A stretch of 64,000 bases of DNA from the NCBI GenBank assembly GCA_902512305.1, contig CABXIU010000004.1:1-64000 (forward strand). The letters are read 5' to 3'. This DNA comes from an uncultured Gammaproteobacteria bacterium. Lineage in GTDB: Bacteria; Pseudomonadota; Gammaproteobacteria; PS1; Pseudothioglobaceae. A program made the position numbers and the translations under genes. The notes under the pieces were generated by a model. It was not told the DNA's origin and searched no databases. It was given only the letters and a program-made list of their open reading frames with translations. Shown in pieces: positions 1-64,000 of this stretch (the stretch's first letter is position 1; every line of letters begins with the position of its first letter).

Positions 1-8
1 GTTACGAG

Positions 9-1979
9 ATGACAACTTCAATCAATTCAGACAATCATTTTTGTTCAAAATTGATTAATAACACTAAAGAATCGATTGAGAATTTTATGTTCTGTTTTAG
101 CGTTCTTGCGCCGGCTAAGGCTATTGAAAACTGTAGTATTTTTAGTAGTGCTGGTGGCTACACAGAGTTAACCTGCCCTGAAGGTTTAGTTTTAAAGCCG
201 GGGGAAGAATGGAGCTTTAAATTTTCATATGAAGAAAATAGACATAAACCAATGAATCATAGATGGTCTCCTCAAGGCTGTTTCTTAAAAAAATTTAATG
301 GAGAAATATTAAATCTCAGAATAATTGATTTGGATCTAGAAGGAATCTCCTCAGTGGCACCAATCCCCAGTATTTCGGGAGATAAAAAAAATTATGAATC
401 ACTAAGATTGGTGCCACACCCTTATTCATGGACTCCCAGCGCAGGCGTGTGTAATTTGTGTTTGCCAATTAATGTAATATTTGATGAAAATAAAACAATA
501 AATAGTGCTATTACATCAGCATCAAAACTTGGCAGTCGACTTAATCTTAATCTTTTTTCTGGCGCTATAAATAAAGAAAATGAAAAGGCTTCAACTACTG
601 TAAAGCTTAAAATTCATGATCTTTCAGATGAATCTTCCTACAAAATTACAATAACAAGTGATGTTGTTGAAGTTGCTGCTGGAGATGAGGCAGGTTTTTA
701 TTATGGCCTTGTTTCTTTAATGCAGTTAGCTCAAACCTATCATCAATTAGTGCCATGTGGCTCTATCTTTGATAAGCCTCGTTTTATTTGGAGAGGCCAG
801 CATTTAGATACTGTTAGGCATTTTTATAAGGTTGATAGTTTATTGAAATTACTTGATTTAATGAGTTTCTTTAAGCTTAATAAATTCCATTGGCATGGAA
901 CAGATGATGAAGCCTTTCGTTTTAAATTAGATAACCATTCTAAAATTGCTGTTGCAACATCTAAAAGAGGTGACGGCCTGAAGGTGCCTCCTGTTTTTGG
1001 CTCAGGTCCAGAGGCGACTGGTGGTTTTTATGATAAAGCAGACATTAGGAAGGTTCTGAATAGAGCCTCTGCTAACTTTATTGAGGTAATGCCCGAGTTT
1101 GATTTACCAGGTCACAACATGTCTTTAATTAATATGATTTCTAGTATGCGCGACCCTGAAGATATGAGTTGTGAAGTGTCAGTCCAAGGTTATTCAGAAA
1201 ACACACTTAATCCTGCAATGCCAGATACAATTTCGATTGTTGAGTCTATGATAGACGATCTATGTAGTTTATTTCCTGGCGAATATATTCATTTGGGTGG
1301 TGACGAAGTTGCGCCCGATGCCTGGAGCAAATCTCCAGTGATTGATGACCTTAAGAGAAAACACCATCTTAAAAATAGTAAGGACGTTGCTTCTTGGTTT
1401 ATTAATAAACTTTCAAAGAAGGTTGAACTTAATAATAAAAAAACAGCCTCATGGCAGGAGGCTGAGGATGGTCATCATGAGGATGATAAGACCGATAAGC
1501 TCTTATTTTCATGGCAGAATCTAGAGTCTGGATTTAATTTAGCCAGAGAGGGCTATAAAGTGGTTCTATGTCCAGCTGAGCATATTTATTTTGATATGGC
1601 CCAGAGTAGAAATTATGCAGATCGCGGTGCAAATTGGGCTGCTGTGATTCCTTTTGAAAGTACACTGGATTGGCAAATTACTCCTGAAAATGAACCAGAA
1701 CTTGAGGCAAATATAGAGGGAATTCAAGGCCATCTATGGTCTGAAACGATTCTTAAAGACGATGAAATGGAGTCTATGTTATGCCCAAGAATTTTAGGCC
1801 TATCAGAGAGTGCTTGGTCAAGTCAAAATAATAGACGCAATGGCGATGAATTGAGTGATTTAGTATTGAATAGCTTCAGAAACTTGTTTGAAAAAATGAA
1901 TTGGGACTTTTATAAAGCAGAGAATTTTGATATGATGTCCGATCCAGCAACGAATAAGGAGGCTTTGGTCAATGAGTAA
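9..1979 (+). CDS. beta-N-acetylhexosaminidase, GH20 family, apparently cytoplasmic
   Basis: ORF 656 aa; FIWRGQHLDTVRHFY, FHWHGTDDEAFR and HLGGDEVAPDAW (GH20 catalytic D-E) motifs; no evident signal peptide. Confidence 0.88.
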   Translation: MTTSINSDNHFCSKLINNTKESIENFMFCFSVLAPAKAIENCSIFSSAGGYTELTCPEGLVLKPGEEWSFKFSYEENRHKPMNHRWSPQGCFLKKFNGEILNLRIIDLDLEGISSVAPIPSISGDKKNYESLRLVPHPYSWTPSAGVCNLCLPINVIFDENKTINSAITSASKLGSRLNLNLFSGAINKENEKASTTVKLKIHDLSDESSYKITITSDVVEVAAGDEAGFYYGLVSLMQLAQTYHQLVPCGSIFDKPRFIWRGQHLDTVRHFYKVDSLLKLLDLMSFFKLNKFHWHGTDDEAFRFKLDNHSKIAVATSKRGDGLKVPPVFGSGPEATGGFYDKADIRKVLNRASANFIEVMPEFDLPGHNMSLINMISSMRDPEDMSCEVSVQGYSENTLNPAMPDTISIVESMIDDLCSLFPGEYIHLGGDEVAPDAWSKSPVIDDLKRKHHLKNSKDVASWFINKLSKKVELNNKKTASWQEAEDGHHEDDKTDKLLFSWQNLESGFNLAREGYKVVLCPAEHIYFDMAQSRNYADRGANWAAVIPFESTLDWQITPENEPELEANIEGIQGHLWSETILKDDEMESMLCPRILGLSESAWSSQNNRRNGDELSDLVLNSFRNLFEKMNWDFYKAENFDMMSDPATNKEALVNE

Positions 1980-2913
1980 TTTGATACAAATGCTTAAACC
2001 AAAAACTAAAGCACAAACCACAACGCTATTTGCGTGGGCGCTCATTGCTCCTGCAGCTTTGGTTATGTTTTGGATTGTTGTTTGGCCGCTTTACGAAACA
2101 TTTCGCTTGTCTTTTACTAACTCAAATTTAGGCACGCTTATGGGCGGAGCCGAATTTGTGGGATGGGAGAACTATGAAAAGGCTATAGGCGGTCGAAAGT
2201 TTCCAGCAATTGTAACTAGAACCTTTTATTGGATGTTTTTATCCGTTGGTCTCAAAATGATATTGGGATTAATAGGTGCCTCATTACTTGCAAGCAATAT
2301 AAGAGCTAGAGGTATATTACGTGCATTGGTTATGCCGCCATGGATTGTCCCAATTGCAATTGGATGTTTTGGATGGTTGTGGTTATACAATGGTCATTTC
2401 GGGTTAATATCAAACTTTATAGAAATGGCTGGTATTACTGATGGACCTTTTAGTTTTTTAGCTTATAAGCAAAGTGCATTTTATTCAGCAGTTGTAACCG
2501 ACGTATGGATTGGAACGCCAATGGTAACCTTGTTCTTTTTGGCTGCAATGCAGGGAGTTCCTAGAGACCTATATGAGGCTGCCTATGTTGATGGCGCATC
2601 TCGTTGGTATCGGTTTAGAAGGATTACTTTGCCACAAATTATGCCCACGATAGTTTCAATGGCTTTACTTTCCGCAATATGGACTTTTAATTCTTTTGAA
2701 ATCATTTGGATTTTGACCGAAGGTGGTCCACGTGGAGCAACTACTACATTAATTATTGACACTTTTAAGACTGCTATTTTTAGCTATAAATTTGGTGCGG
2801 GCGCAACAAGAGCCGTCCTAGTTGTTTTGATTCTTGGTATTTTCTCTATACTTTATTTAACTGTACTTAATAGGCTCAACAATAAATATGGTTATGCTGG
2901 GGTTCGCAAATGA
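1972..2913 (+). CDS. sugar ABC transporter permease (MalF/UgpA type)
   Basis: 313 aa, hydrophobic, EAAYVDGASRWYRFRRITLP EAA loop; overlaps upstream and downstream ORFs. Confidence 0.9.
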   Translation: MSNLIQMLKPKTKAQTTTLFAWALIAPAALVMFWIVVWPLYETFRLSFTNSNLGTLMGGAEFVGWENYEKAIGGRKFPAIVTRTFYWMFLSVGLKMILGLIGASLLASNIRARGILRALVMPPWIVPIAIGCFGWLWLYNGHFGLISNFIEMAGITDGPFSFLAYKQSAFYSAVVTDVWIGTPMVTLFFLAAMQGVPRDLYEAAYVDGASRWYRFRRITLPQIMPTIVSMALLSAIWTFNSFEIIWILTEGGPRGATTTLIIDTFKTAIFSYKFGAGATRAVLVVLILGIFSILYLTVLNRLNNKYGYAGVRK

Positions 2914-3794
2914 TGGATAAATATACTTTGCTGCAAAAAATAGGGATTTATGTTTCTATTGCACTCTTTCTTCTATTCATGCTCCTACCGTTTGTTGAAA
3001 TGTTTATTGCATCATTAAGGCCATTAACGCATTTATTTAGTAGGCCGGATGTCCCTGTTGGTGAAACGATGACTTTTATGGATTTTATGAGTCGTTTTTG
3101 GTCAGATAAAATGAGTTTTCAGGCTTATAGAGATATGTGGGTTACTGTTCCTCAATTGCCTCGATATATTTTTAACAGCGTGTTCTTATCAACTGCAGTG
3201 ACGTTTTTTTCTATGTGCTTTATTGTCCCAGCAGCTTATGCATACGCACGCTTTAATTTTCGTGGAAAGACAATTAGCTTAACACTATTTTTGGCTGTTA
3301 ATATGTTCTCGGGAGCAGTGTTACTAATCCCACTCTATAAATTATTAAGAATGTATGGCTTATTAAATACATACTGGGCAATGATTATTCCTGGTGTAGC
3401 TTTTCTAATACCAACTGGAATTTGGCTGCTTAAGTCTTTTTTAGAGAAAATTCCTTATGAATTAGAGGAGGCAGCCTTTGTAGATGGCGCCTCTAGACTT
3501 TATACATTGCGCCGTGTAATATTACCACTAGCGGTACCTGGTTTAATAGTAGTTGGGGTTGCCATGTTTATTGGCGCCTATGCACAGCAATTTTTGTTTG
3601 CGATTACATTCAATCAAGATAGGGACTATATGCCACTTCCAGCTGGCATATTTGAATTTATTGGATACCAAGACGTATTGTGGAATGAAATGATGGCCGC
3701 AAGTCTTGTTGGGATTCTGCCCGTGTTGTTAATTTTCCTGTTTATGCAGAAACATCTTATAGCAGGTTTAACTTCAGGAGCAGTAAAGGAGTGA
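2910..3794 (+). CDS. sugar ABC transporter permease (MalG/UgpE type)
   Basis: 294 aa, EEAAFVDGASRLYTLRRVILPLAVPG motif. Confidence 0.9.
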   Translation: MMDKYTLLQKIGIYVSIALFLLFMLLPFVEMFIASLRPLTHLFSRPDVPVGETMTFMDFMSRFWSDKMSFQAYRDMWVTVPQLPRYIFNSVFLSTAVTFFSMCFIVPAAYAYARFNFRGKTISLTLFLAVNMFSGAVLLIPLYKLLRMYGLLNTYWAMIIPGVAFLIPTGIWLLKSFLEKIPYELEEAAFVDGASRLYTLRRVILPLAVPGLIVVGVAMFIGAYAQQFLFAITFNQDRDYMPLPAGIFEFIGYQDVLWNEMMAASLVGILPVLLIFLFMQKHLIAGLTSGAVKE

Positions 3795-3875
3795 GAATAA
3801 AAAATCTCACATATAGTATTACTAGAAATGTTTTATTTTTTTGGTAATTTGTTGTAAATATATAAGGAGAAATAA

Positions 3876-5081
3876 ATGAAAAATATAAAAAAAGCTCTCT
3901 TTTTAGCTTTGATTGGTGCTGGATTTATGGCGCCAGTTCAGGCAGAAGAAGTGCATATGATCTTGTGTGGTGGTGAAATACGTCCCGCTGATCAAATAGT
4001 TATTGATGCTTTTGAGGCGAAACACTCAGGCGTTACAGTGAATGCCGAAGCGGTTCCGTGGGGCACGTGTCAAGATAAATCTATGACGCTTGCTGCTGCA
4101 GGTGATCCAGTTGGATTGGCTTATATTGGATCTCGTACGTTAAAGCAACTTGGTCGAAGCGGATTAATTGTACCAGTTGATATTTCTGATGAAATGCAGG
4201 CATTGTATCAACCTGGTGTTCTTGCAACTGTTTCTGATGGAGGTCAATTTTGGGGTTACCCACATGCCTTCTCTACGAAAGCATTGTTTATCAACTGTGG
4301 TTTAGTTGAAGAGGCTGGTATGGCATGTGTTGCTCCAAAGACTTGGACAGGTATGTACAACATGGCTAAAGCAATTAATGATAATACTGCTGCAGCCGGT
4401 GTTGGATTAGCCGCTAAAGACTTCGATAACACCATGCACCAATTCCTTAACTACCTATATAGTAATGGTGGAACTGTAAGTAATGCAGATACTGGTGAAA
4501 TAACTTTTAACAGTCCTGAGACTGTTGAGACAGTTGAATTCATTGGTAAATTAGCTGGTGTTGCACAGGAAGGGCCTAGTGGTTATGAGCGTTCTCAACT
4601 GACTCAGTTATACAATGATGGTCAGATCGGAATGTATATCAATGGTCCATGGGGTGCAGGTCAGCATAATGATAATATTGCTGAGATTGTTGTCCCTGTC
4701 CCTGCAGGTCCGAGTGGCTCAAGTGGAACACTATTGATTACTGACTCTATGGCAGTCTTTAAAGGCTCTGCTAATGAAGATTTAGCAATGGAGTTGGCTC
4801 AAATGATGACAACTGGTGAAGCTCAGTATGATCTAGATATGAGTTGGGGATTAACGCCGATTCTTCAATACGAGAAGATGATGGATGAGGTTTACTATTC
4901 AACTGACTATTGGCAGACGTTTGTTGAGCCAATTGGCAGAGGTGGACCAGAGCCAATGTTTGAAGACTTTAAAGCACTTCAAGCAGGCATCAACGGCGCT
5001 ATCCAAGGCATAATCTTGGGCGATGGTTCTGCTGCTGATCTAGTAGCAGAAGCTGCAGAAACTCTAGCAGAGGGTCTGTAA
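3876..5081 (+). CDS. extracellular sugar-binding protein of ABC transporter
   Basis: Signal peptide MKNIKKALFLALIGAGFMAPVQAEE; family 1 solute-binding features; between permeases and ATPase. Confidence 0.88.
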   Translation: MKNIKKALFLALIGAGFMAPVQAEEVHMILCGGEIRPADQIVIDAFEAKHSGVTVNAEAVPWGTCQDKSMTLAAAGDPVGLAYIGSRTLKQLGRSGLIVPVDISDEMQALYQPGVLATVSDGGQFWGYPHAFSTKALFINCGLVEEAGMACVAPKTWTGMYNMAKAINDNTAAAGVGLAAKDFDNTMHQFLNYLYSNGGTVSNADTGEITFNSPETVETVEFIGKLAGVAQEGPSGYERSQLTQLYNDGQIGMYINGPWGAGQHNDNIAEIVVPVPAGPSGSSGTLLITDSMAVFKGSANEDLAMELAQMMTTGEAQYDLDMSWGLTPILQYEKMMDEVYYSTDYWQTFVEPIGRGGPEPMFEDFKALQAGINGAIQGIILGDGSAADLVAEAAETLAEGL

Positions 5082-5099
5082 GTTAATTAAGTAAATGCT

Positions 5100-5130
5100 A
5101 TCAGGGGCAATGAAAATTGCCCCTGATTTT
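5100..5130 (+). terminator. Rho-independent terminator / attenuator after sugar-binding protein gene
   Basis: Perfect 12-bp stem ATCAGGGGCAAT-GAAA-ATTGCCCCTGAT followed by TTT. Confidence 0.8.
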
Positions 5131-5163
5131 ATAAGGCTAACCCTAAAAGCATGTTGACCTATC

Positions 5164-5206
5164 ATCATACTTTCAAGGTTTGCTTTAATTTAAGCAGAAG
5201 TATGAT
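5164..5206 (+). promoter_or_regulatory. 5' leader stem-loop upstream of ABC ATPase gene
   Basis: ATCATACTT (5164-5172) pairs perfectly with AAGTATGAT (5198-5206); inner TGCTT/AAGCA stem. Confidence 0.4.
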
Positions 5207-5249
5207 TTTGAAATGCGCATGAATTTGCGTTTTTATTAAGGAAGAAAGT

Positions 5250-6329
5250 ATGTCAACAGTGAAACTGAAAAATATCTATAAAAGTTTTGGCGAAACTGAG
5301 GTTTTGTTTGATATCAACCTTGAAATAAATGACAAGGAGTTTGTCGTTTTTGTTGGTCCCTCAGGTTGTGGAAAAACAACATTGTTAAGAATCATTTCTG
5401 GTTTAGAAGAGGTAACGAGCGGAAGTGTTATTATTGATGATAAGGATGTATCCAATGCGCCTCCAGTGGAACGAGGAATTTCAATGGTGTTCCAATCTTA
5501 TGCCCTTTATCCCCATCTTTCAGTATTTGAAAATATTGCATTTCCTCTTAGAGTTGCAAAGGTTAATGAAAAGGAATTGGAAGAGAAGGTATTTAAAGCA
5601 GCTGATATTTTACAGCTTACGGATCGTTTAGACTTTAAGCCTGGCCAGCTTTCTGGTGGACAGCGCCAAAGAGTAGCGATTGGCCGCTCAATCGTTAGAG
5701 ATCCAAAAGTATTTCTATTTGATGAGCCGCTATCTAATCTAGATGCCGCACTTCGTGGAGATATGAGGGTTGAACTTGCAAAGCTTCATCAGAATTTAAA
5801 TACAACAATGATTTATGTGACACACGATCAAATTGAGGCGATGACAATGGCTGATAAAATTGTTGTCTTGCGCGATGGTGTTATTGAACAAGTAGGATCG
5901 CCAATGGATTTATATCACAATCCTAAAACAAAATTTGTGGCGGGTTTTATTGGTCATCCTAATATGAATTTTCTTAAAACTAACGCAACAAAAATCAATA
6001 AGGGAAAGTTCAGTGCTAACATCGGTGACTCAGAAATGAACATGCCTATCGATGCAGGAGATACAAAATCAGGAGATGATATAGAGATTGGGATTCGACC
6101 AGAAGATCTCGAGGTGTCAGATAAGGGAGGCGTGCCAATGAGAGTAGATGTTGTTGAGCATATTGGAGCGACTGTAATTTTGTATGGCTCTGTATTGGAT
6201 AATGATAATTTCTGTGCTGTTCTTCCGAGTGATTCAACAATAAAGCCGGGTGATAAGATTAATATAACCATAGACCCTAATAAATGCCACGCTTTTAACT
6301 CATCAGGTCAATCACTTCAAAGAAGTTAG
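5250..6329 (+). CDS. sugar ABC transporter ATP-binding protein (UgpC/MalK type)
   Basis: Walker A GPSGCGKTT, signature LSGGQRQR, Walker B VFLFDEPLSNLD, C-terminal TOBE-like region. Confidence 0.93.
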   Translation: MSTVKLKNIYKSFGETEVLFDINLEINDKEFVVFVGPSGCGKTTLLRIISGLEEVTSGSVIIDDKDVSNAPPVERGISMVFQSYALYPHLSVFENIAFPLRVAKVNEKELEEKVFKAADILQLTDRLDFKPGQLSGGQRQRVAIGRSIVRDPKVFLFDEPLSNLDAALRGDMRVELAKLHQNLNTTMIYVTHDQIEAMTMADKIVVLRDGVIEQVGSPMDLYHNPKTKFVAGFIGHPNMNFLKTNATKINKGKFSANIGDSEMNMPIDAGDTKSGDDIEIGIRPEDLEVSDKGGVPMRVDVVEHIGATVILYGSVLDNDNFCAVLPSDSTIKPGDKINITIDPNKCHAFNSSGQSLQRS

Positions 6330-6353
6330 AGTTGATAGATTAGGAGGTTAATC

Positions 6354-7508
6354 ATGAGAACAGGTATTGTTGGCTTAGGATTAAGGGCTGGAAATGTTCT
6401 AAAAATGACCATGGAGGAGATGCCAGAAATGGAGCTCCTAGGCTATGTAGATCCAGATCCATGTGGCCTATCAATCATTGAGGAGCATTCCAATAGATTA
6501 AACCACTATGAAAGCCTTGACCAGATGATTGCTGAAGGCAATCTTGACCTTTTATGGGTAGCATCACCCAATCATCTTCATTTAGAACATATCCGTTTGG
6601 GACTAGAAGCAGGTTTGAAAGTGTTTTCAGAGAAGCCTATCGTAACAACAAAAAAGGATAGTTTTGCGCTTGCCAAGTTAATTAAAAAATATGGTGAAAA
6701 CCAATTAATTGTTGGACTTGTTTTGAGGTATTCAGTCCATATGAGGGAAATGAGAAGAGTCCTCGATTCTGGGACCTTGGGAAAAATAACTTCACTTGAA
6801 GCTAATGAACATATAGCCCCTTATCATGGGTCATTTTTTATGAGAGACTGGCGAAGACTAGAGAAATATTCTGGTGGCTTTATGCTGGAAAAGTGTTGTC
6901 ATGATATCGATCTTTACAATGGTATTGTCGGTGATAGGCCTGAGAGAGTTGTCAGTTTTGGAGGAAGAAATAACTTTATTCCTTCAGAGGAACCTAAGGG
7001 CGGTGAACATGATGATGTCTACCAAAAAAAACATTCCTATTGGGAGAATGTTGACAATCCTTTTACGAGCAATGCTGATATTATTGACCATCAAAATGCA
7101 TTAATTGAATATCCTAATAATGTAACTTTCTCTTTCCATACAAGTATTAATGTGCCTGATGAGCAAAGACGATTCTGCATCATTGGAGCAAGAGGAATGG
7201 CAGAGGGAGATTTTGGACGAGGCGGTCTTAAAATTACTGATGCAAGAACAGGTGAATGTCTCGAGGATCATGATTTTAGTATTCCAGCCTCCTCGGAGAC
7301 AGGAAACTACCCTTCTCACTACGGCGCAGACAAGTTAATGTGTGAAGATATCGTGAGTTTTCTCAGAGGGGAGTTAAGTTCTTTGCCAGTGGGACCGAAG
7401 GAAGCAATTACAGCTGGTCTTGTCGCTATAGCGATTGACGAGAGCATGAAAACAGGCCAGGTTATTGATATGACTAAAACTTGGAAAGAGCTCGATTCAC
7501 TTTATTAA
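6354..7508 (+). CDS. Gfo/Idh/MocA family oxidoreductase
   Basis: N-terminal TGIVGLGLRAGNVL Rossmann; SEKPI motif. Confidence 0.88.
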   Translation: MRTGIVGLGLRAGNVLKMTMEEMPEMELLGYVDPDPCGLSIIEEHSNRLNHYESLDQMIAEGNLDLLWVASPNHLHLEHIRLGLEAGLKVFSEKPIVTTKKDSFALAKLIKKYGENQLIVGLVLRYSVHMREMRRVLDSGTLGKITSLEANEHIAPYHGSFFMRDWRRLEKYSGGFMLEKCCHDIDLYNGIVGDRPERVVSFGGRNNFIPSEEPKGGEHDDVYQKKHSYWENVDNPFTSNADIIDHQNALIEYPNNVTFSFHTSINVPDEQRRFCIIGARGMAEGDFGRGGLKITDARTGECLEDHDFSIPASSETGNYPSHYGADKLMCEDIVSFLRGELSSLPVGPKEAITAGLVAIAIDESMKTGQVIDMTKTWKELDSLY

Positions 7509-7519
7509 AGGAGTAAGTT

Positions 7520-8362
7520 TTGATTAAAGGCATAAGTTATCTCTCTTTTGAGAACGGTCTGGCTAACAATGAATCTATAGAGTCAGCTTTATCTCAAACT
7601 AAATCTAATGGGTTTGACGCACTGGAGTTATCAGTTTCTAGCGAAGGAGTTATAAATACAGACACCTCAAAAGCGGAATGTGAGATTATTCGTAAAAAAA
7701 TTGATGACTCTGGCATTTTTGTAGACAGCATTGCAACCGGAATGAGCTGGGGCGTTAGTCCAACGAGTGACGATGAATCAATTAGAGAAAAATCTATAAG
7801 TCTTCACCAGGATGCATTAAAAGTTGCAAGTTATCTTGATTGTAAGGCGCTTCTATTTGTTCCTGGGGTTGTTAAAAGCCCTATCTCACCGGAAATAGTT
7901 CGATATGATAGAGCCTTAGATCGACTCCGAGAGGCAATTAATCAAATGCTTCCAATCGCAGAAGATTTAAATGTTGATTTATGTATGGAAAACGTCTGGA
8001 ATGGTTTTTTCTACTCTCCTATCGAGCTTAGAGATTTTGTAGATTCTTTTGATTCTGACAAATTAGGTGTCTATCTAGATATTGGTAATTTGATTGGCTA
8101 TCAGCAATACCCGCCACATTGGATAGAGCTTCTCAATTCCAGAATCAAAAGAGTTCAAATCAAAGATTTTCAGGAGAACTTCGATTGGACTGGTAGCTAT
8201 AGTTTTTGTGATATTGGTGCAGGAGATGTGCCATGGAAAGAAACCATTGCAGCTTTAAACTCTACTCAATATGAGAGCACTATTATTGCTGAAATGCTTC
8301 CATGGGACGAGACAATATTATCTCGCACCTCTTTAGCAATGGATCAATTGTTTAATTTTTAA
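7520..8362 (+). CDS. sugar phosphate isomerase/epimerase (AP endonuclease 2-type TIM barrel)
   Basis: 280 aa; LCMENVWNGFFYSP, YLDIGNLIGYQ, VQIKDF motifs; TTG start. Confidence 0.8.
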   Translation: MIKGISYLSFENGLANNESIESALSQTKSNGFDALELSVSSEGVINTDTSKAECEIIRKKIDDSGIFVDSIATGMSWGVSPTSDDESIREKSISLHQDALKVASYLDCKALLFVPGVVKSPISPEIVRYDRALDRLREAINQMLPIAEDLNVDLCMENVWNGFFYSPIELRDFVDSFDSDKLGVYLDIGNLIGYQQYPPHWIELLNSRIKRVQIKDFQENFDWTGSYSFCDIGAGDVPWKETIAALNSTQYESTIIAEMLPWDETILSRTSLAMDQLFNF

Positions 8363-8380
8363 ATAGACTATTTAAATATT

Positions 8381-9415
8381 ATGAGTAGCAAACTTAAAGT
8401 TGGAATTATTGGGCTTGGTAGTATGGGGTCCACTCACCTAGATATTTATTCAAAAATAAATGAAGTTGAAGTCACTGCTATTGCGGATTCAATCCAAAGT
8501 AGGCTTGATGGCTCAAGCAAAGCTGAAGGTAATATTAGCGGTCAGGCTGAAGGAGGTGTGGTTGGACTGAGTTCAACAAAATATCTTGATGGAATGGAAT
8601 TAATAAACAATGCAGATATTGATATAGTGGATATCTGTGTAGGAACAGATCTTCACTTTATTTTTGTTGAAGCAGCTCTTGCTAAAGGTAAGCATGTTTT
8701 GGTTGAAAAGCCTTTAGCAAGAAACTATGAAGAGGCGAAAAAAATTATTCAGTTGGCAAAGAATTCTTCATTTCATGTTATGTCTGCGATGTGCTTAAGA
8801 TACTGGCCTGCATGGGTTTTCTTAAAGGAAGCTATTCAAACAAATGCTTATGGAAAGTGCTTGTCACTCAATTGTAAGAGGCAAACAAGTTTTCCAGGAG
8901 GCGCTTTTTACTCAGATAATAATCAATGTGGTGGGGCGCTACTTGACCTTCATGTGCATGACACTGATTTTATTAATTACTGTTTAGGCCTGCCAGATGC
9001 AGTTTTTAGTCAAGGCTATAAAGGACCGAGCGGTGGGTTTGATCATGTTGTTACAAACTATATCTATAATAAATCAGATTCATCGCCTATAGTCAGTTCT
9101 GAGGGTTCATGGACAATGCAAGAGGGCTATGGTTTTAATATGTCATACACTGCTAATTTTGAAAATGGAACTCTTAGCTATCTTTTAGATGAAGATGAAA
9201 CTCTTAAGCTGTTTAAATCTGGACAAGAATCCGAATCAATAAAGTTAAAAGAAGGGATGGGCTATGAGTTTGAAATTAGAGCTTTTGTTGATGAAATCCT
9301 AGCTGGAAATTCTACAAATATTGACTTGTTGAGGCAAGCTGCAGAGACAATTGCTATTGTTGAGGCAGAAAAGACTAGTATTGAAGCCTGCTCTGTTGTA
9401 TCAATTAAGGTTTAA
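8381..9415 (+). CDS. Gfo/Idh/MocA family oxidoreductase
   Basis: KVGIIGLGSMGSTHLDIY Rossmann; VEKPLARN motif. Confidence 0.9.
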   Translation: MSSKLKVGIIGLGSMGSTHLDIYSKINEVEVTAIADSIQSRLDGSSKAEGNISGQAEGGVVGLSSTKYLDGMELINNADIDIVDICVGTDLHFIFVEAALAKGKHVLVEKPLARNYEEAKKIIQLAKNSSFHVMSAMCLRYWPAWVFLKEAIQTNAYGKCLSLNCKRQTSFPGGAFYSDNNQCGGALLDLHVHDTDFINYCLGLPDAVFSQGYKGPSGGFDHVVTNYIYNKSDSSPIVSSEGSWTMQEGYGFNMSYTANFENGTLSYLLDEDETLKLFKSGQESESIKLKEGMGYEFEIRAFVDEILAGNSTNIDLLRQAAETIAIVEAEKTSIEACSVVSIKV

Positions 9416-9441
9416 CTCAAATTAGATAATCTAGATGTTTT

Positions 9442-9978
9442 CTAGTAGGTTCCAAGTTTATATTCATCCCAAACTTGTTGCGCAAGTGCTCCAATGTACT
9501 CATCATTATTCTCTAGGGCTTGTTTAATCCAAAATCTAGCTTCTAAGATATTTTTATCTCCACCTTTGCCAAGAAGATACATTCTTCCAAGATTGTATTG
9601 AGCTGGGGCATCGCCCTGTTCAGCAGCTCTGATAAACCAACTGAAGGCAAGATTGTCATTCTGAGTAGCACCCTGTCCTCTTAGATATAGGTTTCCTAAA
9701 TTATATTGGGCATTGATATTCCCCTGTTCAGCAGATTTTGTATACCACTCAATTGCTGCTGTAAAATCTTGCGGAGTTCCTTTTCCATTAGCATGCATCC
9801 AACCAAGGTTATATTGTGCTCTTGGGTTTCCATCTTCGGCAACTTGAGTCCATTCAAGAATAGCACCCTCATAATCTCCACTGGCATAAGCTCTCTGTCC
9901 ATCGAAGTAATTAGCTGAAACATTTAATGTAAAACATAAAGACAATAAAAAAGCTAATTGAATGTGTTTTTTTATCAT
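9442..9978 (-). CDS. Sel1-repeat (SLR/TPR-like) secreted protein
   Basis: Repeats AQYNLGxMYxxGxG / AIEWYTKSAEQGN; start chosen at MIKKHIQLAFLLSLCFTLNVSA (signal peptide) rather than the 41-aa longer ORF. Confidence 0.8.
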   Translation of the reverse strand: MIKKHIQLAFLLSLCFTLNVSANYFDGQRAYASGDYEGAILEWTQVAEDGNPRAQYNLGWMHANGKGTPQDFTAAIEWYTKSAEQGNINAQYNLGNLYLRGQGATQNDNLAFSWFIRAAEQGDAPAQYNLGRMYLLGKGGDKNILEARFWIKQALENNDEYIGALAQQVWDEYKLGTY

Positions 9979-10189
9979 TATTTTCCTTTTATATTTGAAC
10001 AAATATTGCCTAGAAATCCTAATGGACAGTATCTTAACATATTTATGTTTAAAAGTGCGCCTTTGAGTGATTCTAATTATGCCGTTAAAATCTAAATTCA
10101 CTATAGAATAGATTTTATTTCATTAAGATAAATTTAGACACCCTTATTTCAATTTAATTTTCCATTCATATAGGTCGACTTTAAAACAT

Positions 10190-10957
10190 ATGAAAAAAAT
10201 AAAATTATTTTCTTTTTTTTGGATATTTCAGTTTATTTGTTCTTTACAAGTTTCTGCGGATGAGCTTCGAATTGCCGTAGCAAGTAACTTTTATCCAGCA
10301 TTACAAGAAATTGTTAAGAGCTATGTGCTTTATCAAAACGATTCTCTAGGTCAAAAACATAACGTAGCTCTTATTCCTGGATCTTCAGGGAAGCATTTTG
10401 CTCAAATCATGAATGGTGCCCCGTTTGACATTTTCTTTTCTGCAGACGATGTAAGGCCTTCATTATTAGAGCAGAATGGAGAGGCTATAAATAAATCAAG
10501 GCATACCTATGCACTTGGCCGACTTGTTTTATGGAGCCCAGTTGATGACCTAATAGATAAAAATGCGTCAATCCTTCAGAGCAGAGATTTTAGATTTATA
10601 GCGATGGCTAATCCTAAAATTGCGCCCTATGGAAATGCTGCAAAAGAGACATTAACATCAATGAATCTTTGGGAGACTCTTGAAGAAAAGTTGATTCGAG
10701 GGGAAAATATTGCCCAAACATTTCAGTTTGTGAATAGTGGCAACGCGCAACTAGGCTTTATTTCATTTTCACAAATTGTTAATTCTAACTATGAGGTTAA
10801 CGGCTCTTATTGGAAAGTGCCAAAATCACTTTATGAGCCAATAGAGCAGCAAGTAGTTTTGTTAAATGAGAGTTTTTTAGCTGAAGATTTCTTGTCTTAT
10901 TTATTAAGTGAAGAATCTCAAAAAATTATTTCAAGATTTGGATACGATATACCCTAA
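10190..10957 (+). CDS. modA: molybdate ABC transporter substrate-binding protein
   Basis: Signal peptide; ELRIAVASNFYPAL, GSSGKHFAQIMNGAPFDIFFSAD motifs; followed by modBC. Confidence 0.9.
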   Translation: MKKIKLFSFFWIFQFICSLQVSADELRIAVASNFYPALQEIVKSYVLYQNDSLGQKHNVALIPGSSGKHFAQIMNGAPFDIFFSADDVRPSLLEQNGEAINKSRHTYALGRLVLWSPVDDLIDKNASILQSRDFRFIAMANPKIAPYGNAAKETLTSMNLWETLEEKLIRGENIAQTFQFVNSGNAQLGFISFSQIVNSNYEVNGSYWKVPKSLYEPIEQQVVLLNESFLAEDFLSYLLSEESQKIISRFGYDIP

Positions 10958-11646
10958 TGATAAACGAATATGATATTTCTGCCCTTATTGTAACTATTAG
11001 GTTGGCTATAGTTAGCACCGCTATTTTAGTCATTATTGGGACACCTTTAGCCTGGTGGTTATCGCAGACAAAAATTAAGTTTAAAGTAATCATCGAGGCT
11101 TTAATTGCCTTACCTCTTGTGCTCCCTCCAACAGTATTAGGATTTTATTTGCTAATTACCTTAGGCTCTAATGGTCCAATCGGTAAATTTCTAGAATCTT
11201 TGGGCGGTAATTCAATTGCATTCACTTTTAGTGGTCTCGTAATTGGTTCGGTTATCTATTCACTGCCTTTTGTAGTTCAACCACTTCAAAATTCATTTAG
11301 TTCGATTGGAAGACGGCCTCTAGAGGCCGCATCTACACTTGGAGCATCTAAGCTAGATCGTTTTTTTACAGTTGTTGTTCCATTATCGAGATCAGGTTTT
11401 TTAACTGCCTCTATTTTAGGTTTTGCACATACGGTTGGTGAATTTGGTGTCGTTCTGATGATTGGAGGTAATATTCCAGGGGAGACCGGAGTTCTTTCTA
11501 TTGCAATTTATGATCATGTTGAGGCAATGGAATATAGTCAGGCACATATATTATCTGGCGGTCTATTGCTCTTATCTTTTTTACTGCTAATCTGTGTATA
11601 TGTATTCAATAGGCGATTTTCAATTTTGAGGAGCGCTGAGAAATGA
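10957..11646 (+). CDS. modB: molybdate ABC transporter permease
   Basis: ALPLVLPPTVLGFYLL, EAASTLGASKLDRFFTVVVPLS motifs. Confidence 0.92.
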   Translation: MINEYDISALIVTIRLAIVSTAILVIIGTPLAWWLSQTKIKFKVIIEALIALPLVLPPTVLGFYLLITLGSNGPIGKFLESLGGNSIAFTFSGLVIGSVIYSLPFVVQPLQNSFSSIGRRPLEAASTLGASKLDRFFTVVVPLSRSGFLTASILGFAHTVGEFGVVLMIGGNIPGETGVLSIAIYDHVEAMEYSQAHILSGGLLLLSFLLLICVYVFNRRFSILRSAEK

Positions 11647-12704
11647 TTGAATGCAAAATTAAAGTTACTTTAGACAGTTTTATTCTTGATGCCAACTTTA
11701 AAATACCAGGCGAAGGGATTACTGTTATTTATGGCTCTTCCGGCTCAGGTAAAACAACTTTATTAAGAGCTATTGCGGGATTAGAGAAAAATCAAAATGG
11801 CTTTCTCAAGGTGGGTAATTTAATTTGGCAGGATGAGTTAAATTATGTGGAAACTCATAAGCGTCAAATTGGTTATGTATTTCAAGACGCAGCCCTATTT
11901 GAGCATTTGAATGTTAGAGGAAATCTTGATTATGTGATTAAGCGCTCATCAGGCTTAAGTAAAGACTATATTAGTTCTATTTATAGTCTATTGGACATTG
12001 AATCTTTAATAGACAGAGATACAAAACAGCTCTCTGGTGGTGAAAAACAGCGCGTTGCAATTGCTAGAGCATTGTTAGTCAAGCCTAAAATATTGCTTTT
12101 AGATGAGCCCTTGTCTGCTCTTGATCTTAAACGAAAAAATGAAATTTTGCCCTACTTCGACTCTCTTCACACTCAACTGGATATCCCAATTCTTTATGTA
12201 ACTCATTCCCAAGATGAAGCCTCAAGACTGGCAGATCACCTAATGTTGATTGAAGACGGTAATATTATTGGCAATGGGCCAGTTAATGATATGCTGACTA
12301 GATTTGATATGCCTTTATCGCATAGTAGTAATGCAGTATCAATCATTGATGCTAAGGTTATTGGTCGCGAGTCAGAGTTTAATTTGATGCATCTTGAATT
12401 TTCAGGCGAGCAATTTATTGTTCCAGATAACGGTTTGCCAACTGAAAGTCTGGTTCGAATAAGGGTTGCAGCTCGAGATGTAAGTATTACAAAAAAGAAG
12501 CAGATTGATACAAGCATTTTGAACATTTTTCCAGCGGTGGTTGAAGAGATAGTGCCTGAAGGTAGAGCGCAGGTTATGGTTCGCCTCAAAATGAATGAAG
12601 TTGTATTGCTCGCATGTTTAACTAACAAATCAGCATCAATCCTCCAGTTAGAAAATGGCTTAAGTGTTTTTGTTCAAGTTAAAAGTGTCGCGATTCTTTC
12701 TTAA
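11643..12704 (+). CDS. modC: molybdate ABC transporter ATP-binding protein
   Basis: Walker A GSSGSGKTT, LSGGEKQRVAIARALL, C-terminal TOBE/molybdate-binding region. Confidence 0.92.
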   Translation: MIECKIKVTLDSFILDANFKIPGEGITVIYGSSGSGKTTLLRAIAGLEKNQNGFLKVGNLIWQDELNYVETHKRQIGYVFQDAALFEHLNVRGNLDYVIKRSSGLSKDYISSIYSLLDIESLIDRDTKQLSGGEKQRVAIARALLVKPKILLLDEPLSALDLKRKNEILPYFDSLHTQLDIPILYVTHSQDEASRLADHLMLIEDGNIIGNGPVNDMLTRFDMPLSHSSNAVSIIDAKVIGRESEFNLMHLEFSGEQFIVPDNGLPTESLVRIRVAARDVSITKKKQIDTSILNIFPAVVEEIVPEGRAQVMVRLKMNEVVLLACLTNKSASILQLENGLSVFVQVKSVAILS

Positions 12705-13957
12705 CTTGTCTCAAGGCTAACTCTCAGCCTTTTAACTGGACGCTCATCGATAAAGACATGTATCAATGCTGTAATCGCAGCAATTATCGCAGCCCACCAC
12801 CAAACCTGATTATAGGATCCAGTTGTATCAAAGAGATAGCCTCCAAGCCACACTCCTGTGAACGAGCCGATTTGATGATTCAAGAATACTATCCCATAGA
12901 GAGTGCCCATAAATCTTAAACCAAACATCTGAGCAACTAGTCCTGAAGTGGGGGGCACAGTTGCAAGCCAAAGAAGACCAGTTGCGAAGGAGAATGCATA
13001 GATTGTCACAGTTGAAATTGGAACTATAAGAAATAAAACAATGACAATCGATCGTGCTGCGTATATAAAGGTGAGAATCCATTTTTTTGAATAGATGCCG
13101 GAGAGGTGTCCTGAAACAAGTGAGCCTACAATGTTACATAGGCCAATAATGGATAAGCTGGCGGCAGCCACAGAGCTATCAAATCCCTTATCTGCAAGAT
13201 ATGAAGGCATGTGAACAGTAATAAATGCTAATTGAAAACCACACACAAAAAAACCAGCGATAAGAAGCCAGTAATGAATGTGACCTGATGCTTCATTAAG
13301 TGATTCTTTTAGATTCTGTTCTGGCTCATTATCAATATTGACATTAGTCTTAGCATCACCTTTGAATACAGGCGAGAAAAGAATCATAGATAGTGCTGCT
13401 ATTGCCATCAATATGAGAGCAGTTTGCCATCCATAGGCTACAAGAAATTCTCTTGCAACTGGAATAAATAAGAACTGACCTGCTGAACCTGCAGCTGTTC
13501 CAACACCTAGCGCAAATGCCCTTTTTTCTGGCGCAACCATTCTTGCCATGGCAGGCAGAACTACCCCTAAACCTGTTCCCGCAATACCCATTCCAACGAG
13601 TATTCCAGCTCCTAGATGAAGGCTTATAAAGCTCTCGGCAGTAGCTGTAATATAGAGGCCTAGTGCGTATAAAATGGTTCCAACAATAACGACTCTTGTT
13701 GTTCCAAATTTGTCAGCAAATGCTCCAGCAATTGGCTGAGTTAGTCCCCATAAGAGATTTTGAAGAGCTAGAGAGAAGGCGAAGACTTCTCTGCCATATC
13801 CAAATGTTTCTGAAACTGGTGTTAAAAAAAGGCCAAGTGAAGATCTCCAGCCAAAATTAATAGCTAATAGAACACAAGCCAACGCAATTGCTATACTGAA
13901 AATTTTTTTATGCTGCGCCATTTTTTTCATTATAAAAGTTTCCGACAGTATAACCAT
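12701..13957 (-). CDS. MFS transporter
   Basis: 418 aa, 12-TM pattern; PIAGAFADKFGTTRVV motif. Confidence 0.85.
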   Translation of the reverse strand: MVILSETFIMKKMAQHKKIFSIAIALACVLLAINFGWRSSLGLFLTPVSETFGYGREVFAFSLALQNLLWGLTQPIAGAFADKFGTTRVVIVGTILYALGLYITATAESFISLHLGAGILVGMGIAGTGLGVVLPAMARMVAPEKRAFALGVGTAAGSAGQFLFIPVAREFLVAYGWQTALILMAIAALSMILFSPVFKGDAKTNVNIDNEPEQNLKESLNEASGHIHYWLLIAGFFVCGFQLAFITVHMPSYLADKGFDSSVAAASLSIIGLCNIVGSLVSGHLSGIYSKKWILTFIYAARSIVIVLFLIVPISTVTIYAFSFATGLLWLATVPPTSGLVAQMFGLRFMGTLYGIVFLNHQIGSFTGVWLGGYLFDTTGSYNQVWWWAAIIAAITALIHVFIDERPVKRLRVSLETS

Positions 13958-14030
13958 TATTATTTGACGAGCTGTCCTATTAATATTAATATGTGTTCAG
14001 TTGTTTTTATTAACCAGTAGGGAGGTTTAG

Positions 14031-14744
14031 ATGCGAGTCTTGGTTTTTCAGCATGTTGATTGTGAGCACCCAGGTTCATTGAGGCAATTTTTAGCTGAAG
14101 ATGGTATTGATTGGGACCCAGTATATTTACATCGTGGAGATAAAATTCCCAGTTTTGATCATTATGATGCGCTCTGGGTAATGGGTGGGCCGATGGATGT
14201 ATGGGATATTGAAGAAAACCCATGGCTTGTCGATGAAAAAGCAGCAATTAGACACTGGGTTAAGGATTTAGGTAAACCTTATCTTGGATTATGTTTGGGG
14301 CACCAGTTGCTTGCGGATGCTTTGGGCGGTACATGCGGACCTCAACAAATTCCTGAGATTGGTGTGCTTGAGATCGAGTTAACAGATGAGGGAAAGAAAG
14401 ATCTGCTTTTTCAAGGGACAGCTTCAAAACAGCAGTGCCTTCAGTGGCATTCAGTCAGAGTTGCTCAAGCCCCAGAAGGAGCGGTTGTACTGGCTAAGTC
14501 AGATGTTTGTTCAATTCAAGCAATGCGAATAGGAGAGAATGCTTGGTCGATGCAGTATCACGTTGAAATAGAGTCAGATACTGTAGATAATTGGGGCGCG
14601 ATTCCTGCTTATGCAGAAGCACTTACAAAAACTTTAGGTGAGGGTGCCCTAGGAAGTCTAAAACAAAAGACCAACAAAAATATGAGCCAATGTCTAAGTT
14701 GTGCAAGACAAATCTATGACAACTTTATGGATCAAATAGTTTAG
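14031..14744 (+). CDS. class I glutamine amidotransferase family protein
   Basis: GLCLGHQLLADALGG nucleophile elbow, MQYHVEIE catalytic His/Glu. Confidence 0.87.
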   Translation: MRVLVFQHVDCEHPGSLRQFLAEDGIDWDPVYLHRGDKIPSFDHYDALWVMGGPMDVWDIEENPWLVDEKAAIRHWVKDLGKPYLGLCLGHQLLADALGGTCGPQQIPEIGVLEIELTDEGKKDLLFQGTASKQQCLQWHSVRVAQAPEGAVVLAKSDVCSIQAMRIGENAWSMQYHVEIESDTVDNWGAIPAYAEALTKTLGEGALGSLKQKTNKNMSQCLSCARQIYDNFMDQIV

Positions 14745-14881
14745 TTTTATTCAAGTTTTTTCTATTGTTTTTTTCATCTTGCCTAATAAGGAAAATATTA
14801 CTAAAATACAGTAACTTAAAGGGAAAATTGACCTATTAAAATTCTTCAATATAAAAAAAGTTTAAAATTTAAATTTAATGA

Positions 14882-14910
14882 TTGACACTGAAATTAATTC
14901 AAGGTATCTT
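14882..14910 (+). promoter_or_regulatory. candidate sigma70 promoter for corrinoid methyltransferase operon
   Basis: TTGACA (14882-14887), 17-nt spacer, TATCTT (14905-14910), upstream of 14955 CDS in a ~210-bp intergenic region. Confidence 0.45.
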
Positions 14911-14954
14911 TCCGTTTTTTATCTATATTAAATTAGATACTTCCTTAGGGGGCA

Positions 14955-15662
14955 GTGATGAGTGAAGAAGATGATTTTGACCTAAACGACCTTGATGACA
15001 AGGAGCTGGTTGAACAAATCCAAGATGACTTATATGATGGACTAGACTCTGAAGTAACTGAGGGCACTGAAATACTTCTCTCAAGAGGATGGGATGCAAA
15101 CGATGTCTTGGGTGATGCCCTAGTTGCAGGCATGAAAATTGTTGGAATTGATTTTAGAGATGGTATTCTTTTTGTTCCAGAGGTTTTAAAGTGTGCAGGA
15201 GCGATGAAAGGTGGAATGAGTATTTTAAGACCAATCCTTGCCGAGTCTGCTGAAGACACTTCACTAGGTAAATTCGTAATTGGGACAGTTAAAGGTGATA
15301 TTCATGATATTGGTAAAAATCTAGTTGGAATGATGTGTGAAGGAGCTGGATTTGAGGTTATTGACCTAGGCATTAACAATCCCGTTGAAAACTACCTTGA
15401 AGCAGTTGATACTCATGAACCGGTTATCCTTGGTATGTCTGCATTACTAACTACTACAATGCCTTATATGGGAGTTGTTGTTGAGGAAATGGAAAAAAGA
15501 GGACTGCGAAAAGACGTTCATATAATGTGTGGTGGAGCTCCTCTAAATCAAGAGTTTGCTGATTCAATAGGCGTACCTGCATACGGTCGTGATGCTGCAA
15601 GAAGTGCTGAGATGGCCGAAGAGCATGTCCGTGGTTTGGGTAAAAAGCGTGCCCACAGATAA
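14955..15662 (+). CDS. corrinoid (B12-binding) protein of methyltransferase system, MtbC/MtgC-like
   Basis: GTVKGDIHDIGKNLVGMM (DxHxxG), LGMSALLTTTMPYM, VHIMCGGAPLNQEFADSIGVPAYGRDA motifs. Confidence 0.92.
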   Translation: MMSEEDDFDLNDLDDKELVEQIQDDLYDGLDSEVTEGTEILLSRGWDANDVLGDALVAGMKIVGIDFRDGILFVPEVLKCAGAMKGGMSILRPILAESAEDTSLGKFVIGTVKGDIHDIGKNLVGMMCEGAGFEVIDLGINNPVENYLEAVDTHEPVILGMSALLTTTMPYMGVVVEEMEKRGLRKDVHIMCGGAPLNQEFADSIGVPAYGRDAARSAEMAEEHVRGLGKKRAHR

Positions 15663-16293
15663 GGAAGCCACTGATGAGAATAAAAAAAGATTAGTATTGG
15701 GTTGTGGTGCGCTTGTTTATGATCTTTTAAGACTGATAAAACAAAATCCTTCATTTTCAGATAAAGTCAATCTTCAATGTTTACCGGCTGGTTGGCATAA
15801 TACTCCCCAATTAATTGCACCAGGTGTGGAAGATTATTTATCTAGGAATGCCCATCTTTATGAGGATGTATATATAGCTTACGCTGATTGTGGCACTGGT
15901 GGAGCTCTTGATAGAGTTATCAATAAGTATGATGCGAAGCGAATAAATGGAGCCCATTGTTATGAATTTTTTGCTGGTAAAGATGTTTTTGAAAAACTAT
16001 CAGAAGACGAGATTGGAACTTTTTATTTGACTGATTACTTAGTTAAAAATTTTAATAGAATAATGATTAAAGGGCTTGGTCTTGATAAACACCCTGAGCT
16101 TTTTGAGATTTACTTTGAACATTATAAGAAACTAGTATATTTAGCTCAAACAGAAAATAAACAATGGAAAAATGATGCAGAGCAGTACGCAAAAGATTTT
16201 GGCTTTGATTATGAATATAGGCTAGTAGGAACGGGAAGTCTTGATTCTGTTTTTGAAGAAATAGATATCGAGTCATTAAGTATTAAGGCGTAA
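15649..16293 (+). CDS. DUF1638 domain-containing protein
   Basis: LVLGCGALVYDLL, LPAGWHNTPQLI, AYADCGTGG motifs; GTG start at 15649 overlapping the previous stop preferred over 15589. Confidence 0.78.
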   Translation: MPTDKEATDENKKRLVLGCGALVYDLLRLIKQNPSFSDKVNLQCLPAGWHNTPQLIAPGVEDYLSRNAHLYEDVYIAYADCGTGGALDRVINKYDAKRINGAHCYEFFAGKDVFEKLSEDEIGTFYLTDYLVKNFNRIMIKGLGLDKHPELFEIYFEHYKKLVYLAQTENKQWKNDAEQYAKDFGFDYEYRLVGTGSLDSVFEEIDIESLSIKA

Positions 16294-16339
16294 AGTAAAA
16301 CATGATTAATTTAATTTTGAATTTTAGGAAGAATAAATA

Positions 16340-17242
16340 ATGTCAATTCTAAGCGCATTTTCCTCAAAAGAGGAAAGCAAGAAAATTAGCAATCATCTTA
16401 AAGATTTTTTGGTCGATTTTTCGATTGAAGTCATGCCTCGTACTGCATCAAAAATTGAAAGTTTCAATGAAATACTCCCTCAAAATACAAGAGTCTATAT
16501 TGCACATATAGAAGGTGTTCAAATAGAGGAAATGGTTGAAACTGCCAAAAGACTCAGTAGTGAAGGCTTTGATGTTATGCCTCACTTTCCAGCTCGCATT
16601 ATCAAAGATAAAGATACACTTGAAAATTGGATACAGAGATACCAAGATGAAGCTGGAATCGAGCAAGCCCTTCTACTAGCTGGAGGAGTCAGTAGACCTC
16701 ATGGTAGGTTTGAAACCTCAATGCAGCTTGTTGAAACAGAGCTCTTTGAAAAATATAATTTCAAACATCTGCATTTTGCGGGACACCCCGAAGGCAATAA
16801 AGATATTGATCATGACAACTCTACTAAGAATGTTGATTCAGCTTTAAGCTGGAAACAAAAATTTAAAGAACGAACGGATATTAATTTAGCTTTAACGACT
16901 CAATTCTGTTTTGAAGCCAGCCCTGTCATAGAATGGGTAGATTCACTAGTTAAAAATGGTATAGATATTCCAGTTCATATCGGAGTGGCCGGCCCTGCTA
17001 AATTACAAACTTTAATTAAGTTTTCAATTGCTTGTGGCGTCGGTCCATCTCTAAGAGTTCTCCAAAAAAGAGCAAAAGACGTTAAGAAATTGTTATTACC
17101 GTTTGAGCCAAATGATTTTTTAGAGACATTGGCTGAGCACAAAAAAGCAAACCCTAACTTCAATATCACGAATGTTCACTTTTTTCCTTTAGGAGGTATT
17201 GATGCCAATGCTTCTTGGATTAAGAGTGCTACTAATAACTAA
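16340..17242 (+). CDS. methylenetetrahydrofolate reductase-like protein (divergent MetF)
   Basis: SIEVMPRT, HFPARII, LLLAGGVSRPHG, TTQFCFEASPVIEWVDSL, PVHIGVAGPAK motifs. Confidence 0.85.
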   Translation: MSILSAFSSKEESKKISNHLKDFLVDFSIEVMPRTASKIESFNEILPQNTRVYIAHIEGVQIEEMVETAKRLSSEGFDVMPHFPARIIKDKDTLENWIQRYQDEAGIEQALLLAGGVSRPHGRFETSMQLVETELFEKYNFKHLHFAGHPEGNKDIDHDNSTKNVDSALSWKQKFKERTDINLALTTQFCFEASPVIEWVDSLVKNGIDIPVHIGVAGPAKLQTLIKFSIACGVGPSLRVLQKRAKDVKKLLLPFEPNDFLETLAEHKKANPNFNITNVHFFPLGGIDANASWIKSATNN

Positions 17243-17259
17243 TTAAAGGAGCAAGTAAA

Positions 17260-18153
17260 TTGTCATCAACAACATTATCATCTGCCTCTAAAGAGGTCAC
17301 TATCGGCTTTGGTCATCCATTTGTAATGATTGGAGAAAGAATTAACCCAACAGGTAGGAAAATTTTAGCTGCAGAAATGAAGGAAGGGAATTACTCTCGT
17401 GTCGTATCTGATGCAATAGCCCAGGTGGAGGCAGGCGCTCAAATGCTGGATCTAAATGCAGGAATCCCTTTAGCAGATGAGCCAGCAATATTGGCTGAGT
17501 CCATAAGGCGTGTTCAGGCAGTCGTTGATGTTCCTATTTCAATTGACTCATCCATTATTGAGGCTCTTGAAGCTGGCTTAGAAGCCTATCAAGGAAGAGC
17601 GCTTGTGAACTCTACAACGGGTGAAACTGAGGTGCTAGAGCGCGTACTCCCTCTAGTCAAGAAGCATGATGCCGCAGTTGTTGCAATCTCTAATGACGAG
17701 ACAGGCATTAGTGAAGACCCTAATGAAAGGTTTAAAGTTGCTAAAAAGATAGTAGAACATGCGGCTGATTATGGTATTAAACCTGAAGACGTAGTCGTTG
17801 ATCCACTGGTAATGCCAATAGGTGCTATTTCTCAGGCGGGTATTCAGGTGTTTGAATTGGTCAGACGTTTGCGTCGTGAATTAAAAGTTAACACAACTTG
17901 TGGTGCCTCTAATGTAAGTTTTGGTTTGCCACAAAGAAGCGGAATTAACAACGCTTTCTTGCCGATGTTAATTGCAGCAGGAATGACCTCTGCTATTGTA
18001 AATCCCTTACATCCAGAACTTGTTCAAGCCATTAGAGCGGGTGACGTTTTGACAGGAGTTGATGACGGATGTACGAGTTGGATATCAGCCTACAAAGAAC
18101 AGCTCAAAGAGGGTGAAAATCCAAGAGAGAGGCGAAGGAGGAGGCGCGCATAA
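17260..18153 (+). CDS. dihydropteroate synthase-like methyltetrahydrofolate:corrinoid methyltransferase
   Basis: MIGERINPTGRK, QMLDLNAGIP, DVPISIDSS, LVNSTTGE, TTCGASNVSFGLPQR motifs; TTG start with AAAGGAG upstream. Confidence 0.9.
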   Translation: MSSTTLSSASKEVTIGFGHPFVMIGERINPTGRKILAAEMKEGNYSRVVSDAIAQVEAGAQMLDLNAGIPLADEPAILAESIRRVQAVVDVPISIDSSIIEALEAGLEAYQGRALVNSTTGETEVLERVLPLVKKHDAAVVAISNDETGISEDPNERFKVAKKIVEHAADYGIKPEDVVVDPLVMPIGAISQAGIQVFELVRRLRRELKVNTTCGASNVSFGLPQRSGINNAFLPMLIAAGMTSAIVNPLHPELVQAIRAGDVLTGVDDGCTSWISAYKEQLKEGENPRERRRRRRA

Positions 18154-18156
18154 ATT

Positions 18157-18561
18157 ATGCCGGGTATTGAGTACAAAGGCTCTTGTGTTTGTGGACAGAC
18201 AACCTATACAGCCCATGATTTAAATGACATTTCTTATTGCCACTGTGACCAGTGTCGAAAAATGACAGGACACTACATGGCAGCAGCTCAAGTAAGTAGG
18301 GATAGAATTCAAATCAAGGGTAAGATAAAGTGGTTCTATACTCATGAAGGTTCTAGACATGGCTTTTGTGATAATTGTGGAGCTAATATGTTTTGGCAAA
18401 ATGACAACAAAGCAACAATAAGCGTTACAGCTGGGAGTCTTGAGGATTCAAAGAGCTTAAAGACTTGGCACCATATTTTTATTGAAGAAAAAGGATGTTA
18501 TTACAATATCAATTCTAATGAACCCCAAAGTAGAGGTTATGGCGACAGTAAAATTGATTGA
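18157..18561 (+). CDS. GFA (glutathione-dependent formaldehyde-activating)/CENP-V domain protein
   Basis: GSCVCGQTTY, YCHCDQCRKMTG, FCDNCGANMFW zinc-ligand motifs. Confidence 0.85.
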   Translation: MPGIEYKGSCVCGQTTYTAHDLNDISYCHCDQCRKMTGHYMAAAQVSRDRIQIKGKIKWFYTHEGSRHGFCDNCGANMFWQNDNKATISVTAGSLEDSKSLKTWHHIFIEEKGCYYNINSNEPQSRGYGDSKID

Positions 18562-18572
18562 GACCAAAAGAG

Positions 18573-20513
18573 ATGGATGATAATTTTCAAGTATGTTTTA
18601 CCCCTTCAGGTCGTCAATTTAAAGGCGAATTTGGAGACACTTTGTTACAGGTTGCGCAAGATGCTGGGGTTGCAATTCGTTCATTGTGTGGGGGCTATGG
18701 TCAATGCCATCAATGCTGGATAGAGGTTTCTGAAGGAGAACATTCAAAATTTGGTGTTAAGTGTGATCCTGAAAATGTGAGTGCTGTTACAAGACTTGAA
18801 AAGCAATTAATAACTGACAATCCAACATATAAAGGTAAAAGATTGGCATGCCAATCGTGTATTCAGGGTGACCTTGTGATTGATGTTCCTGAAGAAAGCC
18901 AAGAGCATAAAGCCTATATCAGCAAAAAAAATAAAGCCCAGAACTACTCGATTGCAAGCGCAATAAACCTTATTGATTGTTCTCTTGAAGAGGCGACATT
19001 AGATAAAAACCCTTCTGCTTCAGAAAATCTTATTGAACAACTTGCTAAGCAAGGAATTAGTGCGAATATTGACTTTAGTGTGCTAAGAGAGCTGCAACCA
19101 CTGATTCATGAAACCAGTGGCGATCTTACTGTTGCTATTCGAGATAAAGATCAAATTGTTGCTGTCTATCCTCAAGGCAAACATCAAGTTTTAGGGGCCG
19201 CAATAGATATTGGTTCCACAACCCTGGCACTATATGTCTATGATTTAAATAACGGTAAATTGGTTTATGAGTCCTCAGCTATGAATCCGCAAATTCGTTT
19301 TGGTGAAGATCTAATGAGTAGAGTCTCGTATGTAATGATGAATGAAGGTGGTGATGAAAAATTAACCATTGCAGTTAGAACAAAAATTACTGAAATGCTT
19401 CATGAAGCTTGTGAGAGCTTAGAGGCTGATTTAAATAAATTGTTAGAAGTTGTGCTTGTGGGTAATCCAATTATGCATCATATATTTTTTGGAATCTCTC
19501 CAGTTGAATTGGGCCAAGCCCCTTTTACTCTTTCTATAAGAAGCTGGCTTGATGTTGATGCTAAAGATTTGGGTTTTAACCTATATTCAAAAACTAGATT
19601 ATCGTTTTTACCCTTGATTGCAGGTCATGTAGGAGCTGATACTGCAGCTGCATATCTAAGTCAAATGGATATCATGCAATCTGAAACAACCTTGCTAGTT
19701 GATATTGGTACAAACGCAGAGATTATGCTTTCTAAAAATGGTAAGGCTTATGCGACATCATCGCCAACCGGACCTGCCTTTGAGGGCGCTGAAATAAGTT
19801 CTGGCGTCAGGGCAACCTATGGGGCTATTGAAAGAGTCCGCATAGACAAAGATACTTTAAAAGTTCGTTTCAAGGTAATCGGGTGTGATGCCTGGTCAGA
19901 TGAGCCTGATTATAAGCTCGTTCAAATGAAGGCTGTTGGAATATGTGGAAGCGGCATTATTGAGGCAATTGTTGCTTTTGCTGAGGCAGGTATTATTGAC
20001 CAGAGTGGGCTTTTTGTTGAATCTAAAGCACCAGATCTTTTTTCAAAAAAAGGAAATACAACTCGATTTTTATTAGTAGATCAAGGTGATAAATCAATCT
20101 ATATTGAGCAAGTTGATATACGTTCGATTCAATTGGCTAAAGCAGCATTATCAGCTGGAGTATCAATCTTAATGGACTACCTAGATTGTAAGGAGTTTGA
20201 CAAAGTTCTATTGGCTGGTGCTTTTGGTGCTCACCTAGATCCTAGATATGTTGCTCTTTTGGATATTATTCCAACATCAACGGCTGAGAAAATAATTTCA
20301 GTCGGAAATGCTGCCGGTATTGGCGCTAGTGCAGCTTTACTAGATGTAAATAAGAGACAAACAATTATTGATGCTGTTAATGAAGTGGTAAAAATTGAGA
20401 CCGCTACAGAGCCCAGATTTCAAGAGTTTTTTGTTGATGCAATGAAATTTAGTGTATCACCAATTAAGCAACAACAGACCAAAAAAGTTAGACGCCGTAA
20501 AAAAGTGTCTTAA
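18573..20513 (+). CDS. corrinoid activation/reactivation protein: N-terminal 2Fe-2S ferredoxin + ASKHA (DUF4445, RamA/RACE-like)
   Basis: SLCGGYGQCHQCWIEV...LACQSC ferredoxin Cys; GAAIDIGSTTLALYVYDL, VDIGTNAEIML, GAFGAHLDP; ATG 18573 preferred over TTG 18558. Confidence 0.88.
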   Translation: MDDNFQVCFTPSGRQFKGEFGDTLLQVAQDAGVAIRSLCGGYGQCHQCWIEVSEGEHSKFGVKCDPENVSAVTRLEKQLITDNPTYKGKRLACQSCIQGDLVIDVPEESQEHKAYISKKNKAQNYSIASAINLIDCSLEEATLDKNPSASENLIEQLAKQGISANIDFSVLRELQPLIHETSGDLTVAIRDKDQIVAVYPQGKHQVLGAAIDIGSTTLALYVYDLNNGKLVYESSAMNPQIRFGEDLMSRVSYVMMNEGGDEKLTIAVRTKITEMLHEACESLEADLNKLLEVVLVGNPIMHHIFFGISPVELGQAPFTLSIRSWLDVDAKDLGFNLYSKTRLSFLPLIAGHVGADTAAAYLSQMDIMQSETTLLVDIGTNAEIMLSKNGKAYATSSPTGPAFEGAEISSGVRATYGAIERVRIDKDTLKVRFKVIGCDAWSDEPDYKLVQMKAVGICGSGIIEAIVAFAEAGIIDQSGLFVESKAPDLFSKKGNTTRFLLVDQGDKSIYIEQVDIRSIQLAKAALSAGVSILMDYLDCKEFDKVLLAGAFGAHLDPRYVALLDIIPTSTAEKIISVGNAAGIGASAALLDVNKRQTIIDAVNEVVKIETATEPRFQEFFVDAMKFSVSPIKQQQTKKVRRRKKVS

Positions 20514-20533
20514 GTTTAACAAGGAGAATTTAA

Positions 20534-22081
20534 ATGGCTAGAGAAAGAAGAAGACGTAGGGGTAGATCTGTTGATGAATCTGATGCACAGAAAACTCCTA
20601 AAGCGCCAGCTTATATAAAACGAAAAATACCTCATTATAGTATTCTCAGTGATGATAATCTGAGTGTCATTGAAGAAAATGCAGATACTATTTTAGAAGA
20701 GATTGGTATTGTTTTTTCTGAAGACCAGGAGGCGCTTGATATCCTTGAAAAAGCTGGTGCTAGTATTGATGGGATGAGAGTTAGATTTCCAAGAGGAATG
20801 TGTCGCAAACTCATTCAAGATAATGCTCCGAAGCAATTTACTCAATACGCTCGTAATCCTGAGAGAAATGTTGAAATTGGTGGTGACAATATGGTTTTAG
20901 TCCCAGCTTATGGTCCTCCATTTGTACATGATCTTGACGAAGGGAGGCGCTATGCAACAATAGAGGACTTTAGGAATTTTGTTAAGCTTGCCTATATGTC
21001 TGATAACCTTCATCATTCGGGCGGCACGATTTGTGAGCCTGTCGATTTGCCGGTCAATAAGCGCCATTTTGATATGGTCTATAGCCACATTAAATATTCA
21101 GATAAAGCTTTTATGGGTTCTGTTACAGCAGCTGAGAGAGCCCAAGACACTGTCAACATGGTGAAAATAGTATTTGGAGATGAATTTGTTGATAAAAATT
21201 GTGTGTTAGTAAGCCTAATTAATGCAAGCTCACCAATGGCATTTGATGCCACAATGTTGGGTGCACTAAAAGTTTACGCAAGAAACAATCAGGCAACAAT
21301 TGTTACACCATTTATTGTTGCAGGTGCAATGGCTCCAACTACGGCTGCAGGTGTAGCCGCACAAAGTCTTGCAGAAGGGCTTGCGGGTATGGCATTTGCT
21401 CAACTTTTGAGATCTGGTGCGCCTGTTATATATGGTAATTTTGTAACTGCAATGTCAATGAAATCTGGCGCTCCAACATTTGGCACTCCTGAGGCTGGGC
21501 ACATGATGAATATTTCTGGAGCACTTGCAAGAAGACTTGGGGTGCCATTTAGAAGTGGCGGTGGTTTTAATGGAGCAAAAATGCCAGATGCTCAGGCAGG
21601 TTATGAAGCTGCAAATACTATTCAGGCAACAATTAATTCAAGTGTTAATTTCAACCTTCATACTGCGGGATGGCTTGAAGGAGGCTTATGTATGAGTTAT
21701 GAAAAATTCATAATGGATTCTGATCAAGCAGGGATGATGAGGGTTTCTGCTGAGGGAATTGATATGAGTGAAAATGGTCAAGCAATGAGTGCAATTCGTG
21801 AAATTGGAAGTTTTTCAGATGAAGTTCCCAAGCATTTTTTAGGGTGCGAGCATACTAAGAAAAATTTCAAGACAGCTTTTTATATGTCAGATGTTCTTGA
21901 TGATAATAGCTTTGAACAATGGGTTCAGGATGGCTCAAGAGATACAGCTATGATTGCAAATGGTATTTATAAAAAAATGCTATCAGATTATGAGTTGCCT
22001 CCACTTGATCCAGAAATTGATGAAGCATTGCTTGCTTACATCAAGGAACGCAAGGATAGTTTTGAAGATTCAAATATCTAG
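20534..22081 (+). CDS. MttB superfamily (COG5598) trimethylamine/betaine:corrinoid methyltransferase, non-pyrrolysine
   Basis: 515 aa uninterrupted ORF; SGGTICEPVDLP, SGAPTFGTPEAGHMMNISGALARRLGVPFRSGGG; no in-frame amber codon. Confidence 0.9.
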   Translation: MARERRRRRGRSVDESDAQKTPKAPAYIKRKIPHYSILSDDNLSVIEENADTILEEIGIVFSEDQEALDILEKAGASIDGMRVRFPRGMCRKLIQDNAPKQFTQYARNPERNVEIGGDNMVLVPAYGPPFVHDLDEGRRYATIEDFRNFVKLAYMSDNLHHSGGTICEPVDLPVNKRHFDMVYSHIKYSDKAFMGSVTAAERAQDTVNMVKIVFGDEFVDKNCVLVSLINASSPMAFDATMLGALKVYARNNQATIVTPFIVAGAMAPTTAAGVAAQSLAEGLAGMAFAQLLRSGAPVIYGNFVTAMSMKSGAPTFGTPEAGHMMNISGALARRLGVPFRSGGGFNGAKMPDAQAGYEAANTIQATINSSVNFNLHTAGWLEGGLCMSYEKFIMDSDQAGMMRVSAEGIDMSENGQAMSAIREIGSFSDEVPKHFLGCEHTKKNFKTAFYMSDVLDDNSFEQWVQDGSRDTAMIANGIYKKMLSDYELPPLDPEIDEALLAYIKERKDSFEDSNI

Positions 22082-22269
22082 AATCAGAGCATACTTGCAT
22101 TTATTAAAATTCAAGCTTTTATGAATTTAATTACTAACAGTAGATTGAATTTGTAAGATAATATCTAGACTAAAAATCTTACGCCGAAATTAAGTCAAAT
22201 GTCATCCGCTAAATTTGAGTGGCAATGGACTTGTTTTTTTTATGATATACAGCGCAATTAGGAGAAGAA

Positions 22270-23949
22270 ATGAGTGAGTACAAAACGGATATTGATATTG
22301 CTAGAGAAGTTTCTGGCGAACACATAAATGATATTGGAGCAAAGCTCAAAATCGACAAGAGTGATCTAGTTCCCTTTGGGCATGACAAAGCTAAGATTTC
22401 ATGGAATGCAATTGATAGCGTCCAAAAAAATAAGGATGGAAAGCTTATTCTTGTAACTGCTGTTACGCCAACTCCTGCTGGAGAGGGTAAGACAACGACT
22501 TCAGTAGGCCTTACGGATGGTCTCAATAAAATTGGTAAAAAGACTACAGTCTGTCTTCGTGAACCAAGCTTAGGTCCATGTTTTGGTATGAAGGGAGGTG
22601 CAGCTGGAGGTGGTTATGCACAGGTAATCCCAATGGAGGATATTAATCTTCACTTCACTGGTGACTTTCATGCGATTACATCTGCTCACAGTCTTCTTTC
22701 TGCAATGATAGATAATCATATTTATTGGGGCAACTCGACTAATATCGATAGTAGAAAAGTTGCGTTCCGAAGAGTTGTTGATATGAATGACAGGTCTCTT
22801 CGAACAATTACCTCATCACTTGGTGGTTCAACTAATGGATATCCACGAGAGGATGGATTTGACATTACAGTTGCATCTGAGGTTATGGCTATTTTTTGTT
22901 TGTCTCAAAACTTGGAAGAGCTTGAGGAGAGACTTGGAAATATTATCATCGCATATACGCGCGAGATGACACCAGTAAGAGCCAAACAAATTAACGCTCA
23001 TAAAGCGATGACTGTTCTTCTGAAAGATGCCTTTAGACCTAATCTTGTTCAAACTTTAGAGGGCAATCCTGCGCTAATACATGGCGGCCCTTTTGCAAAC
23101 ATTGCACATGGCTGTAATTCAGTTATAGCAACAAAGACAGCGCTGAAATTGTCAGATTATGTTGTTACTGAAGCAGGCTTTGGTGCAGACCTAGGAGCTG
23201 AAAAATTCTTTGATATTAAGTGCCGTAAAGCAGGAATCGCACCAGATGCAGTTGTTTTAGTTGCAACGGTAAGAGCTTTAAAGCATCAGGGAGGTGTTGC
23301 TAAGGATAATCTGAATAATGAAAACGTTGAAGCTGTCCAAATAGGTTGTTCAAATCTAGGAAGACATATTCGTAACTTGAGTCAGTTTGGAGTGCCATTA
23401 GTGGTTGGTATTAATAAATTTGTTTCTGATACTGAAGCTGAATTCCAAGCAATTAGAGACTATTGTGAACAATTTAGTGTTGAGGTCAGTGTCACAAGTC
23501 ACTGGGAGCATGGCGGTGATGGAGCAATTGATTTAGCAGAAAAAGTTGCTAAATTGGCTGACTCTGGCGCCTCTCAATTTAAGACATTGTATGATGATGA
23601 ACTACCATTACTAGAGAAGGTTGAAACAATCGCAAAAACACTCTACCAGGCTGATGAAGTCATGGCAGACAAGGTAGTTAGAGATAAGCTGAATTGGTTC
23701 CAAGAGAATGGTTTTGGTAATCTCCCAGTTTGTATTGCTAAAACTCAATACAGTTTTTCTACAGACCCTCAGCTACTTGGAGCCCCAACTGGCCACTCGC
23801 TTTCAATTAGAGAAGTTAGGTTATCAGCGGGCGCAGAGTTTGTTGTTGTTGTGTGTGGTGCAATTATGACAATGCCGGGCCTTCCTAGAGTGCCAGCTGC
23901 TGACAAAATCCATTTAGACGAGGATGGTTTGGTTCAAGGACTGTTTTAG
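22270..23949 (+). CDS. fhs: formate--tetrahydrofolate ligase
   Basis: [56 protein letters not shown] motifs. Confidence 0.97.
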
Positions 23950-23952
23950 ATT

Positions 23953-24813
23953 ATGAAGACTGACGGATCGGTAGATTATGAGATCCATAGGGTTGATGGC
24001 TTAATTCGAGAAGCCTCTAGTGATTGTGTTTCAATTGAAGAGCCACTTGAGATAGTTATTAGATATTTCAAGGACAATGAATGGATTAATGAGCCACTCA
24101 TGGTTACTATGAGAACGCCGGGTGACGACAAAAGTTTGGTGAGTGGACTTTTATTTTCTGAGGGAATTATTCAGGATAAGAGTGCCATTGATGCTATAGA
24201 AGTCAATGGCTCAAATAAAGGAAAATATGATGTTGATAATTCATTGATTGTTACTCTTTCAAAGGGGAATCAATTAGATTTAAAGAATTTGCAGCGTCAT
24301 TTTATGGTCAACTCTAGTTGCGGTGTCTGCGGGAAGGGAACACTCAATGCTATTGAAATCGCTTATGAGCCAAATATTAGCAAAGAAGGCCCTATTGTGA
24401 GTATTGATTTGATTAATAAATTACCCAATATCCTCAAAGAAAAGCAAAAGCAATTTGCTAACACCGGAGGTGTGCACGCAAGTGCGTTGCTATCAGAAAG
24501 AGGGGAATTATTGCATATTGCTGAAGATGTTGGAAGGCACAATGCCCTCGATAAACTAATTGGACATGTTCGTTGCAATGATATGTTGAAGCCAATTGAA
24601 CAATTTGTGATGTGTTCAGGTCGCTTGGGGTTTGATATTATTCAAAAAGCAGTTATGTCTGGTATTGGAATGATAGTTGGCATCGGCGCCCCAACCTCTT
24701 TAGCTCTAGATTTAGCGACAAAATTTGACATCACATTAATTGGCTTTATTAAAAAAAATAAATATAATATTTACACTGGTAATTGGCGTATTAGTGAAAA
24801 TTTCGGAGAATAA
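23953..24813 (+). CDS. fdhD: formate dehydrogenase accessory sulfurtransferase
   Basis: SSCGVCGKGTLNAI, TGGVHASAL, AEDVGRHNALDKLIG motifs. Confidence 0.95.
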   Translation: MKTDGSVDYEIHRVDGLIREASSDCVSIEEPLEIVIRYFKDNEWINEPLMVTMRTPGDDKSLVSGLLFSEGIIQDKSAIDAIEVNGSNKGKYDVDNSLIVTLSKGNQLDLKNLQRHFMVNSSCGVCGKGTLNAIEIAYEPNISKEGPIVSIDLINKLPNILKEKQKQFANTGGVHASALLSERGELLHIAEDVGRHNALDKLIGHVRCNDMLKPIEQFVMCSGRLGFDIIQKAVMSGIGMIVGIGAPTSLALDLATKFDITLIGFIKKNKYNIYTGNWRISENFGE

Positions 24814-26454
24814 ATGTCTAGAAATATCAGTTTACTGTCGGGGAAAAAAGACGATAAGAATAGTTTATTTGGAAAAATTTCTGTAAGTCCAAATGAAACT
24901 AGTGACTCCCAGCTTGCTGGAGAATATAACTTGGGTGTTTCCACGATTCATAGTACCAAGAGTTTTTATGATTTTCTAGGTGAAGACTTCAAAAATAAAA
25001 AAGCTTATGTTTGTTCTGGTAGCGCTTGTATGTGCAGAGGGACGCAGGAAGAAGTTAGTGATAAACTAAAGAAAAAGTTTGGCGAAGACAGTGTTGGTGA
25101 AATGATTTGTTTAGGAAGGTGCTATGAAAATAGTGCATTTCACTATGACGGTGAGAATTTTTCGGGTGATGATGTTAACCAATTAGATGATATTGTTGCT
25201 GGCAAGCATAAGAGTCCTCCATACACAATGAAATCTTATTCAAACACTTCATTTTTAGTTGAAGATCAGATATTTTCTACTTATGAAGACTTTAAGGAGT
25301 TACTCCAAACATGTTTTGCTTCAGATAAAGACGACCTTATTAACACATTAAAGGACTCAGGTCTTCGTGGCAGAGGTGGGGCAGGATTTCCAACCGGAAT
25401 GAAGTGGGAATTTTGTAAAGCTCAAGAAGCTAAAGCTAAATACGTTGTTTGTAATGCTGATGAAGGCGATCCTGGGGCATTCTCTGATCGATATTTGTTA
25501 GAAGAGCAAGCTTTAAAAGTTCTATTTGGTATGGTGATTTGTGGATATATTATTGGCTCAAAGCAAGGTTTTATGTATATTCGAGGCGAGTATCCTGAGT
25601 CGATTGATATTACTAATGAGTCCTTAGCTAAGTTAAGAGAATTAGGACTTCTAGGTGAGAATATTTTAGGTAGTGGCTTTGACTTTGATATGAATGTAGT
25701 CGAAGGCCAAGGTGCATATATCTGCGGTGAAGAGACAGCTCTTATTGCATCAATAGAGGGTCGCCGTGCTGAGGTTGATGTACGTCCTCCTTTTCCTGTT
25801 GTTGAGGGTCTGTATAAAAAACCAACCGTGGTAAATAACGTAGAGAGTTTGGCAGCCGTTGCAGCTATATTTAAACTTGGTAGTGAGCCGTATAAGTCAA
25901 TAGGAAATGGACGCTCCCTAGGCACTAAGCTTATCTCTTTAGATGGGTTTTTTAATAACCCTGGTCTTTATGAGGTTGATTTGGGAACCTCCCTGGGATA
26001 TATTATTGATGAGATTGGTGGTGGATTTAATAGTGATATTAAGGCAATTCAGATTGGAGGCCCACTTGGAGGAATTGTTCCAGTGGACAAACTGAAATCT
26101 TTAACACTAGATTTTGAAGTTTTTGCTGAGGCAGGGTTTTTGTTAGGCCATGCTAGCTTTGTTTGTATACCTAGTTCATTTTCAGCTGTCGAATATGCAA
26201 AACACTTGTTTGCGTTTACTGCACATGAGTCATGCGGTAAGTGTTTTCCTTGTCGATTAGGTTCAACACGCGGAAAAGAAATGTTAGGTTCGGCAATAGA
26301 TGGAACCCAAAAATTTTCAGAAGAATTAATTTATGATTTATTAGAAACGATGGAAGTGGGTTCTTTATGTGCGCTCGGAGGAGGCCTCCCACTTGCAATT
26401 AGAAATTTACTCGAGCACTGTGGTGACGAGTTTCAACCTTTGATGGAGAAATAA
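24814..26454 (+). CDS. NAD-dependent formate dehydrogenase flavoprotein subunit (NuoE/NuoF-like fusion, FdsB type)
   Basis: N-terminal CSGSACMCRG...CLGRC thioredoxin-like 2Fe-2S; GLRGRGGAGFPTGMKW; YVVCNADEGDPGAF; ESCGKCFPCRLG. Confidence 0.9.
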   Translation: MSRNISLLSGKKDDKNSLFGKISVSPNETSDSQLAGEYNLGVSTIHSTKSFYDFLGEDFKNKKAYVCSGSACMCRGTQEEVSDKLKKKFGEDSVGEMICLGRCYENSAFHYDGENFSGDDVNQLDDIVAGKHKSPPYTMKSYSNTSFLVEDQIFSTYEDFKELLQTCFASDKDDLINTLKDSGLRGRGGAGFPTGMKWEFCKAQEAKAKYVVCNADEGDPGAFSDRYLLEEQALKVLFGMVICGYIIGSKQGFMYIRGEYPESIDITNESLAKLRELGLLGENILGSGFDFDMNVVEGQGAYICGEETALIASIEGRRAEVDVRPPFPVVEGLYKKPTVVNNVESLAAVAAIFKLGSEPYKSIGNGRSLGTKLISLDGFFNNPGLYEVDLGTSLGYIIDEIGGGFNSDIKAIQIGGPLGGIVPVDKLKSLTLDFEVFAEAGFLLGHASFVCIPSSFSAVEYAKHLFAFTAHESCGKCFPCRLGSTRGKEMLGSAIDGTQKFSEELIYDLLETMEVGSLCALGGGLPLAIRNLLEHCGDEFQPLMEK

Positions 26455-26455
26455 T

Positions 26456-29170
26456 ATGTCAGAAAAAATTCAAGGTGTATTTATTGATGGAGTTGAATTT
26501 CCATTTGACGACTCATCTTCAATTTTGGATTTTACGGATAAGGCTCTAGGCGATAAGATAATCCCTACCCTTTGTAATGATGATAATCTTCAGCCTTATG
26601 GAGCCTGCAGAGTATGTTCAGTTGAAGTTCAACTTGCAGAAAATGGACCTACGCGAACTGTAGCATCGTGTCATACACCAGTGAGTCCTGGAATGAGAAT
26701 TTACACAAGTTCTGAAAGTGTCAAAAAGCTTCGTAAAAATATTGTAGAGCTAGTACTAAGTGATCATCCGCCTGATTGTTTAACATGTGAAGTCAACGGT
26801 AACTGTGAGTTACAAGATGTTGCAGCAAGCGTTGGTGTTCGTCAAATTCGTTATGCTAAAGGTGAAAATCATTGTGATCGTAAAAAAGACTTGTCTCATG
26901 CTTATATGCGAATGGATTTATCTAAATGTATAAACTGCTCAAGATGTGTTCGTGCATGTGATGAAGTTCAGGGTCAGTTTACTTTAACAATGACTGGTAG
27001 AGGTTTCGAGTCGCGTATAACGACTGATAACGATATGTTGTTTGGAGACTCCTCATGTGTTTCCTGCGGTGCCTGTGCTCAAACTTGTCCTACATCTGCA
27101 ATTTCAGATGTATTTCAATCAAAGTCAATTGAAGCAGATAAGTCAGTTAGAACAACATGTTCATATTGTGGTGTTGGATGTAATCTAGAAGTCGCAGTCA
27201 AGAGTGATGAAGTATTATCAATTCGTGCGCCTCAAGATGCAGTTAATGCTGGACACACATGTCTGAAGGGTCGATATGCTTTCAAATTCTATAATCATGA
27301 AGATAGACTAACATCACCACTAATCAGAAAAAACGGTGAATTAACACCTTGCTCTTGGGATGAAGCGCTAGATTTTATTAAAGATAAATTCGAATCAATT
27401 AAATCTGAGCATGGTTCAGATGCTATTGCTGGAATTTCATCTGCTCGATGTACGAATGAAGAAAACTATATGTTTCAAAAGATGATTCGTCAACTGGTTG
27501 GGACGAATAACATCGATTGTTGTGCAAGAGTTTGTCACTCACCAACAGCATGGGGAATGCAGCAAAGTTTTGGGACAGGAGCAGGAACAAACTCAACAGA
27601 AGACATACCTCTAGCTGACCTAATGATAATTATCGGAGCAAATCCTACTTCTGCTCACCCAGTCACTGGAGCAAAAATTAAGCAGCAGGCAATGTCTGGG
27701 GCTACTTTAATTGTGATTGATCCAGTTAGAACTGAATTAGCTCGAATGGCTGATTATCATCTTCAGCTCAAGCCAGGAACGAATGTTGCTGTGTTAAACA
27801 TGATTCAGTATTTCATAGTAGAAGCTGGACTTGTAGATCATGAATTTATCAAAGATCGCTGTGAGGGCGGTGAGGAATTTATTGAGCAAATAATAAATCT
27901 TGATGTTGATGAGATGGCTAAGATTAGTGGTCTTGATAAAGAGGATGTTAGAGCAGTAGCTATTGCTTATGCCTCTGCGGAAAATGCAATGGAATTTCAT
28001 GGTCTTGGTGTAACTGAGCACTCTCAAGGCACAAAAACGGTAATGCTAATTTCAAATCTAGCAATGATGACTGGAAATCTTGGTCGACCCGGAGTTGGCG
28101 TGAATCCACTTCGTGGACAAAATAATGTTCAGGGAGCTGCAGATATGGGTTGTCAGCCACATCACGGCCCTGGATATTTATGGATGGATAAAAAAGAAGT
28201 GCAAGATTTTTATGAAGATAAATTGGGGCTTCCAACTCCAACCACACCTGGAAGAAAGATTCCTGAAATGTTTGATGGCGCAATAGATGGCTCACTGAAG
28301 GCTTTATGGATTTTTGCTGAGGATGTGGTACAAACTGATCCAAACACGCATCATGTTGTTAAGGCAATGCAGAGTCTTGATTTGCTTGTTGTTCAGGAAA
28401 TATTTATGAGCGAAACAGCCAAGATGGCTGATGTTGTTCTGCCTGGTACAACCTTCCTAGAAAAGAGTGGAACATTTACTAATACTGAGCGTCGAGTTCA
28501 ACAGGTGAATGCTGCAGTTAAGCCTCTTAAGGGTTGTAAGACAGATGGACAGATTATTGTAGAGATGATGCGTAAGTTAGGTTTTGATCAGCCTGATTAT
28601 GATGCTGCTGAAGTGCTTAAAGAAGTTGCCAGTGTTGTTTCTTTTTTCGAAGGCATTACTTGGGAAGGTTTGGGTGCTAATCCAATGGGGCTTCAATGGC
28701 CTGTCAATAAAAAAGGCGAAGATACGCAAATTCTACATATTGGTGAGTTTAAGCGTGGCAAGGGTAAATTTCATTATCATGATTGGAAAGAGAGTGAAGA
28801 GCTCACTAAACATAAAAATGAATATCCATTTATTCTCACAACTAGTCGAGAGCTTCAGCATTACAACTGCGCAACAATGACTAGACGAACTTCAAATGTT
28901 AAGATTCTCCCTAAAGATGTCATTATGCTCAATCCAAAAGATGCAAAAGCTAAAGACCTTATTTCGGGGGATCGCGCTACATTGAAATCTGATCGGGGTG
29001 AAATAACGCTCGATGTTGAAGTGACTGACAGAGTTAAAAAGGGAGTTGTAAGAACAACTTTTCATTTCCCTGAAGTATTAATTAACGAGGTGACGAGTGG
29101 AGTGACTGATGAGGAGACAAAATGTCCAGAATACAAAATTGTAGCTGTGGATGTATTAAAAGCTTCGTAA
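26456..29170 (+). CDS. formate dehydrogenase alpha (molybdopterin) subunit
   Basis: N-terminal 2Fe-2S (GACRVCSVEV), CINCSRCVRACDEVQ, SYCGVGCNLEV, CARVCHSPTAWG (Cys ligand, not Sec), GADP/bis-MGD regions. Confidence 0.93.
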   Translation: MSEKIQGVFIDGVEFPFDDSSSILDFTDKALGDKIIPTLCNDDNLQPYGACRVCSVEVQLAENGPTRTVASCHTPVSPGMRIYTSSESVKKLRKNIVELVLSDHPPDCLTCEVNGNCELQDVAASVGVRQIRYAKGENHCDRKKDLSHAYMRMDLSKCINCSRCVRACDEVQGQFTLTMTGRGFESRITTDNDMLFGDSSCVSCGACAQTCPTSAISDVFQSKSIEADKSVRTTCSYCGVGCNLEVAVKSDEVLSIRAPQDAVNAGHTCLKGRYAFKFYNHEDRLTSPLIRKNGELTPCSWDEALDFIKDKFESIKSEHGSDAIAGISSARCTNEENYMFQKMIRQLVGTNNIDCCARVCHSPTAWGMQQSFGTGAGTNSTEDIPLADLMIIIGANPTSAHPVTGAKIKQQAMSGATLIVIDPVRTELARMADYHLQLKPGTNVAVLNMIQYFIVEAGLVDHEFIKDRCEGGEEFIEQIINLDVDEMAKISGLDKEDVRAVAIAYASAENAMEFHGLGVTEHSQGTKTVMLISNLAMMTGNLGRPGVGVNPLRGQNNVQGAADMGCQPHHGPGYLWMDKKEVQDFYEDKLGLPTPTTPGRKIPEMFDGAIDGSLKALWIFAEDVVQTDPNTHHVVKAMQSLDLLVVQEIFMSETAKMADVVLPGTTFLEKSGTFTNTERRVQQVNAAVKPLKGCKTDGQIIVEMMRKLGFDQPDYDAAEVLKEVASVVSFFEGITWEGLGANPMGLQWPVNKKGEDTQILHIGEFKRGKGKFHYHDWKESEELTKHKNEYPFILTTSRELQHYNCATMTRRTSNVKILPKDVIMLNPKDAKAKDLISGDRATLKSDRGEITLDVEVTDRVKKGVVRTTFHFPEVLINEVTSGVTDEETKCPEYKIVAVDVLKAS

Positions 29171-29204
29171 TCAGTTGATAGTTTTCCCTTGGGCTCACTA
29201 ATTT

Positions 29205-30017
29205 TTAGTAACGCCTCTCTAGTTTGCTTTTTTGGAGAATGCGACCTGCGATTTCTTCAATAGATATGTGACTTGTGTCAATAAATGAGATGTCATTTTG
29301 AACAAAAATATCTTCTGCTCTTCGCACTTCTTTTTGGCATTGCTCTATCGAGGCATAGCCACTATTTGACCTTCTCACATCTCTTATATTTTGAAGTCGA
29401 ACAGGGTTAATAGTTAAGCCGTAGAGTTTGTCTTTAAATGGTTTTAAAGGACTTGGAATTGCAACAGAATGAAGGTCTTCATCAATTAGAGGATAGTTTG
29501 CAGCATAGATTCCATATTGAAGCGCTAAAAAAAGGCATGTAGGCGTTTTCCCAGATCTTGATACTCCAGTAAGAATTATGTCCGCACTATCATAATGTTT
29601 CGTAGACAGCCCATCATCATTGTTTAGTGCAAAATTTATGCTATCAATTCTGCCCGAGTATGTATTTTCATTTCCCACACCATGAGAAAGTCCCATTTCA
29701 TGAGAAGACTGAGTTTCAAGTGTCTTTTCTAGCTTAGAAATAAATGTATCAAAAAAATCAAAAATAATACCCCCACTATCTTCAAGTAAATGGCGATATT
29801 CATTAGAAACTTGGGTACTAAAAATGAGAGCAGGTTGGCCATCAACTTCTGACGCTTCCTTGATAAGTGAGGCCGCTGACTTTGCTTTTTTCTGGGTATC
29901 TATAAATGCTAAATTAACACGCTTAAACTCTATATCAGGAAACTGAGTGAGCAGACTATTTCCTAAAGCTTCAGCTGTAATACCGGTTCTATCTGAAATA
30001 AAAAAAACAGTTCTCAT
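29205..30017 (-). CDS. PEP synthetase regulatory protein (DUF299 kinase/phosphotransferase)
   Basis: FFISDRTGITAEALGNSLL, GVSRSGKTPTCLFLA motifs; next to ppsA. Confidence 0.92.
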   Translation of the reverse strand: MRTVFFISDRTGITAEALGNSLLTQFPDIEFKRVNLAFIDTQKKAKSAASLIKEASEVDGQPALIFSTQVSNEYRHLLEDSGGIIFDFFDTFISKLEKTLETQSSHEMGLSHGVGNENTYSGRIDSINFALNNDDGLSTKHYDSADIILTGVSRSGKTPTCLFLALQYGIYAANYPLIDEDLHSVAIPSPLKPFKDKLYGLTINPVRLQNIRDVRRSNSGYASIEQCQKEVRRAEDIFVQNDISFIDTSHISIEEIAGRILQKSKLERRY

Positions 30018-30032
30018 AATAATTTTAGGATA

Positions 30033-32396
30033 TCAGAGCTTACCAAGCTTGGTCCAAGTTTCGACAACAGTATCAGGATTGAGTGAGATACTTGTAATTT
30101 CCTTTTCCAAAAGCCATTGAGCAAAATCCATATGGTCCGAAGGCCCTTGGCCACATATACCAATATATTTTCCTTGACGGTGGCACGCTTCTATTGCCAT
30201 AGTAATCATTCTTTTGACTGCATTATTTCTTTCATCAAAGCCTTCAGCAATTAGGCCAGAGTCTCTATCCATACCCAGAGTAAGTTGAGTTAAATCATTA
30301 GAGCCTATTGAAAAGCCATCAAAGTGCTCTAAAAATTCTTCAGCAATAACTGCATTTGATGGAAGTTCGCACATCATTATTATTCTCAAACCATCTTTTC
30401 CTCGTTCAAGGCCATTCTCTTTTAATAGCTTAATTACATTGGAAGCTTCAGAAGTAGTTCGGACAAATGGAATCATGATTTCAACATTTTCTAAGCCCAT
30501 ATTGTTTCTAACATTTTTTATTGCCTGGCATTCAAGCTCAAAACATTCCCTAAAATCTGAAGAAATATAACGCGAAGCACCTCTAAATCCAATCATCGGG
30601 TTTTCTTCATTGGGCTCATAAAGTTCACCAGCAAACAAGTTAGAGTATTCGTTAGATTTAAAGTCTGACATACGAATAATCACAGGAGATTCAGAGAAAC
30701 TAGCTGCAATTGTAGAAATGCCCTCAGTTAGCTTTTGAACATAAAAGTCGACTGGAGATTTATAGCAAGATGTCCTTTTTGCAATTTCATTTTTAAGATC
30801 ACTAGGCAGACTGTCAAATTGCAGTAAAGCTTTAGGATGTATTCCAATAGTATTGTTAATAATAAACTCTAGGCGAGCTAGTCCAACACCAGCATTTGGA
30901 ATACTTGCAAAATCAAAAGCACGTGAAGGGTTGCCAACATTCATCATAATTTTTACAGGGATCTCGGGCAAATCACTCACCTCAGAAAATGTATGCTCGA
31001 AATTTAATTTACCTTGATAGACTTTGCCAGTATCACCTTCTGCGCAAGATGCTGTCACTTCATGATTATTTTTTAATAGTTTTGTTGCATCTCCGGTTCC
31101 AACTATTGCAGGGACCCCTAGTTCTCTCGCTATTATCGCTGCATGACAGGTTCTTCCTCCTCGATTAGTTATAATCGCAGAAGCTAGTTTCATTACTGGC
31201 TCCCAGTCGGGATCGGTCATATCAGTAACAAGAACATCACCCTTGTTGATTGAATCCATTTCAGATAAATCATTAATTATTTTGGTTTTTCCTGTTCCAA
31301 TTTTTTGACCAATTGCTCGACCCTCAACAAGAATATTAGATGTTTCAAGGAGCTTGTAGCGCTCAATATTTTGTGAGCTTTGTCTACTTTTGACTGTCTC
31401 TGGCCTTGCTTGAACAATATAGATTTTTTCATCCACACCATCAAGAGCCCATTCAATATCCATTGCTCTGCCATAATGAGACTCAATTTTCATGGCGTAT
31501 TGAGCGAGCTCTTCAATTTGAGAGTCATTTAAACTGAACCTCAATCGGTCTTCAAGTTCAACTTCAGTTGTAGTAACTGGTGAAGAAGAGTTATCCTCAG
31601 CATAAACCATCTTTATTAATTTAGAGCCAAGACTTCTGGATAAAATTCCAGGCCTACCTGCTTTTATAGTTGGCTTGTGAACATAAAACTCATCTGGATT
31701 AACCGAGCCTTGAACAACAGTTTCTCCAAGTCCGAAAGCAGATGTTATAAATACCACGTCATCAAATCCAGATTCAGTATCAAGTGTGAACATAACGCCG
31801 CTAGATCCAATGTCACTTCGAACCATTTGTTGGATACCAGCAGATAATGAAACCATTTCATGTTCAAATCCTTGATGAACCCTATATGAGATAGCTCTAT
31901 CGTTATAAAGGGAGGCATATACTTTGCGGATTGAATTTAAAATATTATCTATTCCACTCACATTTAAATAGGTTTCTTGCTGGCCAGCAAAAGACGCTTC
32001 AGGTAAGTCTTCGGCAGTGGCCGAAGAGCGAACTGCAAAGGTAACATCAGGACCAAGCTGATCGGTAAGTTTTTGATAGCTATCAACAATAGATTGATGA
32101 AGACTATCAGGGAAAGGAGCCTCTTCGACCCATTGTCTTATTAATGAGCCAGTTTTAGTAAGCTCTTTTATATTCGCAACATCCAGACTCGAGAGTAGCT
32201 TATTAATTTTATTTTTTAGATCAGAGTACTCTAAAAAAGATTCAAATGCATCTGAAGTTGTGGCAAAGCCACCTGGCACACGAACACCTTGAGAATTAAA
32301 GCCACTAATCATTTCACCAAGTGACGCATTCTTTCCACCAACTTTTTCAACGTCACCCATTCCGACATCTTTCAGCCAGACAATATTTTCAATCAT
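30033..32396 (-). CDS. ppsA: phosphoenolpyruvate synthase
   Basis: [41 protein letters not shown] motifs; 787 aa. Confidence 0.96.
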
Positions 32397-32692
32397 TAGA
32401 CCTCTTATTTGAATTAGATATATTAGGAAACGATGAGTAAGCAGCTATTTTTGACACAAAAAGTAATAATAGAGTTTTTCACCAAAAGTATAATTTTAAT
32501 ACATTAAAAACATGATGTACTAGACATTCTAATTTAGAGCTTATTTTAAATCATATTGTGACAATGATATTATACCGCAGTTGAATATTTTTCCTATTTA
32601 TTTGCCTTTATAGAGGCGTTTGAGATGCGGCATGATAAAAATAAAATGTATAATGTTTGGCTAACAAATTTTTTTTCATAGGTTTTAAAATA

Positions 32693-34681
32693 ATGGCTAC
32701 ACAACTCGAATTAGCAAATGCTATCCGCGCTTTGAGCATGGATGCTGTTCAAAAAGCAAACTCAGGACATCCAGGGGCTCCAATGGGGATGGCTGATATC
32801 GCTGAAGTGCTTTGGAATAAACACCTAAAATTCAATCCATCTAATTCAAATTGGTCAGATAGAGATCGTTTTGTATTGTCAAACGGCCATGGTTCAATGC
32901 TCATATACTCATTATTACACCTGACCGGGTTTGACCTTAGTATTGAAGATCTTAAGGATTTTCGTCAACTTCATTCCAAAACACCTGGCCATCCTGAGTA
33001 TGGTTATGCAGAAGGAGTTGAGACTACCACAGGACCGTTAGGGCAAGGAATTACAAACGCAGTAGGCATGGCAATAGCCGAAAGAACATTAGCAGCTCAA
33101 TTTAATAAGCCAGGTCACTCTATTGTGGATCACCACACCTATGTTTTCATGGGAGATGGATGTCTAATGGAAGGCATATCTCACGAATCATGTGCAATGG
33201 CTGGAACACTTGGCCTTGGAAAATTAATTGCATTTTGGGACGACAATGATATCTCAATTGATGGACATATTGGTGATTGGATGGAAAAAGGCGTTCCAGG
33301 CCGTTTCAAATCCTACAACTGGCATGTAGTAGCGGATGTAGATGGACATGACCCAGAAGCCATTAATGCAGCTATAGTTGAAGCTAAGGTGATGAATGAT
33401 CGGCCTACTTTAATTTGCACTCGAACTGTTATTGGTTCTGGTTCTCCTAACTTAGCCGGCACTCATAATTGCCATGGGGCGCCTCTGGGCGAAGAAGAAA
33501 TAGCAAAAACTAGGGAAAATATTGGATGGAATTATGAACCTTTTGAGATTCCTCAAGAGATTTACGATGGCTGGAATCATGATACTGAAGGCTCAGCTGC
33601 TGAAGAAGAGTGGAATGAAAAGTTTAGAGCTTATAGCGCCTCTTTTCCAGATGAAGCAGCTGAATTTCAGCGTCGAATGAGTGGAAAATTGCCTGAGAAC
33701 TTTACCTCAAAGATGGATGAGTATATTGCTCAAACCCAAAAAGATATGCCTAATATAGCCTCAAGAAAAGCATCTCAAAATGCAATTGAAGCTATGGGCC
33801 CAATAGTTCCTGAGCTGTTTGGAGGATCAGCAGATTTAACGGGCTCAAATTTAACTAATTGGTCTGGAAGCGTTGTTGTTAATTCTGAAAATGCAAACGG
33901 AAATTATATTTCTTGGGGTGTAAGAGAGTTTGGAATGGCGGTCATGATGAACGGCATGGTTTTGCATGGCGGTTTTAAAGTTTATGGTGCGACATTTTTG
34001 ATGTTTATGGAGTATATGAGAAATGCATTACGAATGGCAGCCATGATGAAAATTGGAACTATTTTTGTATATTCTCATGACTCAATAGGTCTTGGTGAGG
34101 ATGGACCAACACATCAAGCGGTTGAACAGATAGCAACTATGAGAGTAATTCCAAATTTTCAAACATGGCGTGCCTGTGATGCCATAGAGTCTGCAGTATC
34201 CTGGAAAATTGCTATGCTTAGAGGTGATGCGCCAACAGCCTTAATTTTTTCTAGACAAAATTTAACACCAATTGAAAGAACACACAAGCAGTTGAAAGAT
34301 ATTGAAAAAGGAGGCTATGTCATTTCAGATTGTAATGGAGAAGCTGAAATCATATTAATTGCTTCGGGTTCAGAGGTCTCACTGGCAATGGATTCTGCAC
34401 AAGCTTTGACTGGAAGAAAAGTTCGAGTAGTTTCAATGCCATCAACTAATGCGTTTGATGAGCAGAGTCAAGACTATAAAGACTCAGTGCTGACACCGGG
34501 CGTAAAAAGAGTTGCAATTGAGGCTGGTGTTGCTGAGTCCTGGTACAAATATGTTGGGCTAGATGGAGGTATTGTTGCCATGAGTACCTATGGTGAGTCA
34601 GCACCTGCTGGAGAGCTATTTAAGCATTTTGGTTTTACTGTAGATAACGTTGTTTCTATAGTTGATAGAGTTTTAAGTTAA
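32693..34681 (+). CDS. tkt: transketolase
   Basis: [43 protein letters not shown] 32693 start preferred over TTG 32657. Confidence 0.96.
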
Positions 34682-34698
34682 TTTTTTAGGAGTTTGAA

Positions 34699-35697
34699 AT
34701 GACAATAAAAGTTGGAATTAATGGTTTTGGTCGAATAGGCAGAATGGTTTTCCGTGCAATTGATAAGGATTTTGATAATCTAGAGGTAGTTGGCGTAAAT
34801 GATCTTCTAGACAATGATTACTTGTCTTATATGCTTAGATACGATTCGGTTCATGGAAGGTTCGGTAAGGACGTTACTGTTGAAGGTAATAATTTTTTAA
34901 TTGATGGAAAAAAAATTCGCCTTACTGCTGAACGCAATCCTGCTGACTTAAAATGGGGCGATATTGGCGCTGATCTTGTTATTGATTGTACTGGTTTTTT
35001 CTTGACCGAAGAGAGTTGCCAGGCACATATCGACGCAGGGGCAAAAAAAGTAATACAGTCTGCTCCTTCTAAGGACAGTACACCGATGTTTGTTTATGGC
35101 GTTAATCATGATGCGTATGATGGCCAGTCAATAATTTCAGCAGCCTCATGCACAACAAACTGTTTGGCTCCTATTGCAAAAGTTCTTAATGATGAATGGG
35201 GCATCAAACGAGGATTAATGACAACAGTTCATGCTGCAACAGCAACTCAAAAAACTGTTGACGGACCCTCAATGAAAGATTGGCGTGGCGGACGTGGAAT
35301 TTTGGAAAATATTATTCCTTCATCAACTGGAGCAGCTAAGGCAGTTGGCAAAGTGTTGCCTGAGTTAAATGGAAAACTGACCGGGATGGCATTTAGAATA
35401 CCAACTTCTGATGTTTCGGTGGTAGATTTAACAGCTGAGCTAAATAGTTCGTCTGACTATGATGCAATTTGTGCAGCCATGAAATCTGCCTCTGAAGGTT
35501 CAATGAAAGGTGTTTTGGGTTATACAGATGAAAAGGTCGTTTCAACAGACTTTGTAGGTAGTTCCTGCGCTTCTACTTTTGATGTAGAGGCTGGAATGTC
35601 AATGGACGATACGTTCGTTAAAATGGTTTCATGGTACGATAATGAGTACAGCTATACATGCAATCTGCTACGTTTAGCTGGACATATTTCACAATAG
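34699..35697 (+). CDS. gap: glyceraldehyde-3-phosphate dehydrogenase
   Basis: [34 protein letters not shown]. Confidence 0.97.
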
Positions 35698-35722
35698 TCT
35701 TGTTTCTTAGTTGGAGCATTTG

Positions 35723-36895
35723 ATGAATTTACTTAAGATGACCGAGTTAGATTTAAATGGCAAGAGAGTTTTAATTAGACAAGATTTAAATGTTCCAATA
35801 AAAAATGGTGAAGTGACTAGTGACAAAAGAATCATTGCTTCACTGCCTACTATACTCCATGCGGTTAAAGCTGGAGCGAAGGTAATGATAACATCACACC
35901 TTGGTAGACCAAATGCAGGCGAGTTTGAAGAAAAATTTTCACTTCAACCGGTTGCTAATCATCTCTCAACATTATTAGGACAAAAAGTAAGACTTGAATC
36001 GAACTGGATTGACGGCGTAGAAATGGAGTTTGGTGAAGTGGTTCTCTGCGAAAATGTGAGATTCAATGAGGGTGAAAAGGAAAACGATGAAGTTTTGTCA
36101 AAAAAAATGGCCTCCTTATGTGATGTCTGTGTCCAAGATGCTTTTGGAACCGCGCATAGGGCTCATGCATCAACCTATGGCGTAACTCAATTTGCATTAG
36201 TTTCCTGTGCAGGTCCATTGTTAGTTGGTGAATTAGAGGCGCTTGGTAAAGCGCTTGATAACTCTAAGAGGCCAATGGTTGCTATTGTTGGTGGTTCAAA
36301 AGTCTCGACAAAATTAACAGTATTGGACGCACTTTCAAAGATTGTTGACCAGCTTGTAGTTGGTGGTGGTATTGCAAATACATTTATTGCTGCACAAGGT
36401 AACAATGTCGGGCAATCACTCTGTGAACATGATCTTATTCCTACTGCACAGGCCCTAATGCAGCATTGTGAAATACCTGTTCCTAGAGACGTTGTTTGTG
36501 GCAAAGAATTCTCAGAGTTTGCTAGTGCTGAGACTAAAAATGCAAGTAGCGTTGCTTCAGATGACATGATTTTTGATATTGGCCCAAATTCAACAACTGA
36601 GCTTTGTGAGATTATGAAAAACGCTGGAACCATAGTATGGAATGGGCCTGTTGGCGTCTTCGAATTCGATCAGTTTGCTAAAGGAACTGAGCAATTAGCA
36701 CTTGCTATAGCAGAGTCTGATGCTTTTTCAATTGCGGGAGGTGGGGATACTCTAGCTGCAGTTGATAAATTTAATATAGAAGATAAAATATCTTATATTT
36801 CAACTGGTGGGGGTGCTTTTTTGGAGTTTTTAGAAGGCAAAAAATTACCAGTTGTTGAAATATTAGAAAAAAGATCTCTGGAGAAAGAATTATGA
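35723..36895 (+). CDS. pgk: phosphoglycerate kinase
   Basis: [42 protein letters not shown] 35723 preferred over TTG 35711. Confidence 0.96.
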
Positions 36896-38337
36896 ATAGA
36901 CGAACTAAAATTTTAGCAACTCTCGGACCATCAACTGATGACCCAGGAGTATTAAAAGGAATCCTAGATGCAGGAGTAAACGTTGTTCGCATTAATTTTT
37001 CTCATGGCGAAGAGAAGGAGCATTTGAGCCGTGTTGTAGCAGTGAGAAACTATGCAAAAGAAAACGATACCTTTATCGGTATCTTAATGGATCTTCAAGG
37101 TCCGAAGATAAGAATTTCATCATTTAAAACGGAAAAGATAGAGCTTAAGAATGGCGATCAATTTACTCTTGACGCCGAACTTGGAGAAGATGAAGGCAGC
37201 CAAGATTCTGTGGGTTTAGCCTATAAAGGGCTTCCAAGTGATCTAAATAATGAAAACATTCTATTACTTGATGATGGAAAGATAATTCTGCAAGTTAAGC
37301 AAATAATGGGACAAAAAATTATAACTCAGGTTATTCAAGGTGGAATACTTACGAATAATAAAGGAATTAATTTGCGCGGCGGTGGTTTAAGTGCCAGCGC
37401 TCTGACAGATAAAGATAAAAAAGATATCGTTACTGCTGCCAAGGCAGATGCAGATTACGTTGCAATCTCTTTTCCTGTAAATGTAGATGATGTCCGAGAA
37501 ACAAAAAGATTGTTAGCGGAAGCAGGCTCAAATGCGAGTGTTATTGCAAAAATTGAGAGAGCTGAGTCATTGCAGGAAGATGTCATTGCTGAAATAATTC
37601 AAGAATCTGCCGGCATCATGATAGCTCGTGGCGACTTAGGTGTTGAGATTGGAGATCCACAATTACCAGCCCAACAAAAACGTTTAATATCATTAGCTAG
37701 GTCTAATGATAGGTTTGTGATTACTGCAACGCAAATGCTTGAATCAATGATTACTAGCCCTATTCCGACTAGAGCTGAGGTTTTTGATGTAGCCAATGCT
37801 GTTCTAGATGGAACTGATGCTGTTATGCTCTCTGCTGAGACAGCAATAGGAAAACATCCTGTAAATGCCGTTAAAACTATGAGTGATGTATGTCTAGAAG
37901 CTGAAAAAAGTCGAAGAGCGAGCTTATCCCATCATAGACTTCACGAGCCCTTTGAAGAGATTGATTATACGATCGCTATGAGTGCCATGTATGCTGCAAA
38001 TCATATTGGTGCAAAAGTTGTTGCAGCGCTGACTCAAACGGGAAAGACTGCTTTGGTGATGTCTAGAATTAGTTCAAATATCTCAATTTTTGCGATGTCA
38101 GATAATAATAAAACATTACAAAAAGTTACTTTATATAGAGGTGTTTATCCTTGTTATATGGAAAAAACTAGTATGGATGATTGGAATGATGTCAACACCC
38201 ATGTGGTTGAAAATCTTCAAAGTAAATCTGCAGTTGAGAATGGTGACATAGCAATATTAACAAAAGGGATGCATAAAGATAAGTCAGGAGGCACAAATCT
38301 GATAAAAATTCTGCGTGTTGGTGATGGAAATTATTAA
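36892..38337 (+). CDS. pyk: pyruvate kinase
   Basis: [47 protein letters not shown]. Confidence 0.96.
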
Positions 38338-38360
38338 ATGAAAATAAAAGGGTGAGAATT

Positions 38361-39422
38361 ATGGTAAATAATCAAGAAGAATTAAGACAAACAGCAAATC
38401 AACTTGCTACTAGAGGCAAAGGGCTGCTTGCAGTAGATGAATCTACTCCAACAATTGGAAAGCGACTTGCAGGAATCAATGTTGAAAATACTGAAGAAAA
38501 TCGTCAGGCATATCGAGGAATGCTTTTTACAACAGAAGGCCTTGGTCAATTTATCAGTGGTGTAATACTTTTTGAGGAAACACTTTATCAAAACCATGCT
38601 GACGGTGAGGCAATGGTCTCAAAAATTAATAAGTTGGGAATTATTCCTGGTATTAAGGTTGATAAGGGACTTAGTCCATTGGCTGGAGCGCATGAAGTTG
38701 AAACTTGGTGTAAGGGGCTAGAAGGTCTTGCTGAGAGAACTGCTGAGTATTATAAGCAAGGGGCTCGCTTTGCTAAATGGCGTGCAGTATTACAAATTAC
38801 TTCTGATGGCTGTCCCTCTGACCTTGCAATTAAAGAAAATGCATGGGGTCTTGCAAGATATGCAAAAATTTGTCAAGATTCAGGACTTGTTCCAATTATT
38901 GAGCCTGAAATTCTAATGGACGGTGATCACACTATTGAAAAAACTGCAGAAGTACAAGAAAAAGTTCTTGTAGAAGTCTATAAAGCTTGTTCTGAAAACA
39001 GTGTGTTTCTAGAGGGAACATTATTGAAGCCTTCTATGACTGTATCTGGTGCAGATAACAACAACAAAGCTGGCTCTGAAGAAGTTGCCAAGATGACTGT
39101 AAGAACGATGAATCGCTGTGTACCTGCTGCCGTTCCAGGCATTATGTTCTTGTCAGGAGGGTTAACCGAAGAGGATGCCTCTGTTTATCTTAATACTATG
39201 AATAGCATAGAGCATAAGAGCGCTACTAGTCTAACATTCTCATATGGAAGAGCACTTCAACAATCTTGTTTGCAAGCCTGGAAAGGGACGGATGTTGAAG
39301 CTGGTCAAAAAGCGCTATTTGCAAGATGTCAAGCTAATTCAGAAGCTTCTACAGGAGACTATGTTGCAGGTTCTCAGCCTTCATCTCAAGACACCCTCTT
39401 TGAGGCAGGTTATAAGTACTAA
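38361..39422 (+). CDS. class I fructose-bisphosphate aldolase
   Basis: GKGLLAVDESTPTIGKRL, GVILFEETLYQ, ILMDGDH, LEGTLLKPSM; ATG 38361 preferred over GTG 38352. Confidence 0.95.
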   Translation: MVNNQEELRQTANQLATRGKGLLAVDESTPTIGKRLAGINVENTEENRQAYRGMLFTTEGLGQFISGVILFEETLYQNHADGEAMVSKINKLGIIPGIKVDKGLSPLAGAHEVETWCKGLEGLAERTAEYYKQGARFAKWRAVLQITSDGCPSDLAIKENAWGLARYAKICQDSGLVPIIEPEILMDGDHTIEKTAEVQEKVLVEVYKACSENSVFLEGTLLKPSMTVSGADNNNKAGSEEVAKMTVRTMNRCVPAAVPGIMFLSGGLTEEDASVYLNTMNSIEHKSATSLTFSYGRALQQSCLQAWKGTDVEAGQKALFARCQANSEASTGDYVAGSQPSSQDTLFEAGYKY

Positions 39423-39486
39423 AATTGCAATACATTGAGGCTTTGACTATATTTATCAAGTCATAGCCTTAATGCGTATAATGAAT

Positions 39487-39510
39487 GGCCCGAATTATCG
39501 GGCCTTTTTT
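39487..39510 (+). terminator. Rho-independent terminator downstream of aldolase gene
   Basis: GGCCCGA-ATTA-TCGGGCC then TTTTTT. Confidence 0.8.
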
Positions 39511-39528
39511 ATTGAGATTATTAAAAGA

Positions 39529-41400
39529 ATGAAACAAAGTAAATATTATCCTGTAATTGTTGTTGGTGGTGGCCATGCTGGTACAGAAGCTGCGCTTGCT
39601 TCAGCTCGAATGGGTGTAGATACCTTGTTAATCACTCATAATATAGAGACGATTGGTCAGATGAGCTGTAATCCAGCTATAGGTGGTATTGGCAAAGGCC
39701 ACCTTGTAAAAGAAATAGATGCAATGGGTGGATTGATGGCGGAAGCTATCGATTTAGCGGGCATTCAGTTTAGGACTTTGAATGCATCAAAGGGGCCTGC
39801 TGTTAGAGCTACAAGAGTACAGGCAGACAGACTTTTGTACAAAGCAGCGATTAGAAAGAAGATTGAAAATCAAGAAAAATTAAAAATATTCCAACAACCA
39901 GTTGATGATTTAATAATAGAGAATAACAAGGTGAAAGGGGTTGTGACTCAAATGGGTCTTGAGTTTTTCTCTGATAAAGTTATCTTAACCTCAGGTACTT
40001 TTTTAGGTGGGATTATTCATATTGGTCAGGAAAACTATCAGGGTGGAAGAGCTGGAGATGCACCTGCCAATATCCTATCAGAAAGATTACGATCTTATGA
40101 TTTAGGGGTAGGCAGACTTAAAACTGGCACGCCTCCTAGGTTAGATGGTAGAACGATTAATTTCAACCTGCTTCAAAAACAAGAGGGTGACACTCTATTG
40201 CCTAGCTTTTCATTTATGGGTAAAGTCACTGACCATCCTGAGCAGATTCCTTGTTTTATTACTCATACCAACTCAAGAACTCACGAATATATTACTAATG
40301 GCCTGAAAGACTCACCACTTTTCAGTGGGAAAATTGAGGGTGTCGGACCAAGATATTGTCCCTCGATAGAAGATAAGGTTGTTAGGTTTGCTGAAAGAGA
40401 GTCTCATCAAATATTTGTTGAGCCTGAGGGATTAACTACTCATGAAGTTTATCCGAATGGAATTTCTACTTCATTGGCTTATGAAGTTCAAGAAGAGTTT
40501 GTAAACTCAATTAAAGGCTTTGAAAATGCCAAGATTATTCGTCCAGGATACGCAATTGAGTATGACTTTTTTGACCCTAGAGGTCTAAAACAAACGTTAG
40601 AAGTTAAGAAAATATCTGGTTTGTTTTTTGCAGGACAAATAAATGGAACCACTGGATATGAAGAAGCAGCAGCTCAGGGCTTGCTTGCTGGTATCAATGC
40701 AGCATTACAGGTTCAAGAAAAAAATGCTTGGACTCCAAAGAGGGACGAATCTTATATCGGGGTCATGGTTGATGATCTAACAACCAAAGGAGCAACAGAG
40801 CCATATCGAATGTTTACCTCAAGAGCTGAATATCGATTACTTCTTAGAGAAGATAATGCTGATGAGAGATTAACTCCACAAGCAAGAGAGTTGGGGCTTG
40901 TTGACGATCTTCGTTGGCAATCCTTTAATGGAAAGTATGAGCAAGTTGCTCTTGAAAAAAAACGGCTAAAGTCCTTTTGGATTCAATCAGGTGACAGTCA
41001 GGTTGAAGAGGTTCTTGGAATAAAGCTTAGCCATGAGTATAGCCTAGAGGCTTTGCTTAAAAGACCAAATATTGATTACAAATTACTCAGTATGATTGAA
41101 AGTGCACAACCTTTTCTAGAGGACAGATTAATTATTGAACAGGTAGAAAATCAAATTAAGTACGAAGGCTATATTAAAAGGCAGTTGGATGAAATTGAAA
41201 AATACCGTAAAAATGAAAACACTAAACTTTCTTCTAACATTGATTACAATGAAATTAAAGCATTATCAAATGAAGTAAGACAAAAGTTAAATCAGTTTAA
41301 GCCCGAAACAATAGGCCAGGCTAGTAGAATTCAAGGAGTTACTCCCGCCTCAATTTCGATATTATTGGTATATCTAAAAACTTATAAAACGCTATCGTGA
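39529..41400 (+). CDS. mnmG: tRNA uridine-5-carboxymethylaminomethyl modification enzyme MnmG/GidA
   Basis: [41 protein letters not shown]; start at MKQSKYYP since the extended ORF overlaps a terminator. Confidence 0.95.
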
Positions 41401-42008
41401 TTGAAACAGAAAGATTGCTTTGTGAAGGCGCAGAGCTTATGGATATTGCTCTTTCAGAAAATCAAGTTAATCAACTTTTGACTTACAATGAACTTATCAT
41501 TAAATGGAATAAGGTATACAACTTAAGTGCAATACGTGATCCTATCGAATCAATCAAAAAACATATATTGGACAGTCTTTCAATATTAACTTTCATTAAA
41601 TCTGGCTTGTTATTAGATGTAGGCTCTGGAGCTGGCTTACCAGGAATTGTTATTGCAATTATGAAAACAAAAACTAATGTATTTACTATAGACAGTGTTG
41701 GCAAAAAATGTCGATTTATGCAAACTGTTAAGACTGAATTGTCATTAGCAAATCTAACCGTTATTAATAATAGGGTTGAGGCATTTAGTTATGAAGAAGC
41801 ATTTCCACAAATTGTATCCAGGGCTTTTTCATCTGCAGTTGATACATTAGAAAAAACCCAACATTTAATTTCTACTGATGGGAGCTATTTGCTGATGAAG
41901 GGAGATAATGTTGATCAGGAAAATATTGAAAATATGAACTCTAGAGTTCATATTTTAAAGGTACCATTTGTCTCAGATATGAGATCACTTTTAGAAATTA
42001 ATATATAA
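41397..42008 (+). CDS. rsmG: 16S rRNA (guanine527-N7)-methyltransferase
   Basis: [36 protein letters not shown]; follows mnmG. Confidence 0.93.
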
Positions 42009-42015
42009 TTTTATT

Positions 42016-42786
42016 ATGCAAATAGTCGATTCTCATTGTCATATTGATCGCGTTGATTTAGATGCATTTGGTGGAAGTATAGAATCAATGCTAAAACATG
42101 CGGCTGAGTTTTCAGTTACCAAGTTTCTTTGTATTTGCATTGATTTAGAGCATTTTGATCAAGTCCATGATTTATCAAAATCTTATCCTAATATTTACTC
42201 ATCTGTTGGTGTTCATCCAACAGAAGTGAATTGTAAAGACCCATCCATTGAAGAGTTATTAGAATATGCCAAAAGTGATAGAGTCATTGCCATTGGTGAG
42301 ACAGGGCTAGATTATTTCCACGTGAGAAAAGATCAGGCTGATTGGCAGAGAGATCGCTTTAAAAGGCATATTGCCGCATCAAATGACTCAGGTAAGCCAA
42401 TGATTATTCATATGCGAGACTCAAAGGATGACACCATAGAAATTCTGTCTAAAGAAAAGGCAAAAAAAGGGGTAATGCATTGCTTTGCAGAGGATTTAGA
42501 GACTGCTCAAGCCGCTCTCGATTTAGGTTTCTATATTTCTTTTTCTGGTATTTTGACCTTCAAAAGTGCACAAAATTTAAGAGATGTTGCACAAAAAATT
42601 CCTGCTGAACGTATTTTGGTAGAAACAGACGCTCCGTATCTAACTCCCGTTCCTTATAGAGGAAAGCCAAACAGTCCAGCCTATACTTATTACGTTGCTG
42701 AAAAGCTTGCTGAGATTCGTAATGCAAGTATTTCAGAGATTGCCAAGACAACCACTCAAAACTTCAATCGGTTATTCTTTTCTTGA
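42016..42786 (+). CDS. TatD family hydrolase
   Basis: VDSHCHIDRVDL, VGVHPTEV, AIGETGLDYF, VETDAPYLTPVPYRGKPN. Confidence 0.95.
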   Translation: MQIVDSHCHIDRVDLDAFGGSIESMLKHAAEFSVTKFLCICIDLEHFDQVHDLSKSYPNIYSSVGVHPTEVNCKDPSIEELLEYAKSDRVIAIGETGLDYFHVRKDQADWQRDRFKRHIAASNDSGKPMIIHMRDSKDDTIEILSKEKAKKGVMHCFAEDLETAQAALDLGFYISFSGILTFKSAQNLRDVAQKIPAERILVETDAPYLTPVPYRGKPNSPAYTYYVAEKLAEIRNASISEIAKTTTQNFNRLFFS

Positions 42787-42790
42787 ATTT

Positions 42791-43714
42791 ATGACTATTC
42801 ATGATGCACCAAGGTTTGTAACAGTCGATGATTTTTCTGTTGGACAGAGGCTTGATAATTATTTGATAAAACAACTTAAAGGTGTCCCAAAATCTAGAAT
42901 TTATCGCATCATAAGAAAGGGTGAGGTTAGAGTCAATAAAGGGAGAAAAAAAGCTGACTACAAGCTTAATTCTGAAGACATCATCCGAATACCACCAATA
43001 AGAACTTCCTCAGAGAAAGACCTAAAGCCATCAGAGGGTTTCCTTAAGTCACTTAACTCATCAATTCTTTATGAGGATAAAGGCTTGTTGATAATCAATA
43101 AGAGTCATGGAATGGCTGTCCATGGAGGAAGTGGCGTCAGTGTGGGTATCATAGAGGCTCTAAAGTCTCAGTATAAAGAACCAATAGAGCTCGTTCATAG
43201 ATTGGATAGGGCTACCTCAGGGTGTTTAATGCTTGCCAAAAAAAGATCGGTCCTCAAGTCGTTACACGAACAATTGGTAAATCACGAACTAGAAAAGCGA
43301 TACTTAGCTCTTGTTAAGAATACTTGGAGTAAGAAAAAACATATTATAGATGCACCAATTTTTCAAAACTCTAGATATAGCGTTATTGATTCAAAAGGTA
43401 AAGAGTCGTTAAGTCATTTTCATCCAATAAAAAATTTTAAACTCGGTGAATATAGTGCTTCACTGGTTGAAATATCAATAGAAACAGGAAGGACACATCA
43501 AATTCGTGTTCATGCGCAGTTTGCCAAACATCCAGTTGCACAGGACAATAAGTATGGCGATGCTGACTTTGATCAGTTTATGAAATCAAAAGGTTTAAAT
43601 CGCTTATTTTTGCACGCAAAAACCATTATTTTTACAAACCCAATGACCAATCAAATTCAAAAGGTCAATGCGCCTCTACCCAATGACTTAGAAGAATTAT
43701 TAAATACATTATGA
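42791..43714 (+). CDS. RluC/RluD family 23S rRNA pseudouridine synthase
   Basis: GQRLDNYL S4 domain; LVHRLDRATSGCLMLAKK; GRTHQIRVH; ATG 42791 preferred over 42695. Confidence 0.94.
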   Translation: MTIHDAPRFVTVDDFSVGQRLDNYLIKQLKGVPKSRIYRIIRKGEVRVNKGRKKADYKLNSEDIIRIPPIRTSSEKDLKPSEGFLKSLNSSILYEDKGLLIINKSHGMAVHGGSGVSVGIIEALKSQYKEPIELVHRLDRATSGCLMLAKKRSVLKSLHEQLVNHELEKRYLALVKNTWSKKKHIIDAPIFQNSRYSVIDSKGKESLSHFHPIKNFKLGEYSASLVEISIETGRTHQIRVHAQFAKHPVAQDNKYGDADFDQFMKSKGLNRLFLHAKTIIFTNPMTNQIQKVNAPLPNDLEELLNTL

Positions 43715-44553
43715 ATGCATATATTCGATTAATGAGGTTAGATAAACCAATTGGATCTTTGTTACTATTATGGCCAACCTATTGGGCACTTTTCTTAAGT
43801 GCAGATGGATGGCCAGATTTGGATTTATTAATCATCTTTACTTTAGGCGTTATTATTATGAGAAGTGCCGGATGTGTTATTAATGATTTTGCAGATCGAA
43901 ATATCGATAAACATATTAAAAGAACAGAAACTAGACCTCTTACATCAGGTGAAATTTCACCAAAGTCAGCACTAATATTATTTGTAATATTATTACTTTT
44001 TGCGCTAATTTTAGTTCTACAAACAAACTTATTGACAATCCAGCTTTCATTCATAGCTCTAGTATTAGCAGCCTTATATCCCTTTACAAAGAGATGGACT
44101 AATTTACCACAGTTGGTTTTGGGCGCAGCATTTGGTATGAGTGTGCCTATGGCATTTAGTGCTCAAACTGGTTCTATTCCTTTATCTGCAGTCTGGGTTT
44201 TTATTGCAACAATAGTTTGGACTTTGATTTATGACACGTTTTATGCGATGGCAGATCGTGATGAAGATATAAAAATTGGTGTTAAGTCGAGCGCAATTCT
44301 CTTTAAAAAGCACGATCAAGTTGTCATTTCCTTACTGCAATTTTTACTCATTTTAATTTTTATAATAATTGGAAATATGTTTAATTTAGGACTAATTTAC
44401 TATTTTTCATTAATTATTATTAGTCTTTTTATGGTTTACCATCAGTTTTTGATGAAAAAACGCCAAAATAAAGATTATTTCAAGGCTTTTATCAACAACA
44501 ATTATGTTGGTATGACAGCATTTGCTGGTATTTTTCTGTCTGTAGCATTGTAA
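43711..44553 (+). CDS. ubiA: 4-hydroxybenzoate polyprenyltransferase
   Basis: LMRLDKPIGSLLLLWPTYWALFL, GCVINDFADRNID, YDTFYAMADRDEDIKIGVKSSA. Confidence 0.95.
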   Translation: MNAYIRLMRLDKPIGSLLLLWPTYWALFLSADGWPDLDLLIIFTLGVIIMRSAGCVINDFADRNIDKHIKRTETRPLTSGEISPKSALILFVILLLFALILVLQTNLLTIQLSFIALVLAALYPFTKRWTNLPQLVLGAAFGMSVPMAFSAQTGSIPLSAVWVFIATIVWTLIYDTFYAMADRDEDIKIGVKSSAILFKKHDQVVISLLQFLLILIFIIIGNMFNLGLIYYFSLIIISLFMVYHQFLMKKRQNKDYFKAFINNNYVGMTAFAGIFLSVAL

Positions 44554-44638
44554 AGTAGATTATTGTTGTTTTTTTGCAACTTTTAAGCAATTATTAGTTA
44601 TTTTTGCTTAATTTAGTGTTTTTTTTCATCAATAAAAC

Positions 44639-44665
44639 TTGACACTCAGTTTTCGTTACTATAAA
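44639..44665 (+). promoter_or_regulatory. promoter of small membrane protein gene, copy 1
   Basis: TTGACA-N15-TATAAA, conserved in position and sequence with copy 2. Confidence 0.6.
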
Positions 44666-44720
44666 AAGTGCACCAATCGGCAAAGATGCTGGTTATCTTT
44701 ATAACTAATGGAGAGAAAAT

Positions 44721-44936
44721 ATGTTAAGTAATGTAACTGGTTGGATAAAAAAATTAACAGAAGCAGGTGTAGGTCTTGTAGGACTTGCAATTGTTGCACA
44801 AGTAATCTTTGGTTCTAGTGTAGCATTCCTTCCTGGTGATGTTGTTTCTACTCTTATGGGTTTAATTGGCTCACTTGGTGGTGCTGGCTTAGTTGGCTTA
44901 ATCACTGCAGGATTGTTGTACCAAATTCTGAAGTAA
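44721..44936 (+). CDS. 71-aa hydrophobic small protein, tandem paralogue 1
   Basis: ATG with GGAGAG SD; MLSNVTGWIKKLTEAGVGLVGLAIVAQVIFG..., paralogous to 45156-45374; own promoter and terminator. Confidence 0.85.
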   Translation: MLSNVTGWIKKLTEAGVGLVGLAIVAQVIFGSSVAFLPGDVVSTLMGLIGSLGGAGLVGLITAGLLYQILK

Positions 44937-44960
44937 GCAATTCCATATTAACTCAATAAA

Positions 44961-44985
44961 AAACCCGCTAATTAGCGGGTTTTTT
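44961..44985 (+). terminator. Rho-independent terminator of small protein copy 1
   Basis: AAACCCGCTAATTAGCGGGTTTTTT. Confidence 0.85.
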
Positions 44986-45073
44986 ATCGACTTAAGAAAT
45001 ATTTATGTTTTCTGTTAAGTCTTATTAATGCAACATATTGAGGTTTTTTTACAAAAATGCAGCCTAGAAAAAC

Positions 45074-45100
45074 TTGACATAATGATATTGATACTATAAA
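45074..45100 (+). promoter_or_regulatory. promoter of small membrane protein gene, copy 2
   Basis: TTGACA-N15-TATAAA, same spacing as copy 1. Confidence 0.6.
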
Positions 45101-45155
45101 AAGTGCATCAATCGGTATTGATGCTGGTTATCTTTTTAACAAATGGAGAGAAGAT

Positions 45156-45374
45156 ATGTTAGACAACGTAATTGGTTGGGCAAAAAAATTAACTGAAGCA
45201 GGTGTTGCAGTAATTGCACTTGCCGTAGTTGTTCAAATAATCTTTGGCGCTGACGCTGCATTCCTTCCTGGCGATGTAACTGGCAGCTTACTTAATATTA
45301 TTAATGCGATGGGCTCTGCTAACCTAGTAGGACTGATTGCTGCGGGGTTAATATACAAAATCTATACCAGATAA
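45156..45374 (+). CDS. 72-aa hydrophobic small protein, tandem paralogue 2
   Basis: MLDNVIGWAKKLTEAGVAVIALAVVVQIIFGADAAFLPGDV...; GGAGAG SD; paralogue of 44721-44936. Confidence 0.85.
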   Translation: MLDNVIGWAKKLTEAGVAVIALAVVVQIIFGADAAFLPGDVTGSLLNIINAMGSANLVGLIAAGLIYKIYTR

Positions 45375-45394
45375 CAATAGCATATTAACTCAAT

Positions 45395-45423
45395 AAAAAA
45401 ACCCGCCTTTACGCGGGTTTTTT
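45395..45423 (+). terminator. Rho-independent terminator of small protein copy 2
   Basis: AAAAAACCCGC-CTTTAC-GCGGGTTTTTT. Confidence 0.85.
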
Positions 45424-45442
45424 ATTATCTTAAAAGTATAAG

Positions 45443-46258
45443 TTAAATTCCTCGAAGTAGCTCGTTAATTCCAACTTTGGATCTTGTTTTGGCATCAACC
45501 TGCTTAACGATAACTGCACAATAAAGAGAGTAGCTTCCATCTGTAGAAGGGAGATTTCCTGAAACAACAACTGATCCAGCCGGTATTCGACCATAACTTA
45601 CCTCGCCAGTCATTCTGTTAAAAATTTTTGTAGATTGACCAATATAAACTCCCATTGATATAACAGCTCCTTCTTCAACAATAACACCTTCAACTACTTC
45701 TGATCTTGCGCCAATAAAACAATCATCTTCAATAATCGTTGGGCTGGCCTGTAATGGTTCTAGAACGCCTCCAATACCAACACCGCCAGAGAGGTGCACA
45801 TTTTTCCCAATTTGTGCACAAGAGCCTACTGTTGCCCATGTATCAACCATTGTTCCTGAGTCTACGTATGCACCTATATTGACATAAGAGGGCATTAAAA
45901 CAGTGTTAGGGGCAATATATGACCCTTTTCTCGCAGTTGCAGGGGGAACCACCCTAACACTGGAGGCTTGAAACTCCTTTTCAGTTGTCTCTGCATATTT
46001 AGATGGCACTTTGTCAAAGTATTGAGTGAACCCAGCTTGCATAGGGATATTATCTGCAAGTCTAAATGAGAGAAGAACCGCCTTTTTGAGCCATTCATTA
46101 ACTTGCCAATCGCCGACAGCTTTTTGTTCAGCAACTCTGGCTTTTCCAGAGTCGAGTAGATGTATTGCTTCATTAACAGCCTCTTTGATTTCAGGGCTAG
46201 CGGTATCAGGAGTTAAATGGCTTCTGTCCTCAAAGGCTGCTTCAATTATATCTTTCAT
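45443..46258 (-). CDS. dapD: 2,3,4,5-tetrahydropyridine-2,6-dicarboxylate N-succinyltransferase
   Basis: hexapeptide repeats; [60 protein letters not shown]. Confidence 0.96.
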
Positions 46259-46317
46259 ATCTTTAACTTAAAAAAAAGGGGGGTAATTATATCATTTACA
46301 GTGGTTTTGAGACTATT

Positions 46318-47040
46318 TTAATGCTCATGATGATGATGATTATGATGATGTTCATACGTTGCCATTAACTCATTAATTTGGTCTGCAAAAAGGTCGTTAA
46401 ATTTTGCATCTTTTAAAATAGATTCTGGAAGGCCTTCACAGCAGATATGATGATATAAACATATAACTTGCGCAGACTCTTTCATAACACGATGAAGGTC
46501 ATGAGATACCATCAATACTGCACAGTTTTGTTGCTGATGAATATCTTGAATTAGTTTATATAGTTGCATTTGTCCATCAACATCTAAATTTTGAGCCGGC
46601 TCATCCAATATTAATACATTTGGCTTATTAAGTAATGCTCTAGTCAACAAAACTTTTTGCAGTTCGCCGCCAGAAAGGTTTTTGAGTGGAGATTTTAGAA
46701 ATTCATTAATACCTGTCAATTCAAAAGTCTGCTGCATAAATGTAGCATCTAGTTTCTGATTCAAAGTAAGAAAATCTTTGACAGAAATAGGTATGTATGG
46801 ATTGGCTGTAAAGGTTTGAGGCGTATAACCGAATTTGATTTCACCTTTATAGGTAATTTCCCCAGAGTCTTGTTTAATGATGCCTAGTAGAATTTTAATT
46901 AATGAGCTTTTTCCAGCGCCATTTGGGCCAATGAGCGTGATAAATTCACCTTGATGGAGTTTAAAACTAACATCATCGAGAATATTTTTGCCACTATTGC
47001 TAAGGCTTATATTATTGAGAGTTATGAGAGCATCAGACAT
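46318..47040 (-). CDS. zinc ABC transporter ATP-binding protein, ZnuC-like, His-rich C-terminus
   Basis: Walker A GPNGAGKSS, LSGGELQKVLLTRALL, LDEPAQNLDVDGQ; C-terminal EHHHNHHHHEH. Confidence 0.85.
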   Translation of the reverse strand: MSDALITLNNISLSNSGKNILDDVSFKLHQGEFITLIGPNGAGKSSLIKILLGIIKQDSGEITYKGEIKFGYTPQTFTANPYIPISVKDFLTLNQKLDATFMQQTFELTGINEFLKSPLKNLSGGELQKVLLTRALLNKPNVLILDEPAQNLDVDGQMQLYKLIQDIHQQQNCAVLMVSHDLHRVMKESAQVICLYHHICCEGLPESILKDAKFNDLFADQINELMATYEHHHNHHHHEH

Positions 47041-47155
47041 CTCTATATTTTATCTAACAATTTAGATAATCAAGTCCAAAATAGAAAGTTTGAAATATCA
47101 AATGCATTGTCTAGTTTCTAAGAACTAAAACTTAGTTTAGATGTAAAATTTAGGT

Positions 47156-49888
47156 ATGAATCAACCACTCATTTTAGTCGACGGAACCGCTTATTTATTC
47201 CGCTCATACTTTTCAACTATCTCACAAAATCTAACTAATAATAGTGGTTTTCCAACTGGTGCCATGTTTGGGACTGTAAATGCAATAAAGCACCTGCAAA
47301 GAAAATATAAAGGGGCGAAGCTAATTATGATCTTTGATGCTAAAGGTACAAACTTTCGTCATCAAATTTTTCCTGAATACAAAGCAAATAGGAGTCCTGC
47401 TCATGACGACTTAATTGTTCAGATTGAACCGTTATACAAAATTATACGGGCAATGGGTTTTCATTTTTTATGTGAAGAGGGTGTTGAGGCTGACGATGTT
47501 ATAGCTACCCTGTCAAGATTTACAAATGAAAAAGGAATTGAGACAATTATTGCTAGTGGAGATAAAGATCTTTTTCAACTAGTTGGCGGAAATATCAAGC
47601 AATTAGATATGAAAGGAAAGCTTTTTTCTGAGGACGATGTTAAGGAAAAAATGGGCGTAAAGCCAAATCAAATATTAGATTTATTAGCTTTGACAGGCGA
47701 CTCTTCTGACAATATACCAGGTGTTCCAAGTGTGGGACCAAAAACTGCTGCAAAGTGGCTTGAGGAATATCACGACATAGACGGTGTCAAAGCTAATGCG
47801 GAAAAAATTGGTGGCAAGGTTGGTGAAAAACTCAGAGAATCTTTTGATTTATTGGATCTTTCATATCAATTAGTTAAGCTTAAATTTGATGTGAAACTAC
47901 CCTTTAACATTCTTGAAGATGAGCCCGGAGAAAATACTGAAGAATTGATAGGGTTATATAAAGACTTTGGATTCTCTATGTGGCTAAAACAATTAGACGA
48001 TCAGAAGACCTCTAAGATAGAGAAGCCTCAAGAGCCAGAGAGAAATGAATCCGAGATAAATAATGTAAAACTTTCCCTGGATGACTATACAAGAGAGCTT
48101 ATTCTAAGTGAAGATGATTTCTCTAACTTATTAGTGAAACTCTCTTCAAGTGAGTCTTTTGTATTTGATTTAGAGACCAATAGCCTTGATTATATGGAGG
48201 CTCAAATTGTTGGGCTCGTATTTTTAGTGGGGAAAAATAGTTATTATTTACCTGTTGCTCATGACTATTTGGATGCGCCAGTTCAGCTTTCTAGATCCAG
48301 TGTTTTATCATCTTTAAAGCCAATTTTAGAAAACTTAAAAATTGGTAAGATTGGTCAAAATCTAAAGTATGATGCCCATGTTCTAGCAAATGTTGACATC
48401 AATTTAAATGGCATTATTGACGACACAATGCTTAAATCTTATTGTTTAGATTCTGTAGCAAGTCGACATAATATGGACGATCTCGCGCTTCATTATCTTG
48501 GTTATGAAACGATTCATTATTCGGATGTTGCTGGAAGTGGTAAAAAGCAACTGACATTTAATCAAGTTGGTATTGAAGAAGCAATGCCTTATGCATGTGA
48601 AGATGTCATTATTACGAATGAGCTTAATAATTTATTTGAGTCAAAATTAGAGGCTTATCCTAAGATATTAAGGCTATATAAGAGCATAGAAATTCCTTTG
48701 ATAAAAGTTATGCTGAGCCTGGAGAGAAATGGCGCACTATTAGATGAAAAATCTCTATTCGATCAGCAAAACAAGATTAAAGCTGAAATGATAAAAATTC
48801 AATCAAAGGCCTTTGAGATTGCAGGGGATGAATTCAATTTAGAATCACCAAAGCAAATTCAACAAATTTTGTTTAGTGAGGAAGGTTTTGGTCTTGAGCC
48901 AAAAAAGAAAACAGCAAAAGGACAGCCTTCTACAAATGAAGAAGCCTTAAAGTTGTTGGACCATCCTTTAGTTGACCTCATAATGTCCTATAGAACCCTC
49001 ACGAAATTAAATTCCACTTATTTAGAGGCACTACCGAGGCAAATAAATAGAAGAACTGGCCGTCTTCATACCTCTTATCATCAAGCAGTAACTGCAACTG
49101 GAAGGCTTTCTTCTTCAAAGCCTAATTTTCAAAATATTCCTATAAGGACTGAGCAGGGTGCTCAAATTAGATCTGCTTTTATTGCGGACAAAGGAAATGT
49201 TATTCTTGCAGCAGACTATTCTCAAATTGAATTAAGAATTATGGCGCATATCTCAGGAGATCAAAACTTAATCAAGGCATTCAATAATAATGAAGATGTT
49301 CATCGATCAACAGCTGCGCAGGTTTTTGACACAGAAATATCGATGGTAACTAAAGACCAGCGTCGAAAAGCCAAGGCTATTAATTTTGGTTTGATTTACG
49401 GAATGAGTGCATTTGGTTTAGCCAAACAGATTGATGTTTCTAGGACTGAAGCTAAGCAATATATTGACGGTTATTTTGAAAATTATCCCGGCGTTTTAAA
49501 ATTTATGGAAGAAACAAAAGAGAAAGCAAAGTCCCAAGGGTATGTAGAAACAGTTCTAGGAAGAAGGCTTTATTTGCCTCAAATTAACTCAAAAAACAAA
49601 ATGCTTCAGCAGCATGCACTGAGAACGGCAATTAATGCACCTATGCAAGGTTCATCAGCAGACATCATAAAAAAAGCAATGCTCGATATTCAGGCTTGGA
49701 TTGACAAAGAGGCTCATGAAATAAAGATGTTTATGCAAGTTCACGATGAGCTTGTGTTTGAGCTTAAAGCAAAAATGGCAGATGAGCATGGAAAAAACTT
49801 AAAAGACTTGATGTCAAATGCTTTAAAGCTAAGTATACCTCTTGAGGTTGATATTGGTATAGGGTCAAACTGGCAAGAGGCTCATTAA
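47156..49888 (+). CDS. polA: DNA polymerase I
   Basis: LVDGTAYLFRSYF 5'-exo; FDLETNSLDYME 3'-exo; AADYSQIELRIMAHISGD, RRKAKAINFGLIYGMSAFGLA. Confidence 0.97.
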   Translation: MNQPLILVDGTAYLFRSYFSTISQNLTNNSGFPTGAMFGTVNAIKHLQRKYKGAKLIMIFDAKGTNFRHQIFPEYKANRSPAHDDLIVQIEPLYKIIRAMGFHFLCEEGVEADDVIATLSRFTNEKGIETIIASGDKDLFQLVGGNIKQLDMKGKLFSEDDVKEKMGVKPNQILDLLALTGDSSDNIPGVPSVGPKTAAKWLEEYHDIDGVKANAEKIGGKVGEKLRESFDLLDLSYQLVKLKFDVKLPFNILEDEPGENTEELIGLYKDFGFSMWLKQLDDQKTSKIEKPQEPERNESEINNVKLSLDDYTRELILSEDDFSNLLVKLSSSESFVFDLETNSLDYMEAQIVGLVFLVGKNSYYLPVAHDYLDAPVQLSRSSVLSSLKPILENLKIGKIGQNLKYDAHVLANVDINLNGIIDDTMLKSYCLDSVASRHNMDDLALHYLGYETIHYSDVAGSGKKQLTFNQVGIEEAMPYACEDVIITNELNNLFESKLEAYPKILRLYKSIEIPLIKVMLSLERNGALLDEKSLFDQQNKIKAEMIKIQSKAFEIAGDEFNLESPKQIQQILFSEEGFGLEPKKKTAKGQPSTNEEALKLLDHPLVDLIMSYRTLTKLNSTYLEALPRQINRRTGRLHTSYHQAVTATGRLSSSKPNFQNIPIRTEQGAQIRSAFIADKGNVILAADYSQIELRIMAHISGDQNLIKAFNNNEDVHRSTAAQVFDTEISMVTKDQRRKAKAINFGLIYGMSAFGLAKQIDVSRTEAKQYIDGYFENYPGVLKFMEETKEKAKSQGYVETVLGRRLYLPQINSKNKMLQQHALRTAINAPMQGSSADIIKKAMLDIQAWIDKEAHEIKMFMQVHDELVFELKAKMADEHGKNLKDLMSNALKLSIPLEVDIGIGSNWQEAH

Positions 49889-49968
49889 CTATAATTTGAT
49901 GCTAGGCTGATATTCAGATAAATTAAAATAACTTCTTGAAATGTAAAAGAAATCACTAGCTAGGCTAT

Positions 49969-51717
49969 ATGAAAGAACAATTAAAAGATTTACTTAACAA
50001 GTGTATTCAGAACTTAATTTCTAAGGGTCTTCTTAATGAAATGCCTGCAAAAATTAGAATTGATCATACAAAAGACAAAAGCCACGGGGATTATGCCACC
50101 AACATTGCATTAATGCTCTCAAAACAGGCAAAAACTAGTCCATTAGAGCTGGCAAAAATAATCATTGATCAATTAGAAGAGACAAGTTTTATTAAAAAAA
50201 CAGAAATTGCAGGACCGGGCTTCATAAATTTCTTCATTTCAGAAGAATCAAGTATTTCGATTATAAGCGAGATTATTGATCAGGGTGAAATCTATGGCAG
50301 GTCAGAAATTGGTTCAGGCCAGAGCGTACTTTTAGAGTATGTTTCTGCTAATCCAACTGGACCTCTTCACGTTGGCCATGGAAGAGGAGCGGCCTATGGC
50401 GCAACTGTTTCAAACTTATTAAGAAATGCTGGATTCAAGGTTGATAATGAATATTATGTGAATGATGCTGGCAGACAAATGGACATTTTAACTGTGAGTA
50501 TTTTTTTACGATATTTGTCTCTTTGTGATGAAACTATAAGGTTTCCAGATAATGGTTATCAGGGGCAGTATATTATTGATATTGCTAATGATATTATTAA
50601 TAATTGTGGGCGTGAGTTTCATCAGAATTCAGAGTCAATTTTTGAAAATATAGGTAAAGATGGCTCAGATGGGGGAGACAAAGAGTCCCATATTGATGAG
50701 TTAATTGCCAAATCTAAAGCCTTATTAGGTGAAAATTTTAAGTCCATCTTTAGGGTAGGCATCGACAGTATCTTAAGTGGTATAAAAAATGATTTAGCTG
50801 AATTTGGTGTTGTTTTTGAAAAATGGTTTTTTGAACAATCGTTAATTGATAATGGTTTTTCAGATTCCTGCATCGCAAAACTTAAGGAAAGTAATAGCCT
50901 ATACAACAAAGATGGAGCTCTATGGTTTAAGACGACAAGCTACGGAGATGAGAAAGATCGAGTTGTAGTTCGTGATAATGGAAATCATACATACTTTGCT
51001 TCAGACATTGCTTACCACCTTGAGAAGTTTGAGAGAGGTTATGACAAAATCATAAATATATGGGGGGCAGATCATCATGGGTACATTCCTAGAGTTAAAG
51101 CCTCAATAGAAGCACTAGGTCACAATCCTAACAAACTAGAGATTTTATTGGTTCAGTTTGCAAATCTATTCAGAGGTGGCAGCAAAGTTCAGATGTCTAC
51201 TCGTAGCGGCTCTTTTGTTACATTGGAGGATCTTAGAAAGGAAGTGGGAAATGATGCAGCACGTTTTTTTTATATCCTGAGAAAATCTGAGCAACATATG
51301 GATTTTGATCTAGATTTGGCCAAATCAAAAACCAATGAAAATCCGGTTTATTATATTCAATATGCCCATGCTCGGATTTGCTCAGTTTTTAGGCAGGTAA
51401 GTGAAAAAGAGTTGGTATTTGATAAAGGACAGGCTAATTTGTCTTTATTAACAGAAGAGATTGAAAAAAATATTTTAAGAGAGCTCAGTCGATATAAGAG
51501 TGTAGTAGAGTCATCAGCAATTCAATATGAGCCTCATCAGCTTGCTTACTATCTAAGAGATCTTTCAACTCAGTTCCATAGTTACTATAACGCCTGTAAG
51601 TTTATCATGGACGATAATGATCTAACACAAGCAAGGCTATCATTAATCCATGCCACAAGACAAATTCTGATAAATGGACTCTCTATTCTTGGAGTAAGTG
51701 CTCCAGAATCAATGTGA
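49969..51717 (+). CDS. argS: arginyl-tRNA synthetase
   Basis: [60 protein letters not shown]. Confidence 0.97.
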
Positions 51718-54700
51718 ATGATCAAAAACAAAGGGATGAAGCCTTAAATATTGGTGACTCATTCATTGTACAGGCCCCTGCTGGCTCTGGAAAAACAGAA
51801 CTCATTATACAAAGATACTTAAAGTTACTCAGCTGTTCAGATGAGCCCGAAAATATCCTAGCTATGACATTCACGAATAGAGCTGTGGATGAGCTAAAGC
51901 ATCGGATTATTAATTCTTTAAATCGAGCCAGAATGAAGCCCCCTGAGGAGACGCATAAGCTCAAAACCTTCCATCTTGCTTGTCAGGTTATAGAACAATC
52001 TGATAAGAGAGGATGGGAGCTTATCAATCACCCTTCTCGTCTAAAAATTATTACTATCGATTCATTATCTAATTTGATTGTTTCTAGATTTCCATCCCTT
52101 GAGCAGCTCGTCCCACCTAGAACGATTGTTGATTCCTTTGAGTACGAGCATATATATCATCAGGCTGCAGAAGACACCTTGCTACTTATAGAGGATGATG
52201 AATACAAGCCAATCATCTCATCAGTTTTGCTTTATCTTGATAACCATGTAGATAGGTTCTATAGTCTCATTGAACAAATGCTTGCAAAAAGGGAGCAGTG
52301 GCTTCCGAAAATCTATGCTGAAGGTGCTTTAGATATAAGCCACTTAGAAGATTTCTCTAAAGGGTTAATTATTAATCATCTTGAAGCCCTTAAAGTTAGA
52401 GCAGAAAAAATACTAAGCACTAAATTTTTTAGCCTATTAAAAGATAATATAAGAGAGGATGTTTCAAAAATTACAAGACTTCCTGGTACTGCTGTCAATG
52501 ATTTAGACGAATGGAAGGTTATTTCTGAACTCCTGATAACAAAAAACAATGGAAACTGGAGAAAGAGGGTTGATATAAAAATTGGATTTCCAGTTGAAGC
52601 AAAAGAAGAGAAGGCATTATTTAAGGAAATCTTAGAGGAGCTCAATTCAGAAATAGAGTTTAAAAAAATGCTCATTAATTTGGAAAATCTGCCAAGTGCT
52701 AATTTTCCAGAGTCAACAAAAAAATCTATTTCAGACATTGCTCATGTATTAAAGCTCAGCGTTGCTAAGCTTAAGGTCATTTTTAAACAGGAAAGTGTGC
52801 AAGACTTTTCAGAAGTTAATCTTCAGGCAATAAATGCTTTAGATAGTCGTGAGGAGGTGAGTGATATTGCGTTGTTATTAGACTATCAAATTAATCATAT
52901 TCTAATTGACGAGTTTCAGGACACTTCATACTCTCAATTAAGTTTAATTGAAAGATTAATAGATGGATGGCAGAAGGATGAAGGCAGAACCATTTTTTTT
53001 GTTGGTGATCCAATGCAATCTATCTATAAATTTAGAGAGTCTCAAGTTGGAATATTTATTGATGTTGCCAGAAATGGAATTGGCAGCCTTAAGATTAAAT
53101 CCCTAGCATTGAGTACAAACTTTAGATCTAATAAAAGTATAGTTGAGATAAATAATGACATTTTTTCGCAAATATTTCCTAAGAATGATGATTTACTTTT
53201 AGGGGCAATTCACTATTCAAGTTCATATCCTTATTCTAATATTGAGCAAAATTACGCAGTATCTTTTTACCCATTCGGGCCAAACCAAGATCTTGAAGAG
53301 GCTGAAAAGATACATGGAATTGTTAATCAATCCCTTTTGAATAATCCTGAGGAAGAAATTGCTATTCTTGTTCGATCAAGATCACATCTTAATGAAATTT
53401 CTTCAGTGCTTCAAAACAACAACATTAATTTTGAATCATTAAAAACTGAAACTTTAAGGTCTCATATATTTACAAGAGACCTATTGAGCCTGTCGAGAGC
53501 TTTATTAAGCTTAAGCGATAAGCTCGCATGGCTCTCTATTCTCAGGTCACCCTGGTGCGGTTTAAGATTGAGTGACTTATTAGTTTTAAGCCGCTCAAAT
53601 GATCAAACAATTTTTAATCAATTAATGACTATAGATTCTTTGCAAGGCATGAGTTCAGATGGCATTGATAGAAGCAAGTTCATCTACCGAGCAACAAGAG
53701 ATGCGATTTTTTCAGAGGGCAGGTTTTCTTTTGTTGAGCGCTTCACATTTACTTTGAGTCAGCTCTTCAATGATAATGAGTTAACACATATTGAAAGAAC
53801 TATAAAAACCCAGTTCCTTAAATTGTTACATCGTTGTGAGTTGAATCAAAGTCTCAATCTAAAGACGATTGAATCAATGCTCCAAGATCTATATGCGCCT
53901 TCCCGCCCTTCAAATGTGAAATTAATGACTGTGCATCAGTCAAAGGGCCTTGAGTTTGATACAGTGATTATTCCTGGACTGGGTAAAAAAGGAAGAAGTG
54001 ATAGTCTTCCTTTAATGCAAATTCAAGAATTTCCTAATGACAAGGTTTTGCTGTCTCCAATTAAGTCTATCTATGAAAAAAAGGAGAACAAAACATACCT
54101 TTACTTACAATACTTAAAAAAACAGCAGTCTAATTTTGAGTTAATGAGACTTCTTTATGTTGCTATGAGTCGGGCAAAGAAGAATGTCTACCTATTAGGT
54201 GGATTATCAAAAAGTGGGAAGGCAGTAGGTGGATCTTTCCTCTCTTTATTGAGTCACTATTATGAAGAAAATTTAGATATTGTTGCTGACCAAGGGCAAA
54301 AAAATATAGAGGAGTTAAGTGCACCAAAACTTATCCGAGTTAAAACACTAGCATCTTTGTCAGCGCAAAATATTAGCAATACTGATGAGCAAATAAACCA
54401 TCCAAAAACCTTCGATTTGATTTATCAAAGTGCTTTAGGCACAATCGTTCATCATTATTTGGAGCAGGAAGAGTTTAACCCGTCTCCTTTAAGTGTTGAA
54501 ACAAGGCTTAAAGAGAGAGGAATTCCATCAAGATTGCTTAAATCATTATCAAATTCTATTTTAGATATACTCACAAATACTAAGCATGATGATAATTTTG
54601 AATGGCTTTTTAAGTCCAGGCCAACAACAGAAGTAGAGGCAGAATATAGTAATTCAAATCAAACAGTCATTATTGATCGTTTGTTTATTGATGATGGTAA

Positions 54701-54890
54701 ATTATGGATTATTGATTTTAAAACTGCCTCACTTAACAAAGATGAAACGATAAATGATTTTATAGAGCGACAAAAGCTCTCACATCAACAACAAATTGAA
54801 AAATATAAAGAAGTTTTAACAGACTTCTTTGAGCTTCCGTCTAGGGCAGCAATTTATTGTCCAGTTGTAAGTCAATTAATAATGCTTTGA
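51714..54890 (+). CDS. UvrD/AddA-type ATP-dependent helicase-nuclease
   Basis: [18 protein letters not shown] Walker [42 protein letters not shown]-terminal [10 protein letters not shown]...[19 protein letters not shown] nuclease motif. Confidence 0.88.
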
Positions 54891-54969
54891 TTTAATTGTT
54901 GAGAAAATGACTGGACAAAGTATTCAATTCCTCCTATGATGTCAGCGAATTCATTAAACATTTATTTAA

Positions 54970-56133
54970 ATGGCTAAGCAAAATAACAATGTTGGCTGGA
55001 TTGACTATACGCAGAAGTATGGTGATCGAAAAATAAAAACTATTAATCCTGATATTCAAAGTGGTTCGACAGTTTTGTTTCAAGACTTTGAAGACATGCA
55101 GTTGGCTCTTGAGGGAGGCTATCCTGGTGTTGATTATGGTACTCATGGCTTGTCTACTCAAAAGGCCTTTGAAGAAGCTCTTTGCAAGGTGGAAAATGGC
55201 TTTAGAACATACGCTTTTCCATCAGGAATCAATGCCATAACAAATACTCTAATGGCCTTTACTCAAAGTGGCGATGAGATTTTGCTTTGCGATAATGCTT
55301 ATGGGCCAACTAAAAGATTTTGTCATAACATTCTTACAAAATATAATGTTAAGACTACTCATATTGAATCTAATATTGGCTCTGAGATTAGTAATTATAT
55401 TAATGACAACACGAGACTTATTTTCTTAGAATCGCCTGGCTCCAATACATTTGAAATTCAAGATATTTTGGAAATAGTTAAGGCTGCTAAAAAAACTGGA
55501 GTCATGGTAATTATTGATAGTACTTGGGCTACGCCGTTGTATCTAAAGTCACTAGATCTTGGTGTTGATATTGCAATTCAATCAGTGACTAAGTATATAT
55601 GTGGACATTCTGACGTTTTGATGGGTTGTGCAACAGTCAACGAGAAATACGCTGATGAGTTTGCAGAATATTTCCAAACTGTTGAAAATTATACTAATCC
55701 TCAAGATTGCTATATTGCTCTTAGAGGCCTAAGAACTCTCAAGGTACGATTGGAGGAGCACGAGAAGTCTGCTTATAAGATTGCTCAATGGTTAGAAAAA
55801 CAAGAGATTGTTGATTGCGTTATTCATCCTGGCCTTGAATCTCATCCTCAGCACTCCTTATGGAAAAGAGATTTTTCTGGATCATCCGGCTTATTCTCTT
55901 TCACATTCAAAGAGCCATATTCCACAGATAAAATTGCTAAATTCATAAACTCACTTAAGATGTTTGCTCTTGGCTTTAGTTGGGGTGGCTATAAAAGTTT
56001 ATTGACTGCAAGGCCCTATGAGCGTGATGGCAAGTGGCTGCATGATGGGAAGCACGTTATACGTTTAAGTATTGGACTTGAGGAGACAAAGGATTTAATT
56101 GAAGATTTGAACCAAGGTTTTAATAATCTTTAG
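54970..56133 (+). CDS. cystathionine beta-lyase-like PLP enzyme (Cys/Met metabolism family)
   Basis: DYGTHGLSTQKAFEEALCKVE, DSTWATPLYLKSLDLGVDIAIQSVTKYICGHSDVLMG (PLP Lys). Confidence 0.92.
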   Translation: MAKQNNNVGWIDYTQKYGDRKIKTINPDIQSGSTVLFQDFEDMQLALEGGYPGVDYGTHGLSTQKAFEEALCKVENGFRTYAFPSGINAITNTLMAFTQSGDEILLCDNAYGPTKRFCHNILTKYNVKTTHIESNIGSEISNYINDNTRLIFLESPGSNTFEIQDILEIVKAAKKTGVMVIIDSTWATPLYLKSLDLGVDIAIQSVTKYICGHSDVLMGCATVNEKYADEFAEYFQTVENYTNPQDCYIALRGLRTLKVRLEEHEKSAYKIAQWLEKQEIVDCVIHPGLESHPQHSLWKRDFSGSSGLFSFTFKEPYSTDKIAKFINSLKMFALGFSWGGYKSLLTARPYERDGKWLHDGKHVIRLSIGLEETKDLIEDLNQGFNNL

Positions 56134-56193
56134 TTACGGTGGAGTAGAATTGTGCATTCCTCTTTAGAGGTCAATTTTTTTTAAGGAGTCATT

Positions 56194-56436
56194 ATGAAAT
56201 TTATTACATCTTTAGCAATCTGTTTATTTATTACTAGCACAAGTGTTGCGAGTAAAGAAATAGAGACTTACCCGAAAGAAACTTGTCAAGAAATTTATGA
56301 AGCAATTGGGACTTTTCTTATTCTAGCAGACGCAGAGTGGAAGCAAAAAAATGAAGAAAAAGCAATGTTTTATTCAACAGCATCTGCAAATTATGCAACT
56401 ATCTATGAAACGGTGTGTAGAAAAAAGAGAAAGTAA
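56194..56436 (+). CDS. small secreted hypothetical protein (80 aa)
   Basis: signal peptide MKFITSLAICLFITSTSVAS; AAGGAG SD; two mature Cys. Confidence 0.6.
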   Translation: MKFITSLAICLFITSTSVASKEIETYPKETCQEIYEAIGTFLILADAEWKQKNEEKAMFYSTASANYATIYETVCRKKRK

Positions 56437-56723
56437 TGAAGAAGTTTCTAGTTACTTTTGTATTAAGTGATAACGGCAAGTATTACCACGAAGACCATGT
56501 TGGTCTTGATATTTATGCTGATGACATGGACGACCTTGTTATGAATCTTCAACACGATATTGATATACCCGATGAGTCAATCTCAGACAGAATAACAAGA
56601 GTTGTAGAAGAAAATATAGGCGGATTAAAATTTGATACTTATACACCTATATCGATTGGTGAATATAACGAAAATGGTGATGCAATGGTTGTACGGAATA
56701 TTAAAACACTAGAAGAATGGTAA
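56436..56723 (+). CDS. hypothetical protein (95 aa)
   Basis: ATG overlapping the previous stop (TAATG); coherent acidic composition. Confidence 0.55.
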   Translation: MKKFLVTFVLSDNGKYYHEDHVGLDIYADDMDDLVMNLQHDIDIPDESISDRITRVVEENIGGLKFDTYTPISIGEYNENGDAMVVRNIKTLEEW

Positions 56724-56834
56724 GAAGAAGTTAAAAGCAGAAACTCTTGAAATGCTTAAAGGTGGTCGTGGAAACGCCGCAAAAAACCATCGGAATTGCT
56801 ATGGTCAAAAAGAGGAGCAAACAAAACTATTCCG

Positions 56835-57680
56835 TCACTTCTGACTAAGCTCTCTTTTATCGTTTATAACTGTTATACGCTGCATATGTCTGAGTTCCGG
56901 CAGGTAGTCACATATTGCATAGTGTTGAGTTATTCGATTATCCCAAATAGCAACGGAATTATCTTCCCAATGAAATCTTACATGGAATTCAGGCTTATTA
57001 ATATGTTGAAACAAGAATTGTAATATTTGGTCACTTGGACCCTGACTCTCATTGATAATATTTCTAGTAAAAGCTTGGTTAACGTTAAGATATTTAAGCC
57101 CAGAAACCGGGTGAGTTTCGATTACTTTATGAACAGCGGAACCCACATTTTTAAGGGCACTATTTACTGAATCAACACCACCATCTTTATAGAAATCATT
57201 TCTAAATGTTCCCATATCATGAATCGCCTCAAGATTTTCTAGCTGATCTTTCCAGCCTTCTGAAAGCTGATTATAAGCAGCACTCATGCTTGCCCACAGA
57301 GTATCTCCCCCTACATTAGGAACATTAATTCCATGAAGAATGCTGGCAAATGGTGGATTCGACTTAAAGGTAAGGTCTTTATGCCAGTCATTGGTATCCG
57401 GTTTATTATTTCCATCATTTTTTAGCAGAACAATGCTTTGATAACCTTCAACATGAGGATAAACTGGATGTCCGGGATCAATTTCACCTAAGCTTTCTGC
57501 AAGATTCATGTGTGATTCAGGAGAGAGCTCTTGGTTTCTAAAAAAAATAACCTGATGTTTAATGAGTGCATGATATAACTGCTCAACATCGCCCTTACTT
57601 AGATTGTTAAGCGATATGCCTGATATAAGTGCACCAATTGATGGCGTTAGTGGTTCTGCTTTAAACATCATATTTTTCAA
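56835..57680 (-). CDS. TauD/TfdA family Fe(II)/2-oxoglutarate dioxygenase
   Basis: VIFFRNQELSPESHMNLAESLGE, DWHKDLTF (HxD), WDNRITQHYA (distal His). Confidence 0.9.
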   Translation of the reverse strand: MKNMMFKAEPLTPSIGALISGISLNNLSKGDVEQLYHALIKHQVIFFRNQELSPESHMNLAESLGEIDPGHPVYPHVEGYQSIVLLKNDGNNKPDTNDWHKDLTFKSNPPFASILHGINVPNVGGDTLWASMSAAYNQLSEGWKDQLENLEAIHDMGTFRNDFYKDGGVDSVNSALKNVGSAVHKVIETHPVSGLKYLNVNQAFTRNIINESQGPSDQILQFLFQHINKPEFHVRFHWEDNSVAIWDNRITQHYAICDYLPELRHMQRITVINDKRELSQK

Positions 57681-57718
57681 AAGTAGAATTTTTGAGAATT
57701 TTAATACAAAAACAAATG

Positions 57719-58891
57719 TTAAGAGTTATTTTTAGTGATGAGCCACCATAAAAGAACTACGAGTTGTAATAATAGTAATGGAATAACTGATAAAAGTACA
57801 ACTTCCCAGCTGAAATTAAAAACAAACCAGCCTGCAGAAAGAGCTGCAAAAGCTTGAAATCCAAAAATTAAGAAATCATTAATCGATTGAGCTTTAAACT
57901 TCTCACTCTCATTGTATGAACTGGGCAGTAAATTTGTACCACCAATAAATAGGAAGTTCCATCCTAACCCAAGCAGGACAAGAGACCACCAATAATTAAT
58001 AAGCGCATGACTGACAAAAGCAATTAATACTGAGCTGAAGAATAATAACACGCCCAAAAGCATCATTTTTGTTAGCCCTATATATTTGACTATGTAGGCT
58101 GTAAATAGTGAAGGCAGGAACATTGCAATGACATGACTTTGGAGAACCAGCTTTGTATGATGAAGAGAATGACCGTCCATGACGTGCATACTGACTGGAG
58201 TTGCAGTCATAATAAAACTCATCACAACATATCCTGTAGTTGCAGCAGACACAGCAACTACAAAAGAGCCTTGCTGAATTATTGCAGATAAGGAGCGTTT
58301 TGATTTATCAACTTGCTGTTTGAATTTTGCGGCTGGCTCAAAAAGAGTCATTAATAAGAATGCAACTATAAAGAGTATTGCCAGGAGTAAGAACGATCCT
58401 ACAAAATCTGTTTCAAAGAAATTTTTTCCGATGGTTGCGATTTCTGTTCCAAGAAATGCAGAGATTAATCCTCCAAGAAGAACGACTGCAGTTGCCGAAG
58501 GTCTTTGTTCCGAAGAGACACTCTCAATTGCTGCAAAGCGAAACTGCATCATCGTTGCAACAGTTGCACCAAGACAAAAACAAGAGAAACTAAAAAGAAA
58601 AAATATTTCATTTGAGATTGAAAAAATACAAAGACCGATTAGTGCAATTGAATATATACAAGAACTTAAAAAAATTTTTTTACGACCAAAGATTGACATC
58701 AGGCGGATAACCGGTATCACACTAAGGGCGGTACCAACAACGATAGTAGCAACGGGCAGTGTTGATAAACTTTTTGTTGGTGAGAGTTCGCTTCCAATTA
58801 TTCCAGCTATAAAAACCATAAAAACGCTGAGCGACATAAATAAGGACTGACAGGCAGTCAAAATCCATACATTTTTTGGAAGGTTTAGCAT
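57719..58891 (-). CDS. MFS transporter
   Basis: 390 aa 12-TM protein; hydrophobicity and MFS-like loops. Confidence 0.8.
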   Translation of the reverse strand: MLNLPKNVWILTACQSLFMSLSVFMVFIAGIIGSELSPTKSLSTLPVATIVVGTALSVIPVIRLMSIFGRKKIFLSSCIYSIALIGLCIFSISNEIFFLFSFSCFCLGATVATMMQFRFAAIESVSSEQRPSATAVVLLGGLISAFLGTEIATIGKNFFETDFVGSFLLLAILFIVAFLLMTLFEPAAKFKQQVDKSKRSLSAIIQQGSFVVAVSAATTGYVVMSFIMTATPVSMHVMDGHSLHHTKLVLQSHVIAMFLPSLFTAYIVKYIGLTKMMLLGVLLFFSSVLIAFVSHALINYWWSLVLLGLGWNFLFIGGTNLLPSSYNESEKFKAQSINDFLIFGFQAFAALSAGWFVFNFSWEVVLLSVIPLLLLQLVVLLWWLITKNNS

Positions 58892-58916
58892 TATGATTTA
58901 GATAGCAAGGCAGATA

Positions 58917-60272
58917 TTATTTCTTTTTTGGGCGTTTCCATTTGTCAATGGTCGACTGCTTATTTCTAGTCAGGGTTAGTTTATTATCTGGTGCATTTTG
59001 AGTAATTGTAGATCCTGCTCCAATCGTTGCGTTTTTGCCAATAGTCACAGGGGCGACTAATTGACTGTTTGAGCCTACAAAGGCTCCATCTTTAATCTCA
59101 GTTTGATGTTTATTGGAGCCATCATAATTGCATGTGATGACACCAGCGCCAACATTAACATCATTCCCAATTTTGCTATCCCCTACATAACTTAAATGTG
59201 ATATTTTTGAATTGTTCTTAATTGATGATTTTTTGACTTCAACAAAGTTACCAATCTTTGAATGATTCCCTATGCTTGTTTCAGGACGAATTCGTGCAAA
59301 AGGGCCAATGCTTGTATTGGATCCAATGGTAGAATTTTCTATGATTGAATTAGGCAGGATATGCGTATTATCACCAATTGACGAGTCTTTTATGATGCAG
59401 TTTGGAGAAATTACCACATTATTGCCTAAATTATTCTCACCCTCAAAAACCACATTGATATCAATAACGCAGTCCTTTCCAAAGTTTAAATTGCCTCGAC
59501 AATCAAAACGATTAGGGTCCATAATTGTTAGACCTGATTTCATAAGATCTTCAGCTTGATTTAATTGATAGGCTCTTTCAGCTTGAGACAGTTGATTATT
59601 GTCATTTATACCCATGACTTCTGAAGCATTCTCACATATAAATGAAGCAATATTAACATTATCTTTAACAGCTTTTTCAACAATATCAGTTAGATATAAT
59701 TCGCCTTGAGAATTATTAGGCTTTAATTCATTCAAATACTTTTTCAATAGTGAGCCATTAATAGCCATGATTCCAGTATTAATTTCTTTGACTTTAAGCT
59801 GTTCTTTGCTTGCATCTTTTTGCTCAATTATGGATTGAATTGATTGATTGGAGTCTCTGATTATTCGACCATACCCAAATGGATTTTCTAAAATAACACT
59901 TAGAAGAGCAAACCCTGAGGAGCTAGCCTTATTGAGCAATTCTTCAATTGTATTTCTTTGAATAAGTGGTACATCTGCATAAAGTATCAGACACATTGAG
60001 CTATCTTCAATATAGGGGGTAGCTTGTTGAACAGCATGCCCAGTTCCTAGTTGCTCTTTTTGAAGTACCCAGTTAACCTTGCTATCGACTATAGCCTCCT
60101 TAATTGACTGAGAATTTTGACCAACAACGACATTGATTTTTTCAACGAGCGCCTTGGAGGAGTCGATAGAGTGCTGGAGTAAATATTTATTGCCAACTTT
60201 ATGAAGTACTTTGGCAGTTTTTGAGTTCATTCTAGTGCCCTGACCAGCGGCTAATATAATAACAGTATTCAT
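58917..60272 (-). CDS. glmU: bifunctional UDP-GlcNAc diphosphorylase / GlcN-1-P acetyltransferase
   Basis: VIILAAGQGTRMNSKTAKVLHKVG, LYADVPLI, C-terminal hexapeptide repeats, NYDGSNKHQTEIKDGAFVGSNSQLVAPV. Confidence 0.96.
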   Translation of the reverse strand: MNTVIILAAGQGTRMNSKTAKVLHKVGNKYLLQHSIDSSKALVEKINVVVGQNSQSIKEAIVDSKVNWVLQKEQLGTGHAVQQATPYIEDSSMCLILYADVPLIQRNTIEELLNKASSSGFALLSVILENPFGYGRIIRDSNQSIQSIIEQKDASKEQLKVKEINTGIMAINGSLLKKYLNELKPNNSQGELYLTDIVEKAVKDNVNIASFICENASEVMGINDNNQLSQAERAYQLNQAEDLMKSGLTIMDPNRFDCRGNLNFGKDCVIDINVVFEGENNLGNNVVISPNCIIKDSSIGDNTHILPNSIIENSTIGSNTSIGPFARIRPETSIGNHSKIGNFVEVKKSSIKNNSKISHLSYVGDSKIGNDVNVGAGVITCNYDGSNKHQTEIKDGAFVGSNSQLVAPVTIGKNATIGAGSTITQNAPDNKLTLTRNKQSTIDKWKRPKKK

Positions 60273-60445
60273 TTTAATGATGGATTAATATCGTTTCGAA
60301 AAAGTAACAATGTTTAGGTTAATTTTTGATTATTTTTGTATAATGTTACCCTTCAGGAAAAAGTTGTAGAAGCATTATTGCACTTATAATAAATTATTTT
60401 TTATTAGAGTAAAATATAACTTAAATCAATTATCGAGAATTAAGA

Positions 60446-61126
60446 ATGGCAGCCAAAGGTAACATCACAAGTTTATTCGGAAAGTCACCAATAAGTCCTT
60501 TACAAAAGCACATGAAGCAAGTTAATTCATGTATTAAAGAGTTTGGTGTTTTTGCTAAAGCAGCAAGTATACAAGATTGGGAGAAGGCAGAAGCGGCACA
60601 CGAATCAATAGGCAAAAAAGAGAACAAAGCTGACAAGTTGAAGAAAAAACTAAGAATGAATTTGCCCAGTACCTTTATGATGCCTTTTTCAAGAAGGGAT
60701 TTATTAGATGTGCTTTTAATTCAAGACTCAATTGCAAATATTACAAAGGATCTTGCTGGTCTAATGATGACTCGCCATATGGTTTTCCCTAAGGAGTTTG
60801 CAGACGATTTTTTAAATCTAACAAATTTATGTATTAAAACTTCGAGTTCAGCCTTAGAAGCTATCAATCAACTTGACGAGTTATTGGAGACTGCATTTAG
60901 TTCTCGTGAACGAAAAATTGTTGACAAAATGATTAAGAAAGTCAATGAATTAGAGCACGAAACTGATGTAGCACAAGAAGCAATTCGTAACAAGCTCTTT
61001 TTACTCGAAGCATCATTACCACCAGTAGATGTGATGTTTTATTACAGAGCAATTGAGTGGCTTGGCGAAACAGCTGATGCTGCTCAGAAAGTTGGATCTC
61101 GTTTTGACGTTATGTTGACCAAATAA
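60446..61126 (+). CDS. TIGR00153/DUF47 PhoU-like protein
   Basis: LPSTFMMPFSRRDLLDVLLIQDSIANITKD; adjacent to pit. Confidence 0.88.
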   Translation: MAAKGNITSLFGKSPISPLQKHMKQVNSCIKEFGVFAKAASIQDWEKAEAAHESIGKKENKADKLKKKLRMNLPSTFMMPFSRRDLLDVLLIQDSIANITKDLAGLMMTRHMVFPKEFADDFLNLTNLCIKTSSSALEAINQLDELLETAFSSRERKIVDKMIKKVNELEHETDVAQEAIRNKLFLLEASLPPVDVMFYYRAIEWLGETADAAQKVGSRFDVMLTK

Positions 61127-61145
61127 TATTTCAGGGAATTTTTAG

Positions 61146-62414
61146 ATGGAAATTATTTTACAAAATAGTAATATTTTTATTTTATTGGCCATTTTATTTG
61201 GTACATTTATGGCTTGGGGTATTGGTGCAAATGATGTTGCAAACGCAATGGGTACATCAGTGGGTTCTGGCGCTGTTACCATTAAACAAGCAATTATTAT
61301 TGCAGTTATTTTTGAATTTTCTGGTGCAATTCTTGCTGGTGGCGAGGTCACAGCAACAATACGCAAGGGAATCCTAGATGCAGCATTATTTACTAATGAG
61401 CCACATTTATTAGTATATGGAATGTTGGCATCATTATTAGCTGCTGGCGGATGGCTCTTAATTGCCTCATCCTTTGGCTGGCCAGTTTCTACGACCCATT
61501 CTATAGTTGGTGCGATTGTTGGATTTGGCGCAGTTGGTGTAGGAGTTGACGCTGTTGCTTGGGATAAGGTAATTAATATTGTAATAAGTTGGATAGCGTC
61601 TCCAGTATTGGCTGGAGTTATTTCCTTTATTTTGTTTAGAAGTCTCCAAAATTTAATTATTGATACTAAAGACCCATTCGATAACGCAAAAAAATATGTT
61701 CCGTATTACATGTTTTTGGTTGGTTTTGTTGTCTCTTTAGTGACTATTTTTAAAGGATTAAAGCACGTCGGTTTGACCTTTAGTACATCGACAAGTTATT
61801 TATTGGCATTTGGGTTTGGCCTTCTTGTTGCTATTATTGGAACCATGTTTATTCGTAATATTCACCTTGATCCTGATGAAAACATCGATTTCCATTTTAC
61901 TTCTATGGAGAGAGTTTTCGGGGTACTCATGATTATTACTGCTGCGGCAATGGCTTTTGCTCACGGTTCTAACGATGTTGCTAACGCTATAGGGCCTTTG
62001 GCAGCAATTTATGGTGTAGTTGAAAGCGGAGGCCTGATTGGCTCCAAAACTTCACTCCCATTATGGATATTATTAGTTGGAGGCTCTGGAATAGCTGTTG
62101 GACTAATAACTTATGGCCATAGAGTCATTGCAACTATTGGTACTGGAATTACCCAACTTACTCCATCTCGTGGTTTTGCCGCAACATTGGCTGCTGCTGC
62201 AACGGTAGTCATAGCTTCTGGAACTGGAATCCCTGTTTCAACAACACAAGTACTAGTTGGAGCTGTATTGGGTGTAGGCCTTGCTCGTGGTATGGCAGCA
62301 TTAGATACACGGGTTATAAATAAGATATTTTTATCGTGGATTGTTACCCTTCCAGCAGGTGCACTCATGTCAATTATATTTTTCTTTATTCTTAAAAGTA
62401 TTTTTGGTTCTTAA
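61146..62414 (+). CDS. inorganic phosphate transporter (PiT family)
   Basis: GANDVANAMGTSVGSGAVT and HGSNDVANAIGPLAAI duplicated PiT signatures. Confidence 0.95.
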   Translation: MEIILQNSNIFILLAILFGTFMAWGIGANDVANAMGTSVGSGAVTIKQAIIIAVIFEFSGAILAGGEVTATIRKGILDAALFTNEPHLLVYGMLASLLAAGGWLLIASSFGWPVSTTHSIVGAIVGFGAVGVGVDAVAWDKVINIVISWIASPVLAGVISFILFRSLQNLIIDTKDPFDNAKKYVPYYMFLVGFVVSLVTIFKGLKHVGLTFSTSTSYLLAFGFGLLVAIIGTMFIRNIHLDPDENIDFHFTSMERVFGVLMIITAAAMAFAHGSNDVANAIGPLAAIYGVVESGGLIGSKTSLPLWILLVGGSGIAVGLITYGHRVIATIGTGITQLTPSRGFAATLAAAATVVIASGTGIPVSTTQVLVGAVLGVGLARGMAALDTRVINKIFLSWIVTLPAGALMSIIFFFILKSIFGS

Positions 62415-62438
62415 ATTAACAACTTAATTAGAATTATT

Positions 62439-62666
62439 GTGACATTAGAAGAAGTACAAAAAAAACTTGAATTAGGCATTGAAAACTCTGAAGTTAGTAT
62501 GGAGGGAGATGGTTGTAACTGTTCAGCAGTTATCGTTTCGCCAGTCTTTGAAGGATTGTCTCTACTTCAAAGGCAAAGATTGGTATTAGGTCTAGTCAAG
62601 GATGAAATAAAGAGTGGAGAGCTTCATGCTCTAAGCGTTAAAACATTTACCCCTGCAGAGAGATAG
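62439..62666 (+). CDS. BolA/IbaG family protein
   Basis: 75 aa, GTG start; [38 protein letters not shown]. Confidence 0.88.
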
Positions 62667-62710
62667 TATATAATTCCCCTTCTTTTAGAAACTTGAAGAT
62701 AAAAAAAGCT

Positions 62711-62923
62711 ATGCAAACAGATATTCATCCTTCATACGAAACTATAAAAGTTGTGTGCAGTTGCGGTAACTCATTCGAGACGCGCTCAACTTCAAGTAAA
62801 GACGAAATTCATCTTGACGTTTGTTCAAGCTGCCACCCTTTCTATACAGGAAAGCAGAAGATTGTGGATACTGCTGGTCGTGTTGAAAAATTTAAATCAC
62901 GTTACGGCGCTTTCAAACGTTAA
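62711..62923 (+). CDS. rpmE: 50S ribosomal protein L31
   Basis: [27 protein letters not shown]...[31 protein letters not shown]. Confidence 0.96.
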
Positions 62924-62943
62924 TTTCAAATTGCGATCCACTT

Positions 62944-62967
62944 AAAGCCACAAATGTGGCTTTTTTT
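62944..62967 (+). terminator. Rho-independent terminator downstream of rpmE
   Basis: AAAGCCACA-AA-TGTGGCTTT with T7 tail. Confidence 0.8.
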
Positions 62968-63032
62968 GTGTCAGAAGGAAACTAAAGAAAAGCCTTAAAA
63001 TTGATATAATCAACTATTTTTGAGATTACATA

Positions 63033-64000
63033 ATGGCATTTGACTACATTAATGCACTGTTAAAGAAAGAGGTCACTCGAACTCCGATTTGGGTAATGAG
63101 ACAGGCAGGAAGATACTTACCAGAATATCGAGCCACTCGAAAAAAAGCAGGCGATTTTTTAACACTTTGCAAGTCAAGTGATTTAGCCTGCGAAGTTACT
63201 CTTCAACCATTAGACCGTTTTGACTTAGATGCGGCGATTCTTTTTTCAGATATCTTAACTATTCCTGATGCAATGGGCCTTGGGCTTCATTTTGTGGAGG
63301 GCGAGGGACCAAAGTTTACTCATCCTATTAAAAGTCTTGCAGAAATTGAGCAATTAGCAAAACCTGATGTATCTCAAGAACTGTCTTATGTCAGTGAGGC
63401 AGTCTCTGTTATTAAGAAAAACCTAAGGGGTAGGGTTCCACTCATTGGTTTTTCAGGAAGTCCATGGACGCTGGCTACCTATATGATTGAAGGCGGGTCC
63501 AGCAAGACTTTTTCAAAAGTAAAAGGTTTTATGTATGAGAATCCAAAGCATATGCACCTACTTCTTGATGTGCTAGCAGATACAATTATTGATTATTTGA
63601 ATTCACAAATAGAGGCAGGAGCTGATTCTGTTATGATTTTTGACACTTGGGGCGGTCTTTTGAATAAAGAGCGATATGAAAGCTTTTCGTTAAGATATAT
63701 GTCAAAAATAGTTGATGGGATCAGGCGAGACTATGAGGGAAAAATAGTTCCTGTCACTCTTTTTACAAAAGGTGGGTCGGCTTGGCTTGAGCAAATTGCA
63801 GCAAGTGGTTGTGATGCTGTTGGAATTGATTGGACAGTCGAAATTGGAGAAGCAGAGAGGCGAATTGGGAGTCAGGTTGCATTGCAGGGCAATCTCGATC
63901 CATCAGTGCTCAATGCATCACCAGAGGCCATAAAAACTGAGGCTTACAAAATCTTAGATCAGTTTCAGGGCTCAACTGGACATGTGTTTAACCTAGGCCA
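63033..64000 (+). CDS. hemE: uroporphyrinogen decarboxylase (3' truncated by window end)
   Basis: Not in supplied ORF track because it runs off the window; own translation [52 protein letters not shown]...[15 protein letters not shown]. Confidence 0.95.

Follow-up and report, generated by a model that had tools for sequence, protein, structure and literature searches.

Phage auxiliary genes, or morons, are bacterial genes that recur in unrelated phages, at many insertion sites, each with its own promoter and terminator. Among small membrane proteins, three described groups come close to the proteins examined here. Class II holins (and pinholins) are of about the same length and have two helices with both termini inside the cell; the T4 exclusion protein Imm is a small two-helix membrane protein; and the type IV secretion pilins (PF18895) are about 70 amino acids long, again with two hydrophobic helices.

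In the current study, we describe a family of proteins of about 72 amino acids, predicted to be inner-membrane hairpins, which occurs as a tandem pair (p1 and p2) in an uncultured member of the Pseudothioglobaceae and, in other bacteria and in marine phages, as single or paired genes. The family behaves like a moron in the features listed above, but has no known metabolic role, and its copies in T4-like phages have a conserved RNA leader of their own. With class II holins it shares length, two hydrophobic helices, ends predicted to lie inside, phage carriage and, in many phages, a late promoter; it differs in that the bacterial gene occupies a fixed site under purifying selection, the viral gene lies mostly away from lysis genes, and no PHROGs or Pfam holin match rises above noise. 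The likeness to Imm-type proteins would lie in the small membrane protein and the stand-alone phage gene; the differences are the late promoters and the housekeeping site, always the same, of the bacterial orthologues, and no sequence link was found. An earlier note, made from the letters alone, had described the tandem pair; what goes beyond it are the phage copies, the covarying leaders, the recurrence of tandem pairs outside this group and the finding that entire genera of the family lack the gene.

Two monocistronic units between ubiA and dapD

The locus (positions 44639-45423 of the window, by which we mean the whole 64,000-nucleotide stretch analyzed) consists of two complete monocistronic units lying between ubiA, which ends at 44553, and dapD (45443-46258, minus strand) (Table 1). 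The two paralogous open reading frames are where the earlier note had placed them, and each has its own promoter, leader, GGAGAG and terminator, in agreement with its view of the units as independent. The claim of paralogy also held, although the estimate that roughly half of the residues are identical was too low; the two proteins share 61% identity over 69 amino acids (E=7e-25). The leaders, measured from TATAAA to ATG (61 nt), proved near-identical as claimed. Both terminators are present as well, but the string preceding them, taken to be the same, is only near-identical (six versus seven A ahead of CCCGC).

The TTGACA-N15-TATAAA promoter is likewise found ahead of each gene. Its spacer is 15 nt in both units (at the usual 17, the -10 element would read TAAAAA), and a promoter scan restricted to spacers of 16-18 nt flagged neither promoter. 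In SUP05 relatives, the promoter reads TTGACA-N17-TAAATT. The units were also said to be built for high expression. Promoter, leader and terminator fit this description; codon bias does not settle it (0.70 for p1 and 0.57 for p2, against a window median of 0.64 and 0.64-0.73 for ribosomal proteins), and codon adaptation, which does not single out p2, was discarded as an uninformative sign here. Each unit would appear strong, combining its own promoter, a 5′ hairpin that probably stabilizes the mRNA, a good ribosome site and a terminator.

Table 1. Features of the two units, in window coordinates
Feature	Coordinates	Strand	Evidence
Promoter 1, TTGACA-N15-TATAAA	44639-44665	+	Sequence; TTGAC in 56/56 related host leaders
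5′ leader 1; hairpin 44675-44694; GGAGAG Shine-Dalgarno 44710-44715	44660-44720	+	Hairpin covaries family-wide
p1, two-helix membrane protein, 71 aa	44721-44936	+	ORF, paralogue match, conservation, selection
Intrinsic terminator 1, CCCGCTAATTAGCGGG then T6	44964-44985	+	Sequence
Promoter 2, TTGACA-N15-TATAAA	45074-45100	+	Sequence
5′ leader 2; hairpin 45105-45124; GGAGAG 45145-45150	45095-45155	+	54/61 positions identical to leader 1
p2, two-helix membrane protein, 72 aa	45156-45374	+	ORF, paralogue match, AlphaFold2 model, selection
Intrinsic terminator 2, AAAAAACCCGCCTTTACGCGGGTTTTTT	45396-45423	+	Sequence scan

A predicted hairpin outside the described families

AlphaFold2 modeled a hairpin with helices at 2-30, 41-54 and 57-71 (mean pLDDT of 88), in keeping with the layout proposed earlier of a short N-terminal segment and two hydrophobic helices joined by a PGD turn. 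K10 and K11 on one side, and K68 and R72 on the other, flank a loop that carries D33 and D40; under the positive-inside rule, this charge pattern suggests that both termini face the cytoplasm. Of the helices, 41-54 is amphipathic (p=0.003), and in 2-30 conservation extends around every face (p of about 0.8 for one-sidedness), as would be expected if it were packed on all sides in an assembly. Among 104 nonredundant members, V25, G53, L57, V58, G59 and L60 are essentially invariant.

Searches of Pfam, NCBIfam, PHROGs, PADLOC and the PDB, by sequence or by fold, gave no match to the p1/p2 family, which bears out the impression that no characterized family is involved. The best phmmer hit in the PDB was to DegQ (E=0.94), and Foldseek found nothing matching there at E values up to 10. 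Four family members searched against PADLOC gave nothing at E values up to 1, hence no match to a known defense family. The best PHROGs holin for p2 reached only E=0.32, no Pfam holin matched p1, p2 or the viral copies, and the literature searched yielded no mention of the protein.

A pilin-like oligomer had been one suggestion, and we considered an exported membrane subunit of the pilin or filament type. A hairpin of about 70 residues conserved on all faces is compatible with this, and the T4SS pilin profile PF18895 did produce an alignment, but at 7.7 bits against a cutoff of 26.6 (E=5.1), which is chance level. Moreover, neither a conserved signal peptide nor a cleavage site was seen, the loci that we read have no secretion genes nearby, and phage carriage would go unexplained. 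We regard such a subunit as very improbable.

Distribution and selection in bacteria

Within the family Pseudothioglobaceae, the gene is present in 49 of 83 genomes, and its occurrence differs sharply by genus: 25/29 in the window's genus and 10/12, 8/9 and 2/2 in three others, against 0/12 in genus g2 and 1/12 in genus g4. Two genomes (G029 and G034) have the syntenic site without the gene. The closest loci in named genomes belong to Thioglobus, Pseudothioglobus, PS1-clade and SUP05 records. Most genomes of the window's genus have the tandem pair, with single copies in a few others and three copies in the complete genome G028; outside the genus, there is one copy, at the same ubiA-dapD site in several genera. 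Pairwise dN/dS values are low for both p1 (0.04 to 0.30) and p2 (0.06 to 0.22). Two copies (G815:C98:8040-8237 and G819:C208:6764-6949) contain an internal stop codon and may be decaying genes or sequencing errors.

The genera without the gene appear to include animal symbionts. Of the 12 genomes in g2, 11 consist of one complete chromosome of 1.0 to 1.5 Mb, and in five of these it measures 1.0 Mb, as in clam symbionts. We infer that g2 and g4 include animal symbionts and that the gene was lost in them; at least one symbiont, that of Bathymodiolus heckerae (L056), retains it. We also considered FtsZ loss as a symbiont marker and found it useless: FtsZ (PF12327 and PF00091) is absent from genome G000 and from the 22 other family genomes tested, including complete ones of the window's genus, and this holds alike for genera with and without the hairpin gene. 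FtsZ absence has been reported for free-living “Ca. Thioglobus autotrophicus” and is known for SUP05 (PMC6509183); it extends to the window's genus.

Beyond the family, 39 of the 386 Alphaproteobacteria sampled (about 10%, in 29 genera) carry a member, as do Oceanospirillaceae and some Verrucomicrobiota; members are rare in a general sample of Gammaproteobacteria and in a phylum sample. Adjacent pairs occur in three other gammaproteobacterial genera and in Alphaproteobacteria (L265, L268, L270, L284 and L288), where a further three loci (L282, L283 and L292) have weaker second members. The alphaproteobacterial neighbor genes are variable and show no functional link, and therefore imply no pathway. 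No plasmid matched, a moderate negative given that the BLAST low-complexity filter weakens the queries unevenly. Two other matches were discarded, one a lysine-rich protein (G262) and the other lying inside a 1071-amino-acid frame (G732). In two alphaproteobacterial loci (L089:5259-5489 and L289:1454-1699), the family member is directly followed by another small membrane protein, a divergent one that may be a distant paralogue.

Copies in marine phages

Two scans of IMG/VR recovered relatives in 201 and then 530 viral contigs, so that the total is at least 530. The carriers are marine T4-like and T5-like phages, with neighbors such as tail sheath, tail tube, TerL, portal, NrdA/B, gp32-type SSB, UvsX, ThyX and clamp loader. 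It forms a unit by itself, in most cases within a gap between genes, and a terminator-like hairpin often lies 3′ of it. Its position varies: between nrdA and nrdB, or near sheath and tube, the clamp loader, uvsX or gp32/thyX. In the T5-like phages, it adjoins a terminase about 50% identical to those of Vibrio and Erwinia phages of 112 to 121 kb. Of 30 distinct viral leaders, 9 have a late promoter of the TATAAATA type at most 160 nt upstream, where 1.1 would be expected (about eightfold enrichment), and others carry TTGACA-TATAAT of the sigma-70 type. By consensus pattern, then, the viral gene has a promoter and terminator of its own at variable positions, and it has a cellular homologue with a vertical history, the syntenic ubiA-dapD locus across genera.

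The closest viral copy is 56% identical to those in the window; no viral copy is close, and therefore there has been no recent uptake from the window's genus. In two trees (98 and 104 rows), both built on few columns and poorly resolved at many forks, viral copies fall in several clades among the cellular ones, with five label changes in one tree; the figure of one change from the other tree leaves ungrouped rows out of account and is no evidence of a single origin. Among the GenBank phages of INPHARED, neither tblastn with several queries nor a DNA search found a relative (short chance matches only), a negative that is only moderate because, in a local control, the BLAST low-complexity filter weakened one query badly (and another little).

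As one alternative, the phage hairpin might act as a class II holin or assist one, forming a holin- or pinholin-like pore, of which the bacterial copies would be tamed versions. Besides length and predicted topology, late promoters speak for it, as does some proximity to holin-like genes: in L104 the gene lies two genes behind a protein resembling the three-transmembrane (3-TM) holin of gene transfer agents (GTA) (E=0.00037, below our cutoff), and in three T5-like loci (L113, L118 and L126) its immediate 5′ neighbor encodes a membrane protein of 144 amino acids that looks similar by eye. Yet several phages have a separate holin-like gene, and many copies lie away from any recognized lysis gene, next to nrdA/nrdB, gp32, uvsX or sheath. 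The weak PHROGs score also counts against it. In bacteria, the holin-like role put forward earlier is a poor fit, since a lethal holin would hardly occupy a fixed syntenic site behind a constitutive-looking promoter, let alone in two or three copies. On balance, we find this alternative improbable.

A second alternative, which we consider unlikely though less so than a holin, is superinfection exclusion: located in the inner membrane, the hairpin would block the entry of DNA from further phages. Phages would carry it to keep competitors out, and planktonic bacteria would have domesticated it as a constitutive barrier, which symbionts, being shielded, lose. A stand-alone unit in unrelated phages at many sites is typical of morons, the small two-helix protein would resemble Imm, and the gene is missing from all or nearly all genomes of the two genera inferred to include animal symbionts. 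Against this, the host gene occupies a fixed syntenic site rather than a defense island and has no PADLOC match, the late promoters of many phages would act later than exclusion usually does, and arms-race genes are seldom so highly conserved in sequence. The fixed housekeeping locus, purifying selection and constitutive-looking promoter point away from a defense or toxin gene and toward a function in the cell, and because unrelated phages carry the gene as a portable cassette, infection would seem to need that function as well.

We therefore favor, ahead of both exclusion and holin-like action, an oligomeric hairpin that serves membrane maintenance and was taken up by phages as an auxiliary gene, a tentative choice that falls somewhat short of an even chance. 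Of the earlier suggestions, an abundant membrane structural peptide fits best. The proteins would most likely pack densely as homo- or hetero-oligomers in the inner membrane, in a maintenance role of value to aquatic bacteria with a free-living habit. Marine phages of the T4-like and T5-like kinds probably acquired such genes more than once and may express them from sigma-70-type or T4-late promoters, sustaining or replacing the function during host shutdown, as with other auxiliary genes of theirs. It counts against this explanation that codon usage does not single out p2, that no viral copy is close to those in the window, that the alphaproteobacterial neighbors vary, and that a T4-late promoter suits structural or lysis proteins at least equally well. 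With rather more doubt, the family could be a phage auxiliary gene of a new kind: an oligomeric hairpin of the inner membrane, small and abundant in planktonic Alpha- and Gammaproteobacteria, that unrelated marine T4-like and T5-like phages bring along, with a dedicated and hitherto undescribed RNA leader in the T4-like ones, to keep its function going to the end of infection. As it stands, a gene unnamed in the libraries searched is carried by uncultured phage contigs in the hundreds and by roughly one in ten of the sampled alphaproteobacterial species, and the conservation of a 72-residue protein across bacteria and phages suggests a single, specific task in the membrane that may be under pressure in plankton.

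RNA leaders of host and viral genes

Nearly all of the 56 related host leaders, every one of which retains TTGAC, have a hairpin upstream of the ribosome site, and six of its seven pairs show changes on both sides (compensatory). Its covariation score of 0.411 compares with 0.292 for shuffled alignments (0/500) and at most 0.184 for slid controls; we give the slid controls more weight, because related sequences easily exceed shuffles. Purifying selection on the gene and covariation in the leader demonstrate that each of them is functional, and, together with the conservation of the pair across the genus, they mean that the pattern is not due to chance.

The leader in T4-like phages has a hairpin of another kind, with an invariant AAACTA behind it; the covariation score of this hairpin is 0.632 against 0.237 for shuffled alignments (0/500) and at most 0.059 for slid controls. 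A search of Rfam gave no leader match. Across 52 loci, a covariance model of the T4-like leader gave 16 matches, with E values below 1e-4 only directly 5′ of the hairpin gene, and this leader offers a handle for finding further copies.

Five viral loci (L097, L098, L102, L156 and L171) share a conserved block, GGTCACCAA-AGGGATGGGATRC, about 40 to 90 nt upstream of the gene and 5′ of the leader hairpin, which is possibly a second RNA element. An apparent second leader with a truncated gene copy (L171:2632-3248) has N inside it and looks like a misassembly; we discarded it. Finally, three T4-like contigs encode a permuted two-piece tmRNA (L127:3276-3463, L152:5412-5590 and L165:5705-5922) about 500 nt or less downstream of the gene, a form of tmRNA that is typical of Alphaproteobacteria.
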